Source: Lyngbya aestuarii BL J (GTDB lineage: Bacteria > Cyanobacteriota > Cyanobacteriia > Cyanobacteriales > Microcoleaceae). From it: a stretch of 64,000 nucleotides of DNA. Under the pieces are notes generated by a model. It saw only the letters and a list, made by a program, of their open reading frames with translations. It did not search any database and was not told where the DNA came from. Positions within the stretch are counted from its first letter, which is position 1; every line of letters starts with the position of its first letter. Made by a program: the position numbers and the translations under genes. Where the stretch lies: NCBI RefSeq assembly GCF_000478195.2, contig NZ_AUZM01000015.1, forward strand, positions 1 through 64,000. The letters are read 5' to 3'. Shown here one piece after another: positions 1-64,000 of this stretch.

Positions 1-128
1 TCAAGTGGCTACAACCGTACAAATGCCGAATTCCTATTATTTTTCTAGATAAAATTATAATTTCTGGAATAATTTCATTAAATTTACAATTGCTTTAAAT
101 TATCACAATTAATCAAGTTTTGTATCGG

Positions 129-1085
129 TTAATTTTCTAAGGCTGTTTCTGCTAATGCAACGGCACCCCAAAGCGGGGCTTCATCTCCGAGTTGGGCGGG
201 AACGATTTCAAAATCAACTTCAGGTAAGGCGGTTTGACGAGAAATTTGCCGAACTTGATGCCAAAATAAATCCCCCGCTTTTGTCACACCACCGCCCAAA
301 ATAAACCGTTGAGGATTGATTAAATTTGCCGTATTACCAATTCCCACCCCAATCGCCCATCCTGCTAATTTGATGGCGTTTTGACAGAGTTCATCACCCT
401 CATTTGCCGCTTGACTAACGATTTGGGCCGTAATATTATCAAGTTGATGATTAACTAAATTGCGAATAATTTCCCCTTGTTGGGATTGTTCAGTTAAGCT
501 TTGACGAACCTGTTGGGCAATATATGGCCCGGATGCCAATCTTTCCACACAACCCCGTTTTCCACACAGACACAATGGCCCATCGGGTTGGACGACGGTA
601 TGACCAATTTCTCCAGCCATTCCCTGTGTCCCTTGCCAAAGACGGTTATTGAGTATCCAACCGCCCCCAACCCCTGTACTAACAGTAATGTAAAATAAGC
701 TTTCACATCCTTGTCCGGCACCAAATTTATATTCACCCAAAGCGGCAACATTAGCATCATTATCAACTCGAACGGGAACGTTAAACTCTGCTTCTAAAAT
801 TTCTCGCAGAGGCACATTTTCCCATCCTGAAACATGATGAGATAAACGAACGATTCCGGTTTTTGCATCAACTGGCCCGCCAAAACTGATGCCGATGGCT
901 AGGGGTTTTTCGTTGCCTAATAACTCCCGAATGAGTGATCGCATAATTTCGAGATCGGTCGTTGCGTTGGGAGAGTTGCCGGAAAGTTGGCGTCGGGTAT
1001 TTTGCCATTGGTGTTGACCGGAAATCAGAGTTGCTGCGGCTAATTTTGTCCCGCCAAAGTCGAGGGCGAGGATTTTTTTATTCAT
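129..1085 (-). CDS. ROK family sugar kinase (glucokinase-like)
   Basis: A 318-residue ROK kinase, expected to phosphorylate glucose or a related hexose with ATP in the cytosol. The phosphate-binding motif LDFGGTK lies at residues 8-14. The catalytic aspartate is D110 in VDNDAN. The ROK zinc site is visible as H162 with CLCGKRGC (C172, C174, C179), followed by the usual glutamate. I start at the ATG at 1085, because it places LALDFGG at the N-terminus as in the family. An upstream in-frame start (1151) would add 22 residues without homology. The gene stands alone, with about 900 bases before glgA, which is transcribed in the same direction. Substrate specificity cannot be read from the sequence; an N-acetylhexosamine kinase is the alternative. 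Confidence 0.92.
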   Translation of the reverse strand: MNKKILALDFGGTKLAAATLISGQHQWQNTRRQLSGNSPNATTDLEIMRSLIRELLGNEKPLAIGISFGGPVDAKTGIVRLSHHVSGWENVPLREILEAEFNVPVRVDNDANVAALGEYKFGAGQGCESLFYITVSTGVGGGWILNNRLWQGTQGMAGEIGHTVVQPDGPLCLCGKRGCVERLASGPYIAQQVRQSLTEQSQQGEIIRNLVNHQLDNITAQIVSQAANEGDELCQNAIKLAGWAIGVGIGNTANLINPQRFILGGGVTKAGDLFWHQVRQISRQTALPEVDFEIVPAQLGDEAPLWGAVALAETALEN

Positions 1086-1989
1086 CTGTTTTCTGATACT
1101 ATTTCTGCTTGATAATACAACGGATTCCTTGTATCCCAGGCTGCGAGACAATTACCTAAATATGGAGGGGGATGAATTTAAAGCAATTTTACAAAGAATC
1201 GGTATAACTTGAAAGTCACTTTTTACAGTTTAACTTTCCCCAATATTAGTTCAGATATTGAATCTTAGTTGTATTACCGATAGGATTTAAAATGTCTCTA
1301 AATCACAGTTTTGCTTTTTTGTCAAGCGCACTAACAAAACAGACGTAAAAATTGGTGCATCGTCAGTCGAGATCTGAGTGTTAATTTGAATTCAGCGATC
1401 AGGGTAAGGAACGAATACATTAGGGTTTGAAGCGTTATCAGTTGAGTAAATACCCTATTGGTCACACCAATCCTCAATTATTTTCAATATCTAGAATACC
1501 ATAAGGGCTGAAAGAACGCAAGCTCGTTGCTTATTGAGAAGAATTCTTGAGTTAAGATTTGTAAAATCAAGGGATTGATAGAAAGTTTAGAACTGAAGTA
1601 AACTTGTAGATTATTCAAACTTATATATTTTTGCTGTTGAGGGAATAAACTCTGCTTTTTGAAAAAACCAATTTTTTAGCTGGGTTATCTTCGAGTTTTC
1701 ATTAGGTTACGAAAGTTTTTCGCGATCAAATCAACAAGTAGAAGGCTCTATTGCCTAATACAAACTAGGTCAGATTAGAGAACGAGACTTACTAGATGAG
1801 TGATCGAATAGAGCGATCTAACGATGTTAAATTATTGTTTTTAAGTTTTGAGCAGACTTAAATTATGAGGAATTGATCGTCTGCTCTATTACTTAAATTC
1901 TTTTAAATTGTGCTGTTTACCCGATCTTAAATAAGAGATTGCTAGACTAAATATAGAGTCTTCTAAGCACTTTGATCTGGTTTTTGTTA
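1086..1989. other. Long intergenic region between ROK kinase and glgA
   Basis: About 900 bases without a convincing gene. It is AT-rich. It holds a small inverted repeat GATCG-7-CGATC at 1802-1818 and a perfect 8-base inverted repeat GAGCAGAC/GTCTGCTC with arms at 1850-1857 and 1879-1886. The second could form a hairpin downstream of glgA. I see no U-run next to it, so I do not call it a terminator. Confidence 0.4.
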
Positions 1990-3462
1990 TTAATGGCGAA
2001 TATGTTCATAGATACTCACATAATCTTTGCCGGGATGATTCCAAGAATAATCATACTCCATACCTTGTAAGGTGAGTTTGCGGAACTCTTTCGGGTAGTA
2101 ATGCCATAGACCAATTGCCCGATCCATTGCTGATTCTAAAGCTTGATTATCAGTTTGATAGAAGACATAACCGTTGCGTTTTTCTGGGGGTTGATGGTTG
2201 TCATAATCTCGGTCAAATACCGTACTAACTAACCCACCAACGCCTCGAACAATGGGTACAGTTCCGTATCTCAACCCAATCATTTGAGTTAACCCACAAG
2301 GTTCATAATTACTGGGAACAACAATCATATCTGCCCCGGCATAGATCAGGTGGGAAAGTTCTTCATTAAAACCGATTTCTAAATGACAATCGGGGTTATG
2401 ATCTAAGTAGTGCTTTTCATGCCAGAACCAATCATTAATTCCTCGTTCTGTTGCCGAACCCAAGAGAACAAATTGTGCCTGTCGGTGTAGGGCATAATAA
2501 AGGGCATGATGAACTAGATGAACACCTTTCTGCTGATCTAAGCGACCAATATAGGCGATAATCGGTTGATTGACATGACGCAGCCAGAGTTTTTCTCGTA
2601 ATGCCTTTTTATTCTTGATTTTGTTGTCGATATCTTCCGGACTATAACTAAACGGAATATAGTGATCAATTTCAGGATTCCAGACATTATAATCAATGCC
2701 GTTGAGAAGACCACTAAACTTGTGTTGATGTTCATGTAAGGTATGACCCAAGCCATAACCACAGTCGCCTTGATGGGCTTCCCAAGCATGATGGGGTGAA
2801 ACAGTGGTGACAAAATTGGAGTAAACAATTCCCCCTTTCATAAAATTCAGCGCGAAGGGATTAAAATTGTCTCGGAGACGACTGTAATCAAAATAATAGG
2901 ATTCGTTATTCAGTCCAGTCGCCTGAAGAACATTTGCTCCGGCGATACCTTGATGCTTAAAGTTGTGGATGGTATAGCAAACTCGTTGATACTCCATGCC
3001 GTGATGTTTGTAGATCTCAAACAGCATCACGGGAATTAAACCTGTTTGCCAATCGTGGCAATGGATCACATCTGGACGTTTATTGGTGCGTAACAAAAAT
3101 TCTAATGCAGCCTTACTAAAAAAAGCAAAACGCATATTGTCATCATCGCAACCATAATAACAGCCTCGGTTGAAGAAGTTATCACCTGAACGGGGTTCGA
3201 TAAAGAAACATTGGCGTCCATGTACCCAACCACAATAGACATCACAAGGAATTGCGGCACCATACCACGGCACTTGTAAATCCCGGTAGGCTTCATGCAG
3301 TCCCCAGATGTGGTCGTACCGCATACAGTCATATTTCGGTAGAATAATTTCTACACCATGGCCCCGTATTTCTAACTCGCGACTCAGTCCGTAAACCACA
3401 TCGCCCAAGCCTCCGGCTTTAATCACGGGAGCGCATTCAGAGGCAATTTGTACGATGTACAT
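1990..3462 (-). CDS. glgA: Glycogen (starch) synthase, GT5 family
   Basis: A 490-residue glycogen synthase that transfers glucose from ADP-glucose to the non-reducing end of alpha-1,4-glucan. The N-terminal GT5 domain begins with the ADP-glucose-binding motif KAGGLGDV at residues 15-22. The C-terminal GT-B half holds YIGRLDQQKG and SNYEPCGLTQ with the conserved glutamate near residue 387, then YGTVPIVRGVGGL. Length fits the family. Cyanobacteria often carry two isoforms. The N-terminal sequence resembles the form usually called GlgA2, but I cannot prove this without alignment. The ATG at 3462 opens directly into the conserved strand MYIVQIASE. The gene is monocistronic, with its 5' side facing a 250-base gap and a small ORF. 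Confidence 0.95.
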   Translation of the reverse strand: MYIVQIASECAPVIKAGGLGDVVYGLSRELEIRGHGVEIILPKYDCMRYDHIWGLHEAYRDLQVPWYGAAIPCDVYCGWVHGRQCFFIEPRSGDNFFNRGCYYGCDDDNMRFAFFSKAALEFLLRTNKRPDVIHCHDWQTGLIPVMLFEIYKHHGMEYQRVCYTIHNFKHQGIAGANVLQATGLNNESYYFDYSRLRDNFNPFALNFMKGGIVYSNFVTTVSPHHAWEAHQGDCGYGLGHTLHEHQHKFSGLLNGIDYNVWNPEIDHYIPFSYSPEDIDNKIKNKKALREKLWLRHVNQPIIAYIGRLDQQKGVHLVHHALYYALHRQAQFVLLGSATERGINDWFWHEKHYLDHNPDCHLEIGFNEELSHLIYAGADMIVVPSNYEPCGLTQMIGLRYGTVPIVRGVGGLVSTVFDRDYDNHQPPEKRNGYVFYQTDNQALESAMDRAIGLWHYYPKEFRKLTLQGMEYDYSWNHPGKDYVSIYEHIRH

Positions 3463-3714
3463 TCCTACTCCTCACTTACTGGCTTGATCGATTAACTGAA
3501 TTGACAATTTTCCCAAAAGTATACATTATTATCTGACAAACAACGAATACAAGCATTTTTTAGCAATACTCACTCTAGAACCTTTGGGTTGATCCCCAAC
3601 TCAAGTAATATTCAGATTCTTTGCTACTGATCACGATAGCGGATTTCCCGCATTAATCCCTCAGTCCGTTGAAAGAGATATAAACCAATCTTGAAGTTAA
3701 CCTGTAATCTCATC

Positions 3715-3900
3715 TCATCTCTGCGGATCTCTGAGAATCTCAGGTAAACTTAGAGGAAGTGTTTTATGACTTCTATGAGTCGCAAACTGAATATTCAAAA
3801 AATACCACTCAAAATAACGACGAAAGATATAGAAATATCGTCCGAGCCATAACCGAATTTGACTCCGTTTGCGGAGAAAATAAGACTGATAATTTGGCAT
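3715..3900 (-). CDS. Small basic aromatic-rich protein, unknown
   Basis: A 61-residue ORF, rich in Arg, Tyr and Phe in its first half, ending with the compact segment SLPEILRDPQR. I do not recognise a family with certainty. Support for a real gene is a good ribosome-binding site (AGAGGA, about five bases before the ATG at 3900) and a composition that is not random for this AT-rich region. There is no clear membrane helix; the aromatic and basic residues are interleaved as in an amphipathic helix. It lies upstream of glgA on the same strand but 250 bases away. It could still be spurious. Confidence 0.45.
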   Translation of the reverse strand: MPNYQSYFLRKRSQIRLWLGRYFYIFRRYFEWYFLNIQFATHRSHKTLPLSLPEILRDPQR

Positions 3901-4087
3901 AGTTTCCTCTTGCTTTACTTCACATTTAATGTGATCATAGAAGTGAGATCAAAAATCTAGACGAAGCTCTAATGTGTAGGTTAAATACAAATCGATTCAG
4001 AGTGTTTTCGGATCAGACACAGATTGAAATTTATATTTTTTAACAAAAGACTGTTTTTTTTGAACAGTTTTTTAAATGTAAAGAAAT

Positions 4088-4124
4088 TATATTTTGTATT
4101 GAGCAAACGAGTTTGCAAACCCGT
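4088..4124 (+). promoter_or_regulatory. Candidate -10 and autoregulatory operator of the XRE regulator
   Basis: The 18-base near-palindrome ACGAGTTTGCAAACCCGT (4107-4124) has one mismatched pair around the centre TTTGCAAA. It lies 59 bases before the ATG of the HTH gene at 4184. A TATATT box at 4088-4093 would place the palindrome just after transcription start, the classical position for a repressor site. No good -35 is visible. The operator role is inferred. Confidence 0.45.
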
Positions 4125-4183
4125 AGACTAATAAGAGTGAAGAATCTAAATTTCAACCCGCCTCGGAATAAAAGGAAGCCGCG

Positions 4184-5317
4184 ATGAAGCAGGACAACGA
4201 ACTCCAAAATCGCCTCAAACAAATTCGCACCCGCTTGGGTTTGAGTCAGCAAGACTTAGCCAAAGTGGTGGGGGTTTCTCGCCAAACGATTAGCGGTGTT
4301 GAGTCTGGACAATATGCCCCTTCTGCTACGATTGCACTGCGGCTGGCCAAGGCTTTGGGGTGTCAGATGGAAGATTTGTTTTGGTTGGAAGAAGATTGTC
4401 TGCGAGTCGAAGCAACCTCCGCCCAGACTATTCCCGTCGAGCAGGATGTTCGGTTCACCTTAGCCCGAGTGGGGGGAAAGTTGATGGCCTATCCGTTGTT
4501 GGGTGAAGACGCCTTTCGCACCGAGATGATTCCCGCTGATGGTGAGGGTTGGGGACAAACTAAAAATAATGCGGTGCAGGTGAAATTGTGGGCGCAAACG
4601 GAAACGATTAATCAAACGGTGGCGGTGGCGGGTTGTACTCCAGTGTTGTCTTTGTGGGCGCGAGTGGCAGAATATTGGTATCCTAGCTTGCGGGTGTATT
4701 GGAGTTTTGCAAATAGTATGGATGCCCTAGAACGCTTGTGTCGAGGTGAAGTTCACATCGCCGGAATGCACTTATATAGTCCAGAAACTGATTCTTATAA
4801 TGTTAGTTTTGTTCAAGAAGCGGTGATGAATAAAAGGGCGGTATTGATTAATTTGGGAGTTTGGGAAGAAGGGTTACTCGTTCAACTGAATAATCCTAAA
4901 AAATTGAGAACCGTTGCAGATTTAGCTAACTCTAATATTACCATCATTAATCGAGAAATGGGGTCAGGAAGTCGTCAATTATTAGAATATTTATTACAAA
5001 AAGCTGAAATTCCATTTAATGCGGTGCAAGGATTTAATTCTGTGGTAAATAGTCATGTTGCTGTGGCGAGAGCGGTTGCGAGTGGAAATGTTGATGCCGG
5101 AGTTAGTACCCAAGCCGTTGCTCAAGCGTTTGGACTCACTTTTATTCCTCTGCATAAATCTCGATATGATTTAGTGGTTCTTAAAGATTATTTAGCTGAA
5201 ACTCCAGTTCAACAACTTCTAAATACGCTCGGACATCCTCGTTTACATTCTCAGTTAACTGCACTTGGGGGTTACGATACCTCGCAAACGGGAGAAGTTG
5301 TCGCCACCATTGAGTAA
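4184..5317 (+). CDS. XRE HTH regulator fused to a periplasmic-binding-protein-like domain
   Basis: A 377-residue one-component regulator. Residues 8-62 form an XRE helix-turn-helix (SQQDLAKVVGVSRQTISGVE). Residues about 140-360 resemble the substrate-binding-like domain found in ModE/MolR-type regulators (COG1910/PBP_like class), with the segments INREMGSGSRQLLE and AVASGNVDAGV. In such proteins a small ligand, often an oxyanion such as molybdate, is thought to tune DNA binding; the ligand here is unknown. The ATG at 4184 has a Shine-Dalgarno-like AAAGGAAG just upstream. No transporter gene is adjacent, so the regulated target is not obvious. A near-palindrome in the leader suggests autoregulation. 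Confidence 0.85.
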   Translation: MKQDNELQNRLKQIRTRLGLSQQDLAKVVGVSRQTISGVESGQYAPSATIALRLAKALGCQMEDLFWLEEDCLRVEATSAQTIPVEQDVRFTLARVGGKLMAYPLLGEDAFRTEMIPADGEGWGQTKNNAVQVKLWAQTETINQTVAVAGCTPVLSLWARVAEYWYPSLRVYWSFANSMDALERLCRGEVHIAGMHLYSPETDSYNVSFVQEAVMNKRAVLINLGVWEEGLLVQLNNPKKLRTVADLANSNITIINREMGSGSRQLLEYLLQKAEIPFNAVQGFNSVVNSHVAVARAVASGNVDAGVSTQAVAQAFGLTFIPLHKSRYDLVVLKDYLAETPVQQLLNTLGHPRLHSQLTALGGYDTSQTGEVVATIE

Positions 5318-5583
5318 TCATCAATTTCAACAAATCTAAAGTAAATTCTGCTATAAGATTTTCTCAATTTAGACGAGAAACGGTATGTCGATTTATCCGG
5401 TTGATGAAAGCCTGAAATAATCTTCATCATTTTATAAAATTCATTTATTTTCTAGATTTTACCATGATTATTTACACCTGTAAAGTTCGGGTTTAATATT
5501 TCATTCTTTGCTCTTTTTAAACCAAACAGTAGAGATCACTCTTTTTAAAATCCTCTCTCTTTTGAGAGAATTAAGCTATTAAA

Positions 5584-7071
5584 TTAACCCGGTTTTGGAA
5601 TACAAACATCCGGCGCACATAACCCCGGAAATGTTAAGGTTTTAACCGTTAGCGTTTCTAAATTCACTTGTCGAATTTGATGATGATTTGTATCGGCAAC
5701 ATACAACAAAGAACCCGCAGCACTTAACCCCGAAGGTTCGGAAAAACTCCCGTCATTTCCCAATACTGTTTCACAGTATCCTGTATTCACATAAACCCGC
5801 TTAATTTTGTGATTGTAAGTATCCGCAACCCAGAGATAATTTTGAGCAAATTCCACCCCCAAACAATGCTGTAACCGCACCTCAAACCCCTCTCCGTCTT
5901 CATCTCCAAACCCAAATAAATCCCCACTCCCGCAAATAGTTCTTACTGTTGTATTTTCCCCCAAACCCACGCCTCGAATTGAACTAATTTCGCTATCGGC
6001 GATCAACAATTCTACTCCATTAGTTGTAATACCACTCGGTTGAGAAAATGCCGCTTCTAATAACTCTCCATCCACACAAGATTCTGCACCTAAACCCGCA
6101 TAGGTTTCAACTTGATGGGTTTCTAAATTCATCACCCAAATTTGATGACAACCCGCCATCGCAATATAGAGTTTATCCCCAACCTTTTCTAAATCCCAAG
6201 GCGAGTTTAATTGAGTTTCTAACGCCATTCCACCATGAGGATAAATCAAAGGACTTTGTTCTCCATTTCCCGCAATAGTTTCAACGGTTTTTTGCTGTAA
6301 ATCTATCTTTCTTATAGCATGATTTTCAGTATCCGCCACATAGAGAACTTGTTGGTTTTTATCCAACGTCATTCCCTGCGGTGCAAACAATTGCGCCTGT
6401 TCAAATGAACCATCTGTTAATCCCGCTTTTCCGGTTCCAATTATTTCTAATACTTCTCCTTCTGTGGTACTAATAATAATTCTATGATGTCCAGAATCCG
6501 CAATAAATAAGCGATTTTCTGTAGCATCAGCCAAGACTTTACCCGGAAAAGCTAAAGGCGTGATTAAAGGTTGTTTTTCCTTTTCTAAAGTGAGAGTAAC
6601 TTCCTCAAAATTAATCGTTCCTTGGGTTTTATGTTCCTCAATTAATTGATTCAAAATATTATCAATTATTTCTCGATTTCCTTCCCCTGCTACACTCCTA
6701 ACATAATAACCTTTGGGGTCAATTAAGACTAAAGTCGGCCATGCGTTAACTGTATATTGTTGCCAAACTTGAAAACCATTATCGACTACAACCGGATGTT
6801 CAATGTCATATCGTAGAATAGCTTGACGGATATTTTCGACTTCTTTTTCATGATCAAATTTAGCCGAATGTACACCAATTACAGTTATACTATCCCGATA
6901 TTTTTGTTCAAAATATTTCAAATCTGGTAAAATATGCAAACAATTAATACAGCAATACGTCCAAAAATCCAGCAACACTACTCGTCCTCGCAAAGACTTC
7001 AGTGATAACGGATGTTCTGTATTTAACCACGGAAAATTTTGCGGAAGTTCGGGTGCATGAATATTTGGCAT
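5584..7071 (-). CDS. Thioredoxin-like/NHL-repeat protein (NHLRC2-like)
   Basis: A 495-residue protein. The first 150 residues are a thioredoxin-like (TlpA/AhpC-like) domain with the redox motif C41-I-N-C44. The remainder, from about 175, is an NHL beta-propeller with repeated ADTxNHxIRxI-type blades (e.g. VADTENHAIRKI, VADTNHHQIRQV). This architecture matches bacterial relatives of NHLRC2. There is no signal peptide, so it is probably cytosolic. The reaction is unknown; a thiol-disulphide role with the propeller as a docking surface is the usual guess. The gene stands alone, convergent with the XRE regulator, with 266 bases between them. Confidence 0.88.
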   Translation of the reverse strand: MPNIHAPELPQNFPWLNTEHPLSLKSLRGRVVLLDFWTYCCINCLHILPDLKYFEQKYRDSITVIGVHSAKFDHEKEVENIRQAILRYDIEHPVVVDNGFQVWQQYTVNAWPTLVLIDPKGYYVRSVAGEGNREIIDNILNQLIEEHKTQGTINFEEVTLTLEKEKQPLITPLAFPGKVLADATENRLFIADSGHHRIIISTTEGEVLEIIGTGKAGLTDGSFEQAQLFAPQGMTLDKNQQVLYVADTENHAIRKIDLQQKTVETIAGNGEQSPLIYPHGGMALETQLNSPWDLEKVGDKLYIAMAGCHQIWVMNLETHQVETYAGLGAESCVDGELLEAAFSQPSGITTNGVELLIADSEISSIRGVGLGENTTVRTICGSGDLFGFGDEDGEGFEVRLQHCLGVEFAQNYLWVADTYNHKIKRVYVNTGYCETVLGNDGSFSEPSGLSAAGSLLYVADTNHHQIRQVNLETLTVKTLTFPGLCAPDVCIPKPG

Positions 7072-7249
7072 AAGAATTTAAAAATAACAGTATTGAGGGA
7101 AAAGTCCCTCGCATAGAATTAAAGTCCTTTCCATACTAGACTCATACCTAATCTTTATAATAATCGATTTTACCGACTTCAGTGATTAGACAACAAATTT
7201 ATTGAGAGTGTATTTGACAAAAAGTCTGCCCTACGACTGGGTTAACTAA

Positions 7250-7265
7250 TGTTATCATAATGATA
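7250..7265 (+). promoter_or_regulatory. Extended -10 overlapping a small palindrome
   Basis: TGTTATCAT (7250-7258) matches an extended -10 and overlaps the 13-base palindrome TATCATAATGATA (7253-7265). It lies about 60 bases before the ATG of the decayed Uma2 gene at 7321. No -35 at suitable spacing is seen. Promoter function is inferred. Confidence 0.35.
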
Positions 7266-7320
7266 GTCTAAAAGTACAATTGTAAATAATTTTCTTAAGT
7301 CATAGATCGAGGTCAAACTA

Positions 7321-8027
7321 ATGGTACAACAAATACCGGAAACTCAAACCGATATCATTTACCCGGATAGTGATGGTCAACCGATGGCAGATAATAGTCT
7401 ACAATTTCAATGGATTGTTACGATTAAATCAAATCTATAAATCCTGTTTTCTCAAGATGAAAATGTCTTTTTAGCGGGTGATTTATTATGGTATCCTGTT
7501 GAAATAAATCCTAAAATTCGTCAAGCACCCGATGTTTTAGTTGCATTTGGAAGACCAAAAGGATATCGAGGTTCCTATCAACAATGGAAAGAAAATAATA
7601 TTGCACCTCAAGTTTTGTTTAAAATTCTCTCTCCGGGAAATCGCCCTCAAGAGATGATCAGAAAACTGCTTTTTTATCAACAATATGGTGTAGAAGAATA
7701 TTATATTTATGATCCTCAAGGGGTTGAATTGATTGGTTATTGGCGGATAGATGAACATTTAGAAGAAATTGAACAGATTAACGCTTGGGTAAGTCCCCGC
7801 TTACAAATTCGCTTTGAACTGACAGAAAACAACTTAGAAATTTATCGTTTCTCACTTCAGTCGAACTTGAACAGCGTGCTGAACAAAAATACCAACGCGC
7901 CGAACAAGAGCGTCAACGAGCAGAAGAAGCCTTGACTCAATTACAACAAGAACAACAACGCTATCAAACTTTAATTCAACAGTTGCAAGAACAAGGAATT
8001 AATCCAGAACAGTTAGAAAATAGTTAG
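7321..8027 (+). pseudogene. Decayed Uma2 family (DUF820) endonuclease-like gene
   Basis: The reading frame opens at an ATG (7321) and runs 39 codons to an in-frame TAA (7438-7440). It then continues in the same frame with clear Uma2 sequence: RQAPDVLVAFG, ILSPGNR, YQQYGVEEYYIYDP. Near 7848 the frame shifts. After the shift the coding is the Uma2-type C-terminal coiled coil (FLTSVELEQRAEQ onward), ending at a TAG at 8025-8027. A deletion of a few codons plus one or two bases in the YR/FLTS junction explains the shift. The PD-(D/E)XK position normally occupied by Glu before ILSP is Lys here (FKILSP), so the catalytic core was also losing residues. A short ORF in the middle (7615-7935) probably yields no functional product. 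These genes are abundant in cyanobacteria and decay often. Confidence 0.85.
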
Positions 8028-8069
8028 AAAATGAAGTTTATCGTGAGGAAAGAAAATGATTTTAAACTC

Positions 8070-8873
8070 TCAATTATCTTCAGAACTGTTATAATCTGAC
8101 ACCTGAGAATGATGCGACACCGTTGAACCTAAACCGACTAAGGAAATGGTTAAACAAACGCCCAACGCCGTTAAAACAATTAAAGATTCGTTAAATTGTC
8201 GAACTGCAATTGCTAGAATTGCCCATAAAAAAACTAAAGGAAAAGCCGTTTCTTGATAGTTAATTCTCATTAAAACTGCAATAATTCCTGCTATAATTAA
8301 TAAAATAGCAGTCCAAATTTGCGGCAAAATTCCCCAACCGTTCCAGTCTACACTTTCTAAGAAAATCGCCACATTGACAATAGTCGCTACACTAATCCAA
8401 GCTAAATAAATACTGAGGGGAGCATTAACAAACCATCTTTCCCTTTTAGGAACTCGTTCTTTTCCAATATTGAGTGACAAATAACCTGCAATTAAAGCTA
8501 ATAAAATTCCGACCATTGCAATTAAAGAGGGAAGAAAAAACCGGGATAAAAAGACCCATACCCATATAATTTGAGCGACACAAGCCATGATTAAAAAATC
8601 TCTCATCTCTTGCAGGCGAGGATTATCTCGTTGGGAGGGAAGACATTGATAAATTCCTAAGCTAAATAATCCTAAATAAATCAATCCCCAAATCGCAAAA
8701 GCATAGTTAGCAGGAATAATTTTCACCTCACCAAAGAGTGAATTAGAGATTTCTCCAATCGTTAATCCATTGAGTGGAAAAAAATTAGATAAGACATTGA
8801 CGGCAAACGCTACAATAATGGCAATTAAAGTTAGCCATTGTTTAAATTGATTGGGCTTAGAGTTAGAAGTCAT
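8070..8873 (-). CDS. TspO/MBR-related tryptophan-rich membrane protein
   Basis: A 267-residue polytopic membrane protein with about seven hydrophobic segments. The segment PANYAFAIWGLIYLGL and the later NAPLSIYLAWISVATIVN match the conserved Pro/Trp pattern of TspO/MBR-family proteins, which bind tetrapyrroles or cholesterol. It is longer than classical TspO (about 160 residues), so it belongs to the extended tryptophan-rich sensory-protein relatives. Ligand and function are not known. The ATG at 8873 is the only sensible start. It is convergent with the Uma2 remnant and separated from the helicase gene by 190 bases. Confidence 0.75.
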   Translation of the reverse strand: MTSNSKPNQFKQWLTLIAIIVAFAVNVLSNFFPLNGLTIGEISNSLFGEVKIIPANYAFAIWGLIYLGLFSLGIYQCLPSQRDNPRLQEMRDFLIMACVAQIIWVWVFLSRFFLPSLIAMVGILLALIAGYLSLNIGKERVPKRERWFVNAPLSIYLAWISVATIVNVAIFLESVDWNGWGILPQIWTAILLIIAGIIAVLMRINYQETAFPLVFLWAILAIAVRQFNESLIVLTALGVCLTISLVGLGSTVSHHSQVSDYNSSEDN

Positions 8874-9062
8874 CTGAATTCACAAACTTTGAATGTTTGA
8901 CCACCTAAAAATGCCAAAATTTAGAAGAATTGTTCACAGCAAGAAGCTTGATTTTCCCCTAAAAATAATTTAGAGACACGAATCTCGCGCCTCCAAATTA
9001 GGTTCATCTTCTATTTATCTTACCAGTTCTTGAAACCGAGTCACTCACTTCTAGAGGGAAGC

Positions 9063-10481
9063 CTAGTTCCCACTTCTGACTGAGGACTTATTCTGCGGTT
9101 CGGAATCCCGAGAACGACGCTTTTTGGTTAACTTAGGCTTAGGAATAGGTTTAACTTCTTCCTCTTGGGGATAATCGGTTTCTTCCCAATTGGGACGATT
9201 CTGATCGTAAGCCATTTGTAGCGCCGCTGCCGCAATCGCATGAGGTTCGTACTCCTCACCCAACTGGGCAACTATCGGCAAGAAAGAGGCCATTCGTTCT
9301 CCCGTTAAGGCTTCTAACACCTTATCTTTCAAACGTTCGATATAACGGGCTTCAATTTGCGATCGCTTCGGAATCGTCAGTGTTGTAAAATTATGACGGA
9401 GATGACGCTCAATAATCCGTAGTTTACGGCGATCCATCGGTTGGAGTAAGGTAATCGCCTTTCCTTCCCGTCCTGCACGACCTGTACGACCAATCCGGTG
9501 AACATAGCTTTCGGCATTGTCCGGCAAATCGTAGTTAATCACATGGGTCAAGTGGTCTACATCTAAACCCCGTGCAGCAATATCAGTCGCCACAATCCAT
9601 CGGACTTGACGCTTGCGGAACCGAACCAGAAGCCGTTCCCGTTGAGATTGATTCAAGTTACCGTGATATTCATCAACACTATGACCCGCCCCTTGTAGGT
9701 AGCTCGTCAACTCGGCTGCCGCTTGCTTGGTGCGGACAAAAACAATTGCAGATTCTGGGTCTTCCAGTTCGAGAATCGGTTGTAAAGCCCGAGCTTTTGT
9801 CCAACCCCGAGGCACTGTGTAAACCTCTTGAGCAATCCGTTTTGGTGTCGTTTTCGGCTGTTCAACCTTGACCGTAACGGGAGAATTGAGGTACTTCCGC
9901 ACCAATTTCCAAATTGAAGGCTCTATTGTTGCCGAAAAGAATGCTGTTTGTCGGTCTTTAGAAGCCGCGTCTAGGATTTTTTCAACATCTTGAATGAATC
10001 CCATACTCAGCATCTCGTCTGCTTCGTCGAGAACCAACCACTTAATGCCATGAAGTTTAAGCTTACCCCGACTGAGCAAATCTAATACTCGTCCGGGTGT
10101 ACCCACCACAATCTGGACACCTCGCTCTAACCGTTGGACTTGTCGTTCTATCGACTGACCTCCATACACGGTTAAGACATACAATGAGCGCTCGTTGCTC
10201 ATTTTACGGATGGCATCTTTCACCTGCATCGCCAGCTCTCGGGTTGGAGTTAAAATCAGAGCCTGAACATCTTTGGCTTGATGATCGATTTGTTCGAGGA
10301 TTGGCAATGAGAATGCAGCGGTTTTCCCGGTTCCAGTCTGAGCTTGTCCCACGATGTCTCGACCTGATAGGATTTGTGGGATAGATTGAACCTGGACGGG
10401 AGTCGGTTCTGTGAAACCGATTGATTCGAGATGTTGAGCGCGGGCTTCTGAAATACCTAGTTCTACAAAGGATTGACTCAT
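9063..10481 (-). CDS. DEAD-box ATP-dependent RNA helicase (CrhR/CshA-like)
   Basis: A 472-residue DEAD-box helicase that unwinds RNA duplexes with ATP. The motifs are in order: Q motif near residues 5-30, motif I AQTGTGKT (47-54), PTREL (79-83), TPGR, DEAD (152-155), SAT (183-185), and in the second RecA fold ATDIAARGLDV and HRIGRTGRAGREG. The C-terminal tail is basic (KKRRSRDSEPQNKSS) and probably binds RNA. The ATG at 10481 has AGGAG seven bases upstream. Cyanobacterial CrhR is induced by cold and redox stress and autoregulated through its 5' leader; the unusually long structured leader here fits that but does not prove orthology. Confidence 0.95.
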   Translation of the reverse strand: MSQSFVELGISEARAQHLESIGFTEPTPVQVQSIPQILSGRDIVGQAQTGTGKTAAFSLPILEQIDHQAKDVQALILTPTRELAMQVKDAIRKMSNERSLYVLTVYGGQSIERQVQRLERGVQIVVGTPGRVLDLLSRGKLKLHGIKWLVLDEADEMLSMGFIQDVEKILDAASKDRQTAFFSATIEPSIWKLVRKYLNSPVTVKVEQPKTTPKRIAQEVYTVPRGWTKARALQPILELEDPESAIVFVRTKQAAAELTSYLQGAGHSVDEYHGNLNQSQRERLLVRFRKRQVRWIVATDIAARGLDVDHLTHVINYDLPDNAESYVHRIGRTGRAGREGKAITLLQPMDRRKLRIIERHLRHNFTTLTIPKRSQIEARYIERLKDKVLEALTGERMASFLPIVAQLGEEYEPHAIAAAALQMAYDQNRPNWEETDYPQEEEVKPIPKPKLTKKRRSRDSEPQNKSSVRSGN

Positions 10482-10883
10482 TAATGCTCCTAAATCACAA
10501 GTTTTCGCTTGGTTCCTTCCATTGCCCTCCTCAGATTCAGGTCTTAGCTCTACTCCAGCACCGAAACCGCGAGCGTCGCTCTAGCGATACACCGTTACCA
10601 AGGGCATTGCGGAACCATATTTGATTGTTTGCAGGTCTTTCTTGACTTTCTACTCACTCAAAATTTCCCGATCAGGGCATCTAGCTTTTGAGAGCCAACT
10701 CAACCTTATTTAATAATAGGATAACGCTTAACAATCAGAAACAAAACCACAAACTGCTTAAAATTATATCCGAATTCCCGTACCAATGCTATCAAACCCT
10801 GTTGTAGATTCACTTTGGGGGATGCGAGAACTTTTTTCAGCCTGAGCGGTGCTGACTGGCTTTTCGGTAATCCTACACTATCA
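10482..10883 (-). promoter_or_regulatory. Long structured 5' leader of the helicase gene
   Basis: 400 bases without an ORF separate the helicase start from the CYTH-like gene. Within it, GGTTCCTTCCATTGCCC (10511-10527) pairs with GGGCATTGCGGAACC (10602-10616): six contiguous pairs, a small bulge, then seven of eight. The loop holds two small perfect hairpins, GAGCG-T-CGCTC (10571-10581) and TCGCT-CT-AGCGA (10577-10588). These two overlap, so they could be mutually exclusive. A structured leader of this kind is plausible for a cold-induced helicase mRNA; the switching role is inferred. Confidence 0.5.
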
Positions 10884-11690
10884 CTACACGATTGCCTGAT
10901 TCTGAGCGGTCAGACAAATTGCCGTTTTTGAGTATTGGGAGAGGTCGTAAACAATTCCTTCACGCTCCAGCCATTGATGTAATTGCCTTTGAGCGACTTC
11001 TGCCTTGCCTGGTTTCACCTTGATGGATAACTCGAGCAAAGCCTTCCGACCCGGAAGAAACCATTGTTCTAAGGTCAGACGGTAGGGAAAGGTTTTGTCA
11101 TACCACTTCCAGATTCTCGCCTCCACCCTACTATACAAAGTCAGTCGATCTAATAGTTCAACCGAACCCATATATTGCCTAAACAGTTGCTTCTGAACAG
11201 GGTTGAGAGCTTGTTGGATCTTTTTTTTTCCCTTGACCACTTGCTTCAACCGACTGTTTGAGGGGCGCGTTTCAACTTTGGCAATCTGAGTTTGGTGCGC
11301 TCCGGTGCGATTGATTTTTAAGCGAAAGCGACTCTGGCTGTAAAATTCTGGATGAATCCAACGAGAGTCGAAGTTTCGCAGCTTCAGCGTTAGGGAATCC
11401 TTAGCATCCCGATGAAGACGAATTCGCAGGATTACTCCTGACTTAAACAAGTGTAACGCTTTTGTATCAAAAAAACAACTGGCCCGTTTGAGGTTGGGTT
11501 TTTCCTGAAGGTGAAACCTGTTCGCCAGCACCGGGAACTGACTCGGATCAAAAAAAACTTTGATTTCAACCTCATCAATAAACTTCTCTGCTGGGGTCTG
11601 AGAATTCACCTGAGTTTCTATTCCTTCAACCTCATCTTTGACCAGGAAAGCATGAGTTGATGTGCGAAGGTAACATTGGCTTAAAAACAA
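10884..11690 (-). CDS. CYTH-like (triphosphate-tunnel fold) protein
   Basis: Up to 268 residues. The motif E40-V-E42-I-K44 is the ExExK signature of CYTH/triphosphate tunnel enzymes. It is followed by CFFDTKALHLFKSGVILRIRL (motif xFDT...L...G..LR.R) and LTLKLR, as in the tunnel strands. Such proteins hydrolyse inorganic or nucleoside triphosphates or bind polyphosphate; the middle insertion (about residues 115-165) is basic and unlike short CYTH enzymes. The start is uncertain. The longest frame opens with TTG at 11690 without a ribosome-binding site. A GTG at 11609, 12 bases after AAGGA, would remove 27 residues and keep the ExExK motif. Confidence 0.7.
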   Translation of the reverse strand: MFLSQCYLRTSTHAFLVKDEVEGIETQVNSQTPAEKFIDEVEIKVFFDPSQFPVLANRFHLQEKPNLKRASCFFDTKALHLFKSGVILRIRLHRDAKDSLTLKLRNFDSRWIHPEFYSQSRFRLKINRTGAHQTQIAKVETRPSNSRLKQVVKGKKKIQQALNPVQKQLFRQYMGSVELLDRLTLYSRVEARIWKWYDKTFPYRLTLEQWFLPGRKALLELSIKVKPGKAEVAQRQLHQWLEREGIVYDLSQYSKTAICLTAQNQAIV

Positions 11691-11868
11691 TTGTTCTTAA
11701 TCAACACCGAGACCTTGTTGCCAACGCAGAGGCGATCGCTAAATGAATTTACGCACACCCCAATCAAATTCCGGCTGAAAATTGCTCGGTTTTTTGACGC
11801 TTTTATCTCTATCGTAACATAGAAAATTGACAGCCGGAAGTCCTGGTTTTTAAGTTTTTTTACGGAAA

Positions 11869-13182
11869 TTAGACGGTATAACCATACAAATCATAAACAT
11901 CTGCATCCGTAATTTTGACCGGAACAATTGACCCTAAACGCGCCATTCCATCGACATAAACCACCCCATCCACATCCGGCGCAAACCGCCCAGAACGTCC
12001 AATCAATTTCCCTGTACTCGGTTGTTCTTGTTCGACTAAAACCTCTACAACTTCTCCCACACTCTTTTGATTTTGTTTTAAGGAAATCGGTTGTTGTACC
12101 TGCATTAACGCATCCCGTCGCGCATCCATTACCGCCTGCGGAACTTGAGAAGGTAAATTATAAGCAGGAGTTCCTTCTTCGGCTGAAAAGGTAAATACCC
12201 CCACATGATCAAAATGATGACGTTTGACAAATTGCAGCAAATGTTCAAAATGTTGATTGGTTTCCCCCGGAAAACCAACAATAAATGTGGTTCTTAAAAC
12301 CGCCTCGGGAAGCGCCAGTTTAATCTTCTCAATAATCTCATCATTCACCCGACCTTGCCAGGGTCGATTCATCGCCCGTAAAATTTCCGGATGAGAATGT
12401 TGTAACGGTAAATCCAAATAGGGTAAAATATTCGGAGTGTCTTGAATCGCTTCTATCACTTTTGGCGTTAATCCTGTCGGGTAAGCGTAGTGCATTCTTA
12501 CCCAGGGAATATCGACTTTTCCGAGCGCTCTTAACAATTCCGCTAATTTCGGTTCACCGTAAAGATCAGTCCCGTAATTTGTGGTAATCTGAGAGATTAG
12601 AACAATTTCCTTGACTCCTTGATCCGCGAGTTGTTGGGCTTCGGTGACAATCGACTCAATACTTCGCGATCGCTGATTTCCCCGCAAATGAGGGATAATA
12701 CAAAACGCACACCGATAGTTGCACCCTTCAGCAACCCGCAAATAAGCAACACCTTCGGTTGTGGTGCGATAACGAGGCACCGTCTCATCAGCAATATAAG
12801 TCGGTTCAGCCGAAATTTCTCGAACTCGTTCCCCCTCTTGGGTGCGTTGAAGAACATCGACAATTTTATGATAATCTCCCGTTCCCACCAGCGCCACCGC
12901 TTCGGGAAGTTCATCCAAGAGGGCGTCTTGGAAATGTTGCGCCATGCAACCGGTAATTACAACCTTCTTCTTGGCTTCAGCAAGGTCTACAATAGTCTGA
13001 ACAGACTCTTCCCGTGCTGCTTCAATAAAACTACAGGTATTAACAATCACATAATCGGCTAATTCTTCATTAGAATCAACCTGGTAGCCCGCCTGTACCA
13101 GCAAGCCAAGCATATGTTCAGTATCAATGCGATTTTTTTCGCACCCCAGATGGGAAATTGCGATCGTCGGCTGAGTTGCCAT
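11869..13182 (-). CDS. rimO: Ribosomal protein S12 methylthiotransferase RimO
   Basis: A 437-residue radical-SAM methylthiotransferase that adds a methylthio group to the conserved aspartate of ribosomal protein S12. The N-terminal MTTase domain has the three auxiliary-cluster cysteines C14, C50 and C79. The radical-SAM cluster motif CNYRCAFC gives C154, C158, C161. A TRAM domain closes the protein ([19 protein letters not shown] region onward). The segment [15 protein letters not shown] is more typical of RimO than MiaB. Length fits. It is 50 bases downstream of a small membrane-protein gene on the same strand and could be co-transcribed with it. Confidence 0.95.
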
Positions 13183-13235
13183 TAACAGTTTTTATAATAA
13201 AGTTTAACTACCAATCTAATATATTAACACATAAT

Positions 13236-13628
13236 TTAGCTTTTTACACATTTAGCCTTTAACGTTCGCAGAATCAACCAACCGATCGCACATCCGAGAA
13301 CATAATAGAGAAAATCTCCCCAAACAAAACTATTCCCCAGGAGTAACCGTCCGATTAAAGTTGCTCGAATCGCTTGTAAAAAAGGCGGTTTCCACAACTG
13401 CATAAACTCCAATGCAGAAGTGACAATAAATACCCAAAACGCTACCCGTCTCAGCGAGAGTCGCGGCAAAATTAACACGACCAAAAACATCCAAAACATT
13501 TCATAGAAAATACTGCTAAAAGAGTTATTTACCCAAAATTCTAACGCCCCTTGATAGAATTTACTCGCCAATCCAATCGGAATTAAAGAAATTAAAATCC
13601 CAAACACAATCCAACGATAAGTTTTCAT
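13236..13628 (-). CDS. DUF2809-family small membrane protein
   Basis: A 130-residue protein with four hydrophobic helices. The final helix region WGDFLYYVLGCAIGW and the central FMQLWKPP match the pattern of DUF2809 proteins, whose function is unknown. It sits upstream of rimO with a 53-base gap on the same strand. The start at 13628 (ATG) leads directly into the first helix. Confidence 0.7.
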   Translation of the reverse strand: MKTYRWIVFGILISLIPIGLASKFYQGALEFWVNNSFSSIFYEMFWMFLVVLILPRLSLRRVAFWVFIVTSALEFMQLWKPPFLQAIRATLIGRLLLGNSFVWGDFLYYVLGCAIGWLILRTLKAKCVKS

Positions 13629-13724
13629 AATTTAGACCCAGAAAAATCCGTAGGGTGCATCAAAAAATCAAGTTTTTTTCACTCAGCCAAGCGGGATATA
13701 ATTTGATAAACCATACAACTAAAA

Positions 13725-13765
13725 TAAAAAAGTAGGATGAGCATTACCCATCCTACTCGATTTTT
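13725..13765. terminator. Hairpin between A- and T-runs downstream of the channel gene
   Basis: AGTAGGATG (13731-13739) and CATCCTACT (13749-13757) form a perfect nine-pair stem around the loop AGCATTACC. The stem is preceded by an A-run and followed by CGATTTTT. It can terminate transcription from either side and lies just after the stop of the mechanosensitive-channel gene. A covarying second copy lies at 16145-16171, so it also belongs to a repeat family. Confidence 0.65.
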
Positions 13766-13807
13766 GAGACTTATCAAACAGTTAAAACAAAGGGTTTAAG
13801 TTGTTGA

Positions 13808-15910
13808 CTATGAGGTGTGAACCGTTGACGGATAATCCTGAAGTGATTTCTGGGATAAACCCACACTGGGTTGAGGAAATTCGCCGTTAGATGTCGATTG
13901 TACCCGAATTTCCTGTACTGGAACTGCGAGCGCAATTTTTTCTTGTTCAAAGCGTTCTTGAATACTGTGCATTAAATCCGACCAAACTGTCCAAAAGTCG
14001 GGAGTTTTGGTTTTGAAGGAAAAACAAAGGTACACATAATATTCGGCATATTCCCAGGGAAAAGTTCCCGCCTTGATGATCAAAGGATGGGATTCGCCAA
14101 TTTCCTGAAGAATTCGTTCGACCTCAGTTATTTTTTGAGTAAAAGGAACGGGGACTTTGATCATACCTCCCCGAATGTCTTGAGAAGTTAAATTGATAAT
14201 GGTGTTTCCCCAAACGGTATTATTAGGGATGTTAATCTCTTCTTTGCCCCAGCCTTGAATTTTGGTATTCGCCAGGGTAATAGAGTCTACATATCCCCAG
14301 ATGTCTCCAATCTTCACTTCATCGCCGGTGTCAAAGGGTTTGTAAACCATTAGCATTAATCCGCTGGCGAGGTTGGCGAGATTACTCTGCAAAGCAAATG
14401 CTATGACAAAACTCGCTCCCCCAACCAAGGCTAAAATCGGTCCGAGACTCACTTCTAAAGCCGTCAAACCAATCATACAACCTACGACTACTCCACCTCG
14501 TTTAACTAACATCACCACAAATTGCCGGAAAATATCGGAGGTGTTGCTAAATTTTGATAGGATTTTATTGAGAATTAGACCGATAATTTGAGAAACAATA
14601 ATTGAAGCAATCACTATACTGATAAACTTGCTCATATTTATTCCCCAACGCAGACCCCCTTCTTCTGACTTCAACCAACCCATCAACCGAACTCCTAGAC
14701 CTTCGGTATCTTGGAGGTCAATTTCAATGGTACTGACGGCTTGAATATAGTTTTGATAGGAATCAACTGCTCCGCCTTTTTTCTCAAGTTCATCTAAGAC
14801 AATTTCAAACCGATCAATAATTGCTGTTTGCTCGGCTTGCAGTTCGACAATGTTACTGACTAATTGATTTTTTAATTCCGACTCAGCTTCCGCATTTTCT
14901 TGTAACTGTTCTGTTGTTTTTTCAAGCTGATCTTGTTTTTCTTCGAGGTTTTCTATGCTTGGAGTTTCCTCAACCACACTTGCAACTTTTACTTCCAGAT
15001 TTCCTTCAATCGTGGTATTACTGAGAGAATCTGCGGTTTGATCGAAGCTCTCGGAAGATTGCTCTGTAGGAGTAGGGGAATTGGTATCAACCCCAAGAAT
15101 TGCTTCTGTTGCTTGTTTAAGAGAGTTTCGGGCGGCTTCTAGTTGTTGGGTTGCATCCTCATATTCCCAAGTCTCTGGCGGCGTATTAGCTTGAATTTCT
15201 TGAGCATATTCATAGGTTTCAATAGCAATTTCTAGATCCTCAATTTGTAGGGTAATTTCTTCGTATTCATAAGACCAGCTATCAACCTGTTCTCGGTCTT
15301 TTTTTGCCTGTTCGATAGCCTGTTTTGCTCGTTCGAGTTGGCTCGTCTCTTTAGCTTCTTCTATTACACTTTGTAGGGTTTCGTCTTCTTGGAGTTCAGC
15401 TTTTGTGGTTGCTGCTTCTTCAATAGCTTCTTGGGCTTTTTTAAGATTCTCTTGAGCTTCTTCTATCTTTCTGGTGGCTTCTTCATACTCTGGTGAACCC
15501 GCAGTAGCAACGGCTTTACTTTCTTCAGCCACTTTTAGGGCTTGAGTAGCTTCTTCTAAGGCTTTTACGGCTTCTTCTTGTTTGGCAATGGATCGGTTCT
15601 CGCGTTTAACGACAATTTCAGCATCGCTAATTTCTTGTACTTTTTGTCTTAATAATACCATCCATGCTGCGGCTTCATTTTCTAGTTCAGGTTGGGTTAA
15701 TGGTTTGACTAAAAGTTTCAGTTCATCGATTGGAATTTCAGGATCTTGCGTAGTCACAACTTTCGATATTGTAGATATCGACTCAGCTTCGGCTTCTTCT
15801 GTTTGTGATTCTCCGATGATAAGTTCTTGAGCTTGGCTTGGAACACCCCAGGAGACAACAGTACAAGCAATCCCCGTGACGATCAATCTGCGAATCTGAC
15901 GGCTCAACAT
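13808..15910 (-). CDS. MscS-family mechanosensitive channel with long periplasmic coiled coil
   Basis: About 700 residues. It opens with a signal peptide (MLSRQIRRLIVTGIACTVV... ending near SQA-QE). Residues about 90-380 are Glu/Ala/Gln/Lys-rich coiled coil. Three hydrophobic helices follow; the last is the pore-lining type with ASFVIAFALQSNLANLASG. The cytosolic MscS beta domain comes next (KPFDTGDEVKIGDIWGYV). It should open on membrane tension and release solutes. I start at the ATG at 15910, which has AGAGG eight bases upstream. The ATG at 15925 lacks a ribosome-binding site and would interrupt that motif. The gene is bracketed by two hairpins of the same family. Confidence 0.85.
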   Translation of the reverse strand: MLSRQIRRLIVTGIACTVVSWGVPSQAQELIIGESQTEEAEAESISTISKVVTTQDPEIPIDELKLLVKPLTQPELENEAAAWMVLLRQKVQEISDAEIVVKRENRSIAKQEEAVKALEEATQALKVAEESKAVATAGSPEYEEATRKIEEAQENLKKAQEAIEEAATTKAELQEDETLQSVIEEAKETSQLERAKQAIEQAKKDREQVDSWSYEYEEITLQIEDLEIAIETYEYAQEIQANTPPETWEYEDATQQLEAARNSLKQATEAILGVDTNSPTPTEQSSESFDQTADSLSNTTIEGNLEVKVASVVEETPSIENLEEKQDQLEKTTEQLQENAEAESELKNQLVSNIVELQAEQTAIIDRFEIVLDELEKKGGAVDSYQNYIQAVSTIEIDLQDTEGLGVRLMGWLKSEEGGLRWGINMSKFISIVIASIIVSQIIGLILNKILSKFSNTSDIFRQFVVMLVKRGGVVVGCMIGLTALEVSLGPILALVGGASFVIAFALQSNLANLASGLMLMVYKPFDTGDEVKIGDIWGYVDSITLANTKIQGWGKEEINIPNNTVWGNTIINLTSQDIRGGMIKVPVPFTQKITEVERILQEIGESHPLIIKAGTFPWEYAEYYVYLCFSFKTKTPDFWTVWSDLMHSIQERFEQEKIALAVPVQEIRVQSTSNGEFPQPSVGLSQKSLQDYPSTVHTS

Positions 15911-16442
15911 TTTTTTGCCTCTCATTTCGGTTCTTTGTTTTTAATCTTAGCTTTAATTAATCAGGAAACACATCAGGGAAAATACGGAACTTTAAAAATT
16001 AATTTTCGGTACAGGCTAGGCTATTTCCCTTTTTACTTACGTGTTTTCACGGACAAGTAGATATTTTTTATAAAGTTCTATGTAGAGTAAGTGATTGCTC
16101 GTTAAATTATCAACAGATATAACAATTTTACAATAATTAAAAAAAGTAGGATAAGCATTACCTATCCTACTCTCTGTTCAAGAATTCTCAAAATTGAAGC
16201 CCAGCTTCTCCTCGAAACTGGGTCTTATACTCATGATACCAAAAGGATTCAACTTTTTGGCGATTGAGCGTGGAGAGGAGAGATAAAAATAAAGACTCTG
16301 TACAACAGACTAATTTTATTTTAAAATATTGAGTAGAGACTGACAAGAGTGAAAGTAAGAACTGGGGTGTCAGCTATATTGAGTTCGACTCTAACAATCA
16401 GTCTGAGGTTATTTATTCACCGAACCATTACTTTCCTTGTTA
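15911..16442. other. Divergent intergenic region between channel and BMP lipoprotein genes
   Basis: Over 500 bases between divergently transcribed genes. It must hold both promoters, but I cannot pick them with confidence. The notable element is the 27-base stem-loop at 16145-16171. The rest is AT-rich without an ORF. Confidence 0.4.
16145..16171. repeat. Second copy of the GTAGGAT hairpin
   Basis: AGTAGGATA and TATCCTACT form a perfect nine-pair stem around the same AGCATTACC loop as the copy at 13731-13757. The closing pair is A-T here and G-C there, so base pairing is kept by a compensatory change. An A-run precedes it. This resembles the dispersed palindromic repeats common in cyanobacterial intergenic DNA. 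Confidence 0.7.
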
Positions 16443-17477
16443 ATGCAATCAATCTCAATCCCTCTCTTGAAAATGTTAAAACCTTTTAAAATATTAGGCT
16501 ATTTGTTTTTAGCTTTAATGACATTTAGTTTAGTAAGCTGTTTAAATACAGAAATTAATACTTCTCCCCAAAGTGAAGTAAATAATCCTTCTGTCTTCAA
16601 AGTTGCTATCTTATTATCAGGTTCTAAAGCCGATGGAAATTGGAATCAAGGCTGTTATGAAGGACTGCTAAAAATCGAACAAAAATATAACGCTAAAGTC
16701 GCTTATTCTGAATATGTAACAGCGGCTCAAGGTGAAGAATTTCTTAGACAATATGCTGAAGAAAATTATGATTTTATCATTGCCGCAGGCGGTGGATATC
16801 TCGATGCCATTGAAAAAGTTTCTCTCGAATTCCCTCGATCTAAATTTGCCGTGATTGCGACGTATCCCGGTAATAATAAAAACTTAGGTGCGTTATCATT
16901 TCGGGCAGGAGAAGTGGGTTATTTATCGGGTGTGATTGCAGCGATGACAACTCAAACTAATAAAGTGGCTTATATCGCAGGTGCAGATTACCAAATTCCT
17001 GTAGAAGCTGCTAAACTTTATCAACGAGGTGCTAAAGAAATTAATCCCAATATTGAAGTTTTTATCGAATATCTACAAACCTGGACAGATGGTGAAAAAG
17101 CGATCAATGTTACTCAAGATTTAGTGAAAAAAGGTGTTGATATTTTTACTATTAATGCTGATGAAGCCGGAGTAGCTGCGATAGAAGTTCTCAAACAAAA
17201 CCCTGAAGTTTATATGATTGGCTGGATTAAAGATTTGTATGAACTTGCTCCGGAGCGCATGATTACCAGTGTTCTGCATGATTTTCCAGCTTTATTACTC
17301 AATGCCAGTGCTTTAGTTCAAGAAGGACGTTGGCAAGGAACCCTTTATAAATTTGGACTAAAAGAGGGAATTTATGAATTTGCACCTTTTCGAGGGTTGC
17401 TCACAGAACAACAACAACAACAATTTAGCCAGATTCGAGAACAAGTCATCAATGGGGAGATTGATATCACACCTTAA
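16443..17477 (+). CDS. BMP-family (PnrA-like) substrate-binding lipoprotein
   Basis: A 344-residue lipoprotein. The N-terminal signal ends in the lipobox LVSC. The rest is a Bmp/PnrA-type binding protein (VAILLSGSKADGNWNQGCYEG, then LGALSFRAGEVGYLSGVIAAM and NADEAGVAAIEVL). Family members bind nucleosides or related compounds for ABC import or act as sensory binding proteins. No permease or ATPase gene is adjacent. A cache-domain histidine kinase starts 98 bases downstream, so presentation of a ligand to that kinase is plausible. The start could be 16443 or 16473; both keep the signal peptide and neither has a good ribosome-binding site. Confidence 0.85.
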   Translation: MQSISIPLLKMLKPFKILGYLFLALMTFSLVSCLNTEINTSPQSEVNNPSVFKVAILLSGSKADGNWNQGCYEGLLKIEQKYNAKVAYSEYVTAAQGEEFLRQYAEENYDFIIAAGGGYLDAIEKVSLEFPRSKFAVIATYPGNNKNLGALSFRAGEVGYLSGVIAAMTTQTNKVAYIAGADYQIPVEAAKLYQRGAKEINPNIEVFIEYLQTWTDGEKAINVTQDLVKKGVDIFTINADEAGVAAIEVLKQNPEVYMIGWIKDLYELAPERMITSVLHDFPALLLNASALVQEGRWQGTLYKFGLKEGIYEFAPFRGLLTEQQQQQFSQIREQVINGEIDITP

Positions 17478-17575
17478 AAACTTAGGATAAGCTAGAAATA
17501 ATAATCACAAGTTTTTTACTTTTGTTGATTTTTAAATCTTCTAGTTCGCTCCCGAACGACTGACTGTAACGAGTT

Positions 17576-20191
17576 ATGAACAAATTTGACTTCTTAAAAA
17601 GCCAGAAAATCAACCGTTCCCAAAAATCTTCTATTGCCAAGCAATTGTGCTTTAGCATTATTTTTCTAGTGATTTTTAGCCTACTAACAACTGGAAGTAT
17701 TCTTATTTATTTGAGTTCACAAACTCAGTTGAAACAATCTCAGCTTCTACAAAAAGAACGATCACAAATTGCCGCTAATCGGATTGATACCTACATTCAA
17801 GATCTACAAGGAAAACTACTTTATCTTGCTAGGGTACAAGGTTTAACTGAACTCTCTTCCCAAGCTCAAAAAGCTTTACTTGAAGGCTTGAGTCGCAACA
17901 ATGATGCCTATGAAACGATGGCAATTCTCAACTCCGAAGCTGATCCAGTTGCTGTTTATTCTCCTTATACTGAAGTGAATTTAGGTAATTTCAAAGAGAC
18001 TCCCCTCTTTGTACGAGCGTTTAAACAGCAAGAAAATTATGTTGATCTCGTAGAAATTGATCCAGAAACCCAAGCATTAATTATGACTTTAGCTGTTCCC
18101 ATTCGGAATCAATCAGATGAAGTTGATGGGGTATTACTCGCTACAATAAATTTGAAATTTTTAGATTTTGTTGTGTCTCAAACGGGAGTGGGCAAAACAG
18201 GTTATGCTTATGTTCTTGATCATCGAGATGTTTTGATTGCCAAAAATAGTCACATCACCCAAATTGATCGATTAGAAAGTGTTTCTGACTATGGGTTTAT
18301 CAAGCAACTCAAAGCCACTCAAGATAAATCTTTAATTGCTTATCAAGGTTTAACTGGACAAGAAGTTTTAGGTGCGATCGCTCCGGTTCGGAATGTGTAT
18401 TGGAACGTTGTTGTTGAACTCCCAACATACGAAGCTTATGCGCCTGTTCGTCGTTTAATTATTAGTATGATTGGATTGCTATTGATTGCGATTTTTAGTG
18501 CGGTAGGGGTTAGCTTTTTCCTGTCAAATTTATTAGTTTATCCTCTAAAAATTCTCACCCAAGTTGCTGCGAATATTCGAGCAGGAGATCTCAACGCCAG
18601 AGTGAATATTAATCTCGAAAATGAACTCGGAATTTTAGCAGAAGTATTTAATCAAATGACCCAACAATTAAAAGAATCTTTTGAGACTTTAGCTCAAACT
18701 AATCAAGAATTAGAAGCTCGAGTCGAACAGAGAACTGGAGAGTTAGCCCAAGCCAAAGAAAAAGCTGAAGTGGCGAACTTTGCTAAAAGTGAATTCCTCT
18801 CGAATATGAGCCATGAACTCAGAACACCGCTAAATGGAATTTTGGGTTATGCTCAAATTTTACAGCGAGATCGCACTATTAGTCCTCGTCAAGTTGAAGG
18901 TTTAGATATTATTCTGAAAAGTGGTAATCATCTCCTGACTTTAATTAATGATATTCTAGATTTTTCTAAAATAGAAGCGGGTAAATTAGAACTCTATCCG
19001 AGTAATATCAACCTCGCTAGCTTCATCGATAGCGTAGTAGCAATGATTCAAATGAGAGCTTTAGAAAAAGATATTTTATTTCAGTATAAAGGGGATTCAA
19101 ATTTACCTCAAGGGATTCAAGCGGATGAAAAACGTCTCAGACAAATTTTGCTCAACTTGCTCGGAAATGCAGTAAAATTTACCGATAAAGGGTGTGTTAC
19201 CTTAGAACTCAGTGCATTAGATTATTCACCTCTTTCCTCTACGGTTTCATTACGTTTTGAAGTGATAGATACTGGAGTGGGGATGAGTTCAGCTCAACTC
19301 GATAAAATCTTTCAAGCCTTTGAACAAGTTGGAGACGTTAAACGCAGAGCAGAAGGAACAGGTTTAGGGTTAGCAATTTCACGTCAATTAGTGGAAATGA
19401 TGGGGAGTTCTCTACAAGTTAAAAGTCAACTGAATCAGGGTTCAACTTTCTGGTTTGATCTAACTTTTCCGATTGTGCAAGTTTATTATTCTTCTCCTCC
19501 AAAAAACAATCTTCACATCACTGGATATCAAGGAAAACGTCGTTATGCTTTAATTGTTGACGATAAAAAAGCCAATTTATTAGTTTTACAGAATATGCTA
19601 GAACCGCTAGGATTTGATATAATTTTGGCAGAAGATGGTCAGCAAGCCATAGACAAAGCAAAACAATATCAACCTGACCTCATTTTAACAGATTTAGTCA
19701 TGCCCGTTAAAAGTGGTTTTGAAGCGGTTAAAGAGATTCGGGAATATCCAGAACTTAAAAATACTAAAATTATCGCAGTTTCTGCCAGTGTGATGCAACC
19801 CGATCTTCAGCGAAGTGTTATTGTAGGATGTGATGCCTTTATCCCCAAACCGATAGATGAAAAACAACTTCTATCAATGATTGCAGAACATTTGCAGCTA
19901 GAATGGATTTATGAGCCATCATCTAAACTCACGATGACTTCAGAAATCACGAGTAAAACGTCATCAAACACTGAGTTTATTGTTCCTGATCTCGAAGAAA
20001 TCAGAGTGCTTCACGATTTGGCTTTGTTGGGTAGCATGAAAAAAATTCAGCAGCAAGCAACTTATATAGAAAAACTCGATCCTAAATATATTCCTTTTGC
20101 CCATAAAATCCACGAATTAGCTAAGGGATTTCAAGAAAAAGCTTTAACAAGTTTAATTGAAAAATATTTACCCGAAGGAGAGAATCAATGA
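17576..20191 (+). CDS. Hybrid sensor histidine kinase (cache-HAMP-HisKA-HATPase-REC)
   Basis: 871 residues. A transmembrane helix (about 28-50) is followed by an extracytoplasmic cache-like sensor (about 52-290), a second helix (about 292-318), HAMP and a short coiled coil. Then come HisKA with the phosphorylated H413 (SHELRTPL), HATPase_c with GTGLGLAIS, and a receiver domain with D706 (LTDLVMPV). The C-terminal 100 residues (after about 785) show no recognised domain. It lies 98 bases after the BMP lipoprotein gene and overlaps the next kinase by four bases (ATGA), so the three genes probably form an operon and signalling relay. The ligand is unknown. Confidence 0.92.
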
Positions 20192-21531
20192 AAACTTATA
20201 TCGTTCCTCATGCTCATAAACTGAATTTAAAAGATTACACAGTCTTGATTGTAGATGATCATCCTACAAATTTAAAAATTGCGGTTGATTATTTAGAAGA
20301 TTGTGGTTTAACAGTTCTCGTTTCTCAAGATGGTGAAAGTGCCTTAAGACGAGCCAAATTTGCGAATCCTAATCTGATTTTATTGGATGTATTGATGCCA
20401 GGAATTGATGGGTTTGAAACCTGTTGTCGTTTAAAAGCTGACCCAGAAACTGAAGATATTCCGGTGATCTTTATGACGGCTTTAGCTAGTACAGAAGATA
20501 AAGTTAAAGGCTTTGAAGTTGGGGCGGTTGACTATGTGACTAAACCCATTCAACATGAAGAAGTGTTAGCCAGAATTACGACTCATTTACAAATTCAAGC
20601 TTTATACCAAAAAGTAGAGGAACAAAATCAAAACCTACAGCAAAAAGTGATTGAACGTACTGCTGAATTATCCCAAGCTTTAGCCGATTTACAACAGTCT
20701 CAAATTCAGTTAGTTCAAAGTGAAAAAATGTCAGCTTTGGGTCAACTGGTGGCGGGAGTTGCTCACGAAATTAATAATCCTCTAAGTTGTTTGACGGGAA
20801 ATCTACAACACGCAACAGAATATATTCAAGATTTATTAGAACACTTACACCTTTATCAACAGCAGTTAAATCCTCCTGGAGATAGCATCACAACTCATGC
20901 GAAAGACATAGAGTTAGACTATCTAACAGATGACCTTCCGAAAGTTATTTTGTCGCTACAAGAAGCAACCCAACGCATTCACGATATTAGCAAAAGTCTC
21001 TATCATTTTTCCCACTCAGATACCTCTAAAAAAGTTACTTTTGACCTTCATCAAGGTCTAGAAAGCACTCTGACAATTTTAAAACATCGCTTTAAAGCAA
21101 ATCAATATCGTGCAGATATTGACATGATCAAAGATTATGGAAATTTACCTTTAGTTCATTGTTATCCCGGACAAATTAATCAAGTTTTTATGAATTTAAT
21201 TGCAAATGCAATTGATGCTTTAGATGAAAAAAATATTAATAATTCTACATTTAGTCAACCGATTGAACAGCCTAGAATAACGATTAAAACTTGGGAAAAT
21301 ATAACTCAAAAAAGTGTGATAGTTTCAATTAAAGATAACGGCTTAGGAATGTCTGAGAACCTCCAAGAAAAAATCTTTAGCCATTTATTCACCACGAAAC
21401 CCATTGGAAAAGGAACCGGACTAGGTTTATCAATTTCTCGTCAAATTATTGTGGACAAACATCAGGGTAGACTCAACTGTATTTCTGAACTGGGGAAAGG
21501 GTCAGAATTTATGATCGAACTTCCAGTCTAA
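20188..21531 (+). CDS. Response regulator/histidine kinase fusion (REC-HK)
   Basis: 447 residues: receiver domain with D67 (LLDVLMPG), a coiled-coil linker with [14 protein letters not shown], a dimerisation/phosphoacceptor helix with H193 (VAHEINNPL), and HATPase_c ending with GTGLGLSIS. There is no membrane segment, so it acts in the cytosol. Its ATG overlaps the TGA of the upstream hybrid kinase, which points to translational coupling and a phosphorelay from that kinase. No DNA-binding or enzymatic output domain follows, so the final target is elsewhere. Confidence 0.92.
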
Positions 21532-21621
21532 TATCAATCAAGTCATCGTCGGGAAAAAAACACTTAAAGATTTAGCCCTTTAGTCCCTGATTTTCCCAGG
21601 TATTAAGTTTTATTATTGATC

Positions 21622-22323
21622 TTATTTTTGCATCAATTCATCATACTTCTTGCGAACTTCTTGAATATCTTCCCACATTAACCATTTGGGTTTTCCCGGT
21701 TCCCGAGAAGGATTTCGCAGTAAATAAGCGGGATGAAAAATCGGCATACAGAAGCATCCTTCCCATTGTCGCCACTGACCCCGAATTTTAGTAATCCCTT
21801 GCTTTTCTGCTAACAACGACTTCACCGCAGTCGCTCCCGTCAACAAAATAATCTGCGGATCAACTAAGCGAATTTGTTCTAATAAATAAGGTTTACAAGC
21901 CTCGATTTCCGAAGCCGTAGGAGTCCGATTTCCTGGTGGACGACAACGAATTGCATTAGAAATATAAACCTCTCGTTCGGTACTCAACCCCGCAGATTCT
22001 AAAATTTTATCTAAAAGTTGACCCGATCTTCCCACAAACGGTAAACCCTGTTCATCTTCATTTTGACCCGGCGCTTCTCCAATAATCATAATAGCGGCTT
22101 GGGGATTTCCGCGACCAATCACCGCATGAGTTCGATTATTTCCCAAAACACACCGATGACATTGATTACAATGATCCGCAATTTCATCTAAATTTTGGTA
22201 AGTTCCAGGGGGAATTTGAACCTGAACATCTTGGGGAATTTGATCCCGATTAAAATTAGAAGGAGTTGGACTAGCACCCGACTCGGCAAAGTCAAATAAA
22301 TTAAGTTGTTGATCGCCAGACAT
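21622..22323 (-). CDS. Family 4 uracil-DNA glycosylase (4Fe-4S)
   Basis: 233 residues from the ATG at 22323. It excises uracil from DNA. The motif GEAPG (82-86) and the later FHPAYLLRNP are the two active-site motifs of family 4 enzymes. The cluster cysteines C55, C58, C127 and C143 have the spacing expected for the family (two, 69 and 16 residues apart). An alternative GTG start at 22344 would add seven residues. The first 50 residues are a poorly conserved linker (LNLFDF...). Divergent from the phosphoribosyltransferase gene. Confidence 0.93.
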   Translation of the reverse strand: MSGDQQLNLFDFAESGASPTPSNFNRDQIPQDVQVQIPPGTYQNLDEIADHCNQCHRCVLGNNRTHAVIGRGNPQAAIMIIGEAPGQNEDEQGLPFVGRSGQLLDKILESAGLSTEREVYISNAIRCRPPGNRTPTASEIEACKPYLLEQIRLVDPQIILLTGATAVKSLLAEKQGITKIRGQWRQWEGCFCMPIFHPAYLLRNPSREPGKPKWLMWEDIQEVRKKYDELMQK

Positions 22324-22431
22324 GAATTTAAACGCTGAAGTCACACGACAGAAACTTTATTTAGTCTAGACTGATTGAGTTGCAACTCTCAAGTTTGGCG
22401 GTCAAGATAGAGAAGATAATGCTTGTTCGTT

Positions 22432-23094
22432 ATGTTCTCAACCCCTCCCTTTAACGATCGCACCCACGCAGGTCTAGAACTCGCTAAAGCCATTGAGCGA
22501 CAAATTGCCCGACACCCCCAACCCGGCGATCGCATCATCGTCTACGCCCTTCCTAGAGGTGGTTTAGCCGTTGCTGAACCTGTAGCCCGTCGTCTCAACT
22601 GTCCGTTAGATGTGATCGTTGCCAAAAAAATCACCCATCCCGATAACCCTGAACTCGCTTTAGGTGCTGTCACCGCAGAGGGGTATGTACTCTGGTCTTC
22701 TAAAAGTCGTCCGACTAATTTTGAACTTCAGCAAACCCTCTTACATCAAGCGCACGGTAAAGCCCTCGATCAACTCGCCCAACTCGCGCCAAATGGCTCG
22801 AAAACCAACCCTCAGAACGCTTTAGCAATTATCATTGATGATGGAATTGCCACCGGGTTAACCATGGCTGTCGCGGTCAAATGTCTCAAATCCAAAAACC
22901 CCAGTGAAATTTGGATCGGTGTACCTGTTGCCCCCCGAGACTTACGAGAACCCCTAAAACAATGGTGCGATCGCTTAATTATTTTAAAATCACCGCGAAT
23001 ATTTTTCAGCGTTAGTCGGTTTTATCGGAATTTTCCTCAAGTTGAAACCCAAACGGCGATCGCTCATTTACAGCGTCAAAGCCAATGGCGTTAA
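22432..23094 (+). CDS. Phosphoribosyltransferase-family protein
   Basis: 220 residues with a type I phosphoribosyltransferase fold. YALPRGGLAVAEPVA lies near the N-terminus and the PRPP-binding loop IIIDDGIATGLTM around residues 136-148. The branch is the stand-alone PRTase often seen near stress or DNA-repair genes. The base substrate is not evident, and some relatives act as hydrolases or regulators. I use the ATG at 22432; a TTG three codons upstream is the alternative. Confidence 0.8.
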   Translation: MFSTPPFNDRTHAGLELAKAIERQIARHPQPGDRIIVYALPRGGLAVAEPVARRLNCPLDVIVAKKITHPDNPELALGAVTAEGYVLWSSKSRPTNFELQQTLLHQAHGKALDQLAQLAPNGSKTNPQNALAIIIDDGIATGLTMAVAVKCLKSKNPSEIWIGVPVAPRDLREPLKQWCDRLIILKSPRIFFSVSRFYRNFPQVETQTAIAHLQRQSQWR

Positions 23095-23132
23095 ATCAGT
23101 GACCAAGTACCGTGCAGTGACCAGTTTTTCAT

Positions 23133-23192
23133 GTCACCCTGAATGAAATCAAGGGTCAAACAGATAGATGCTTCACGTTCGTTCAGCATGAC
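23133..23192. repeat. Dispersed palindromic element
   Basis: The segment begins GTCACCCTGAATGAA and ends CGTTCAGCATGAC. Its ends are imperfect inverted repeats (nine of eleven). It resembles the widespread GTCATTCTGA...TCAGAATGAC class of intergenic palindrome. Just upstream CAGTGACCA occurs twice (23097-23122), a short repeat type common in filamentous cyanobacteria. No coding sequence. Confidence 0.5.
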
Positions 23193-23261
23193 CATTAAAC
23201 TGTACTGTTCTCAGTTTTGTATGATATTTCAAGAGCAAACTTAGTAACAAACAAACTGGTC

Positions 23262-23570
23262 ATGAGACTTTGGCAACTTTGGTGGCAAACCCTGGTACTC
23301 TCGACTCAATACAATCCGCCTCAATTTATCGAGGTGATTATGTTAATGTTAGCCATGATCTTACTCGGATTTTGGAGTTTAACTGGAGATTTACCCTATC
23401 TAGTGCTGTGTTTGAGTTATGTCTTGGGTTCTTCGATCTCTATGTTAGTCCGAGAAGCGATAATACCCTCACCTGATTTTCACATTACCCAAGTGCTTTC
23501 TGTTTTGTTACTGTATATTAGTCTGCTTACATTAATTGAATTGATGCTGACTGTTGCTCAAAGATTTTGA
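23262..23570 (+). CDS. Small membrane protein, unknown
   Basis: 102 residues from the ATG at 23262 (a TTG at 23217 would add 15). Hydrophobic segments are VIMLMLAMILLGFWSL, YLVLCLSYVLG and VLSVLLLYISLLTLIELML, so about three helices. I do not recognise the family. Its 3' end overlaps the convergent VOC gene by 13 bases. Coding status is supported by length and consistent hydrophobic pattern only. Confidence 0.6.
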   Translation: MRLWQLWWQTLVLSTQYNPPQFIEVIMLMLAMILLGFWSLTGDLPYLVLCLSYVLGSSISMLVREAIIPSPDFHITQVLSVLLLYISLLTLIELMLTVAQRF

Positions 23571-23941
23571 CGGGAAGACTGATGTAAAATCAGGCGATTT
23601 CCCAAGGGGTCATAGGCATAAATTTCTCGACCGTGAGAAGCGGTTAAAATCTCTCCGGGGGGCCGATATCCGAGGCGAGATAACTCGGCAATTGCATCCT
23701 CTAAGTTCGCCACTTCCAAACACAGACTCATTCCGGCTTGGGTTGGATCTGCAAACTCCTCAACCTGAGTAGATTTGGGTTGAAAAATACCTAATTTCAA
23801 ACCCGGAAGCTGAAACTCTGCATAAACCTCCGGGATGTACGAGTGCGGTTGAATTCCCAACAATTGACGATAAAACTCCACTAAAATCTGGAGATCTGTC
23901 GCCGCAAGCGTGACAAAGGCTTCAATGCAGTGTACAACCAT
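23558..23941 (-). CDS. VOC-superfamily (glyoxalase/dioxygenase-like) protein
   Basis: 127 residues with one pair of beta-alpha-beta-beta-beta modules typical of the vicinal-oxygen-chelate fold: a first module through VEFYRQLLGI, a second ending in REIYAYDPLGNRLILHQ. Members include glyoxalase I, dioxygenases and antibiotic-binding proteins. Possible metal ligands are H4 and a C-terminal Glu/His. The substrate cannot be inferred. Its 3' end overlaps the small membrane-protein gene. Confidence 0.82.
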   Translation of the reverse strand: MVVHCIEAFVTLAATDLQILVEFYRQLLGIQPHSYIPEVYAEFQLPGLKLGIFQPKSTQVEEFADPTQAGMSLCLEVANLEDAIAELSRLGYRPPGEILTASHGREIYAYDPLGNRLILHQSSRQNL

Positions 23942-23980
23942 AATGGCAAAATCGCTAAACCTAACGCTTAAATTGTACAG

Positions 23981-25342
23981 ATGGGACGAATCTTTTTATC
24001 CGCAGGTCATGGTGGCTTTGAAAACGGAGTCCGAGATCCGGGAGTCATTGCAGGAGGAACAACCGAAGCCCAAGAAATGATTTGGATTCGTGATTTGGTC
24101 GCCGCAGAATTGCGATCGCAGAATTTTACGGTGTATTTGGTTCCTGATGATCTCTGTCAAGTTGAAACGGTTGATTGGATTAATTATTATTCTCGTCCGG
24201 GTGATGTTGCGTTAGAATTGCAAGCCGGAGGCTCATCAAATCCTAATGTACGGGGCGTAACGGTGTTTTATATTGCTCACAATGCCGAACGTCAACGGGA
24301 TGCTCAACAGCTTTTAATGGCCTTGTTACGGCGAGTTCCTCAATTTCCCAGTCGGGGAACGAAAGCGGATACCGCCACTGGATTAGGTCGTTTAATCTTT
24401 TGTCGCTGGATTATTATTCCTTCTTTATATGTTGAAATTGGTTTTTTGACTAATCCTCAAGATCGCAGTTTAATTCAAACTCGACGAAAGGATATTGCGA
24501 AAGGAATTGCCGATGGAATTATCGGTTGGATTCAAGGAGAAAACGTCATTCCTGCGCCTCCCGTTCCACCGAATGTAATGGTTTATGGTTCGATTGGAAT
24601 TAAAATTAATGGTCAATCCTATGGGGAAGGCGGGATTTTAATTCAAGGGAATTCTTACATTCCAATTGATTTAGTGGATCGTCTCGGAATTAATGTCGCT
24701 CAACTGGCTCGGGTGCGTCGAGTCCGATATCAAAATATTGTCTATGTTCGTGCTGTAGATTTGCGAGATTTTGGTATCTCTGTCTCTTGGGATAATCCCA
24801 GTCGGACTGTGGTGTTACGATCTTTTTCCCGAGTTTATGCTGAGAAAATTGACCGAGTTATGGGCAATGGAATTACCACAGAGTTACAACTGATTGCGTT
24901 TATTAAGTCGGAAAATAATACGGGTTTATATCAATTTCCGGAGTTGGCTCTAATCTACCAAGAAGAAGCTAATCTTGAAGGAGTAAATTATGATATTGCT
25001 TTTTGTCAAATGTGTTTAGAAACGGAGTTTTTACGATTTGGGGGCTTGGTCAAAGCTGCTCAAAATAATTTTGCTGGACTCGGAACGCTTGGCGGTGCAT
25101 CAACAACGGCTTCTTTTGCAACCCCTCGATTGGGAGTTAGAGCGCATATTCAACATTTAAAAGCTTATGCGAGTACCGAACCTTTAGTTCAAGATATTAT
25201 TGATCCTAGATTTCATTTTATTACCCGAGCAATTGCCCCTTCTGTATTGCAATTAAGTGGACGTTGGTCTGATGATTTGCAATATGGTAATCGAATTTTA
25301 GCCCTGATGCAACGGCTTTATGAAGTTTCTGGAGTTCTCTAA
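23981..25342 (+). CDS. Cell-wall hydrolase: amidase_3-like, copper-amine-oxidase-N-like and glucosaminidase domains
   Basis: 453 residues. Residues 1-190 are an N-acetylmuramoyl-L-alanine amidase-like domain (SAGHGG with H9; PSLYVEIGFLTNP at its end). About 200-285 are a copper-amine-oxidase N-terminal-like domain (KINGQSYGEGGILIQGNSYIP), probably a wall-binding module. About 300-453 resemble a glucosaminidase/Bax-like domain (FCQMCLETEFLRFGG, NNFAGLG). No signal peptide is visible, unusual for a wall enzyme. The position of the second zinc histidine (SIH in classical amidases) is Gln in LELQAGG. The protein may cut or only bind septal peptidoglycan. Confidence 0.8.
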   Translation: MGRIFLSAGHGGFENGVRDPGVIAGGTTEAQEMIWIRDLVAAELRSQNFTVYLVPDDLCQVETVDWINYYSRPGDVALELQAGGSSNPNVRGVTVFYIAHNAERQRDAQQLLMALLRRVPQFPSRGTKADTATGLGRLIFCRWIIIPSLYVEIGFLTNPQDRSLIQTRRKDIAKGIADGIIGWIQGENVIPAPPVPPNVMVYGSIGIKINGQSYGEGGILIQGNSYIPIDLVDRLGINVAQLARVRRVRYQNIVYVRAVDLRDFGISVSWDNPSRTVVLRSFSRVYAEKIDRVMGNGITTELQLIAFIKSENNTGLYQFPELALIYQEEANLEGVNYDIAFCQMCLETEFLRFGGLVKAAQNNFAGLGTLGGASTTASFATPRLGVRAHIQHLKAYASTEPLVQDIIDPRFHFITRAIAPSVLQLSGRWSDDLQYGNRILALMQRLYEVSGVL

Positions 25343-25667
25343 TTGAGTTATAGACTTGAAAAATTAAGCGATTGAAAATGAAACTCTATCAATAGGCAAA
25401 AAAATTGCCGGAGAGAGGGGTTTTATTTGCACTTTTTTAGATCTTATGCTATATTTGTTATAATTTTTTATAAAATATTATCGATAGATACTTGAATGTG
25501 TAAGTTTAGCTAGTGCTATTGGGATAGAGAATTATCAGTCTAAAGATAGAAAATTCTCAGTTTAAAGTAATAGTATAATATTAAAGGAGAACTGAGAATA
25601 TATACATCTTTCTCGACTTAACTGACTAGATTAAAATTTAACTTCTACTCTATCTTTTACCAGATTT
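25343..25667 (+). promoter_or_regulatory. Leader with a tandem 22-base repeat upstream of the AAA-GGDEF gene
   Basis: No ORF. A 22-base unit at 25527-25548 is followed directly by a second at 25549-25570 with 17 identical positions (core ATTxTCAGTyTAAAG). A Shine-Dalgarno-like AAGGAGA follows at 25584-25590 but is far from the ATG. The tandem repeat could be a pair of regulator sites; this is inference. Confidence 0.35.
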
Positions 25668-27377
25668 ATGTCATCAATTCAACATCAGTCACCTATAATG
25701 TGTTCTGTTCATCAAGAGTCTCAAATGACTGAACAACCCGGCGGCCCTATTCCTCCTTTCTCAACAACATATATTGAGCGTTCTCCTCTCGAAAAACAAG
25801 CCAAAGAAGCGATTGAACAACCGGGATGTTTACTGCGAATCAAAAGCCCTCGAAAAATGGGAAAAACTTCCCTAATTCTCCAGGTCAAAACTCACGCAAT
25901 TGGCTTGGGTTACTCTACAGTTCATCTTGATTTTCGCCGGATAGAATCTAGAGTTTTAAGCGATTTTAACACCTTTTTACGGTGGTTTTGTAAAACTCTC
26001 AGTTATCAACTTAAACTCGAAGATGAACTCGAAGACTACTGGGATGAAGATATAGGCGGCAAAATTAGTTGTACTGCTTACCTCTACAACTGTATCTTAG
26101 AAAAACTAGAAACTCCCCTCTTACTTGTTCTCAGTGAAATTGACCATTTATTTGAACACCCCCAAATTTACCAAGATTTTTTACCTTTATTGCGTTCTTG
26201 GTATGAAGAAGCAAAACAAGAAGAAAGCATCCAAAAACTGAGGTTAATTTTAACCTATTCTACAGAAATTTATGTCCCTTTAAAAATCAATCAATCTCCC
26301 TTTAATGTTGGCTCAGTGCTTCAACTTACCCGGTTTAACTTAGAACAAACAGAAGCCTTAGTTTGTTGCTATGGATTCTTATCCACTCTGAGTAAAACGA
26401 TAGCAGATCAACTCTACGAATGGGTAAACGGACATCCCTATTTAACTCAACTGGCTTTGTATCATCTGAACAAGCAAATAGAAGTAAATTCAGAGACTCC
26501 AGAAGTAAAACTCGCTCATATTATAGAAGAATCTGCCACACTATCAGGGATTTATAGCGATCATCTACGACGTTGTTTAATCCACTTAAAACAAAATCAA
26601 GAACTCGCCACCGCTTTTCAATACGTTGTTGAAATCGATGAGGCCATTACACTCGATCCCATTTTAGCCTATCAGTTAGAAAGTCTAGGGCTAGTGACAC
26701 TCATCGGTAATCAAGTCATTTGTAGTTGTCAACTTTATCGACAATACTTTAGAACCTACAAACTAGACACCATTGATCAACATCCATTAATTCACCATAT
26801 CAAACAACTCGAAAAACAAAATATAACCCTAAAAAGCCTCTCAGAAACAGATGAATTAACCGGACTTGCGAATCGTCGTTGGTTTAACAGCACCATTGAA
26901 CAAGAATGGGAACGGTTAGGAAATCAAAATAATTCCTTATCCCTTCTTCTTGTCGATATCGATTATTTCAAAGTCTATAACGATCTCTACGGTCATCCGG
27001 CTGGAGATGTTTGTCTCCAAAAAATTGCTCAAGCCCTAACAGAATGTATTAACCGTTCAACAGATTTAGTTTCTCGTTATGGGGGAGAAGAATTTGCAAT
27101 TTTGCTTCCGATGAGTAACACCCAGAGGGGAGTGCAAGTCGCCCAACGCATTCAACACCAAATAAAAGCCTTACAAATTACTGTTGAAAATCCTCGGGTG
27201 ATTTGCTTTCCAGAGAACGTTGTAACAGTTAGTATTGGAGTCGCAAGTATTATTCCTTCATCCGATTTTAATTGGCGAGATTTGGTCGAAGCGGCTGATC
27301 GATCTCTCTATCAATCTAAGAGAAAAGGACGAAATCGGATTACTGTCAGTCAAGCTTTTAGCGAGTTCAATGAATAG
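25668..27377 (+). CDS. AAA-like NTPase domain fused to GGDEF diguanylate cyclase
   Basis: 569 residues. The N-terminal 380 residues are an AAA-like (AAA_35/STAND-type) domain. Its Walker A is the modified [10 protein letters not shown] (G65-K66-T67), with [15 protein letters not shown] as Walker B. A short linker ([15 protein letters not shown]) leads to a GGDEF domain at about 395-560. GGEEF is at 472-476, with the inhibitory I-site RSTD five residues before it. It should make cyclic di-GMP, possibly gated by nucleotide state of the first domain. The next gene starts inside its last codons (ATGAATAG), so the two are coupled. The ATG at 25668 is followed by other possible starts at residues 11 and 20. 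Confidence 0.88.
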
Positions 27378-30300
27378 CCGTTTCTATCAAGTTGGGGGAA
27401 GCTTAAAAGTTGGCATAGAAACCTATGTCGAACGACAGGCTGATACTGACGTTTATCAAGCTCTAAAGGCGGGAGAATTTTGCTATGTATTCAACGCCCG
27501 TCAAATGGGAAAATCTTCCCTTTTGTGTCAGACTCGTTACCGACTGCAACAGGAAAAGGTTCGCTCCTCGTTTCTAGATATTACCCGAATTGGTAGTAAT
27601 GATGTTACACCCGTTCAATGGTATAGAGGAATGATTTATGAACTGTGGCGGGGATTTAATTTGCCCAAACCCGCTACTCTCAAAACCTGGTTGCAGAGTC
27701 AAGAGGATTTCTCTCCCCTACAGCAACTTAGTCATTTTATTGAAGATATTTTATTGACTCAACTGAGCGAAGAAAAGTTAGTTATTTTTATCGATGAAAT
27801 TGATAGCATTCTGAGTCTAAATTTTCAGGTTGATGATTTGTTTGCTCTGATTCGTTTTTGCTACAATCAACGGGAGGTTAATCCTGACTATAATCGCCTC
27901 ACCTTTGCTTTATTTGGAGTGGCTACACCTTCCGATCTAATTCGAGACAAAACTCGTACCCCGTTTAATATTGGACAAGCTATTGATTTAGAGAACTTGA
28001 GTTTAAATCAATCTATGAGTCTTGCTCAAGGATTTCCAGTTTCTCAAACCAAGAGTAAAGCGATTTTAACGGAAGTTTTTTGCTGGACAAATGGGCAGCC
28101 GTTTTTAACCCAAAAGTTGTGTTATCTTGTTCAAGGAAAATTAGAAGAAATCTCTATAAAAGATCCAGAATCAGCCCTAGAATATATTAGTCCAGAACGC
28201 TGTGTCTCAGAAATTGTGCGATCGCAGATTATTGAAAATTGGGAATTTCAAGACGAACCCGAACACCTGAGAACCATTCGCGATCGCCTTTTATACAATA
28301 AACAATTAGTCGGACGAATTTTAGGGATTTATCAACAAATCTTGCAAAGTAAAAATATTAACTCCGATAAAAGCAGCGAACAAATTGAGTTATTGTTATC
28401 GGGGTTAGTGATTAAACAAAATAGCAGTTTGCGAGTTAGAAATCCGATATATGCGGAAGTTTTTAACCTCGAATGGGTAAGCCAACAGCTTCAGGCTTTA
28501 CGACCCTATTCGCAAGCATTTGATGCTTGGATCGCTTCCGAAAAAACCGACGAATCTCGTTTATTGAGCGGACAGGCTTTGCGAGATGCTCAAACTTGGA
28601 TGCAGGGTAAAAGTCTGAGTAATTTAGATTATCAATTCTTGGCAGCTAGCGAGGAAAGCGAGCGTCAAAAAACTCAGCAAACCTATGAAGCTGAACGCGC
28701 TAAAACTATAGAAACCCAACTCAAACAAGAGCGTAAAAATGCCAAGTTACAACGCTATTTGCTCGGTTCAATTAGTATAGGCTTTTTGGTCGCCGTTGGT
28801 TCGGGATTGATCGCATTTAATCAACGCCAGCAAGCCCTCCAACAGGAACAGCAAGCCACAGTTCAAGAAATTCAAGCCTTAATTGACTCCTCAGAAGAAC
28901 TGTTTACCTCTCACAATCGCTTAAAGAGTTTAGTGACGGTAATTAAAGCAAAACGGCGATTAAACAACCTCAAAACTATTCCATCCGATCTCAATAAAAA
29001 TGTGACAGACACATTGCGCCAAGCCATTTTAGGAACGGCAGAATTTAATCGTTTGCCGGGTCATAAAGGCTGGATTCTTGCCGTTGATACGAGTCCGGAT
29101 GGTGAAATAATCGCCACCGGAAGCAGCGATAGAACTATTAAACTTTGGAATCGTCACGGTCAGTTACTTAAGACTTTACAACATGATGGAACTGTTCATG
29201 CCTTAAGTTTTAGTCCTGATAGTAAAATCCTTGTTTCTGCGAGTTTAAACGGTACAATTTATATTTGGAATCATCAGGGTCAACTTTTAAAAAGTTTCAT
29301 CGGTCATCAAGGGGCAATTTGGAATATTAGCTTCAGTCCGGATGGTAAAATTTTCGCCTCAGCCAGTGGAGATAAAACTGTTAAAGTGTGGAATTTAGAA
29401 GGTGAACTTCTCAACACTTTGATCGGACATCAATCACCTGTTTGGGGAGTTGCCTTTCATCCGGAGGGAAATATGATTGCCTCGGGAAGTGTGGATGGAC
29501 AGGTAAAATTTTGGAATCTTAATGGTCAAATTAATTGGAGTATAAAAGCACATGAAGCACCGATTTGGGATGTGGAATTTGCTTGGTTCAAAGATGCAAA
29601 CGGACGGAATAATCCGATTATTGTTTCAGCAGGTGGGGATAGTAGGATTAAACTTTGGACAACAGAGGGAAAATTAATCAAAACCCTAGAAGGTCATCAG
29701 GGTGAAGTCTTAGAAATTGATATCAGTTCAGATGGAAATCAAATTGCTTCTGCAAGTGCGGATAAAACCGTTCGACTCTGGACAATACAGGGTACTGCAT
29801 TAAGAAAATTTAAAGGACACCAATCCTCAATTAGAGCGGTAGCATTTGCCAGAGATGATCGAACCGTGATTTCGGGTAGCGATGATAATACAATTCGATT
29901 ATGGAAAACAAAAAATTATTTTTATCAAGCTTTTACTGGACACAATGGAACAATTTGGCAAGTTGAATTTAATCCTAATGATGAAACTATAGCATCGGCA
30001 AGCTCTGATTATACAGTTAAATTTTGGTCAATTGATGGGACAATTAAACAAAGCGTAGAGGGCAGAGAAATGGCTTTTGCATCTATTCAAAATTATACTT
30101 TGGGTTTAGAAGACATAAGGATAATTGCACAATCTGATGGTACAATAGAATTTTGGAATCCCGAGGAAAAAATTAATGCTTTCTCCACTCATTCAAATTT
30201 TATTTGGGATATTTCCTTGAGTTCAGACGGTGAAATATTGGCTTCTAGCAGCAATGATAAAACGGCTAAATTGTGGAATCTAGATGGTCGTTTAATTTCG

Positions 30301-30891
30301 ACTTTAGTTGGACATAAAGCGAGGGTTTATCAAGTTCAGTTTACTCCAAATAATCAAACCGTTATAACCATCAGTGCAGATGGGACGGCTAAACTTTGGA
30401 AAACAGATGGTACTTTACTAAAAAGCTTAAACGCTCATAGCAATGGAATTTGGGGTCTGGATATCAGTCCAGATGGCGAAATTATTGCCACGGCGAGTTT
30501 AGATGATACTCTAAAACTCTGGAACATTGATGGTACACTTTTACAAACTTTTAAAGGAAAATGTCTGGGAATATCTTCGGTTGATTTTAGTCCCGATGGT
30601 CAAACTTTAGCAATAGGTTGTGGTGACGGTTCGGTGAAAGTGTTAAAAATAGATGGAACCGAGATAGTTAAACTGAAAATTCACGACAGTAATGTTTGGG
30701 ATGTTGCTTTCAGTCCCGACGGTCGATTTATTGCTTCAGGTGGAGACGATCGGGATATTATTTTATGGGATTTAGAGGAAATTTTAAAGTTGGATGAACT
30801 CACTTACGCCTGCAATTTTGTTAAAGATTATCTGCAAAATAGTTCGGAAGTTGAAGAAAGCGATCGCTCCTTATGTGATGATATAAATTGA
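27370..30891 (+). CDS. AAA-like NTPase with transmembrane helix and 14 WD40 repeats
   Basis: 1173 residues from the ATG at 27370, which overlaps the stop of the preceding gene by eight bases. The N-terminal AAA-like domain has QMGKSS (G47-K48-S49) and VIFIDEIDS as Walker A and B. Around 461-483 there is a hydrophobic helix ([20 protein letters not shown]) in a coiled-coil stretch. From about 560, 14 WD40 repeats follow, enough for two seven-bladed propellers; repeat 9 is degenerate. The C-terminal ACNFVKDYL and ESDRSLCDD are common in cyanobacterial WD40 STAND proteins. Likely a scaffold or signal-sensing NTPase; ligand unknown. Confidence 0.9.
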
Positions 30892-30947
30892 AACCTCTCC
30901 CCCAACCCCTCACCTACGAAGAATTTAGGGGGATAAATAAAACGCTA

Positions 30948-31724
30948 TTAAGCTTCTTTAAAAAACCGCACAAGTTCTCGGGCATGGCTTAAGATTTCGC
31001 TATCTGTTGTCAGTTGAGAAATGGCATTTTCTGCCTCTCTAGCTAACTGTTGATGTTCGGCTTGATTATTTGATTTTAACTGTTTTAAATCGGCTGATAG
31101 ATTCTCTAAATCTCTTGTTTGAACTTCCCAATTTCTAATCTGTTGAGAAATAAACGAATTGGGATTATTAGTATCTAATAAATTTGCTAATTGTTCTATC
31201 TTAAACTCAAGTGTTGTAACGCGACTGCGAAGTTCAATAACATCCTCTCGCGGATAAGAAAACTCTCGCCGAACCATTGACAAACGCGCGGCTAAATATT
31301 GATAAGCACGAATCGCTGGACGCAAAACAGTTAAGAGTAATGCCGCCCCCGAACCAATATAACCAACAACACTAATTCCAGCTAAAGCTAAAGCATAAAG
31401 TCCGACAGTAGAAACGAGATGTAATCCAATCGCAACCCACAACGAACGACTGGCAACAAGCCGAACATATTTAAGCTGTTTTTCGTCAATTCTGATTTCT
31501 TTTTTAACCGAATCTTCCGCCTCCGCGAGAACTTCCTTAGCATCAAAATGAATATTCCAGGGAACCGTCACAATTAACAATAACCACCAAAACGTCGCGC
31601 CGCCTATCACCCAGTCTAAAAAGTTACCCGTCGGAATATTTAACCATTGCAAGATTCCGAAGCAAAAGAGAACCAATAGAAAAAGTCCCACACTAAAACC
31701 TGCAAAATTAATTGAGTTTTTCAT
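30948..31724 (-). CDS. Membrane-anchored coiled-coil protein, unknown
   Basis: 258 residues. Hydrophobic segments near 6-25, 35-57, about 90-115 and about 118-135 are followed by a C-terminal coiled coil (about 160-250, LRSRVTTLEFKIEQL, ENLSADLKQLKS). I do not recognise a family. Membrane localisation with a cytosolic helical tail is the safest statement. It is convergent with the WD40 gene and divergent from the CobA-HemD gene. Confidence 0.7.
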   Translation of the reverse strand: MKNSINFAGFSVGLFLLVLFCFGILQWLNIPTGNFLDWVIGGATFWWLLLIVTVPWNIHFDAKEVLAEAEDSVKKEIRIDEKQLKYVRLVASRSLWVAIGLHLVSTVGLYALALAGISVVGYIGSGAALLLTVLRPAIRAYQYLAARLSMVRREFSYPREDVIELRSRVTTLEFKIEQLANLLDTNNPNSFISQQIRNWEVQTRDLENLSADLKQLKSNNQAEHQQLAREAENAISQLTTDSEILSHARELVRFFKEA

Positions 31725-31824
31725 TGTTAAATGCTGGCAAATTCAGGTGATTTAATTATGTTGGGCGAATGGAGACTTCTATAAAATCATGTGACAGTTT
31801 CCTGACTTTCATACTTGTGCCAAT

Positions 31825-31978
31825 TTCACAATTGGATGTTACTCTCAGAAAACAGTAGAATCGCCAGGCTGTCATCCAAAATAAATAGAAACGTCTTTGT
31901 GACAATTGAACAATTGGATGTTACTCTCAAAAAACAGGATAACCGCAAGGCTTACCGCCTCAAATTAATATAAATGTC
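31825..31978 (+). repeat. Imperfect 82-base tandem repeat in the CobA-HemD leader
   Basis: The segment CAATTGGATGTTACTCTCA occurs at 31829 and again at 31911, exactly 82 bases apart. The similarity continues through AAAACAGxAxAAxCGCxAGGCT to AAATxxATAxAAAxGTC. The second copy ends about ten bases before the ATG at 31988. In copy 1 GGATG and CATCC could close a hairpin; in copy 2 this is not kept. I do not recognise a riboswitch. Confidence 0.7.
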
Positions 31979-31987
31979 AAAATAGAA

Positions 31988-33547
31988 ATGAAAAATTCAA
32001 AACTCGGAAAAGTTTATTTAGTCGGTGCAGGATTAGGAAATGTTGATTATCTAACGGTGCGATCGCATCAACTTTTGACCCAAGCAGAAGTGATTATTTA
32101 TGATGCTTTAGTCGATGATTCTATCTTACAACTGATTCCCTCAAATTGCCTAAAACTTGATGTGGGTAAACGAGGCGGAAAACCAAGTACACCCCAATCA
32201 GAAATCAATCAGCTATTAGTTGAATATTGTCAACAGGGAAAACAAGTTGTGCGACTCAAAGGCGGTGATCCGTTTATTTTCGGACGGACAAGCCGCGAAA
32301 TTCAAGCCTTAATTGCAGCCAATTGTGTTTTTGAAGTTGTGCCGGGTATTTCCTCAGTATTAGCGGCGCCACTACTGGCTGGAATTCCGCTAACCGATGC
32401 TGTAATGAGTCGATGTTTTGCCGTATTAACCGCCCATGAACCCGAAGCAATTGACTGGAATAGTGTTTCCCAAATTGACACCTTAGTGATTTTAATGGGA
32501 AGTCGAAATTTAACAGAAATTATCCATCAATTACAGCGCCACGGGCGATCGCCTCAAACTCCAATTGCCATTATCCGCGAAGGAGGTCGCCCTCAACAAC
32601 AAGTTTGGATAGGGACATTAAGCGATATCATTGAAAAAACAGCAAACTCCTCTCTTTCCCCCTGCGTTATCGTTGTCGGAGAGGTCGTCAACTTGCGGGA
32701 TTTCCTGCAATCTCCTGTATATCCTATGTCTAAGCCTCAAAACCCTTTATCTGAAAAAACCATTTTAGTCACCAGGGCTGCGGGACAGTCGAGTAAATTT
32801 AGCGAATTGTTAACCGCAGAAGGCGCAACGGTGATCGAAATGCCTGCTTTAGTGATTGGCCCCCCTTCAAGTTGGATGGCTCTCGATCAAGCGATCGCCC
32901 ATTTTGATGCCACTTCCCCTTATTTTAATTGGTTAATTCTCACCTCAGCTAATGGTGTCAATTTCTTTTTTGATCGACTGCAAGCTAAGGGTAAAGATCC
33001 TCACGCTTTGAGTCAGACTAAAATAGCAGTTGTGGGGAAAAAAACCGCCGCCAGTTTACAGAAATACGAACTCCAACCTGATTTTATCCCGCCTGATTTT
33101 GTAGCTGATTCTTTAGTGTCTCATTTTCCCGAATCGTTGGCTGGAAAACGAATTTTATTCCCGAGAGTCGAAACAGGGGGGCGAGATGTGTTAGTACAGG
33201 AATTGACCCAACAAGGCGCCGAAGTGGTGGAAGTTCCGGCTTATGAGTCTAGATGTCCGGATACAATCGCCCCTGATGTCTTAGAAGCTTTACAACAGCA
33301 TAAAATTGATGTGATTACATTTGCAAGTTCTAAAACGGTTCAAAACTTCTCTCGTCTGACTCAATTTTTAGGAAAAGATTTATGGTCGGATGTTTGTATT
33401 GCTTCGATTGGCCCGCAGACCTCGGAAACTTGTCAGCAGTTATTGGGTCGGCTAGATATAGAAGCAAAAGAATATACTTTAGAAGGATTAACGGAGGTTA
33501 TTGTTGACTGGGAGTTAGAACAGAAAAAAAATCAGGGTCATTTGTAA
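31988..33547 (+). CDS. cobA-hemD: Uroporphyrinogen-III C-methyltransferase/uroporphyrinogen-III synthase fusion
   Basis: 519 residues. Residues 8-245 are SUMT/CobA (VYLVGAGLGNVDYLTVRS, VVRLKGGDPFIFGR, VVPGISSVLAAP), which methylates uroporphyrinogen III twice to precorrin-2. Residues about 258-510 are HemD (ILVTRAAGQSSKFSELL, WLILTSANGVNFF, ITFASSKTVQNF), which closes the linear tetrapyrrole. The two enzymes act consecutively at the branch to sirohaem and cobalamin. Length equals the sum of both. The ATG at 31988 follows the 82-base tandem repeat. A protease gene follows 37 bases later on the same strand. Confidence 0.93.
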   Translation: MKNSKLGKVYLVGAGLGNVDYLTVRSHQLLTQAEVIIYDALVDDSILQLIPSNCLKLDVGKRGGKPSTPQSEINQLLVEYCQQGKQVVRLKGGDPFIFGRTSREIQALIAANCVFEVVPGISSVLAAPLLAGIPLTDAVMSRCFAVLTAHEPEAIDWNSVSQIDTLVILMGSRNLTEIIHQLQRHGRSPQTPIAIIREGGRPQQQVWIGTLSDIIEKTANSSLSPCVIVVGEVVNLRDFLQSPVYPMSKPQNPLSEKTILVTRAAGQSSKFSELLTAEGATVIEMPALVIGPPSSWMALDQAIAHFDATSPYFNWLILTSANGVNFFFDRLQAKGKDPHALSQTKIAVVGKKTAASLQKYELQPDFIPPDFVADSLVSHFPESLAGKRILFPRVETGGRDVLVQELTQQGAEVVEVPAYESRCPDTIAPDVLEALQQHKIDVITFASSKTVQNFSRLTQFLGKDLWSDVCIASIGPQTSETCQQLLGRLDIEAKEYTLEGLTEVIVDWELEQKKNQGHL

Positions 33548-33584
33548 ACGTAAAAAATTGATATTCTCCCTTGGGGGTGAAAAT

Positions 33585-34808
33585 ATGAGTTTAAACAGAT
33601 TTCGACAAAGCAATTTCACGCCGGATTTCACACAAGTTTTACTCGGAACTGTGACTGTGGCGGCGATTGTTGTCACTCAACAGAATATTGTTGTGGCAAA
33701 ATCAGCCCAAGAAGTTGCAGAAATAGCCGCCCCGATTACGGTTCAAATTAATAGTCTATTGGGTGATGGTTCGGGTGTGATTGTGGCAAAATTAGGTCAG
33801 AAATATACAGTTTTGACCGTCAATCATGTGGTTGAAGAAACCAGTACAAATTATAGTATTCGCACCCATGATGGGGAAAATCATTTAGCAACGGCAGTCA
33901 CTCGTCTACAAACTGATAACACCGAACCCGATTTAGCTATTGTTGAATTTGAGAGTAATTTAGATTATCCAGTGGCAACGTTAGGAGATTCTGAACAGGC
34001 TGTCATTGGCGCTCAAATTTATGTTTATGGATATCCGGCAACAGGAGGGTTAACCGGGGCAGAACGCGAACCCGAACTCTCGCCAGGATTGGTCACCAGT
34101 CGCCCCAAAACTCGCCCAGAAGGATACACTTTGCGCTATCAAGCAGTTACATGGAGTGGGATGAGTGGTGGCCCGGTATTCGATGGGGCGGGGCGTGTAG
34201 TGGGTTTACACGGACAAGGAGAGTTTGGATTTGCTCAAACCAGTTCCGGTGATGTGGCACCGATCAAAACCGGGTTTAATGCTGCAATTCCGATTAATTT
34301 ATTTATGGTACAACTCTCAGAAACACCCTTAAAGCGAGAGGATCTTCAGATTGATGAAACCTCAAAAACGGCAACAGAACCAACGTTATCTCTAGATAAT
34401 CCTGGGGATGCTAAAACGTTCTTTTTTCGGGGTTTGAGCTTGTTGGATCAAGGATATGCTTGGGAGGCAATTGAGAGTTTAAATCAAGCCTTAAAACGTG
34501 ATCCGAATTTGCCCGAAGCTTATTTTAATATGGGGTTGGCTCGGACGTTGTTAGCGGCGAATGTCACTCAAGAAATTGGCACAGTTCGCGGTTCAAATCC
34601 CATTGCTGATTATACTGAAGCGATTCGTTTAAATCCAGGTTATGCTGATGCTTATTATAATCGGGGGTTGGCATATTTAGAGCTAAAAAAGCTCGATTTG
34701 GCGATCGCTGATTTTCAGCAAGCCGCCCAACTTTATCGTCAATTGGGACGGGAAGCCTCCTATGCAGATGCAGTTCAACGGATTCAAGAACTTGAAACCT
34801 CAATGTAA
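33585..34808 (+). CDS. Exported trypsin-like serine protease with TPR repeats
   Basis: 407 residues from the ATG at 33585. A hydrophobic N-terminal segment (about 17-38, ending near VVAKSA) is a signal peptide or anchor. The protease domain shows the triad H81 (VNHVVE), D116 (EPDLAIVEF) and S194 (SGMSGGPVFD). From about 265 there are tetratricopeptide repeats (AWEAIESLNQALKRDPN, AYYNRGLAYLELKKLDLAIADFQQA). Such proteins are common in cyanobacteria and probably act in the periplasm on unknown targets. The longer frame from TTG at 33558 is less likely. A terminator hairpin follows the stop. Confidence 0.88.
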   Translation: MSLNRFRQSNFTPDFTQVLLGTVTVAAIVVTQQNIVVAKSAQEVAEIAAPITVQINSLLGDGSGVIVAKLGQKYTVLTVNHVVEETSTNYSIRTHDGENHLATAVTRLQTDNTEPDLAIVEFESNLDYPVATLGDSEQAVIGAQIYVYGYPATGGLTGAEREPELSPGLVTSRPKTRPEGYTLRYQAVTWSGMSGGPVFDGAGRVVGLHGQGEFGFAQTSSGDVAPIKTGFNAAIPINLFMVQLSETPLKREDLQIDETSKTATEPTLSLDNPGDAKTFFFRGLSLLDQGYAWEAIESLNQALKRDPNLPEAYFNMGLARTLLAANVTQEIGTVRGSNPIADYTEAIRLNPGYADAYYNRGLAYLELKKLDLAIADFQQAAQLYRQLGREASYADAVQRIQELETSM

Positions 34809-34842
34809 CTGAATTTAACGACTAAAGTTAGAATAATCTCTA

Positions 34843-34882
34843 TTCTCCAGAAATTAAGGTTCTGGGGAATTTTGCCTTTTTA
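34843..34882 (+). terminator. Intrinsic terminator after the protease gene
   Basis: TTCTCCAGAA (34843-34852) pairs with TTCTGGGGAA (34860-34869) over ten positions including one G-U, with a seven-base loop. TTTTGCCTTTTT follows directly. It lies 35 bases after the stop at 34808. Confidence 0.8.
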
Positions 34883-35093
34883 GGAGTTTTGGTTATAGTA
34901 GAATTAGAAAATGAGCAGGTGTAGTCTGTCCAAATTAAAACAGATTATATCCCATCAAATCACTGAGGGTAAATTTTCTAGATCAAAGTAGAAAAATATC
35001 TCATTAGACTCTCTCAGTTTTTGATTTGAAACCTTTGAATAAAACTACCTTTTTTGCTTTTTGTCAGGGAACAATCACACCGGGAAAATTCAG

Positions 35094-36533
35094 ATGACTT
35101 CATTAACTACAGAAACACAAAAAATCGACAAAGGAAATATCGTTGTTGTTGATGATACGCCAGATAACTTGCGCCTGTTGGGTAATATTCTCAGAAAAGA
35201 AGGGTACAAAGTTCGATTAATTCCGAATGGAGAGTTAGCTTTATCGGGGATTGAGTTATTACGACCCGATCTGATTTTACTAGATATAATGATGCCGGAT
35301 ATGAACGGTTATGAAGTCTGTCAACACTTAAAAGCAAGAGAACACAGCCGGGATGTTCCGGTAATTTTTATTAGTGCGATTAATGAGGTTTCAGATAAAG
35401 TGAAAGCCTTTGAAGCCGGAGGAGTTGATTATATTACGAAGCCGTTTCAAGTTCAAGAGGTATTAGCCCGAGTCGAAACTCATTTAAAGATTCATTTTCT
35501 GCAAAAGAATTTACTCGAAAAAAATCAAGAGTTAAAAGTTACCCTCGAACAACTCACCGCCACTCAAAATCAACTGGTTCAATCGGAAAAAATGGCAGCA
35601 CTGGGACAGTTGGTTGCCGGAATTGCCCATGAAATTAATACTCCTTTGGGGGCGATTCGTTCTTCTATCGAAAATATTACCGCTTTTTTTAATGAGAATT
35701 TAGAACATCTACCCGAAGTTCTCCAAACTCTAAGTCCAAAAGCACAGCAAGATTTATTTGCTCTCTGTCAGCAGTCTTTAAAACAAACAACAGGTTATTC
35801 TAATAAAGAAAAACGTCAAGCTAAACGTGCTTTGATCCGTCAGCTAGAAGCTGATAATTTTACTAATGCAGATACGATTGCTGATACATTAGTTGATATC
35901 GGAATTATGGAAGGTTCATCACCAATTTTATCATTTTTACACACTCAAGATGGTCATAAAGTTCTGGATTTGGCGTATCAAATTACCAGTGTCAAAAAAA
36001 GTGCTAACACGATTAAAACCGCGACAGACCGAGCAGCAAAGGTTGTATTTGCCTTAAAAACTTATGCTCGATATGATCATTTTGGAAATCTCGTTGAAGC
36101 AAATATTATTGAAGGAATTGAAACGGTGTTAACGCTGTATCAAAATCAGATTAAGCAAGGGATCGAAGTGATCCGAAACTATCCTGATTCTATGCCTTCG
36201 ATTTTATGTTATCCTGATGAGCTAAATCAAGTGTGGACAAATCTAGTTCATAATGCCTTACAAGCGATGAATTATCAAGGGACGTTAACCATTGATGTTA
36301 TCTATGAAAGCCAAAACCTAGTGATTCATATTACTGATAGTGGTGATGGAATTCCCCCGGAAATTCAATCCAAAATTTTTGATCCTTTCTTTACTACAAA
36401 ACCCGCAGGTCAAGGAAGTGGTTTGGGTTTAGACATCGTTCAAAAAATCATTGCAAAACATCAAGGTAAAATAGAGGTAAAATCGGTTCCGAGTGAAACC
36501 ACATTTACCGTCTGTTTGCCCATGCAGAGTTAA
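35094..36533 (+). CDS. Response regulator/histidine kinase fusion (REC-HK)
   Basis: 479 residues from the ATG at 35094. The N-terminal receiver has D64 (LLDIMMPD) and the KPFQ lysine. A coiled coil leads to the phosphoacceptor helix with H179 (IAHEINTPL), then an inserted helical region (about 205-300), and HATPase_c ending GSGLGLDIV. No membrane helix. Its architecture matches the kinase at 20188, but a longer insertion lies between the H box and ATP lid. Two receiver proteins follow on the same strand, so it may phosphorylate them. A TTG at 35061 would add 11 residues. Confidence 0.9.
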   Translation: MTSLTTETQKIDKGNIVVVDDTPDNLRLLGNILRKEGYKVRLIPNGELALSGIELLRPDLILLDIMMPDMNGYEVCQHLKAREHSRDVPVIFISAINEVSDKVKAFEAGGVDYITKPFQVQEVLARVETHLKIHFLQKNLLEKNQELKVTLEQLTATQNQLVQSEKMAALGQLVAGIAHEINTPLGAIRSSIENITAFFNENLEHLPEVLQTLSPKAQQDLFALCQQSLKQTTGYSNKEKRQAKRALIRQLEADNFTNADTIADTLVDIGIMEGSSPILSFLHTQDGHKVLDLAYQITSVKKSANTIKTATDRAAKVVFALKTYARYDHFGNLVEANIIEGIETVLTLYQNQIKQGIEVIRNYPDSMPSILCYPDELNQVWTNLVHNALQAMNYQGTLTIDVIYESQNLVIHITDSGDGIPPEIQSKIFDPFFTTKPAGQGSGLGLDIVQKIIAKHQGKIEVKSVPSETTFTVCLPMQS

Positions 36534-36679
36534 TCACAATCTCTAGATTTAGAATTGAACGAATTGCATGGTATCCTATAAGCTGTAATGTGCTTTTCAG
36601 ATGAACCCTTTGCTATTCCGAGTTTGAATTGAGTTTTGCTCCCTAAATTACAATCCCAATTTCACTGAGGTTAGCTATA

Positions 36680-37117
36680 ATGTCTAAGCCCGTTATTTTA
36701 TGTGTCGATGATGAATCTGTCGTTTTAGATAGTTTAAAAATTCAGCTTAAAAATGCTTTTCGAGATGCTTATAGCTATGAAATGGCGGAAAGTTCTGATG
36801 AAGCTTGGGAAATTTTAGAAGAACTTTGTGAGGATAATAGTCATGTTCTCGTCATTGTTTCTGATTGGTTAATGCCGGGAATGAAAGGGGATGAATTTTT
36901 AATCAAAGTACATCAAAGATTTCCCAAAATTTTAAAGATCATGCTGACCGGACAAGCAGATATGGAAGCTGTAGAAAAGGCGATAGAACAAGCCAGTTTG
37001 TATCGATGTTTATCGAAGCCTTGGAACAGTGAAGAACTGATTACCACGATTAAATCAGGGTTAACTAACTATCAATATTCTCAAAACTATGAGCAAACCA
37101 GTGGTGATTTGTGTTGA
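36680..37117 (+). CDS. Single-domain response regulator
   Basis: 145 residues consisting of a receiver domain with D62 in SDWLMPGMKGDE, acidic pair DDE at residues 11-13, and SKPW near the C-terminus. The N-terminus (SKPVILCVDDE) is nearly the same as that of the next gene, so the two arose by duplication. Its last 29 bases overlap the start of the GGDEF gene. It may act as a phosphate sink or as a direct partner of the REC-GGDEF protein. Confidence 0.9.
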   Translation: MSKPVILCVDDESVVLDSLKIQLKNAFRDAYSYEMAESSDEAWEILEELCEDNSHVLVIVSDWLMPGMKGDEFLIKVHQRFPKILKIMLTGQADMEAVEKAIEQASLYRCLSKPWNSEELITTIKSGLTNYQYSQNYEQTSGDLC

Positions 37118-38129
37118 TGATGAACCAACTATTTTAGATAGCTTAAAAGTTGAACTTAGAAAAGCCTTAGAAAATCAATGTATTATTGAAGTAGCTGAAG
37201 GGGGAGAAGAAGCGCTAGAACTTTTAGATGAACTTGAGGAAGAAAACTCAGAGATTGCTGTTGTGTTATCCGATTATTTAATGCCGGGAATGAAAGGTGA
37301 TGAGCTACTCAAACTTATTCATCAAAGATTCCCGAAAACTTTAAATATATTGCTCACAGGACAAGCAGATTTACCCGCTCTGGGGAATGCAATCAAATAT
37401 GCAAAACTCTATCGATATATTGCTAAACCTTGGCAACCGGAGGATTTAAGGCTAACTGTAGTTGAAGCGGTTAACAGCTATGTTCAAGAGAAAAAACTCC
37501 AAGAACAAACGCTAAGACTACAACAAATGAATCAGGAGTTACAGCGATTAGCCGGAGAATTACAACAAGCAAATCGAGAACTTCAACGTTTGGCTGTGAC
37601 TGATAGTTTAACTCAATTGGCAAATCGTCGTCAATTTGATGAATATTTAATCCATGAATGGCTCAGAATGTTACGAGAACAGCAATTTTTATCAGTAATT
37701 TTATGTGATGTAGACTTTTTTAAAAATTACAACGATAAATATGGTCATCCCGCCGGAGATAATTGTTTAAGAAAGGTTGCTAAAGCCATTTGTCAACAAG
37801 TTCAGCGCCCTGGAGATTTAGCCGCTCGCTATGGTGGGGAAGAATTTGTGATTATCCTTCCTAATACTCAAGCCGAAGGTGCTGTTAAGATTGCCGAAGG
37901 AGTTCGTCAGGCTATAAAATCTCTAAAGATTCCCCATTCTCAATCTAAAATAGCAGATTGTATTACGGTAAGTTTGGGAGTGTCGAGTGTCGTTCCTCAG
38001 CCAAATGATTCACCCTCTAACTTGATTGCAACGGCGGATACTGCTCTCTACGAAGCTAAAAAAAAGGGTCGAGATTGTGTGATTTATAAACCCTTTTCTG
38101 ACTCATCTGATCTTGATCATTTACTCTAA
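37089..38129 (+). CDS. Response regulator diguanylate cyclase (REC-GGDEF)
   Basis: 346 residues. The receiver has D62 (LSDYLMPGMKGDE). A coiled-coil linker (about 125-170, repeated LQRLAxELQQ) joins the GGDEF domain. GGEEF is at 249-253 with the I-site RPGD five residues before. Both catalytic and inhibitory sites are intact, so active cyclic-di-GMP synthesis controlled by phosphorylation is expected, as in PleD- or WspR-type enzymes. Its ATG lies inside the preceding receiver gene (29-base overlap), with no own ribosome-binding site, which points to translational coupling. Confidence 0.93.
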   Translation: MSKPVVICVDDEPTILDSLKVELRKALENQCIIEVAEGGEEALELLDELEEENSEIAVVLSDYLMPGMKGDELLKLIHQRFPKTLNILLTGQADLPALGNAIKYAKLYRYIAKPWQPEDLRLTVVEAVNSYVQEKKLQEQTLRLQQMNQELQRLAGELQQANRELQRLAVTDSLTQLANRRQFDEYLIHEWLRMLREQQFLSVILCDVDFFKNYNDKYGHPAGDNCLRKVAKAICQQVQRPGDLAARYGGEEFVIILPNTQAEGAVKIAEGVRQAIKSLKIPHSQSKIADCITVSLGVSSVVPQPNDSPSNLIATADTALYEAKKKGRDCVIYKPFSDSSDLDHLL

Positions 38130-38147
38130 ATGATTGAGTCTAATCCT

Positions 38148-39257
38148 TTAGACTGGTGTTAAGTATTCTAATTGAATGCTAACATGACGCTCCTCCAGCG
38201 TTTGTTTAAATAAATCCGTCGGTAAGGCTTGCTCAATCGGCCAAACTCCGGGCTGATTAAGTTGATTAGCCAGTAGAAGTTGAGCCACACTTCCGGTTCC
38301 TATTCCCGCCGCAACGGCTGTATTTTCATGGGTAAGAGTTGAACAACATTCAACCCTTTTTTGGTCTTTGTAGCCTTGAGTTGATGAGCGAACAGCCACT
38401 CCAATTCCACTAAAATAATCAGTGAATGTTGTCATCGCATAACTCACCTGAGAGAGAAATTCAATCACTGCGGTTTGTTGTAACCAACTTGGCGGCCATC
38501 GATGAGCAACCATTTGAGTTAAATAATTATAAAAATCGGGAAAAGTGCCGAACTTTGTGACGACTGTTTTCACATCAAAAGATTGAGCGAGGGTGTAACA
38601 TTCCGGCATATCAAACCAATAGACCCCCAGTTTACCATAAGGTGCAGGAAATTCAATGTCTTCGCGATCGCTATAGGGTTTAACCTGTTGCCATTTTCCC
38701 TCTTTCCAGACCTCAAAGGGACGCTGTAACCCGAGAAAAGTCGTTCGCATCACGGTAATTCCCGCCCCACCGGAACCCCCGACCACATAACTCAAATGAA
38801 TATTTTCAACTTGATCTAACTGTTCCACACAAAAACGAACTAAACTGTTAGAAATACCCGGAAAAATTCCCGTATTAATAACTGCCGTTATGCCTTTTTC
38901 TTGGGCTTGATGGTGATAACTTAAAGCCTGGATTGTAAAACTACGATTATCACTCACATCAATATAATTCACTCCCGCATCAATACACAGTTTCAAAACC
39001 GTGGCATCCCGATAGTGAAATGGCCCCGCACAATGAATCACTAAATCAACGGATGAAATTGCAGCTTTTAACGAATCGTGTTCGGCTAACTCTAACTCTA
39101 AAAACTGCATTCTCGGATCAAGAGGCGGCTGAGATTGTATCGTTTTCCGACCCGTTACAATTATCTCAACCTCTGGGATAAAATGAATAATATCTTGAGC
39201 AACACAACTCCCAACTCGTCCTCGTCCTCCTAAAATTAAAACTCGCTTTTTCATCAT
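38148..39257 (-). CDS. Saccharopine dehydrogenase-like NAD(P)-binding protein
   Basis: 369 residues. A Rossmann fold opens the protein (VLILGGRGRVGSCVAQDI), followed by LVIHCAGPFHY and NTGIFPGISNSLVRF as in the saccharopine dehydrogenase/carboxynorspermidine-type superfamily. Cyanobacterial members are oxidoreductases of unknown substrate. MM at the start gives two equal start choices (39257 or 39254). The gene is convergent with the REC-GGDEF gene and 44 bases downstream of the cNMP-binding gene on the same strand. Confidence 0.8.
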   Translation of the reverse strand: MMKKRVLILGGRGRVGSCVAQDIIHFIPEVEIIVTGRKTIQSQPPLDPRMQFLELELAEHDSLKAAISSVDLVIHCAGPFHYRDATVLKLCIDAGVNYIDVSDNRSFTIQALSYHHQAQEKGITAVINTGIFPGISNSLVRFCVEQLDQVENIHLSYVVGGSGGAGITVMRTTFLGLQRPFEVWKEGKWQQVKPYSDREDIEFPAPYGKLGVYWFDMPECYTLAQSFDVKTVVTKFGTFPDFYNYLTQMVAHRWPPSWLQQTAVIEFLSQVSYAMTTFTDYFSGIGVAVRSSTQGYKDQKRVECCSTLTHENTAVAAGIGTGSVAQLLLANQLNQPGVWPIEQALPTDLFKQTLEERHVSIQLEYLTPV

Positions 39258-39300
39258 TCTATTGATTGTCTATTGTTGGCATTCAAATCAAAACTTGTGA

Positions 39301-40098
39301 TTAAGTAAAAGCAGATAAAATTGCCCGTGCTGTTTGAATATTAGTCGCACAAATCACCTGATAGGTATCACACAATCTTAAGATAGCATCTATAGACGCT
39401 CGGTTCGGTCTACGAGCTAAGGGATCTCTCAGACAAACCAAAGCTTTAATGTTACCTAAGATAATTTGTGCGCCAATCGTATCTGCTCCCCCAACTAACA
39501 CATTAGAATTAATCACCTGTTTCACATTCAGATTAATATTCTGTTGCAAACTTTGGGCAACCCATTCCGGTGCAAAAATAGGTATATTGTACAAAATATC
39601 TATTTCCTTTTGTACCCAGTCTAGCAAGTCTGACATTTTGGTTTCATCTACCATCAGAATCATATACTTGCGATGCGCTCGAATTCCACTGTTGCGAATG
39701 TTCTCAACGGCCGATTGGGTAATACAATGAACGAGTTTAACGGCTAAATAAGGATGTTTGAGTTTGAGATTTTCAATATCATCAAAAGTCATAATGGCAA
39801 TTTGACCATCACTGGCTGCAATAAAATCAGCTTGGCGATCAATTGACTCTAGCAGCGCCATTTCTCCTAAAAAGTCTCCCGCAATTCGGCTTGGGTTGTC
39901 AACCTGATGATCATCGATAATACTAATTTCTCCACTGAGAAGCAATCCAAAAGAAGTATCACGTCCAGTTTTGGGCATGATCTCTTGTAAGTCAAAAAAC
40001 TTATGAATGGAAAAATATTCACAGATCAGTTCAATTTCTTCCGAGTAAAAATCCTTGAAAGTCTCTAAATTTTGAAATAAGTCCGCTTTCTCAGACAT
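39301..40098 (-). CDS. Cyclic-nucleotide-binding domain fused to a degenerate methylglyoxal-synthase-like domain
   Basis: 265 residues. The first 130 resemble a cNMP-binding domain (GLLLSGEISIIDD, GDFLGEMALLE). From about 142 the sequence aligns with methylglyoxal synthase along its full length: LVGGADTIGAQI matches GPLGGDQQIGA, CLRDPLARRP matches FLRDPLTAQP, LRLCDTYQVICATN matches LRLCDVYSIPLATN. Catalytic positions are changed: the AHD histidine is Val (MVDE), GGD is GGA, and the PHEPD His and Asp are Asn and Ser. Only the Asp of RDPL remains. It is probably a sensor or binding domain, not an active synthase. Effector unknown. Confidence 0.75.
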   Translation of the reverse strand: MSEKADLFQNLETFKDFYSEEIELICEYFSIHKFFDLQEIMPKTGRDTSFGLLLSGEISIIDDHQVDNPSRIAGDFLGEMALLESIDRQADFIAASDGQIAIMTFDDIENLKLKHPYLAVKLVHCITQSAVENIRNSGIRAHRKYMILMVDETKMSDLLDWVQKEIDILYNIPIFAPEWVAQSLQQNINLNVKQVINSNVLVGGADTIGAQIILGNIKALVCLRDPLARRPNRASIDAILRLCDTYQVICATNIQTARAILSAFT

Positions 40099-40355
40099 AA
40101 AGTCAGAACCCCAAGAGTATATGAGGAGATCAATGATCGCAGTCTACTTTTGGTCAAATCAGGAAGGCTTGACAGGTCGGGAAATACAAAGACTCAAATG
40201 TTGAGAGCCAGATTCTTCAGAAACTCAACTGAAGATTTGAGAATTGAAAATTTCCCTCGGTGAATCTGACCTCAATCTGCGCGTCAAAAATCCCCAACTA
40301 CAACTTATAATTAAATCAATATAATAACTGAATCGCACATCTATTCCCAAATTTG

Positions 40356-42221
40356 ATGAGTCTATCACAATTGATTGCATTTGAACCGATTGCGGCGATC
40401 GCTACAACTCCCCACGCCTGCCAACGACTGCAACCCTTGTGTCAGACTGCCGAGGTGACGCTCTATGTCCCTCAATCTTTGGGCAATATTCCTAAAACCC
40501 AAGTTTACCCCGACTCTCTACGACAACTCCTCCCGCAACTGTGGTCAAGTCATCGCGCCATTGTCTTCTGTCTGGCGTTAGGTGCCGTTGTCCGTCTGAT
40601 TGCCCCTCTATTACAGCACAAATCCACTGATCCGGCGATTATCGTAGTTGATGAAACAGGTCAATTTGTGATTAGTGTCTGTAGTGGTCATATTGGGGGT
40701 GGCGACAGGCTGGCCCAACTCGTCGCCCGGATATTGGGAGCAACTCCGATTTTAACCGGATCAGCCAACGCTTTGAACCTCCCCGGAATTGATATCTTAG
40801 GGGTGCCATTTGGCTGGAAACGCGGCAGCGGAGACTGGACAGGGGTAAGCGCTGCGATCGCCCAACAACAAACGGTACAAGTTCGGCAAGAAGCAGGTTC
40901 AACGCTTTGGCAACACCATCTCCCGGCGACTCATTCTTTTGATTTCACCTCAACCCAAACTCCCCAAGCCCAAATCTGGATTAGCCCTCAACACCGACAA
41001 CTCTCAACTGAAGATTTACCCCAAGTTCAGTGGCATCCGCGAGTGTTGTGGGTGGGTGTCGGCTGTGAACGCAATACCCCCAAAGCCGTGATTGAAACGG
41101 CAATTTTAGACGTTTTACGCGCTCATCAACTTGCAGAAGAAGCCGTTGCCGGAATTGCGAGTCTTGATCTCAAAGCGGATGAAACCGGATTAGTGGAACT
41201 TTGTCAAGCGCGTCATTGGCCATTACAGACCTTCAGCGCTGAAATTTTGCGTCAGGTGACGGTGCCGACTCCTTCTGAGATTGTTCAGTCTGAGGTGGGG
41301 ACTCCCAGTGTTGCTGAAGCTGCCGCCTTACAAGCCGCCCAAGTTCAAGCGTTACTTGTGTCTAAACAGATTTATCGTTCTCCTCAACCCCAACCGTCAG
41401 AAGCCGAAAGAATCGGTCAGGCGGTAACAGTAGCCATTGCGATCGCCCAACAGGAATATACCGGACGAGACGGACAATTATTGCTCGTCGGTACAGGCCC
41501 CGGTCAACTCAATCAAATGACTCCTGCCGCTCAAACTGCTGTGACTCAAGCCGATGTTGTGATTGGGTATTCGTTGTATTTGGATTTAATTACACCACTT
41601 TTGCGTCCGGGGCAAATTGTGGAATCGTATCCCATTACCCAGGAACGTCAACGGGCGGAACGGGCGATTGAGTTAGCCGAATGGGGTTTGACGGTGGCGG
41701 TGGTATCTTCGGGAGATTGTGGGATTTATGGGATGGCGGGGTTGGTGTTTGAACAGCTTCGCGCCCAAGGTTGGCGAGGGGAAACGCCTGGAGTGCAAGT
41801 GTTTCCGGGGATTAGTGCGTTGCAAGCGGCCGCTTCTCGGGTTGGGGCGCCGTTGATGCACGATTTTTGTGCAATTAGTTTGAGTGATTTGTTGACGCCT
41901 TGGGAGATGATTGAAAAGCGCTTAAAGGCGGCAGCTATGGCTGATTTTGTCTGTGCTTTATATAATCCGCGATCGCGTAGTCGTACAGAACAATTATCTC
42001 AGGCTCAGATGATCTTTTTACAGTTTCGTTCTCCCCAAACTCCCGTTGCTTTAGTGCGTTCGGCTTATCGAGACGATGAACAGATTACGTTGACTACGTT
42101 AGAGGAATTAACGGAAGTTTCTGTCGATATGTTAACAACGGTTTTGATTGGCAATCAAAGTACAACTTTTCACCAGAATTGGATGATTACACCCCGAGGA
42201 TATTTAGGATTTACTCAATAA
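40356..42221 (+). CDS. cobJ: CbiG/CobJ fusion: cobalamin biosynthesis protein with precorrin-3B C17-methyltransferase
   Basis: 621 residues. The N-terminal half is CbiG: an N-terminal module (IVFCLALGAVVRLIAPLL, SGHIGGGDRLAQLVA), a middle linker, and the C-terminal module (LWVGVGCERNTPK, LKADETGLVEL). From about residue 375 a tetrapyrrole methylase follows (LLLVGTGPGQLNQMTPAA, VSSGDCGIYGMAGLVFE, FCALYNPRSRSR near the C-terminus), i.e. CobJ/CbiH. It should carry out ring contraction and C17 methylation. The ATG at 40356 is preceded by a TTG; either fits. The gene is alone, 100 bases before the CBS-GAF kinase. Confidence 0.93.
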   Translation: MSLSQLIAFEPIAAIATTPHACQRLQPLCQTAEVTLYVPQSLGNIPKTQVYPDSLRQLLPQLWSSHRAIVFCLALGAVVRLIAPLLQHKSTDPAIIVVDETGQFVISVCSGHIGGGDRLAQLVARILGATPILTGSANALNLPGIDILGVPFGWKRGSGDWTGVSAAIAQQQTVQVRQEAGSTLWQHHLPATHSFDFTSTQTPQAQIWISPQHRQLSTEDLPQVQWHPRVLWVGVGCERNTPKAVIETAILDVLRAHQLAEEAVAGIASLDLKADETGLVELCQARHWPLQTFSAEILRQVTVPTPSEIVQSEVGTPSVAEAAALQAAQVQALLVSKQIYRSPQPQPSEAERIGQAVTVAIAIAQQEYTGRDGQLLLVGTGPGQLNQMTPAAQTAVTQADVVIGYSLYLDLITPLLRPGQIVESYPITQERQRAERAIELAEWGLTVAVVSSGDCGIYGMAGLVFEQLRAQGWRGETPGVQVFPGISALQAAASRVGAPLMHDFCAISLSDLLTPWEMIEKRLKAAAMADFVCALYNPRSRSRTEQLSQAQMIFLQFRSPQTPVALVRSAYRDDEQITLTTLEELTEVSVDMLTTVLIGNQSTTFHQNWMITPRGYLGFTQ

Positions 42222-42320
42222 AAGTTAAACTTGAGTGAATGAAATGTAAGTTACAGTAGATATATTCATGATTTACTCTTGTTCAAACGATAGAAATTTT
42301 TAAGTTTACCTAAAATTCAG

Positions 42321-45300
42321 ATGAGCGAAAATATTGGGTTTAATCAGGCTCCCGCTTTAGAAAAAATTCTGAATCAATCTCCACTCCTTGTTACTCCAGA
42401 AACTTGTATAACAGATGTTTTGACTTTAATCAATCAATCTCAGGAAACAGATTGTGTTTTAGTTGTGGAAGCCGAACAGCTTGTGGGAATCTTCACCGCT
42501 AAAGATGGAGTGAGACAAATCGTTGAGGGTTGTCTTCAAAAGATGCCGATTGAGAAAGTGATGACTCAGCCCGTGATCACACTCAAGCAGAGTGAATATC
42601 GAGATATTTTTCACGTTTTGTCTTTGTTTAAACAGCATCAAATTTGTCACCTTCCCATTCTCAATAGAGAAGGAAAACTACGAGGCTTGATTACACAAGA
42701 CAGTTTACTTCAATCCTTTGCTGCTGTTGATTTGCATAGTCAGGTTGAATCCCTACAGCAAGAAGTCTCTCAGAATAAGTTAGAAAACCAGGAAATATTA
42801 CAACAGCAAGTTCAGGAACAAACAGCAGCTTTAAATCAACAAATTGACTTGGATCGCATCTTGAGCAATATTGCTGATAACATTCGGCGTTCTCTTAATA
42901 TCGGTCAAATTTTGAATACGACTGTCACCGAAATTCAACAGTTACTCCAGGTTGATCGAGTTGTAATTTATCGCTTTAATCCCGACTGGAGTGGGGTAAT
43001 TATTGCTGAATCTGTAGGGGCTGGATGGCTGTCAATTTTAGGAAACTTTATTGACGATTCTTGCTTTTCTCCCAACTGGATTCAATCCTATCACAACGGT
43101 AAAATTCGAGTCATTTCTGATATTTATGCAGGCGAAATGTCATCCTGCCATCGCGAGTTACTCGAAACATTACAAGTTCGGGCTAAAGTTCTGGTTCCGA
43201 TTTTATTAAATTCTCCTGAGCGTTCATCCAGTGAATGTTTGTTATGGGGATTACTGATCGTTCATAACTGCGGTGAATCTCGCCACTGGCTACCCCATGA
43301 AGTTCAGTTATTAGAAAAATTGGCCATACAAATTTCAGTCGCCATCCAACAATCCGAATTTTATCACCAATTAGAAGTTTTGGTCACCAAACGAACACTT
43401 AAATTGATTGAAACTAACGGTCAGTTATACCAAGAAATTCAAGAGCGTCATCGAGTTAAAAATGCTCTCAAAAAGAGCAATGATCTTTTGCAAGCGATCA
43501 GCGAAATACAATCTCAATTTATTGCTAATGCCGAGTCAATAATTTTATTTGATGTTCTCCTGGAAAATATTTTGAATTTGACTGAAAGTGAATACAGTTT
43601 TATTGGGGAGATTTTTTATACCCCACAAGGAGAGCCTTATATCAATGAAAGCTATATCAAAATAAAAGGACAACCCCCTGTAAAAAAATCCCAAATTACC
43701 CATAAGGATTGGGGTCAAGAAACTGATCATTCATCTCAAAAAAACACTCAGAAAGATCTGGAATTTGAGACTCTAAAAACTCTATTTAGATCGGTGATGA
43801 TCAGGGGTGAACCCGTGATTGCTAATGATCTCAAAAATGACTCCATCAGAGAAGGAAAACCTCTTGATTATCCACCCTTAAATGCTTTTTTAGGAATTCC
43901 ATTTTATAGCCCTTCTCAAAAGTTAGTGGGAATCGTTGGAATCGCCAACTGTCCAAAGGGTTATGACGAAGCATTAATTCAATATTTACAGCCCTTTTTA
44001 GCCACCTGTGCCAATATTATAGAGGCTCATCGTAACAATCGTCGTCGTCAAGAAGTGGAAAAAGAGTTGCGAGAACGTGAAGCGAGATCTCGCCTTTTTA
44101 CTGATACCATGCTCAAGATTCGGGAATCTTTACAACTCAATAAAATTTTACAAGCGACGGTAACAGAAATTCAGAAAATTTTAGAGGTTGAACGAATCTT
44201 AATTTATCAAGTCTTTGCCAATGGTACGGGTCGTGTTGTCTTCGAGGAAGTTCAACCGGGATGGACTTCCATTCTTAATATTGACTTTCCAGAAGATGTT
44301 TTTCCCCTAGAGCATCAACAGACCTATTACAACGGACAAGCAAAAGCAATTTCTGATGTCAATCAGGCTTATGGTGAAATCACACCTTGTCTGCTGGATT
44401 TTGCAGAAACGTGGCAGATCAAAGCTAAGTTAATTGTACCTATATTACAAGACAATCATCTTTGGGGATTTATGATTGCTCATCAATGTTCAGCACCTAG
44501 AGATTGGAAAGAATTTGAGATCGAACTCCTGCAACAAATTACAATTCAACTAGGGGTTGCTCTGGCTCATGCGGAACTCCTCGAACGTGAAAAAGAACTC
44601 AATGAACTCAAGTCACGTTTTATCTCAATGGCTTCTCACGAATTTCGGACTCCTTTGACTTGGATTGCTTCTTCTGCTGGAATTATAGAAGATTATGGCG
44701 ATCGTCTTCAGTCTGAAAAGAAACAAAAACATTTCTCTCGGATTCAATCTTCGGTTCAGTATATGACTCAACTCCTGAATGATGTGCTAACCATTAGTCG
44801 TTCAGAAGTTTATCAGCTAGAATGTAACCCCACCTCTTTTGAACTGGTTGAGTTTTGTTCAGATTTAGTAGAAGAATTACAAACTTCAACTCACCAACAT
44901 CAGATTAATTTTAGTGTTTATTATGCAGATTTTCCTCAAGATGAAGTTAAAGTAATTCCAGTTTTTTTAGATGATAAACTATTACGGCAAATTCTCACAA
45001 ACTTATTAATAAATGCGATTAAATATTCACCCGAAGCTCAATCAATTAACTTTGAGATTATTCGTCAAGAGCAAGAAGTTATCTTCAATATTCAAGATTA
45101 TGGGATTGGCATTCCGCTTGCAGATCAATCTAGAATCTTTCAGTCTTTTCATCGAGCCAACAATATTGGTACGATTGCAGGTACAGGTTTAGGGCTGGCG
45201 ATTGTCAAGAACTGTGTTGAGGTTCAAGGCGGTGAAGTTACCTTTGATAGTCGGCTGGGAGAAGGTACAATATTTCAAGTTAAACTTCCTCGAATTCTTC

Positions 45301-45326
45301 CTCGCATTCTAGAAGAATCATCGTGA
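42321..45326 (+). CDS. CBS-GAF-GAF-GAF histidine kinase, first GAF a DXCF-type cyanobacteriochrome candidate
   Basis: 1001 residues. A CBS pair (about 10-130) is followed by three GAF domains and a histidine kinase (H773 in [18 protein letters not shown]). GAF1 (about 190-350) has the DXCF motif (D-S-C248-F) and the canonical C276-H277 (MSSCH), within a cyanobacteriochrome-like frame (VVIYRFNPDWSG, RVISDIYAGE). Both cysteines could hold a bilin, giving a blue/green-type photosensor. GAF2 (about 390-570) lacks these motifs. GAF3 (about 595-750) keeps the DW-type frame but has C-L instead of C-H, so probably no bilin. No membrane helix. The gene ends 149 bases before the REC-GGDEF-EAL gene, a likely partner. 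Confidence 0.88.
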   Translation: MSENIGFNQAPALEKILNQSPLLVTPETCITDVLTLINQSQETDCVLVVEAEQLVGIFTAKDGVRQIVEGCLQKMPIEKVMTQPVITLKQSEYRDIFHVLSLFKQHQICHLPILNREGKLRGLITQDSLLQSFAAVDLHSQVESLQQEVSQNKLENQEILQQQVQEQTAALNQQIDLDRILSNIADNIRRSLNIGQILNTTVTEIQQLLQVDRVVIYRFNPDWSGVIIAESVGAGWLSILGNFIDDSCFSPNWIQSYHNGKIRVISDIYAGEMSSCHRELLETLQVRAKVLVPILLNSPERSSSECLLWGLLIVHNCGESRHWLPHEVQLLEKLAIQISVAIQQSEFYHQLEVLVTKRTLKLIETNGQLYQEIQERHRVKNALKKSNDLLQAISEIQSQFIANAESIILFDVLLENILNLTESEYSFIGEIFYTPQGEPYINESYIKIKGQPPVKKSQITHKDWGQETDHSSQKNTQKDLEFETLKTLFRSVMIRGEPVIANDLKNDSIREGKPLDYPPLNAFLGIPFYSPSQKLVGIVGIANCPKGYDEALIQYLQPFLATCANIIEAHRNNRRRQEVEKELREREARSRLFTDTMLKIRESLQLNKILQATVTEIQKILEVERILIYQVFANGTGRVVFEEVQPGWTSILNIDFPEDVFPLEHQQTYYNGQAKAISDVNQAYGEITPCLLDFAETWQIKAKLIVPILQDNHLWGFMIAHQCSAPRDWKEFEIELLQQITIQLGVALAHAELLEREKELNELKSRFISMASHEFRTPLTWIASSAGIIEDYGDRLQSEKKQKHFSRIQSSVQYMTQLLNDVLTISRSEVYQLECNPTSFELVEFCSDLVEELQTSTHQHQINFSVYYADFPQDEVKVIPVFLDDKLLRQILTNLLINAIKYSPEAQSINFEIIRQEQEVIFNIQDYGIGIPLADQSRIFQSFHRANNIGTIAGTGLGLAIVKNCVEVQGGEVTFDSRLGEGTIFQVKLPRILPRILEESS

Positions 45327-45366
45327 TTTTCTAGAGTTAAATGTGATTAAAGTAGATGATAATATC

Positions 45367-45375
45367 TGTTATAAT
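45367..45375 (+). promoter_or_regulatory. Extended -10 upstream of the REC-GGDEF-EAL gene
   Basis: TGTTATAAT is a full extended -10 (TGnTATAAT), 100 bases before the ATG at 45476. No clear -35 is visible at 17 bases. It would allow expression independent of the kinase gene upstream. Function inferred. Confidence 0.45.
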
Positions 45376-45475
45376 AAATCAATTTATACTGATTATTAAA
45401 GTTTGTAAAACAAAATAGATTAGTTACCCTGAAATATGATATTCTATTAAAAACTAGATATTAATTTACCTCCTC

Positions 45476-47224
45476 ATGATTAAGATTTTAGTAATTGAAG
45501 ATGATGCGCAAGTCCGAGACAATATTCAAGTCATTTTAGAACTCGAAGATTTTGATGTAATTTTAGCTAAAGATGGTCAATCCGGTCTTGAAAAAGCGAT
45601 CGCAAGCTCACCCGATTTGATTGTTTGTGATGTCATGATGCCACAGATGGATGGATTTGAAGTTTTGTCTGCTTTACAATCTATAGAAGCAACGAGTAAT
45701 ATTCCTTTCATTTTTTTAACGGCTAAAGCGGATCGAAATGACTTACGTCAAGGAATGGAATCGGGAGCAGATGATTATTTAACAAAACCGTTTACACCAA
45801 AAGAATTGATCAAGGCAATTCAAATTCGTCTGGATAAAAAAGAAAAATATAAGCAAAAATACACTCAGAAAATTCAAGATATTTCAGAACAACTTGAACA
45901 TCAACTCTATTTTGATCACGTCACCAATTTACCCAATCGCCTCTCACTACGAGAACAATTTAACCAGAGGTTAGCTAAAACTCAATTTATAGCAGCTAAA
46001 ACTCAAATGTTGCCTATATTTTGTTTGAGTTTAGATCGCTTCAATCAAATCCAAAAAAACTTGGGATACGACTCCAGTGAACAATTACTTAAAGCATTTG
46101 TTGAACGATTGAAAAAAAGTTTAGATGCAAAAATTTTTCTAGCTTATCTGGGTGCTAATGAATTTGGAATGATTTTACCTGTTGTTGAGTATAAAACATT
46201 TATTGTTGATCTCGCTAATCAAATCAAGAGTCAACTCAATCAGCCCTTTATAGTCAACAATCAAGAGGTTTTTCTCTCGGCGAGTATTGGGATTGCTCTT
46301 TATGAAAAAGATGCTCAAGACATTGAAAAAATTCTTCAAAAAGCGAAGAAAGCGATGTATAAAGTTCAGGAAAATGGAGGAAATGACTGTGAGTTTTACA
46401 GTTGGGTTCTTGATGTGCATACTTCTCGAAGACAGAGACTAGAAAATGATCTTCACTATGCGATTGAGCGAGGAGAACTATCCGTTCACTATCAACCTCA
46501 AGTTAGCCTAAAAACGGGAAAGATCATGGGTTGTGAAGCTTTGGCTCGTTGGTCACATCCGACTTATAATATGATTTCACCAGATACTTTTATTCCAATT
46601 GCTGAAGAAATTGGTTTAATTGATAAAATTGGAGAATGGGTTTTAGTTCAAGCCTGTAAAGACCTAAAAAAATGGCAAGCTTTTGGATTTATGAGTTTAA
46701 AAATGGCTGTTAATATTTCTGTTTTTCAATTAAACAAAGCTGATTTTCGCCAAAAATCAATTAATACTTTATTAGCCAATAATATTCTACCTAAATATAT
46801 AGAGTTTGAGTTAACCGAAAGTTGTCTGGTACAAGATTTGGTGATGGCAAAACAAAAAATAGAAGCTTTAAATTCTTTAGATATTAGAGTTTCTATAGAT
46901 GATTTTGGGACGGGTTATTCATCGCTAAAATCTTTACAAAAATTACCTTTCAATACCTTAAAAATAGATCGGTCTTTTATTCAAAATGTTGAGACTAATC
47001 CGAGTAATTCTGCAATTACCAGTAATTTAATTAAAATTGCACGTAGTTTAGGTTTAAAAGTCGTTGCAGAAGGAGTAGAAACAGTCGGAGAACTGAATTT
47101 TTTAAAACAGCATCAATGTGATGGGATTCAAGGCTTTATCTTCAGTTATCCTCTCCCGGCTTCTGAAATGACGAACTTACTCAGAGAAGGAAAATGCTTA
47201 AAAATTCAGGAATCGTTGCTATAA
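45476..47224 (+). CDS. REC-GGDEF-EAL response regulator with degenerate GGDEF
   Basis: 582 residues. The receiver has D52 (VCDVMMPQ). The GGDEF domain (about 140-310) has GANEF (226-230) in place of GG(D/E)EF, so it should not make cyclic di-GMP. The EAL domain is intact: EAL (354-356), FELTES, SIDDFGTGYSSL, KIDRSFI and AEGVET. The net activity expected is a phosphodiesterase controlled by phosphorylation, with the dead GGDEF possibly binding GTP. The gene follows the CBS-GAF kinase. Confidence 0.92.
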   Translation: MIKILVIEDDAQVRDNIQVILELEDFDVILAKDGQSGLEKAIASSPDLIVCDVMMPQMDGFEVLSALQSIEATSNIPFIFLTAKADRNDLRQGMESGADDYLTKPFTPKELIKAIQIRLDKKEKYKQKYTQKIQDISEQLEHQLYFDHVTNLPNRLSLREQFNQRLAKTQFIAAKTQMLPIFCLSLDRFNQIQKNLGYDSSEQLLKAFVERLKKSLDAKIFLAYLGANEFGMILPVVEYKTFIVDLANQIKSQLNQPFIVNNQEVFLSASIGIALYEKDAQDIEKILQKAKKAMYKVQENGGNDCEFYSWVLDVHTSRRQRLENDLHYAIERGELSVHYQPQVSLKTGKIMGCEALARWSHPTYNMISPDTFIPIAEEIGLIDKIGEWVLVQACKDLKKWQAFGFMSLKMAVNISVFQLNKADFRQKSINTLLANNILPKYIEFELTESCLVQDLVMAKQKIEALNSLDIRVSIDDFGTGYSSLKSLQKLPFNTLKIDRSFIQNVETNPSNSAITSNLIKIARSLGLKVVAEGVETVGELNFLKQHQCDGIQGFIFSYPLPASEMTNLLREGKCLKIQESLL

Positions 47225-47314
47225 ATTCCTGAAAAAAGTTAGATGAAAATATTGAGTTTAAAAACAATAAAATCTAAGGTGAGAAGATTTTTGAGTTGAT
47301 TAATCAGAAAAGCG

Positions 47315-47671
47315 TTAAATTTCCTGACTATTGGGATCAAAGACTTTACCAATCAAACTGGAAACTAAGGATAAAACAATCGAACCAAACAACGCTGGGA
47401 AAAAACCTGCCACTGTAAATCCGGGTGTAAAATACCCAACTAATCCCAGGGAAATAGCATTAATTACCAGTAAAAAGAAACCCAAAGTGAGTAAAGTTAA
47501 GGGAAGTGTAAACAAAATCAAAATCGGTTTAACAATCGCATTCACTAACCCCATAATCACGACACCAATGGCTGCGGCTTGCCAACTGGCAATGGTTAAC
47601 CCCGGTACGATAAAAGCAGTAATCCAAAGGGAAATGGCTGATAATAGCCACGTTAGAAAGAAATTCAGCAT
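47315..47671 (-). CDS. Phage holin family (Phage_holin_4_2) membrane protein
   Basis: 118 residues with four hydrophobic helices and the conserved frame LTIASWQAAAIGVVIMGLVNAIVKPIL plus GYFTPGFTVAGFFPA. Despite the family name these small proteins are housekeeping membrane proteins in cyanobacteria; no phage genes are nearby. The stop end is convergent with the REC-GGDEF-EAL gene. The function is unknown. Confidence 0.85.
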   Translation of the reverse strand: MLNFFLTWLLSAISLWITAFIVPGLTIASWQAAAIGVVIMGLVNAIVKPILILFTLPLTLLTLGFFLLVINAISLGLVGYFTPGFTVAGFFPALFGSIVLSLVSSLIGKVFDPNSQEI

Positions 47672-47790
47672 AGGAAGCTTAATCCTATCAGTACCTTATA
47701 ATTTTAGCAAATTAACCGATTTTTTAGACTTCTGTATCCGCAACTCGGTATGCTGGAATGAGAAATTCTATTTGAGTAGGAGATTTAAAA

Positions 47791-48279
47791 ATGATTCGAG
47801 GATTGATCACTTTTATGGCGACGCTGTTGTTGTTCTGTTGGCCTTTAACGGCACTCGCGCAGGACAATCCATCCGGTTTATTTTTTAATCATAGCCTCTT
47901 GCAAGGACGAGATTTTTCCGATCAATCTCTCCCGGCGGCTGAGTTTGCCAATTCTAATTTAGAGTCGGCTAACTTTGATCATTCTCAATTAGTGGGGTCA
48001 GTTTTTAGTAAGGCGATTATGAAAAATGCCAATATGCGAGGTGCAGATTTGACTTATGCGATGTTGGATCAAGTCGATTTTAGTAATGCGGATTTGAGTA
48101 ATTCTATCTTTACAGAAGTATTATTTTTTGGTTCAACTTTTAAGGATACTAAAATTACAGGTGCAGATTTTACGGATGCTCTTTTGGATGGAGAACAGCT
48201 TCGACAATTGTGTATAACTGCTAGCGGAGTGAACCCAAAAACTGGAGTTTCAACGCGATATTCTTTAGGGTGTCGTTAA
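47791..48279 (+). CDS. Exported pentapeptide-repeat protein
   Basis: 162 residues. A signal peptide (LITFMATLLLFCWPLTALA-Q) is followed by pentapeptide repeats of the A(D/N)LXX type (e.g. SNLESANFDHSQL, ANMRGADLTYAML, SNADLSNSIF), forming a right-handed beta-helix. The last 25 residues (QLRQLCITASGVNPKTG...LGCR) hold a cysteine pair. Periplasmic or lumenal location is expected. The ATG has GTAGGAG about nine bases upstream. Divergent from the holin-like gene by 119 bases. Confidence 0.9.
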   Translation: MIRGLITFMATLLLFCWPLTALAQDNPSGLFFNHSLLQGRDFSDQSLPAAEFANSNLESANFDHSQLVGSVFSKAIMKNANMRGADLTYAMLDQVDFSNADLSNSIFTEVLFFGSTFKDTKITGADFTDALLDGEQLRQLCITASGVNPKTGVSTRYSLGCR

Positions 48280-48289
48280 TTTTTTTCGG

Positions 48290-48360
48290 GATTGGAGTTG
48301 ATAGCCTTGATCCTGTTTTAAACCATAAATTTAGCTTCAACTCCAATCTTTATTAAAAAT
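48290..48360. terminator. Hairpin between the pentapeptide and UPF0104 genes
   Basis: GATTGGAGTTGA (48290-48301) and TCAACTCCAATC (48337-48348) are perfect 12-base inverted arms, with a 35-base loop that can add GC/GC pairs inside. TTTATTAAAAATTTT follows. It lies 10 bases after one stop and 60 before the other convergent stop, so it may serve both strands. Confidence 0.65.
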
Positions 48361-48409
48361 TTTAGAGTCATCCTCAATCCGAGCAAAAAAGAGAAAATAA
48401 ATTTAAAAT

Positions 48410-49342
48410 TTAGAGACTGGGTTTATGATTCTCGACCAAATGTTGATCAATCCCCGCAAATAAAGCCCCAAACGTTTCAGCTAATACACTGATCACTCGA
48501 TAACAAGCAATCGCACTGAGTAAAAGTCCGGATGGAAAATGGGATTCTAAAAGGGCAAGAGTAGTCGCTTCAAATACACCCAAACCTCCAGGCGCACCGG
48601 GAATGACTAAACCCAGTAACCAACCTAAACTATAAGCACTAATTAACAAGGGAATTTGCTGAGGAGTAAACGGCATCAATGCTAAAGCAGTTAATAAAAA
48701 CCCAATTCCTCTCAAGCTGACAAATCCCATTTCCCCTAAAAAGGGTCGCAAAGGATAACGTTCTAACTGATAGAAAAATGCTGAGGGACTCTCAGAAGAA
48801 GTGACTTTCCATTTGATTTTTCTCAAGTGATTAACAACAGGATTTAAAATCCGAGGATGAACACCTGTTAATACCACAACTAAGCAAAGAATCTGCAAAC
48901 CCCAGTATTTTTGTTGAGCAGTAATTAAAGCAATCGCTAATGCCGCAGATGCCATTAAAAGCGGTTCAAGTAAAACGCTAAGTGTAGCTGGCCCCAGAGA
49001 AACACCTGCCTTATTCACTGCGGTAATGCGACCATAAAAATGCCAGATATTTCCCGGTAAATACTTAGCAATATTCGTTTTAAGATAAATATGTAATCCG
49101 CAGCGTTGTTTGATAGTTTGATTAAACTCTCGCAAAATCCATAACCACACCCATGCTGCCCAAATATGAGCCGTTGTCGTTACGACAAAAGCAAGTGCGA
49201 GACAAAGCCATCCCGTACTCGTAATCTGGATTTCTGCGATTTCTTGCCAGTTTGTTTTTAAGGTATGAATTAGGAAAAAGGCTGTTAATCCCAGAATTAA
49301 CCACCGGAGATAAGGCTTGAGGATGGATATAAATTTTTTCAT
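48410..49342 (-). CDS. UPF0104/lysylphosphatidylglycerol-synthase-like flippase-type membrane protein
   Basis: 310 residues with about seven hydrophobic helices in the pattern of the LPG_synthase_TM (YbhN/AglD-like) family: YLPGNIWHFYGRI and IPGAPGGLGVFEATTLALLE are the family signatures. These proteins are membrane transporters or flippases of lipids with unknown substrates. I use the ATG at 49342; a GTG at 49396 would add 18 residues. It is convergent with the pentapeptide gene; the NlpC gene starts upstream on the same strand. Confidence 0.85.
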   Translation of the reverse strand: MKKFISILKPYLRWLILGLTAFFLIHTLKTNWQEIAEIQITSTGWLCLALAFVVTTTAHIWAAWVWLWILREFNQTIKQRCGLHIYLKTNIAKYLPGNIWHFYGRITAVNKAGVSLGPATLSVLLEPLLMASAALAIALITAQQKYWGLQILCLVVVLTGVHPRILNPVVNHLRKIKWKVTSSESPSAFFYQLERYPLRPFLGEMGFVSLRGIGFLLTALALMPFTPQQIPLLISAYSLGWLLGLVIPGAPGGLGVFEATTLALLESHFPSGLLLSAIACYRVISVLAETFGALFAGIDQHLVENHKPSL

Positions 49343-49504
49343 GTGGTTTTTACAAAAATCAACAGAGGGGCTAGTTTTCAAGGCTTTTAAAATCACTAAA
49401 ATTACATCAACATTTAGACAGTAGATTGAAACAGTTTAGATAGTGGGAACATCAATAAAAGTTGTGATGTGGCGGGTTTAGTCCAATTTTTCTTTATAAG
49501 TTTC

Positions 49505-50320
49505 CTAAATAGAATCTTCCGATGAGAAGCTGGGTAAAACCACCGACTGATAACTGCTAACCACTCTGCCTGCACCCCGTAACTGCTGATAGTATCCCTG
49601 AGCGACTCTATCTCCCTGATCTGATATAACGTCAATTCCAATACCATTTCGACCTTTTTCAGGCCCAGAACTGTGAATGTAACGTCCTTCTCCTAGATAT
49701 AATCCGACGTGAGTGGCTTTAGTGGGAGTTCCAAAAAATATCAGATCTCCAATGTGTAAACAAGATAGCACGAGCTGAGTTTTGTCAAGATCTATCTTTT
49801 GGGTAAAAGTCTCCTGCTGGTAAGCATCGCGAGGCAACCATATTCCCTGGGACGCAAAAGCCGCTTGCATCAAGCCAGAACAGTCATAATTTGGCCCTAC
49901 TGTTCCTCCCCATAAATAATAATTGGGCGTGTTCATTTTTTCATAAGTAAAGTCAATCACAGCCGATAATTTAGATTGGATCTCAGCTAAACTGATCGGT
50001 TGAGGTTGATAGGGAGTTGTAGCGCATTCAATTTGATCAAAATCAGCACGCGCCAACCAACCCAGATAGTCATCTTCACACAGTTGAACCTGAATGGCTT
50101 TGTCGTCAAGACCATGATCTAAATCTCGGCGACTCACTCGCAAGTGTCGTCGGGCGGCGGCTTGAGTCGCTAACGCTTGGCAGTCTGCCGAATCATACAG
50201 ATTCAGATTCGCGGTGCAACGATACTCTACAATGTCCGATAATGGGTCAATAATCATGGGTTGGTTGTAATGGTTTGGCCTGGAGACATCCGGGGTGAAT
50301 TGTGTACAATCGCCAATCAT
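49505..50320 (-). CDS. NlpC/P60 cell-wall endopeptidase with SH3-like N-terminus
   Basis: 271 residues. The C-terminal NlpC/P60 domain has C147 (YDCSGLMQ), H204 (THVGLYLG) and H216 (YIHSSG) as catalytic residues. The N-terminal part (about 30-100, YRCTANLNLYDSADCQALATQAA) matches the bacterial SH3 region of the cyanobacterial gamma-D-glutamyl-L-diamino-acid endopeptidase of known structure from Anabaena and Nostoc. It should cut the stem peptide of peptidoglycan, with the SH3 part limiting substrate to recycling fragments. No signal peptide is seen, consistent with cytosolic recycling. A second ATG at 50257 is an alternative start. Confidence 0.9.
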   Translation of the reverse strand: MIGDCTQFTPDVSRPNHYNQPMIIDPLSDIVEYRCTANLNLYDSADCQALATQAAARRHLRVSRRDLDHGLDDKAIQVQLCEDDYLGWLARADFDQIECATTPYQPQPISLAEIQSKLSAVIDFTYEKMNTPNYYLWGGTVGPNYDCSGLMQAAFASQGIWLPRDAYQQETFTQKIDLDKTQLVLSCLHIGDLIFFGTPTKATHVGLYLGEGRYIHSSGPEKGRNGIGIDVISDQGDRVAQGYYQQLRGAGRVVSSYQSVVLPSFSSEDSI

Positions 50321-50416
50321 ACGTTAAAAAAACAGACATCTTTAGGTCAGAACATATAACAAACTTTAGCCACTACCCAATTTTTGATTCTGATTCCTTA
50401 TTTTTTATCCTCTGCT

Positions 50417-51367
50417 ATGACATTTTTTAATTTAGACGAACAACTCGAAAACTTAGGCAAAGGCATTATAGAGGCAACTTGTACTCAATTTCCAGCATTA
50501 GCACCGGATCAAATTGCCATGACTTGGGTTGTCTATGATCCTCCCATTCCCGTTAACACAGGAGGGGCATTAACTCCGGAAGAATTTTGGAAGTATACAG
50601 TTCGGGGATTTGCCTATCGCGGGATTGAACGCATCTATCCGGCGAGTGTCGTCAAGTTGTTTTACTTGGTGGCTTTGTATGAATGGATGGAAAAAGGCAT
50701 GATCGCGATTTCTGCCGAGTTAGAGCGGGCAACACGAGATATGATCGTAGACTCGAGTAATGATGCCACTAGCCTTGTAGTCGATATGTTAACTGGAACA
50801 ACCAGCGGCCCTGAGTTGGCACCTGGCCCCGATGAGACTTGGAAAGCCCAACGAAATCTGATCAATCGTTATTTTCAATCTCTCCATTGGCCGGAACTTA
50901 AGTCGATTAATGTCAATCAAAAAACTTGGTGTGACGGGGCCTATGGTCGAGAACGAGAATTCTTGGGAGAATTGATGGAAAATCGCAATATGTTGACCAC
51001 CAACGCAACAGCCCGGTTATTACATAGTATTGTCGGTGGAATTGCGGCTTCTCCTCAAGCTTCTCAAGCGATGATGAAGTTGATGAAACGGAGTCTTGAT
51101 CCGGCTGAGTTAGCAGAAGATCCAGAAAACCAAGTTAGTGAATTTTTAGGGAGTGGTTTACCTTTAAATACTAAACTCTGGTCAAAAGCTGGACATACCA
51201 GTCAAGTTCGTCACGATGCAGCTTACATCGAAATTCCCGGTTTATATCCTTATTTACTTGTAGTCTTTACAGAAGGCAAAAGCCAAAGTCGCAATACTGA
51301 ACTCTTACCTTTTGTTTCTAAACAAGTGTTAGAAGCGATGCAAACTGTTTGTTCAACAAAAAAGTAA
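50417..51367 (+). CDS. Serine beta-lactamase-like hydrolase (class A-like)
   Basis: 316 residues from the ATG at 50417. Catalytic motifs of the class A/PBP fold are present: S77-V-V-K80 (SxxK), S113-S-N115 (SxN-like) and KAGHTS (KTG-like, with A for T). There is no signal peptide. Cyanobacterial members are mostly of unknown function, and the changed KTG argues against true beta-lactam resistance. It is divergent from the NlpC gene, 96 bases apart; both touch peptidoglycan-type chemistry. Confidence 0.82.
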   Translation: MTFFNLDEQLENLGKGIIEATCTQFPALAPDQIAMTWVVYDPPIPVNTGGALTPEEFWKYTVRGFAYRGIERIYPASVVKLFYLVALYEWMEKGMIAISAELERATRDMIVDSSNDATSLVVDMLTGTTSGPELAPGPDETWKAQRNLINRYFQSLHWPELKSINVNQKTWCDGAYGREREFLGELMENRNMLTTNATARLLHSIVGGIAASPQASQAMMKLMKRSLDPAELAEDPENQVSEFLGSGLPLNTKLWSKAGHTSQVRHDAAYIEIPGLYPYLLVVFTEGKSQSRNTELLPFVSKQVLEAMQTVCSTKK

Positions 51368-51679
51368 AACCACTCCACTCGGGTTTTAAAAGTTAGTCGG
51401 ATTACTCATAAAAGCCTCACTGAGAAAATAACAAAATGACAATATTCTAATCTGTCTAGACTCTAACAACTCCAACCTCAATTGCTCAGTCCCTTTTTTG
51501 AGTGACAACGTTTAAGTATAAACTCATAAATTCTTAATTTATTCTTAAATCTTTAATGTTGTATGCAATCTCTAAAATCTTTGACTGATTATTCTAAGTC
51601 TTACGAAAAATCTCATGGTCATTCTGAATGTAATGAAGAATCTCTACAAACCCTTCGTTTAACTCCCGGTGACAGTTTA
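51368..51679. other. Intergenic region with a dispersed-repeat remnant
   Basis: No separate gene. The segment at about 51613-51644 (GGTCATTCTGAATGTAATG and following) is one half of the common dispersed repeat GTCATTCTGA...GAAGAATCTC. An in-frame ATG at 51563 would read through it as an N-terminal extension of the next gene (peptide HGHSECNEESLQ), which I consider spurious. Confidence 0.6.
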
Positions 51680-53692
51680 ATGCGATATTTAAAACGTTCT
51701 TTTTTGAGTCTAATTTCGAGTCTCATCTCAGTCACTGCGATCGCCACAACGGCTACCTCGATCCAACCTCCGACACCCGATCAAGAAGTCGCTTGTGATA
51801 TTTTAGTCGTTGGGGGAGGGTTAGCTGGATCAGCCACCGCCTATGAAGCCCTACTCGCTGGACGAACCGTCTGTATGACCGAAATTACCGACTGGGTAGG
51901 GGGTCAAATTTCTTCTCAAGGAACCTCAGCCCTCGATGAACGGGCGACACAGCGATCGCTACTTTATTTCCCTCGGGGTTATCTAGAATTACGAAAAAGA
52001 ATTGAGGAAAAATATGGTCGGTTAAATCCCGGCGCTTGTTGGGTCAGTCAATCCTGTTTTATGCCTTATGACGGTCATCAAATCCTATTTGATATATTAC
52101 AAGATGCCGCCAAAAAAGGCAAGGGAAATTTTAAATGGTTTCCGTCTACTGTTGTTAAAGATATCGAAATTTCAGACGGTTTAATTACCACTGTTACCGC
52201 CATTCAACACGAACCCGCACCCGGAACACCGCCCCTCAATACAGAACCTTTATCCCAAATTATAGAAGATGCTTACAGTTACGAAGATTCTCCCCGTTTA
52301 GATAAAACAATTATTCGTTTTAATCCCCCCAGTCCCCCCTCAGAAAAGGGCGTGAGATGGTATGTTGTGGAAGCCACAGAAACGGGAGAAATATTAGGTT
52401 TAACAGACGTTCCTTATCGTTTAGGGGTTGATGAAAGAACACCCTTTGAACCCACATCTTCAAGCGTATCCGGGGCGCCCTACTGTACTCAGGGATTTAC
52501 CTATACCTTTGCAATGGAAGCCACCGCCGAACCCCAAACCCACAAACTCCCCCCATTCTATCAACAATATTCGCCCTATTACAGTTATGAATTAGAACGA
52601 TTAGCTAACTTTAATCTGGTTTATACTTATCGGCGAATTCACAGCATGAACCCCGACGAACAACTTCCCGGAAATGTCCGAGAATGGCCGATTTATCCCG
52701 GTGATATTTCCATGCAAAACTGGACATGGGGAAATGATTATCGCCCCGGAAATCGCGAAGATAATTTTATTTTCACTCGCAACCAACTGCAAGCCATGGG
52801 TCAGTTAGAACCGGGAGAATGGATGGGAGGATTGAGAACAGAAACCCTAGAAAGGGGTGAAGAAAATGCCATCGGTTATTTTTATTGGTTAGTCGTCGGA
52901 ACCACTGATTCTCAACTGGGAGAAGGGGTTAAAAAACCGAATCCCAATCATCGTTTTGTTACTGGGTTAGACTCGCCGATGGGAACGGTTCACGGACTGT
53001 CAAAATATCCCTATATTCGCGAAGGTAGACGGGTGATAGGGCGTCCGAGTTGGGGGTTTCCAGAAGGGTTTGAAATCACCGAAATTGATATTTCTCGCAA
53101 CGATTTCGGCAAAGAATTTTATCAGGATAATTTATCCTCAGAAGATTATCGGGCGCTGTGGGCGGGGTTAGCAGGATTAGAACTTCCGGCGTTATTAAGT
53201 GGAATGCAAACGGTTGAAGAAACAAATCCAAAATCACGGGCGACAATTTATCCCGATACTGTGGGAATTGGTCACTATGCGATTGATTTTCATCCCTGCA
53301 TGACCAACACTCCCCCAGAAGCGCCGGGAAACACGGAAAGAGAGGGCGAAAGACTCGGACAGGGGGCGGCTTATCCCTTTCAAATTCCGTTACGGGCGAT
53401 GATTCCTCAAGAGATTGATAACTTATTAGTTGTCGGGAAAAGTATCGCCACCAGTCACGTTGCAGCAGCCGCTTATCGGGTTCATTCATTTGAATGGTCT
53501 TCGGGAGTTGCGGCGGGAATTACCGCAGATTTTGCCTTAGAAACGGGGGTTAAACCTTATGAATTGGTGGATGATTTACCCTTGCAAGAACCCCAGTTAG
53601 AGGTGTTGAAAGACCGCATCCAAAAAACGGGTAATCCGATTTCTTTTCCAGAAACTTCTATTTTTAACAATTCTTGGGAAGATTGGAAATAA
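51680..53692 (+). CDS. Exported FAD-dependent oxidoreductase
   Basis: 670 residues from the ATG at 51680. A signal peptide (YLKRSFLSLISSLISVTAIA...) is followed by a Rossmann dinucleotide fold with GGGLAG (45-50) and VGGQISSQG, the FAD-dependent oxidoreductase family seen near the periplasm. The C-terminus has NLLVVGKSIATSHVAAAAYR, the FAD-binding closing motif. The substrate is unknown. The longer frame from 51563 passes through a dispersed repeat and is unlikely. Length of about 650-700 is normal for this group. The gene is single. Confidence 0.85.
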   Translation: MRYLKRSFLSLISSLISVTAIATTATSIQPPTPDQEVACDILVVGGGLAGSATAYEALLAGRTVCMTEITDWVGGQISSQGTSALDERATQRSLLYFPRGYLELRKRIEEKYGRLNPGACWVSQSCFMPYDGHQILFDILQDAAKKGKGNFKWFPSTVVKDIEISDGLITTVTAIQHEPAPGTPPLNTEPLSQIIEDAYSYEDSPRLDKTIIRFNPPSPPSEKGVRWYVVEATETGEILGLTDVPYRLGVDERTPFEPTSSSVSGAPYCTQGFTYTFAMEATAEPQTHKLPPFYQQYSPYYSYELERLANFNLVYTYRRIHSMNPDEQLPGNVREWPIYPGDISMQNWTWGNDYRPGNREDNFIFTRNQLQAMGQLEPGEWMGGLRTETLERGEENAIGYFYWLVVGTTDSQLGEGVKKPNPNHRFVTGLDSPMGTVHGLSKYPYIREGRRVIGRPSWGFPEGFEITEIDISRNDFGKEFYQDNLSSEDYRALWAGLAGLELPALLSGMQTVEETNPKSRATIYPDTVGIGHYAIDFHPCMTNTPPEAPGNTEREGERLGQGAAYPFQIPLRAMIPQEIDNLLVVGKSIATSHVAAAAYRVHSFEWSSGVAAGITADFALETGVKPYELVDDLPLQEPQLEVLKDRIQKTGNPISFPETSIFNNSWEDWK

Positions 53693-53875
53693 TCATCAAT
53701 ACAAACTCATTTTAAAAAAGATAGAGAGTGGTTTATTTCAGTGACAATTTTTTCCTAAAATAAAACAACAAAAGTTGCTTTGTTTATCTTTTTTGAGATA
53801 AACTATAAACAATCAAGATATTTTCGGCAATTGATGGTGTAAAATAGACAAAGTTTGTCAAAGTTGAACGCTACC

Positions 53876-56002
53876 GTGTCAGAGTCCCCCTCTTTTCAGT
53901 CTGCATCTTCATCGAACTTACCGAAGCAACGATGGCATCTCGTTCCACCTCAACCCGAAAAAGCACAACAACTGGCGGAAGCGACCCAACTTTCACCGCT
54001 TTTAGCACAAGTTTTGATTAACCGAGGGTTTGACACGCTTGAAGAAGCAGTTATTTTTTTAGATCCTGAAACTCAAGCTTTACCCGCGCCGATTAATGAA
54101 CTTCCCGACTTAGCAAAAAGTGTAGAATTTTTACATGATGCGATTATTCAACACCAAAAAATCGCCATTTGTGGAGATTATGACGCCGATGGAATGACGA
54201 GTACCGCTTTATTAATGCGGGCGCTTTCAAGCTTAGGGGCGGATGTCAGTTATGCGATTCCGAGTCGGATGAAAGAAGGTTATGGGATTAATAATCGCAT
54301 TATTGAAGATTTTCATCAAGAGGGGATTGGCTTAGTTTTAACGGTTGATAACGGCATTTCTGCCTATGAACCGATTGCCAAAGCGCGAGAATTAGGCTTA
54401 ACCGTAATCATTACCGATCATCATGATCTTCCTCCTAAACTACCGCCTGCCCATGCTATTTTGAATCCTAAACTTATTCCTGAAACCTCTCCCTACAGAG
54501 GATTAGCGGGTGTGGGAGTGGCTTATGTATTGGCAATTTCCCTCGCTCAGAAAATGGGAAAAGTTCAAGGTTTAGTTAATCCTTTATTAGAACTTTTTAC
54601 ATTAGGAACTATTGCTGATTTAGCTGCTTTAACGGGAGTGAATCGTCGTTGGGTCAAACGAGGATTACAGCGATTAATGAGTTCTCAAATAGAAGGAGTT
54701 CAGGCGTTAATAGAAGTTGCAGGGTTGAGTGGTTCTCAGGGTTCTGCATCCTCAAAAACAGAGGAGATTGAAGGGAATAGAAAAAACTTTAAAAAAATCA
54801 AACCCGAAGATATTGGCTTTCGGTTAGGACCTAGAATTAACGCCGTTGGACGCATTGCTGATCCGCAAATTGTGATTGAATTACTGACCACAGAAAACAT
54901 GGGAATTGCTTTAGAAAGAGCGATGCAATGTGAACAAATCAATCAACAGCGTCAACAACTTTGTGAACAAATCGAACAAGAAGCGATTGCTTGGTGTGAA
55001 AATAGTAATATTGATCTTACAAAAGAACGAGTTTTAGTGATTGTGCAACCGGAATGGCATCATGGAGTAATTGGAATTGTTGCTTCTCGGTTAGTCGAAC
55101 GTTATGGAGTCCCGGTGTTTATTGGCACCTATGAAACGGAAACAGAAGACGAAGACAATTCATCAGAAAAAACCCCTCAAACAATTCGCGGTTCAGCCCG
55201 AGGAATTCCTGAATTTAATGTCTTTGAAGCCTTACAATACTGTACAGATTTACTGGGTAAATTTGGCGGACATAAAGCCGCAGGGGGGTTTTCCTTTCCG
55301 GCAGAAAATCTAGAACAAATTCGTCAACGGTTGAGTCAGTTTGCTCATCAATGTTTGGAAATTGAACATTTAAAACCCGTCGTCAAAGTCGATGTTCAAG
55401 CAAATCTGAAGCAGATTAATTTTGAGTTATACCATCAAATTGATCAACTTCATCCCTGTGGAATTGAAAATGATCCTCCGATTTTTTGGACTCCTAATGT
55501 CAGAATTGTTAAACAAAAAACGGTTGGAAAAGGTCATATTAAACTCACGCTTTCTCAAGATTCTCCATCAGACCATAAAATTGCAGCATTACCCACTCTA
55601 GAAGCAATTGCATGGCGTTGGGAAGATTATTTTCCCTTACCGACTCAGTTAGATATCGCCTACAAACTCAGAACCAATGATTGGCAAGGTCAAACCTCTC
55701 TTGAACTCGAAATTGTGGGAGTAAGACTTCCGAAAATCTCTCCTGTTGTTACGCCAAAGCAACAAAATTTAGCTGAATTTTATTATCAAGATCGCAAGTA
55801 TACTTGTACACTTTGCGATAGTGATGCACTAACAGAACTTAGAATCCGTAATAGTGAGGGAAAAGTTCTGGCTGTTGAGCAAGGAAAGCCAACAGGTTTA
55901 TTGGGTAAAAATAGACAGTCAGCTAAAATTGTTGATATTTCTCAACCCTTCTATTATCACCTGATTCGATCCGCTTGTCAGGCTTTAGGAATGGGAGAAT
56001 AA
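53876..56002 (+). CDS. recJ: Single-stranded-DNA-specific exonuclease RecJ
   Basis: About 708 residues. It degrades single-stranded DNA 5' to 3' in recombination and repair. Motifs of the DHH superfamily are in order: CGDYDADGMTSTALL, VDNG, ITDHHDLPP, GTIADLAAL, RLGPRINAVGR, and the DHHA1 part with RGSARGIPEFN and GGHKAAGGF. The start is uncertain: GTG at 53876 or TTG at 53855; neither has a ribosome-binding site. The first 25 residues are not conserved. C-terminal 90 residues (FYYQDRKYTCTLCDSDA onward) are extra compared with E. coli RecJ. Confidence 0.93.
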   Translation: MSESPSFQSASSSNLPKQRWHLVPPQPEKAQQLAEATQLSPLLAQVLINRGFDTLEEAVIFLDPETQALPAPINELPDLAKSVEFLHDAIIQHQKIAICGDYDADGMTSTALLMRALSSLGADVSYAIPSRMKEGYGINNRIIEDFHQEGIGLVLTVDNGISAYEPIAKARELGLTVIITDHHDLPPKLPPAHAILNPKLIPETSPYRGLAGVGVAYVLAISLAQKMGKVQGLVNPLLELFTLGTIADLAALTGVNRRWVKRGLQRLMSSQIEGVQALIEVAGLSGSQGSASSKTEEIEGNRKNFKKIKPEDIGFRLGPRINAVGRIADPQIVIELLTTENMGIALERAMQCEQINQQRQQLCEQIEQEAIAWCENSNIDLTKERVLVIVQPEWHHGVIGIVASRLVERYGVPVFIGTYETETEDEDNSSEKTPQTIRGSARGIPEFNVFEALQYCTDLLGKFGGHKAAGGFSFPAENLEQIRQRLSQFAHQCLEIEHLKPVVKVDVQANLKQINFELYHQIDQLHPCGIENDPPIFWTPNVRIVKQKTVGKGHIKLTLSQDSPSDHKIAALPTLEAIAWRWEDYFPLPTQLDIAYKLRTNDWQGQTSLELEIVGVRLPKISPVVTPKQQNLAEFYYQDRKYTCTLCDSDALTELRIRNSEGKVLAVEQGKPTGLLGKNRQSAKIVDISQPFYYHLIRSACQALGMGE

Positions 56003-56029
56003 TCAGCCAACAAACAACGAAAGAGATGA

Positions 56030-57646
56030 TCAACTTTCTTTTTCTTCATCTACTCTCCAACCTTCTTCTCTATTTGTTTCCTGCTTAAATTCTTGATTAA
56101 TTTCTTGACTTTCGGCTTCCATTCTTCTCTGTTCCTCTCGACCCATCTCTTGATTGATTTCTCGGCGTTCTGCTTCTATTTCTGCTTGATTTTCCTCGGG
56201 AATAGTTGTTTCTGAAGGTGGATTTTCCGCAGTCGTTAGTGAATATTCATTCATCGACAACTCAGCCGCTTCTATTTGTTCATTCATCAGATCAAGATCT
56301 TCAGTTTGGGATTCAGATTCTAACTGATGAATTTGAATTTGATCAATTCGTGGCCCTTCTGCTAAAATCACCGTAAATTCAAGATTTTGATAACGCAGTG
56401 TTTCCCCAACTATTGGGATTTTTTGGAGTTGATAAATCAGAAAACCGCCCAAAGTTTGGTATTCTTCAGTAATAGGAAGATCTAAATCAACCAACTCATT
56501 GACTTCTTCAATATCGAGTTGAGCTTGAACTAAAAACGTTTGTTCATCAATATATTGCAATTTAATTTCTTCTGTTTCTGTTGATTCTGAACTATCTCCA
56601 ATAATTTCAGCAATCAAATCATTAATCGTGACTAATCCAGCCGTTCCGCCAAATTCATCGACAATAATCACCATTTCTAAATGCGATCGCTGCATCAGGG
56701 GTAATAATTCACTCAATAGCATTTGTTCAGACACAAATCGAGCCGGACGAATCCAAGATTCTAGGGAAGTCTCTGGAGAAAGTAGTCTTTCAGCTAGGGG
56801 TTTTGCCAAATCTCTAAAGTCAATAATTCCTAAAATATCATCTAAAGATTCTCGCATAACTGGATAACGAGAATGACCCGAAACTGTCATTTCATTCAGT
56901 AAGTTTTGAAAATTTGCGGTGCTAGAAATAGCGATAACATTAGTTCGGGGAATCATCACTTCTTCAGCTAACACATCCCCAAATTCAAACACATTATTGA
57001 GGATTTCTCGTTCTTCGGCTTCCAACCCCATCGACTCACTAGATGTGGTGATAATCAGTTGTAATTCTTCTGGAGTCACTCGTGTATAAGGTTGTCCAGT
57101 ATATTCAATTCCACCCAGTTTTAATAGCCAGCGAGTCGATTGATTTAATCCCCAAACAAACGGACTAAAAAAACGAGCGATTGCTAAACTAGGAGGGGCT
57201 AATAAACGGGAAAGTTGCTCGGGATAAAGAAGGGCTAACGACTTTGGACAGAGTTCACCTAAGACAATTTGTAGATAAGCAATTAATACAAACGTAAAAA
57301 TCGGAATCGCTAAAGAATGAGCAATAAAATCTTGAAGTTCAAGAGGGATAGGAAGCGAAACGATTAACGCTCGAATCGCAACTGCTAAGGTTCCCTCACC
57401 AATCCAACCTAATGCTAAACTCGATAGCGTAATCCCAAACTGAGTCGTCGAAAGTAATAGATCAATCCGTCGCTGAAGTCGTTGAACTGCTTGAGCGGGT
57501 TGATCTCCCTCATCAACAAGCTGACTAATTCGCGAGCGTCGGACGGAAACCATTGAGAACTCAGCAGTGACGAAAAAAGCGTTGATTGCAATCAGCAGAA
57601 ACACTGACAACAAGCGCAATAGCAAATCCTGCGAAGTCAGTGTCAT
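56030..57646 (-). CDS. CNNM/CorC-type (HlyC/CorC) membrane protein with CBS pair
   Basis: 538 residues from the ATG at 57646. The N-terminal DUF21/CNNM region has about four helices (1-190, FFVTAEFSMVSVRRSR). A CBS pair lies around 210-340 (EEVMIPRTNVIAIS, MVIIVDEFGGTAGLVTINDLI). A CorC_HlyC domain follows (about 345-430). The last 100 residues are Glu/Arg/Gln-rich low complexity with a repeated EINQE motif. Family members transport or regulate Mg2+/Co2+. The GTG at 57664 is an alternative start. The gene is convergent with recJ. Confidence 0.9.
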   Translation of the reverse strand: MTLTSQDLLLRLLSVFLLIAINAFFVTAEFSMVSVRRSRISQLVDEGDQPAQAVQRLQRRIDLLLSTTQFGITLSSLALGWIGEGTLAVAIRALIVSLPIPLELQDFIAHSLAIPIFTFVLIAYLQIVLGELCPKSLALLYPEQLSRLLAPPSLAIARFFSPFVWGLNQSTRWLLKLGGIEYTGQPYTRVTPEELQLIITTSSESMGLEAEEREILNNVFEFGDVLAEEVMIPRTNVIAISSTANFQNLLNEMTVSGHSRYPVMRESLDDILGIIDFRDLAKPLAERLLSPETSLESWIRPARFVSEQMLLSELLPLMQRSHLEMVIIVDEFGGTAGLVTINDLIAEIIGDSSESTETEEIKLQYIDEQTFLVQAQLDIEEVNELVDLDLPITEEYQTLGGFLIYQLQKIPIVGETLRYQNLEFTVILAEGPRIDQIQIHQLESESQTEDLDLMNEQIEAAELSMNEYSLTTAENPPSETTIPEENQAEIEAERREINQEMGREEQRRMEAESQEINQEFKQETNREEGWRVDEEKES

Positions 57647-57706
57647 TGTAGAAAAGTCACCCACATGAGTTCTGTTAAAAAAAGTCGCACAAACATCAAA
57701 ACTGAT

Positions 57707-58420
57707 TTATCTTATAATTGGAATTCCAGACATTTTTAGCTCGAGTTTTTGATCCGGATAATCGGTTAAACTAATGTCTAATTCGTTCGCGTTATCAAGT
57801 AATGCAGTCGGAATACTGACCGTTCCTACATAGGTTTGACTATCAGCAGGTAACTGTCCGGGTAAATCATCTACACTCGCGCTCAAAGCACGACCTTTAT
57901 CATCGGTCACATTTAAGAAACTGTAGAGAAATCTAATCGAACTATCGCTCTCATTTTTGAGCTGAACTTTTAACTGGAGTGAGCTTCCGGTTTGACTCGC
58001 TGAAATAACTTCTAGGGTGACTCCCTCATCTCGACTAACAATCGGAAAAGCGGATGAATTTGCTTGCTGTTGGGGTTTTTGTTCGGCTTTTTGTTCGGCT
58101 TTTTGTTCGGGTTTCTGTTCGGCTTTTTGTTTACCTTGAGCGCTGGCTGGGGGAGGAGTTGTTGGTTCCTCATCCTTCCCTTCTATGCGCTTCTTCACGT
58201 TTGCTAAGATATCACCTTCTTTGAGCATTTTCACGCCTTGGGCTTTGCGATCGCCGTCTTCTTTTTTCCCGGTGAGGTTGCTCGGACGAACATCAGGCTG
58301 AGTAATCTCTTTTAAAGCTTCCCGACCCAGTTTATACCCCCAAGCAGAACTGAAAAACCCGGCTCCGAACATAAGCACGAGTAAAACGACGGTCATTACT
58401 ACGGTTGAGTTCAATCCCAT
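57707..58420 (-). CDS. Membrane-anchored protein with low-complexity linker and C-terminal beta domain
   Basis: 237 residues. A single N-terminal transmembrane helix (about 5-27) is followed by an acidic/basic linker, a tandem AEQK/PEQK repeat, and a C-terminal domain (about 128-237, beta-rich: VTLEVISASQTGSSLQLKVQLKN, FLYSFLNVTDDKG). I do not recognise the family. The ATG at 58420 directly abuts AGGAG, leaving no spacing; a TTG two codons in (58414) has six-base spacing and may be the real start. It is upstream of the CNNM gene on the same strand (60-base gap). Confidence 0.75.
   Translation of the reverse strand: MGLNSTVVMTVVLLVLMFGAGFFSSAWGYKLGREALKEITQPDVRPSNLTGKKEDGDRKAQGVKMLKEGDILANVKKRIEGKDEEPTTPPPASAQGKQKAEQKPEQKAEQKAEQKPQQQANSSAFPIVSRDEGVTLEVISASQTGSSLQLKVQLKNESDSSIRFLYSFLNVTDDKGRALSASVDDLPGQLPADSQTYVGTVSIPTALLDNANELDISLTDYPDQKLELKMSGIPIIR
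58081..58128. repeat. Four 12-base tandem repeats encoding A/P-E-Q-K
   Basis: Four units of GTTCGGCTTTTT (with two changes in unit three) encode the AEQK/PEQK run in the linker of the membrane protein. Twelve-base units keep the frame, so copy number can vary without disrupting the gene. Confidence 0.85.
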
Positions 58421-58750
58421 CTCCTGTAAATGTCAGTGTGAGCTATTGTGATTGATGATCAGTTTCAATCTAGATATACTAGCAGTCTCCAGCCTAAATG
58501 TAATGGCAATTTGTGAGATCCTAATCTTAACCTCCAGCCCAATACCCGAGCAGAACTGACCAAAGGTCACAGCAGCGGAGTAATCTGTGACTGAGCAAGA
58601 ACCTTTCTCGGAATGCTGTGGTAAGACTCAAAACCAAAATATTTTCGCGATCGCGATTCATTAAACACCTATGTTAAACTAGGATCATAAACTAGAATCA
58701 CACAGTAATTGTCGGTTAAGATCGACTTTTGTGTTAATCTAGACAATAAT
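58421..58750. other. Intergenic region upstream of the tRNA
   Basis: About 330 bases without an ORF. It must hold the promoter of the membrane-protein gene (leftward) and of the tRNA (rightward). Apart from the extended -10 before the tRNA I see one HIP1 site near 58651 and the near-direct repeat AAACTAGGATCA/AAACTAGAATCA around 58676-58700. Confidence 0.4.
58732..58740 (+). promoter_or_regulatory. Extended -10 of the tRNA gene
   Basis: TGTTAATCT (TGnTAATCT) ends 10 bases before the first tRNA base, so transcription would start very close to the mature 5' end. A TTGTCG at 58709-58714 is a weak -35 at 20-base spacing. Inferred from position and consensus. Confidence 0.45.
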
Positions 58751-58823
58751 GCGCCCTTGGCCGATTGGGGAGGCAGCGAACTCATAATTCGCCTTCAGGC
58801 TGGTTCGATTCCAGCAGGGCGCA
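58751..58823 (+). tRNA. tRNA with CAU anticodon, probably tRNA-Ile2 (lysidine type)
   Basis: 73 bases fold as a cloverleaf: acceptor GCGCCCT/AGGGCGC, D arm GCC/GGC, anticodon stem GCGAA/TTCGC with loop CTCATAA, T arm GCTGG/CCAGC with TTCGATT, discriminator A. CCA is not encoded. The acceptor G1-C72 pair excludes the initiator type. The TGGCCGA D arm and AACTCATAATT anticodon region match the chloroplast/cyanobacterial trnI-CAU pattern, read as AUA after lysidine modification by TilS. Elongator tRNA-Met is the alternative. Confidence 0.93.
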
Positions 58824-58848
58824 CTTAACAGCTATTCAGATACCGAAA

Positions 58849-58874
58849 ACTGTACATTGATTTTGTTGTACAGT
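58849..58874. terminator. Hairpin downstream of the tRNA
   Basis: ACTGTACA (58849-58856) and TGTACAGT (58867-58874) are perfect eight-base arms with a ten-base loop. It lies between the tRNA end and the convergent patatin stop, so it may terminate both. No strong U-run follows on the plus strand. Confidence 0.5.
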
Positions 58875-58897
58875 AGCAAATTAATTCCGTCTTTACA

Positions 58898-59893
58898 CTA
58901 GAATAGTGGCTCATCTTCCAATAATTCAACCGTCGAACTGATTAAATTTTGTTGAGTTTGAGACAATCGAGAAAAACTTTTAAACCCGTTTAAAATCGGT
59001 TCAAGCTGAGATTTTGCATCTTCATAACCTTGTTGTTTCAACTCCAAAATTCGTTCGGAATCAAAGTTGAGCAAACTTTTTAAATCAGAATTGAGCAGTT
59101 TTTGAGGTCGAATTTCAATAATCGTTTGATTGGGAAAATCATGGCGGTTCCAAATCTGACCACTCCTTAAGTGTATCACAATCACATGAGTACAACCCCG
59201 AGCCGCCAATGCACCCAACGGAACGTTATCAACCAAACCCCCATCAATGTAGTTTTTCCCGTTAACGCTGCGACAGGGAAAAGCCAGGGGAATAGCGACA
59301 CTCGCCAACAATAAATTATAAATTGTTTCGTTATCTGGGCAATCTTGAATACACAACCATTCTGCACCCGTTCCCGTTTTAGCGCGAATCAAATCGAATA
59401 ACCAATCATAACCCAAACCGGGTATTTTTAACGAAGGAAAAACCGTCACCCAGAGTTCAATTCCTCGTTTTAATTCAACTGGATTAATCGTTTCTCTTAC
59501 CAGATATTCTATCGGAGTTGGATCGTAAATTGCAGTTCTATCTTTCAAGATTCCGCTTTCAATTAAAAAATGTAACATCCACTCTCGAAAAGTGGGGATA
59601 AAAGTTTGAGCGGCGTAACTAAGAAGATGATAAATTTGTTCAGTATTGGGTTTGAGAATTTCAACTTCTCCGAGATTTGTCCAGAGTTCATTTAGCTGTT
59701 GAACGGCGTTAGAAAACGGGCGATCAGAGGCTAAAACCGCCCCGTTGAGAGCGCCTACACTGGTTCCGGCGATAATTTTGGGTTGAAAGTTCAATTCGGC
59801 TAAATAGCGGAGTGCGCCCGCTTGATAAGCACCTTTTGCACCGCCTCCGGTTAATACTAATCCCCATTGAGAATTGAGAAAGTTTTGATTCAT
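58898..59893 (-). CDS. Patatin-like phospholipase
   Basis: 331 residues. The oxyanion loop TGGGAKGAY lies near residue 15-23, the nucleophile elbow G43-T-S45-V-G47 (AGTSVGALNG) next, and the catalytic dyad Asp is in DGGLVDNVP. Such enzymes cleave acyl chains of membrane lipids. The ATG at 59893 leads into the conserved strand WGLVLTGGG. Upstream, 83 bases separate it from the RdcB-like gene on the same strand, so it might be the third gene of that operon. Substrate unknown. Confidence 0.92.
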   Translation of the reverse strand: MNQNFLNSQWGLVLTGGGAKGAYQAGALRYLAELNFQPKIIAGTSVGALNGAVLASDRPFSNAVQQLNELWTNLGEVEILKPNTEQIYHLLSYAAQTFIPTFREWMLHFLIESGILKDRTAIYDPTPIEYLVRETINPVELKRGIELWVTVFPSLKIPGLGYDWLFDLIRAKTGTGAEWLCIQDCPDNETIYNLLLASVAIPLAFPCRSVNGKNYIDGGLVDNVPLGALAARGCTHVIVIHLRSGQIWNRHDFPNQTIIEIRPQKLLNSDLKSLLNFDSERILELKQQGYEDAKSQLEPILNGFKSFSRLSQTQQNLISSTVELLEDEPLF

Positions 59894-59976
59894 TTTATTG
59901 AAGTTTATAAGTATAAAAAAGTTGTTACGCTAAAGCGCAGTATAATCGGGCGGTCGCCCAACAACGAACTGAGTTT

Positions 59977-60969
59977 TTACCGAATTAAATTAACACAATC
60001 ATTGGCAATTTCTTCGACAATCGCCGTTACAAACTCTCTTGCATCGGTGGTTTGAGAAATCCGATCTATTTGTTGGCGACAAAGAGCGATCGCACATTTT
60101 CCAATTTGTTTCGGTTGGGCGTCTGGGGGTAAAATTGCGAGTTCTAAAGTTGTACCCAAAGTAAATAATAATGGTGTGGTTTGTAGCCGCGAAAACCGAA
60201 GCGATCGCACTTCTAATAACGCCGCAGTCAGTTCGCGATCGCCTGCGGATATTTCTTTACAGGTTTGATTGAGTAAATTTGCGAGTCCAAAAAATTGTTT
60301 GGAAGGGGGTTGACTGTGGGCTAGTATTTTATTGACCACAAGGGGACGAAATCTTTTAGTGTCGCCCGTTACTTGTTCGTAAATTGCAACGGAACTGCTG
60401 AATATTTCCCGGGTTAACAGTGCTATTTGTATCGCCCAGGGTAAGTTTGTATAGGTTTGTTCCGCCATCCAAGCGGTTAGAATTCGATCCAAATCTTCCG
60501 ATGCGGCGATTCTAATTTCTAGCTGATAAATTCGGTTTTCTAGTTCATTTAATCGCTGGTTAATTGCGTTGATTGAGTTTTCTAGATGTTCACTCAGAGA
60601 TAATATTGCTTGTTTTTGACGGCGAATGGCTGACCGTGCTTCTAATAATGATTGTTGGGTAATTGTTAGGGCGACTTGGCTAATACTGAGAGAATCTGTT
60701 AGTTCTAATACCCAATTATACAACGCTTCTTGACCTGCGATCAGGTTGCCATCGAGTAACAGTTGACGTTGGCGATCGCTTCCGGTTAAGCTGTCAAAGA
60801 GTTGTCCGAAATATCCTCTACTTTTGCGATAACGAATTAAGTCTTTATTGATGTCTATTCCGTTAACTAAATCGACCAATGCTTTATCGCTAACTAGGGG
60901 AATTCGTTGTTGGAGTTGTTGAAGGCGATCGCTTAATTCTGTTTGGGGTTGTCGGTGAGTTGAGAACAT
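59977..60969 (-). CDS. RdcB/YjcZ-like partner protein of the dynamin-like GTPase
   Basis: 330 residues, no membrane segment. Central helical region about 95-150 is coiled coil (SAIRRQKQAILSLSEHLENSI...). The segment RQLLLDGNLIAGQEALYNWVLELTDSLSISQVAL resembles, as far as I can judge, the YjcZ-type (diguanylate cyclase regulator RdcB) family. In E. coli the dynamin-like YjdA (RdcA) and YjcZ (RdcB) genes are adjacent in the order GTPase then partner, and together activate a diguanylate cyclase. Here the order and orientation are the same, 72 bases apart. The family assignment is by memory of pattern and needs a profile search. Confidence 0.6.
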   Translation of the reverse strand: MFSTHRQPQTELSDRLQQLQQRIPLVSDKALVDLVNGIDINKDLIRYRKSRGYFGQLFDSLTGSDRQRQLLLDGNLIAGQEALYNWVLELTDSLSISQVALTITQQSLLEARSAIRRQKQAILSLSEHLENSINAINQRLNELENRIYQLEIRIAASEDLDRILTAWMAEQTYTNLPWAIQIALLTREIFSSSVAIYEQVTGDTKRFRPLVVNKILAHSQPPSKQFFGLANLLNQTCKEISAGDRELTAALLEVRSLRFSRLQTTPLLFTLGTTLELAILPPDAQPKQIGKCAIALCRQQIDRISQTTDAREFVTAIVEEIANDCVNLIR

Positions 60970-61002
60970 TTTAACTGGGTAAATGGGATTAAGTTGGTTA
61001 GT

Positions 61003-61071
61003 TAGACAGACAGGGAATTAATTCCCTGCCCGAGTGATTGACTATTGATCAGTTGGCATTAATTGCTCGTT
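61003..61071. repeat. Copy A of a duplicated segment at the 3' end of the GTPase gene
   Basis: The segment contains the perfect palindrome CAGGGAATTAATTCCCTG (61011-61028), then GAGTGATTGACTATT and AATTGCTCGTT, and covers the last codons of the GTPase gene. A related segment lies at 63787-63852, about 2.8 kb away in the same orientation. The palindrome may act as a terminator between the GTPase and its partner. Confidence 0.7.
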
Positions 61072-63417
61072 TCGCCCCTTGTATGAGTTTACTGTTTCAA
61101 TTTTTTGGCTTGCCTCTTGATCAATCAAGTGAAGCTCATCAATTAGGTGTTTTTGCTGTTCAAGAGAAAGTTCTTTATCTTTCTGAGCTTGTTTCAAACT
61201 GTCTCGATAATTCCCCAGATAAGCATTAAGCTGATCAAAGAAAGTATCAATTCGTTCTTGGAAGTCTTCTTTAAGATACTCAGAAATATCCTGATTGATC
61301 TTACCAATGCTTGCTTCGAGAGAAGAATTAATCTGAGTAACTAAATCATTTAGAGAAACAACATAGTAATCTTCTTGGATGTCAGGTTTTTTGTAAGTTT
61401 CTTCTTGCACGCGAGGAACTATCCAAAGCCAATGCCAAAAAGAACGCTTTTTAACTGTTCGCGTACCATACCCTCCGTCTCGCAGGCGAGTTCGAGTTTT
61501 GACGTAAGGCTGTATTGTTATTACATCAGACTCTAAAGTAGGTGCGGGTAAATCCAAGTCAATATCGAAGGTTTTATTCAAGCGTTTTTTCGCTTTTTCG
61601 ATGATCGGCTTTGTTTCTTTTTCTAAAGATTTTGTCAATTCTGTTCGAGCTTGTTTAACCTCTTGTTCAGCATCTTTACGAACACTTGACATGATAACTT
61701 CCGCTCTTTGCCTTGACCAAGCAACCGCTTGTTCAGAAAAATATTGTGCTTCTGGCTCTGTCTTAAATTCAACCATTCCTGAAGCTTTATATTCTAGAGC
61801 AGATTGGATTAATTGTATGGGAATCCGCTTTGAAAATTTATCGATTCCGATCCTTGCTTTTTTTATAACATTCCCCCGTTCATAGTCTTCTTCAAGAAAA
61901 AAATTTTCTAGACTTACTTTAGCCTCCTTTTTTAGTTGTTTAAGAATCTGATTTAACTTGCTCTCAAGTTTTGTTCTTTTGGAATCAAAATTTCTTAATT
62001 TATTTCGACATTCTTCAAGATTGTGTAAATCTTTTTCGAGCGCACCAACTTCTAGCCTCAAATCTTCCTCACTTTTGGCGATCGCGCTACCCCGAAGTAT
62101 AACATCATCTAATAATTCTAAGAGATGAGAATTAGTGACATTGAGTGCAGACATCATACAGCGAGGCGCCGCAGTTTCCATCAGTACATTAATTGCTTGA
62201 TCAAGAAAGGGTGCAAATCCTGACTTCTTCCACATTTTTAGAGCTTTTTTCTCTAGTTCTTCCGTTGTTGCATCCTCCAGATCTTCTTCCCAGTCCATCC
62301 CAAATACTTCTTGAGCCAGTGATTTTGCTGTGACTAATTCTGTTAATTCAGCGTCGGGATTTTGTTGTAACTCCAATAAAAATTTAGTGGCACAAAAAGC
62401 GCGAATAGCAGCGATTTCAAAGACTTGTTCTGTATCGCTAGACTCACTAAGTTCTAAGTCAGAAGCAACAAACTTTTTAACATCTTCAGGGGTCATATCT
62501 CCTTGACGACGTTGATCAACTTTATTGACTAGAACATAAAGGTTTTCTTTTCCGAGTAAATCAATAATCGGTTTAACCTGTTTTTTTACACCTTCTGCGG
62601 CTTGGTTATTTAGCTGTGTAAAATCGAGAACAATCAACACAATAGAACTTTTTCGTAATTGATCTTCTACCACAGCACTCAGCCAAAGGTTTTCTCCCGC
62701 TTCATTGGGTCCCGGAGTATCAACAATCACTAAATTACCGAGTTTGTCGGATTGTTCACCTTCCTGAGAATGCCAAAAAGGTGTTTCAATACGAGGAACA
62801 TCTGGGAGTTTGAACAGTGGATCATTTATTGGATCTAAAACGCTACACAGACGAACAATATCATTAAGAACGCTGAGGATTTTGTGAATTTCTTCTCGTC
62901 CTTTATTTTCTGGTTTTAGCAGCGAAACACCATAACTTTGAATATCCCGTACCAAATTATTTAAGTGGGGAAATTGAGCAATTCTTTTTTGAGTTTCTTC
63001 CGAACCTAATTCGTTGATTTTTCGCTGCAAACTCTCAAGAGTTTCTTGAAAAATAGATAAAACTTCATCATCTAGCGTGAGAATGGGTTCAGTTAAGTCA
63101 GCCTTGAAAACAATTTCTGTTGGAATTGTCGTCATTGCAGCGTTACGACTGGGAAGCAAATCTTGACCGATAATTGCGTTAATAATTGTAGATTTACCCG
63201 CTTTCATCGGCGCAACAATTGCCATTCTTAACTCTAAGTTCTCAACCTTTTGAGTCTCGTTTTCAACTTGCTTTTGAAATTCTCCGTATTTTTGACCGAA
63301 ATCTTTTGAACTCAAAACAGAATTAGCGCGACTCATTAATTTACTGACTTCTTTTAACAGGTCAATCACATCCTGTTGCAGATCTTGGACACTGGGTTTA
63401 AATTCGGTCCCATCCAT
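61042..63417 (-). CDS. Dynamin-like GTPase (CrfC/YjdA/RdcA-like)
   Basis: 791 residues. The G domain has P-loop APMKAGKST (69-77, Ala replacing the first Gly), switch/G3 VDTPGPNEAGE around 228-238 and G4 LVNKVDQ around 295-301. MAIVAPMKAGKSTIINAI with LLPSRNAAMTTIPTEI, and LDFTQLNNQA, are close to the E. coli CrfC/YjdA pattern. The C-terminal half is long helical coiled coil with a basic GTRTVKKRSFWHWLWIV patch that may touch membrane. The ATG has AGGA ten bases upstream. Family roles reported in E. coli are replication-fork colocalisation and control of a diguanylate cyclase with its partner. Confidence 0.85.
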   Translation of the reverse strand: MDGTEFKPSVQDLQQDVIDLLKEVSKLMSRANSVLSSKDFGQKYGEFQKQVENETQKVENLELRMAIVAPMKAGKSTIINAIIGQDLLPSRNAAMTTIPTEIVFKADLTEPILTLDDEVLSIFQETLESLQRKINELGSEETQKRIAQFPHLNNLVRDIQSYGVSLLKPENKGREEIHKILSVLNDIVRLCSVLDPINDPLFKLPDVPRIETPFWHSQEGEQSDKLGNLVIVDTPGPNEAGENLWLSAVVEDQLRKSSIVLIVLDFTQLNNQAAEGVKKQVKPIIDLLGKENLYVLVNKVDQRRQGDMTPEDVKKFVASDLELSESSDTEQVFEIAAIRAFCATKFLLELQQNPDAELTELVTAKSLAQEVFGMDWEEDLEDATTEELEKKALKMWKKSGFAPFLDQAINVLMETAAPRCMMSALNVTNSHLLELLDDVILRGSAIAKSEEDLRLEVGALEKDLHNLEECRNKLRNFDSKRTKLESKLNQILKQLKKEAKVSLENFFLEEDYERGNVIKKARIGIDKFSKRIPIQLIQSALEYKASGMVEFKTEPEAQYFSEQAVAWSRQRAEVIMSSVRKDAEQEVKQARTELTKSLEKETKPIIEKAKKRLNKTFDIDLDLPAPTLESDVITIQPYVKTRTRLRDGGYGTRTVKKRSFWHWLWIVPRVQEETYKKPDIQEDYYVVSLNDLVTQINSSLEASIGKINQDISEYLKEDFQERIDTFFDQLNAYLGNYRDSLKQAQKDKELSLEQQKHLIDELHLIDQEASQKIETVNSYKGRNEQLMPTDQ

Positions 63418-63583
63418 AACGTTAAATTCCTCGAAGGTGAATAAAGGCTTCTCCGCAGAAAATTCTCCGGGGGTTGGCTCTGTTTATAACGGAAAACTGT
63501 TCAACAGAACTTTGAAGGCTCTCTATTCAAGAATAAGCGATTAAAACTTAGATATCAACGTGGGAATTACCTAACTTTGCAAA

Positions 63584-63592
63584 TGGTATAAT
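63584..63592 (+). promoter_or_regulatory. Extended -10 motif
   Basis: TGGTATAAT is a perfect extended -10 pointing rightwards, 340 bases before the partial CDS at 63925 and 53 before an 11-codon ORF. No -35 is clear. Inferred only. Confidence 0.4.
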
Positions 63593-63644
63593 TGCTAAAA
63601 CATAGATGATTCTCAGTAAATTTACGGAGGTAATATTTCAAACG

Positions 63645-63680
63645 ATGATCGGCTGTAATTTTCAGCAAGTTGTTAAATAA
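63645..63680 (+). CDS. Possible 11-residue leader or remnant peptide
   Basis: ATG-ATC-GGC...AAA-TAA encodes MIGCNFQQVVK. GGAGGT lies 13 bases upstream, a long spacing, in a transcript that could start at the extended -10 at 63584. It may be a leader peptide, the remnant of a deleted gene, or chance. Confidence 0.2.
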   Translation: MIGCNFQQVVK

Positions 63681-63786
63681 ATAATCCTAAAAAACCATCT
63701 AAAATTCAGGCAATTAACCTAAATAATCAGCGAGCGCCTACTCACTCTTACCTCTACCTTTAGTCAGTTTTAACTGACTTGATTTA

Positions 63787-63852
63787 TTAGACCGGGAATT
63801 AATTCTCTGGCGGAGTGATTGACTATTTATTAGTTCAGATGAATTGCTCGTT
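63787..63852. repeat. Copy B of the GTPase 3'-end segment
   Basis: Shares GGGAATTAATTC, GAGTGATTGACTATT and AATTGCTCGTT with copy A at 61003-61071. Read leftwards it can encode the ending GNEQFI-stop, resembling the GTPase ending GRNEQLMPTDQ-stop. It is probably the tail of a lost paralogue. Confidence 0.6.
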
Positions 63853-63924
63853 ACCAAGCTGTGTTACTGTTAGGAGGATCGAAACACCTTCTTTAACTAT
63901 TTTTTCAGGACAGCATCAAAATCA

Positions 63925-64000
63925 ATGAGACAGTATTCTCCACTCACAATTGTTCTTTATATCATCGGTCCCGTGCTGATTATCTTTAGCCATATCGGAT
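63925..64000 (+). CDS. N-terminal fragment of a membrane protein (runs off the window)
   Basis: Starts ATG-AGA-CAG and reads MRQYSPLTIVLYIIGPVLII then FSHIG to the edge with no stop. The hydrophobic stretch LTIVLYIIGPVLIIF is a membrane helix. No ribosome-binding site is obvious. Too short to name. Confidence 0.45.
   Translation, partial: MRQYSPLTIVLYIIGPVLIIFSHIG

Follow-up and report, generated by a model that had tools for sequence, protein, structure and literature searches.

A stretch of DNA of 64,000 nucleotides from Lyngbya aestuarii BL J (hereafter, the window) encodes a sensor histidine kinase with two probable bilin-binding GAF domains and, directly downstream, a response regulator with an intact EAL catalytic site. 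The best overall explanation of this gene pair, and one that we hold to be reasonably probable, is a light-responsive kinase with two cyanobacteriochrome (CBCR) domains that would signal to D52 of the neighbouring EAL protein and thereby to c-di-GMP breakdown.

Domain architecture of the sensor kinase

The kinase gene and its parts are as follows.

42321..45326, plus strand: sensor histidine kinase, 1001 aa, CBS-CBS-coiled coil-GAF1-GAF2-GAF3-HisKA-HATPase (open reading frame, Pfam, model)
42378..42725, plus strand: CBS pair, residues about 20-135, with GIFTAKD (56-62) and GLITQDS (122-128) (Pfam, profile, model, motifs)
42903..43346, plus strand: GAF1, DXCF-type CBCR domain, residues 195-342 (Pfam, PDB sequence match, tree, model)
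43056..43067, plus strand: D246-S247-C248-F249, second-cysteine motif (motif, alignment)
43146..43151, plus strand: C276-H277 (CHRE from 276), predicted canonical bilin-attachment cysteine (motif, alignment)
43545..44024, plus strand: GAF2, residues 409-568, GAF_2 family (Pfam)
44100..44579, plus strand: GAF3, RcaE/CcaS-lineage CBCR domain, residues 594-753 (RcaE 8k9o match, tree)
44295..44297, plus strand: D659, equivalent in position to the protochromic Glu of RcaE (alignment)
44388..44393, plus strand: C690-L691, canonical Cys with Leu replacing His, as in RcaE (motif, alignment)
44610..44807, plus strand: HisKA domain, phospho-acceptor H773, codon 44637-44639 (Pfam, motif)
44970..45290, plus strand: HATPase_c catalytic domain (Pfam)

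In the kinase, Pfam recognized three GAF stretches in addition to CBS, HisKA and HATPase_c, and a long helix separates the CBS pair from GAF1. The analysis confirmed every feature reported in the initial annotation of this DNA (both genes, D246-S-C248-F, C276-H277, the CBS pair, the receiver D52 and an intact EAL site), and the motif positions that it quoted were correct.

A full-length kinase orthologue was found in none of 388 class genomes at an E value of 1e-110, nor among 61 family genomes when the CBS-GAF1-GAF2-GAF3 part was used as query, and a scan of genome contigs for such an orthologue returned unrelated kinases only. Rfam detected no RNA element within the window. While the parts are known individually, their combination in this kinase and its neighbour appears to be undescribed.

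GAF1 is a DXCF-type cyanobacteriochrome domain

In sequence searches, GAF1 matched solved CBCR GAF domains with E values down to 1.7e-39 (to 6oap), and its 60 best matches among solved structures include cyanobacteriochromes and phytochromes. C248 and C276 are separated by 28 residues, which is the spacing of the DPCF...CH cysteines of TePixJ, whose sequence was shown to be identical to PDB 2m7u/4glq. A model of CBS-GAF1 (mean pLDDT 77, and about 70-93 across GAF1) aligned with TePixJ (4glq) at a Z of 23.7 and 2.1 Å over 149 residues, showing that GAF1 has the CBCR GAF fold. The structure alignment places model residues 190-346 on TePixJ 436-584, and C248 and C276 fall on C494 and C522 if it is ungapped up to there. 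The matches in the structural re-alignment list are all to GAF domains, and the list carries no information on the CBS part. D246, C248, F249 and C276 were invariant in an alignment of seven CBS-GAF1 relatives. Together, the PDB matches, the cysteine positions shared with TePixJ, these invariant residues and the fold support the earlier classification of GAF1 as a DXCF-type CBCR domain. DXCF and the canonical Cys are found in 14 GAF domains from this genome, GAF1 included, a count that rests on the loci extracted.

Phylogenetic analysis grouped GAF1 with 18 other domains, all of which have CBS upstream, with weak support (80% SH-aLRT), and placed it apart from this genome's PixJ-type domains; the rows of both tree and alignment include PDB 6oap ('dual sensor histidine kinase'). 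Because of this separation from PixJ-type domains, we class GAF1 as DXCF-type by motif, without a colour prediction. Some DXCF domains differ in colour from the typical blue/green. Therefore, the blue/green assignment given to GAF1 in the initial annotation is not established, as the domain lies outside the blue/green TePixJ-type group and DXCF domains vary in colour. In a typical DXCF domain, phycocyanobilin is turned into phycoviolobilin and photoswitching is between blue and green; the defining chemistry of the class comprises covalent bilin attachment, isomerisation of phycocyanobilin to phycoviolobilin and a second-Cys adduct at C10 (PMC11284453).

GAF3 is a probable second bilin site of the RcaE/CcaS lineage

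The best solved relative of GAF3 is RcaE (8k9o, E 1.4e-48), a green/red chromatic-acclimation sensor. GAF3 falls inside a 29-row RcaE clade (98% SH-aLRT), where it is sister (97%) to a GAF domain of large CBS/DXCF/RcaE-type kinases found in seven genomes of one genus of the same family (genus g10); the RcaE-type GAF of these kinases is 58-59% identical to GAF3. We conclude that GAF3 is a probable second bilin site of the RcaE/CcaS lineage. GAF1, the one photosensor originally counted in the kinase, stands, but GAF3 had been overlooked, which brings the number of probable bilin GAF domains to two. No bilin cysteine was recognized in GAF2, a relative of which is present in some of the genus-g10 kinases (46-47% identity).

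GAF3 retains Cys-Leu, the triad Lys (K703, in IKAK) and the RcaE-type VFP motif. Its protochromic triad of Glu, Leu and Lys, which we take to be E217, L249 and K261 in RcaE, is incomplete and reads D659/L691/K703. Among the RcaE-clade GAF domains examined, this Asp is the sole departure from Glu, the non-Glu letters in other rows of the triad pattern scan being out-of-register pattern matches. As GAF3 lacks the triad Glu, we assign it to the RcaE/CcaS lineage and not as a protochromic green/red CBCR. The exceptional D659 would fit a kinase in which only one GAF domain is photoactive, with GAF1 as the sensor and GAF3 having lost protochromic switching, or the reverse. We consider this possible but unlikely, given that the Cys, Leu and Lys are kept, that Asp is a conservative change and that the rest of the CBCR GAF sequence is intact.

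In four loci (L157, L168, L174 and L175), a more distant third GAF domain (CLVEY/CLVDY) lies outside the RcaE clade proper.

The genome encodes one heme oxygenase and one ferredoxin-dependent bilin reductase, which was typed as PcyA (score 362 bits, cut-off 206); a second bilin reductase was not found in the genome. With a single heme oxygenase and PcyA as the single reductase, phycocyanobilin is the likely chromophore of the GAF domains, and a phycoerythrobilin route is unlikely because no second reductase was found. Many cyanobacterial GAF domains, several of them in this genome, have no bilin cysteines, and the kinase might likewise have lost bilin binding and act as a CBS/GAF sensor of small molecules or redox state. 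We regard this as very improbable, since the attachment cysteines of GAF1 and GAF3 are all kept and are conserved in relatives, and since the genome has HO1 and PcyA.

CBS-cyanobacteriochrome combinations are recurrent

Pfam matched CBS in the second copy of the N-terminal repeat, and a profile spanned both copies in matches to solved CBS pairs (E 1.2e-21); a model of residues 1-150 had a mean pLDDT of 81. The GIFTAKD motif of the first repeat is complete, and GLITQDS of the second ends in Ser, without the final Asp/Asn. An adenylate is a plausible ligand of the pair. The combination of CBS with a CBCR had been thought uncommon. We found CBS-GAF1 matches across both parts at 25 places in at least 20 of 388 class genomes, and DXCF plus the canonical Cys in 17 of the 28 GAF domains that have CBS upstream. 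These numbers rule out that such proteins are rare and show that the combination is recurrent.

A DXCF and an RcaE-type GAF within one kinase occur in the window and in genus g10. The genus-g10 proteins (L143-L146 and L158-L160) are CBS-PAS-DXCF GAF-RcaE-type GAF-HK-REC kinases and resemble the window kinase in having CBS, a DXCF GAF and an RcaE-type GAF. Unlike the window kinase, they have another order of parts, are hybrid kinases with PAS, and lack an adjacent REC-GGDEF-EAL gene. Their DXCF GAF is of a different, unrelated lineage; orthology with the window GAF1 was ruled out by placement in different tree clades. The sensor set common to the two kinds of kinase therefore looks convergent or shuffled.

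The neighbouring gene encodes a probable c-di-GMP phosphodiesterase

The gap and the regulator gene downstream of the kinase comprise the following features.

45327..45475, plus strand: intergenic gap, 149 bp (sequence reading)
45476..47224, plus strand: response regulator, REC-(degenerate GGDEF)-EAL, 582 aa, probable c-di-GMP phosphodiesterase (open reading frame, Pfam, PDB match, residues)
45485..45823, plus strand: REC domain, phospho-acceptor D52 at 45629-45631 (Pfam, residues)
45908..46384, plus strand: degenerate GGDEF domain, GANEF at residues 226-230, 46151-46165 (Pfam, residues)
46445..47152, plus strand: EAL domain, catalytic residues intact (Pfam, PDB match, residues)

The receiver has D9, D10, D52, T82 and K104, and the EAL domain has E354, N413, E445, D475/D476, K496, E532 and Q552; nearly all relatives of the regulator likewise keep the EAL catalytic residues. 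The initial annotation, which described a REC-GGDEF-EAL protein with intact EAL, was right as to the EAL domain, but the GGDEF domain is degenerate: its motif is GANEF and the surrounding substrate residues are lost, as in most relatives. These changes rule out a role as diguanylate cyclase, and the regulator is therefore most likely a phosphodiesterase only. It could instead have no enzymatic role and serve as a c-di-GMP sensor or adaptor, a reading that draws on the degenerate GGDEF and on the altered EAL motifs of related adjacent proteins at loci L150 and L156. We judge this improbable, as the full EAL catalytic set is present in the window protein and nearly all of its relatives, and EAL phosphodiesterases are among its closest solved and named relatives.

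Kinase and EAL regulator are probable partners

No terminator-like site was found in the 149-bp gap, and the two genes may be co-transcribed. Direct reading of the gap revealed TGTTATAAT at 45367-45375, a possible extended -10 of a separate promoter. This genome contains a second, paralogous kinase/REC-GGDEF-EAL pair at locus C7, where the gene for the regulator's nearest paralogue directly follows that for a short kinase (rank 3 in the whole-kinase search, query counted). In other genomes, several relatives of the regulator are encoded directly downstream of a kinase gene.

Within the CBS-DXCF clade, REC-GGDEF-EAL genes are directly downstream in L150, L156 and L157, and a fusion to GGDEF-EAL occurs in L151. 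REC-GGDEF-EAL genes are also found within two genes in L170 and L174, and 27 bp downstream of a more distant CBS-GAF1-HK protein in L153. None of 20 RcaE-type control loci had REC-GGDEF-EAL beside it; an RcaE-RcaF-RcaC kind of cluster is found there instead. A Fisher test of the GGDEF-EAL link gave p 0.04 for 4 of 18, and 0.09 with the near-identical L150 and L156 counted once. With 25 EAL matches in 6000 genes taken as background, the chance was 1e-5, and 4e-4 at a doubled rate, values that serve as guides because the gene number is assumed and the loci are related. As the L150 and L156 loci are near-identical, independent cases of adjacency are few, and in these two the EAL motif itself is altered. 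Genus-g10 kinases, which have the same sensor set, lack an adjacent REC-GGDEF-EAL gene, and no orthologous kinase/regulator pair was found elsewhere in the 388 class genomes.

An alternative that we find unlikely is that the protein is a genuine two-CBCR photoreceptor kinase with another partner, such as a distant orphan regulator, and that its proximity to the EAL gene is accidental or the two genes are under separate regulation. The 149-bp gap with its possible extended -10, the lack of an orthologous pair and the several CBS-DXCF kinases that adjoin REC-HK proteins instead are in keeping with such a partner; the repeated adjacency or fusion of CBS-DXCF proteins to GGDEF-EAL proteins and the paralogous pair in the same genome argue against it. 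The link to c-di-GMP breakdown first suggested for this locus is thus supported by recurrent adjacency or fusion, its absence from all 20 control loci, the intact EAL domain and the paralogous pair. Taken together, three lines of evidence, none of them decisive, suggest that the kinase probably controls the neighbouring c-di-GMP-degrading enzyme.

Proposed signalling mechanism

In the mechanism that we favour, the product of 42321-45326 would be a soluble histidine kinase with two bilin-binding CBCR domains: GAF1, a DXCF two-cysteine type and likely a blue or other short-wavelength switch, and GAF3, of the RcaE/CcaS lineage and likely a green/red-type switch. Both would probably carry phycocyanobilin produced by the heme oxygenase and PcyA of this genome, and the N-terminal CBS pair may supply an adenine-nucleotide input. 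Light colour would set the balance of kinase and phosphatase activities at H773, from which the phosphoryl group would pass to D52 of the REC-(degenerate GGDEF)-EAL protein. EAL activity would change upon phosphotransfer, and c-di-GMP would fall or rise. By degrading c-di-GMP, the EAL domain would tie light colour to the choice between sessile and motile life. The scheme builds on the observed domains, motifs, their conservation, lineage, gene order and bilin genes, whereas bilin attachment, the colours, the CBS ligand, phosphotransfer and the direction of the effect are inferred.

A more elaborate version, which we put forward tentatively and consider doubtful, is a three-colour (blue/green/red) comparator kinase gated by energy charge. 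Here, the DXCF and RcaE-lineage switches would share a green band, CBS would read adenylates, the Asp of GAF3 would shift pKa and colour, and a dedicated EAL regulator would set c-di-GMP breakdown.

In cyanobacteria, the described cases in which light colour controls c-di-GMP are mainly single-chain proteins (SesA/B/C, Cph2). A two-component relay fed by two different photosensors and a CBS pair would show how several colours, and perhaps energy state, are merged in one kinase. The window kinase would also be a natural model for the study of protochromic tuning (Asp for Glu) and a basis for multi-colour optogenetic kinases.

Comparison with known systems

GAF1 shares with the DXCF blue/green GAF domain of TePixJ the GAF fold and its two cysteines, DXCF and CH, which match in position and spacing. 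Unlike TePixJ, it belongs to a separate CBS-associated clade, and the output here is a kinase rather than a chemoreceptor. Similarly, GAF3 resembles the GAF domains of RcaE/CcaS kinases in its RcaE-clade placement, Cys-Leu, triad Lys, VFP motif and location directly ahead of HisKA. It differs from them in that Asp replaces the protochromic Glu and that CBS, a DXCF GAF and a further GAF come before it; moreover, the neighbour in the window is a REC-GGDEF-EAL gene, whereas the control loci have RcaF/RcaC-type regulators. The best Foldseek match of the CBS-GAF1 model was PDB 6oap, with the record title 'dual sensor histidine kinase', which we take to be PPHK. As in PPHK-type proteins, two sensor inputs, one of them a CBCR GAF, reach one kinase, but the window kinase has CBS and two CBCR domains, in place of what is presumably a receiver and one CBCR in PPHK.

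SesA, SesB and SesC of Thermosynechococcus are phycoviolobilin cyanobacteriochromes that exert light-colour control over c-di-GMP, and they share with the proposed system both DXCF-type chemistry and this target (PMC8846402). In the Ses proteins, sensor and GGDEF/EAL are parts of a single polypeptide, whereas we propose a two-component relay. In Anabaena PCC 7120, CdgK and CdgS are a co-transcribed histidine kinase and REC-type c-di-GMP enzyme under two-component control, and this pairing of genes offers a precedent for that proposed in the window (PMC9927289). Unlike the window kinase, CdgK is membrane-anchored and is not described as a CBCR kinase, and CdgS is a diguanylate cyclase (PMC9927289), whereas the window regulator is a probable phosphodiesterase.

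Genes upstream of the kinase

About 4 kb upstream of the CBS-DXCF kinase gene, the window holds what appears from its domains to be a second c-di-GMP two-component cluster, followed by two further genes:

35061-38129, tandem genes for REC-HK (490 aa), REC (145 aa) and REC-GGDEF (346 aa)
39301-40098 (-), protein of 265 aa that matches a cyclic-nucleotide-binding domain weakly, under the Pfam cut-off, and whose C-terminal half has no assignment
40353-42221 (+), CbiG-CobJ-like fusion (cobalamin biosynthesis), directly upstream of the kinase gene

The REC-GGDEF protein retains an intact GGDEF motif (YGGEEF), and the predicted activity of this cluster is synthetic, in contrast to the degrading activity predicted for the neighbor of the kinase. 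G+C content is 50% in the CbiG-CobJ-like gene, compared with 38% and 34% in the two signaling genes.

Related loci

Elsewhere in the same genome, locus L142 (G000:C7:63000-80000) encodes a 1944-aa CBS-PAS-RcaE-lineage GAF-PAS-kinase protein, whose gene is divergent from a kinase/REC-GGDEF-EAL/REC-GGDEF-EAL/REC-HK/REC-HK cluster. L142 thus represents a further predicted CBS-cyanobacteriochrome adjoining c-di-GMP genes.

In the near-identical comparison loci L150 and L156, the CBS-DXCF kinase gene is overlapped by the REC-GGDEF-EAL gene:

L150 1523-3301, REC-GGDEF-EAL protein
L156 7920-9698, REC-GGDEF-EAL protein

Because their EAL motifs are altered (DSFGSD, KGVE), these proteins may be receptors rather than enzymes. 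A fused form is found in another locus:

L151 3233-6568, single protein with CBS, DXCF GAF, PAS, GGDEF and EAL domains

By domain content, this would be the one-piece counterpart to the two-gene arrangement of the window.

Near-RcaE-type GAF domains with a DXCF motif (DPCF, DSCF or DDCF, with CH, CY or CL) occur in loci L203, L204, L200 and L075, and may belong to the RcaE lineage as members with two cysteines.

Follow-up and report, generated by a model that had tools for sequence, protein, structure and literature searches.

The question raised by this locus is what an RdcA/RdcB-like gene pair might do in a cyanobacterium. It was found in a stretch of 64,000 nucleotides from Lyngbya aestuarii BL J (contig NZ_AUZM01000015.1, positions 1 to 64,000), here called the window. 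A sequence-only reading recognized a dynamin-like GTPase and a putative partner at positions 59977–63417, compared them with E. coli yjdA and yjcZ, and suggested that they control a diguanylate cyclase. Our results confirm the pair and point to a different client. The three genes found here make up one full example of a mobile module that occurs widely, and we consider it rather probable that in this module the pair gates a patatin.

The three genes are all found on the minus strand, with the GTPase first, then the RdcB-like gene and then the patatin. Gene A (61042–63417) codes for an RdcA/CrfC-like dynamin-like GTPase of 791 amino acids, gene B (59977–60969) for an RdcB/YjcZ-like partner of 330 amino acids, and gene C (58898–59893), the third gene of the unit, for an intact patatin-like phospholipase of 331 amino acids. 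The gaps between them are 72 and 83 bp, wider than the overlaps which are usual elsewhere. Both members of the pair thus lie where they had been placed, and the partner is directly downstream of the GTPase, the same gene order as yjdA-yjcZ.

Profile searches confirm the assignment of the GTPase to the CrfC/YjdA type: It matches Pfam Dynamin_N (E 2e-13) and, over residues 15–757, the NCBIfam CrfC model NF007368 (E 2.6e-56, 191.3 bits, far below the equivalog cutoff of 1146 bits). The partner, which had been considered the weaker part of the proposal, holds as well: Residues 31–170 match Pfam YjcZ (PF13990) with E 6.6e-14 and 52.3 bits, above the cutoff of 27. The three motifs originally noted in the GTPase are present. 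APMKAGKST, the G1 motif or P-loop, corresponds to residues 69–77 (63187–63213), and its GKS is invariant in alignments A2 and A6. VDTPGPNEAGE starts at residue 232 and includes the G3 motif DTPGPNEAG (residues 233–241, 62695–62721), and LVNKVDQ, at about residue 298, contains the G4 motif NKVD (residues 298–301, 62515–62526). In the alignments G1 to G4 and the catalytic threonine are intact, and no variation is seen at the positions equivalent to K82 and T103 of E. coli RdcA, residues required for binding and hydrolysing GTP.

The AlphaFold model of the GTPase (pLDDT 77.9) has a G domain on top of long stalk helices, an architecture of the BDLP/SynDLP/mitofusin type. Its best match in the PDB is 2j69 (E 1.2e-12), and the best fold matches are Nostoc BDLP, SynDLP, IniA and mitofusins. 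Two long helices (residues 554–613 and 689–747) flank a low-confidence loop with the sequence FWHWLWIVP (residues 660–668, 61414–61440, minus strand), which is a candidate membrane paddle. Its location is that of the paddle in the BDLP structure. Most of the module GTPases inspected have a stretch rich in tryptophan and other aromatic residues at this position, and the loop may contact the membrane. Hydropathy shows no evident transmembrane stretch in this GTPase. A 64-nt direct repeat had raised the suspicion that remains of another GTPase gene lie upstream of this one, an idea that was discarded, as no protein similarity was found.

Since CrfC is the top NCBIfam match, the GTPase might be expected to act as CrfC does, binding the replication clamp and positioning replication forks. 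We regard this as very improbable. E. coli CrfC binds the clamp through the motif QLALP (PMC6374313). This motif is not found in the first 75 residues of the window GTPase, and it is missing from all GTPases of our set except that of E. coli. The score, well under the equivalog cutoff, also argues against such a role.

The partner is predicted to be entirely helical (pLDDT 79.6), with one long helix of 73 residues (98–170, 60460–60678, minus strand). A fold search against the PDB gave no match for this model. Hits to coronavirus spike and Spc24 were rejected as chance coiled-coil similarity.

The patatin (Pfam PF01734, E 6.5e-42) has an intact catalytic Ser/Asp pair and oxyanion-hole glycines: the nucleophile motif GTSVG with Ser45 (59753–59767), the catalytic Asp217 in DGG (59243–59245) and the oxyanion-hole motif GGGAKG (residues 16–21, 59831–59848), all on the minus strand. 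Ser45, Asp217 and the glycines of the last motif are identical in 53 of the 53 module patatins. The window genome contains no close paralogue of this gene.

Does the pair control a diguanylate cyclase? The two GGDEF proteins which had been proposed as partners, at 25668 and 37089, are real (AAA_35-GGDEF and REC-GGDEF, respectively, in profile searches), but they are encoded 22–38 kb from the module and lack a MASE1 domain, the part of DgcE which is contacted by E. coli RdcA (PMC6510439). Other contigs of the window genome do code for a MASE1-GGDEF protein of 474 amino acids and for a MASE1 histidine kinase, the domains after MASE1 being assigned by eye in both. The MASE1-GGDEF protein, and the homology of A and B to RdcA/RdcB, are in keeping with a cyanobacterial pair which activates a cyclase and controls c-di-GMP, the patatin being incidental or a second client. 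On the other hand, MASE1 proteins are found in only three of the ten cyanobacterial genomes bearing the module and are absent in the other seven, and no GGDEF gene recurs next to the module in the loci surveyed. Moreover, the patatin is retained in all module loci, while control of c-di-GMP is known only from a patatin-less clade (PMC6510439). We therefore give this explanation a low probability. Control of c-di-GMP cannot account for the conservation of the module; in L. aestuarii BL J, which has a MASE1-GGDEF protein elsewhere in its genome, it may still play a part, although our results do not support it.

The distribution of the module in cyanobacteria was studied in 386 genomes from across the phylum. 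The RdcB-like partner is detected in 12 of them by protein search and in 8 with the Pfam model. Two matches, in G140 and G365, were discarded: They are coiled-coil similarities within proteins of 870–900 amino acids, with neither GTPase nor patatin. The true carriers are thus about 10 genomes from at least seven genera, one of them with two copies. Strong GTPase matches are found in about 15 genomes. The link to the downstream patatin, only suggested as possible at first, is real and strong: In each of the 11 cyanobacterial loci with gene B, counting that of the window, a patatin gene or what remains of one lies downstream. Decayed copies are frequent, in 4 of about 10 carrier genomes. In G231 the GTPase is reduced to its end, G308 has stops in both A and B, only fragments remain in G064, and G103 has a split GTPase and a truncated patatin. 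Inspected by eye, the cyanobacterial loci mostly lie amid housekeeping genes and toxin-antitoxin pairs, not in clear defence islands. Sulfolipid synthesis-like genes, also assigned by eye, adjoin the module in some of these genomes.

Such neighbours would fit a unit for membrane maintenance: Where the membrane is damaged or curved, the dynamin would sense or remodel it and the patatin would trim its lipids, with a part in lipid turnover or in vesicle or thylakoid upkeep and none in defence. The predicted structure of the GTPase, similar to BDLP, SynDLP and mitofusins and with an aromatic loop at its tip, also agrees with this explanation, as does the participation of B. subtilis DynA in membrane surveillance (PMC8844932). 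Nevertheless, a patchy distribution on plasmids and islands, with frequent decay, is not that of a housekeeping function, and we consider membrane maintenance unlikely, although less so than control of a cyclase.

The module is not limited to cyanobacteria. We scanned 84,980 species genomes with the GTPase alignment and obtained 80 loci; the phyla represented include Cyanobacteriota, Pseudomonadota, Bacillota and Kiritimatiellota. The three genes together are found in these four phyla and also on plasmids of Campylobacterota. Loci from Verrucomicrobiota and Myxococcota metagenome-assembled genomes have identical GTPase rows, so they were counted once; they may be a binning artefact. Adding the loci gathered earlier, 97 have a usable GTPase: 48 contain A, B and patatin, 32 contain A and B, 16, several of which lie at contig ends, contain only A, and the last, L027, is of another kind, its best GTPase being a second one located between A-B and the patatin. 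The scan favours relatives of the cyanobacterial, patatin-type sequence, so the ratio between loci with and without patatin is not a frequency. In all 48 complete loci the genes are on the same strand, 4-nt overlaps being the commonest arrangement, which suggests that the three genes are usually translationally coupled. The neighbourhood survey proposed at the outset thus shows that the pair is conserved side by side, in cyanobacteria and beyond. Since both proteins are also homologous to RdcA and RdcB, the original identification of the pair stands.

Some relatives of the GTPase are found without B or C, which we count against the proposal that the pair gates the patatin. Five cyanobacterial genomes (L070–L074) have a GTPase alone or two in tandem. 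Outside this phylum, GTPases lacking B are found in L109, L121, L127 and L138, and the GTPase of L108 is fused to an FHA domain.

Several observations indicate that the module is mobile. Mobilizable plasmids of Nostoc carry the trio, and plasmids of Klebsiella, Enterobacter and E. coli, many of them conjugative, carry its genes. They are also found on an Aliarcobacter plasmid; there, and on one of the Klebsiella plasmids, the GTPase gene is broken. In E. coli, the trio is part of genomic islands, next to antirestriction, yeeS/yeeT and cbeA/cbtA genes and, in one case, adjoining a tRNA-Ser gene. Of 5426 complete E. coli genomes, 2426 (about 45%) contain at least 80% of the sequence of this island trio. 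The RdcB encoded there shares only about 31% identity with the core RdcB and thus represents a distinct copy, additional to the core one. Neither A nor B was found in any of the phage records searched.

How are the trio and the patatin-less pair related? In the GTPase tree, all 32 A-B loci without patatin form a single Enterobacteriaceae clade with support 100, nested among patatin-bearing rows: It adjoins the patatin-bearing loci of Budvicia and Serratia, and then the plasmid trio. The RdcB tree requires one change in patatin content, on a branch with support 100, and the plasmid trio is the nearest neighbour of the patatin-less clade. Both trees were made by a quick method, have no root and contain some long branches; even so, it is implausible that the root would fall within a small terminal clade of Enterobacteriaceae. 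This nesting indicates that the E. coli pair is derived and that the lipase was lost. The simplest history that the trees suggest is a single loss of the patatin that preceded the establishment of rdcAB in the core genome. The pairwise distances of A, B and patatin are correlated (r about 0.90, reached by none of 2000 permutations in a Mantel test), part of this correlation being due to the shared ancestry of the hosts, which the permutation leaves in. The three genes thus travel and evolve together.

These results suggest how the module may work. Its parts would be a soluble dynamin-like GTPase, a helical adaptor of the RdcB/YjcZ type and a cytosolic patatin phospholipase, and we infer that they form a physical complex in which A and B jointly restrain the phospholipase. 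A change in the nucleotide state of the GTPase would then lead A/B to deliver or free the phospholipase at the inner membrane, where it would hydrolyse membrane lipids. In E. coli, contact between RdcA, RdcB and their client and the dependence on GTPase activity have been published (PMC6510439); there the pair uses this switch to activate the membrane protein DgcE, and the Enterobacteriaceae rdcA-rdcB pair would be a lineage that lost the patatin and was re-used for the control of DgcE. The logic described for RdcA/RdcB, a GTPase and an adaptor which switch a membrane client, with a phospholipase as the client, gives the most economical model.

Location on plasmids and islands, patchy presence, decay and the nature of the neighbours all point to phage defence, either through damage to the membrane or through abortive infection. 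This is the likeliest use of the module, although we put it at somewhat under an even chance. In the loci from the species-genome scan, mostly non-cyanobacterial, 80 PADLOC families are found among 129 neighbours of the trio, including seven WYL regulators, restriction-modification genes, PDC candidates, Fic and JukA. By comparison, random regions of the same genomes give 17 families, mostly generic ATPases, in 129 proteins, and 61 neighbours of core rdcAB give two. These figures are counts of families, not of proteins, from one 2023 library. A generic ABC-ATPase model inflates all the sets, the controls come from only part of the genomes tested, and some loci are nearly identical to each other. 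The WYL regulators are over-represented near the trio: 14 of these genomes contain 43 of them in about 68 Mb, a density that predicts about 0.3 for the roughly 0.44 Mb covered by the survey. PADLOC 2.0.0 has no system model matching A, and gives only weak matches of coiled-coil type for B. With the same reserve, we suggest that the trio may be an undescribed anti-phage system of nearly half of the E. coli genomes, whose dynamin-RdcB switch would set a patatin loose on the membrane, and that the c-di-GMP regulator RdcA/RdcB may be its domesticated remnant.

These results thus provide an evolutionary origin for the little understood RdcA/RdcB pair, with a phospholipase, and not a cyclase, as the candidate client of its ancestor. 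Thousands of sequenced E. coli strains have a second RdcAB, linked to a lipase. Plasmid records annotate the three genes one by one (dynamin family, diguanylate cyclase regulator RdcB family, patatin-like phospholipase); the public label of a diguanylate cyclase regulator is probably misleading for gene B of the trio. Both the gating of the patatin by A/B and protection from phages by the trio can be tested directly in ordinary E. coli.

We have not found a description of the trio in the open-access literature, the part of the literature which was searched. The paper on RdcA/RdcB does not mention a patatin (PMC6510439), and a study from 2026 mentions both patatin-like phospholipases and rdcB on an O118 island of E. 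coli but does not link them (PMC13182975). Several known systems share some features of the trio. E. coli RdcA/RdcB (YjdA/YjcZ, RdcA being CrfC) has the same families, order and GTPase motifs as the window pair, but it lacks a patatin, its locus is a fixed part of the core genome and its target is the MASE1 domain of DgcE (PMC6510439), while the window unit includes a patatin and has no target of this kind close by. The identity between both GTPases is only about 30% over the G-domain half. The CapV-type effectors of CBASS share the patatin fold and catalytic dyad, although the match is weak (4.4e-9, or 4e-10 with PADLOC), with 36 bits against a cutoff of 200 for the CBASS lipase model. The window patatin is partnered by a dynamin and an RdcB-like protein, and no cyclic-nucleotide synthase was noted in the module loci. 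The LeoA/LeoBC dynamins and B. subtilis DynA, which confers phage resistance (PMC8844932), are also dynamin-like GTPases, and LeoA (4aur) is among the fold matches of the window GTPase. PADLOC gives no Leo match for the latter and only a weak LeoBC one (9.4e-6) for its E. coli relative; the Leo dynamins and DynA have neither RdcB nor patatin as partners. Nostoc BDLP (2j69) and SynDLP (7zw6) have the same fold, with about 12–13% identity, but they are stand-alone membrane-remodelling proteins, while the window GTPase is part of a three-gene unit. A further parallel is the accessory trio in islands of E. coli and Klebsiella, dynamin family, RdcB family and patatin-like phospholipase. It has the same genes in the same order as the window, deeply diverged: Its B protein is about 28–30% identical to that of L. 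aestuarii over 150 residues.

Some of the surveyed loci with an RdcA-like GTPase contain two such genes, which may be GTPase pairs. They are found at 7153-9567 and 9588-11762 in L070, where RdcB and patatin are absent, and together with RdcB and patatin in L027 (6318-8630 and 9642-12098) and L113 (1705-4260 and 6486-8351). In several unrelated loci the gene adjoining the dynamin codes for another GTPase, either interferon-inducible or MMR_HSR1-like, or annotated as 'GTPase family protein': L119 (4175-5218), L088 (8599-10437), L164 (14349-14783) and L165 (10911-11783). An Azospirillaceae MAG presents a fusion, an open frame of 1569 amino acids (L108, 773-5482) with an RdcA-like GTPase and a C-terminal FHA domain. 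A Bacillota branch of the GTPase (L109, L121, L127 and L138) has neither RdcB nor patatin downstream.

The GTPase gene in the window (61042-63417, minus strand) is flanked by a 64 nt direct repeat, whose copies are 84% alike. One copy (61008-61071) lies across the stop codon, the other (63789-63852) about 370 bp upstream of the start. Within each of them the palindrome GGGAATTAATTCCC occurs, either exactly or in nearly identical form. Protein comparison detected no remnant of a second GTPase gene.

In related cyanobacterial genomes (L027, L028, L029 and L033), a gene for a Ycf46-like ATPase precedes the module of GTPase, RdcB and patatin, and small toxin-antitoxin-like genes are interspersed between its members. 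Putative sulfolipid synthesis genes (SqdB/SqdX, assigned by eye) follow the module in three of these four loci. Elsewhere in the window, the AAA_35-GGDEF gene is immediately followed by a gene (27235-30891) which overlaps its end in a different frame and codes for a 1218 amino acid AAA_35 protein with at least 13 WD40 repeats.
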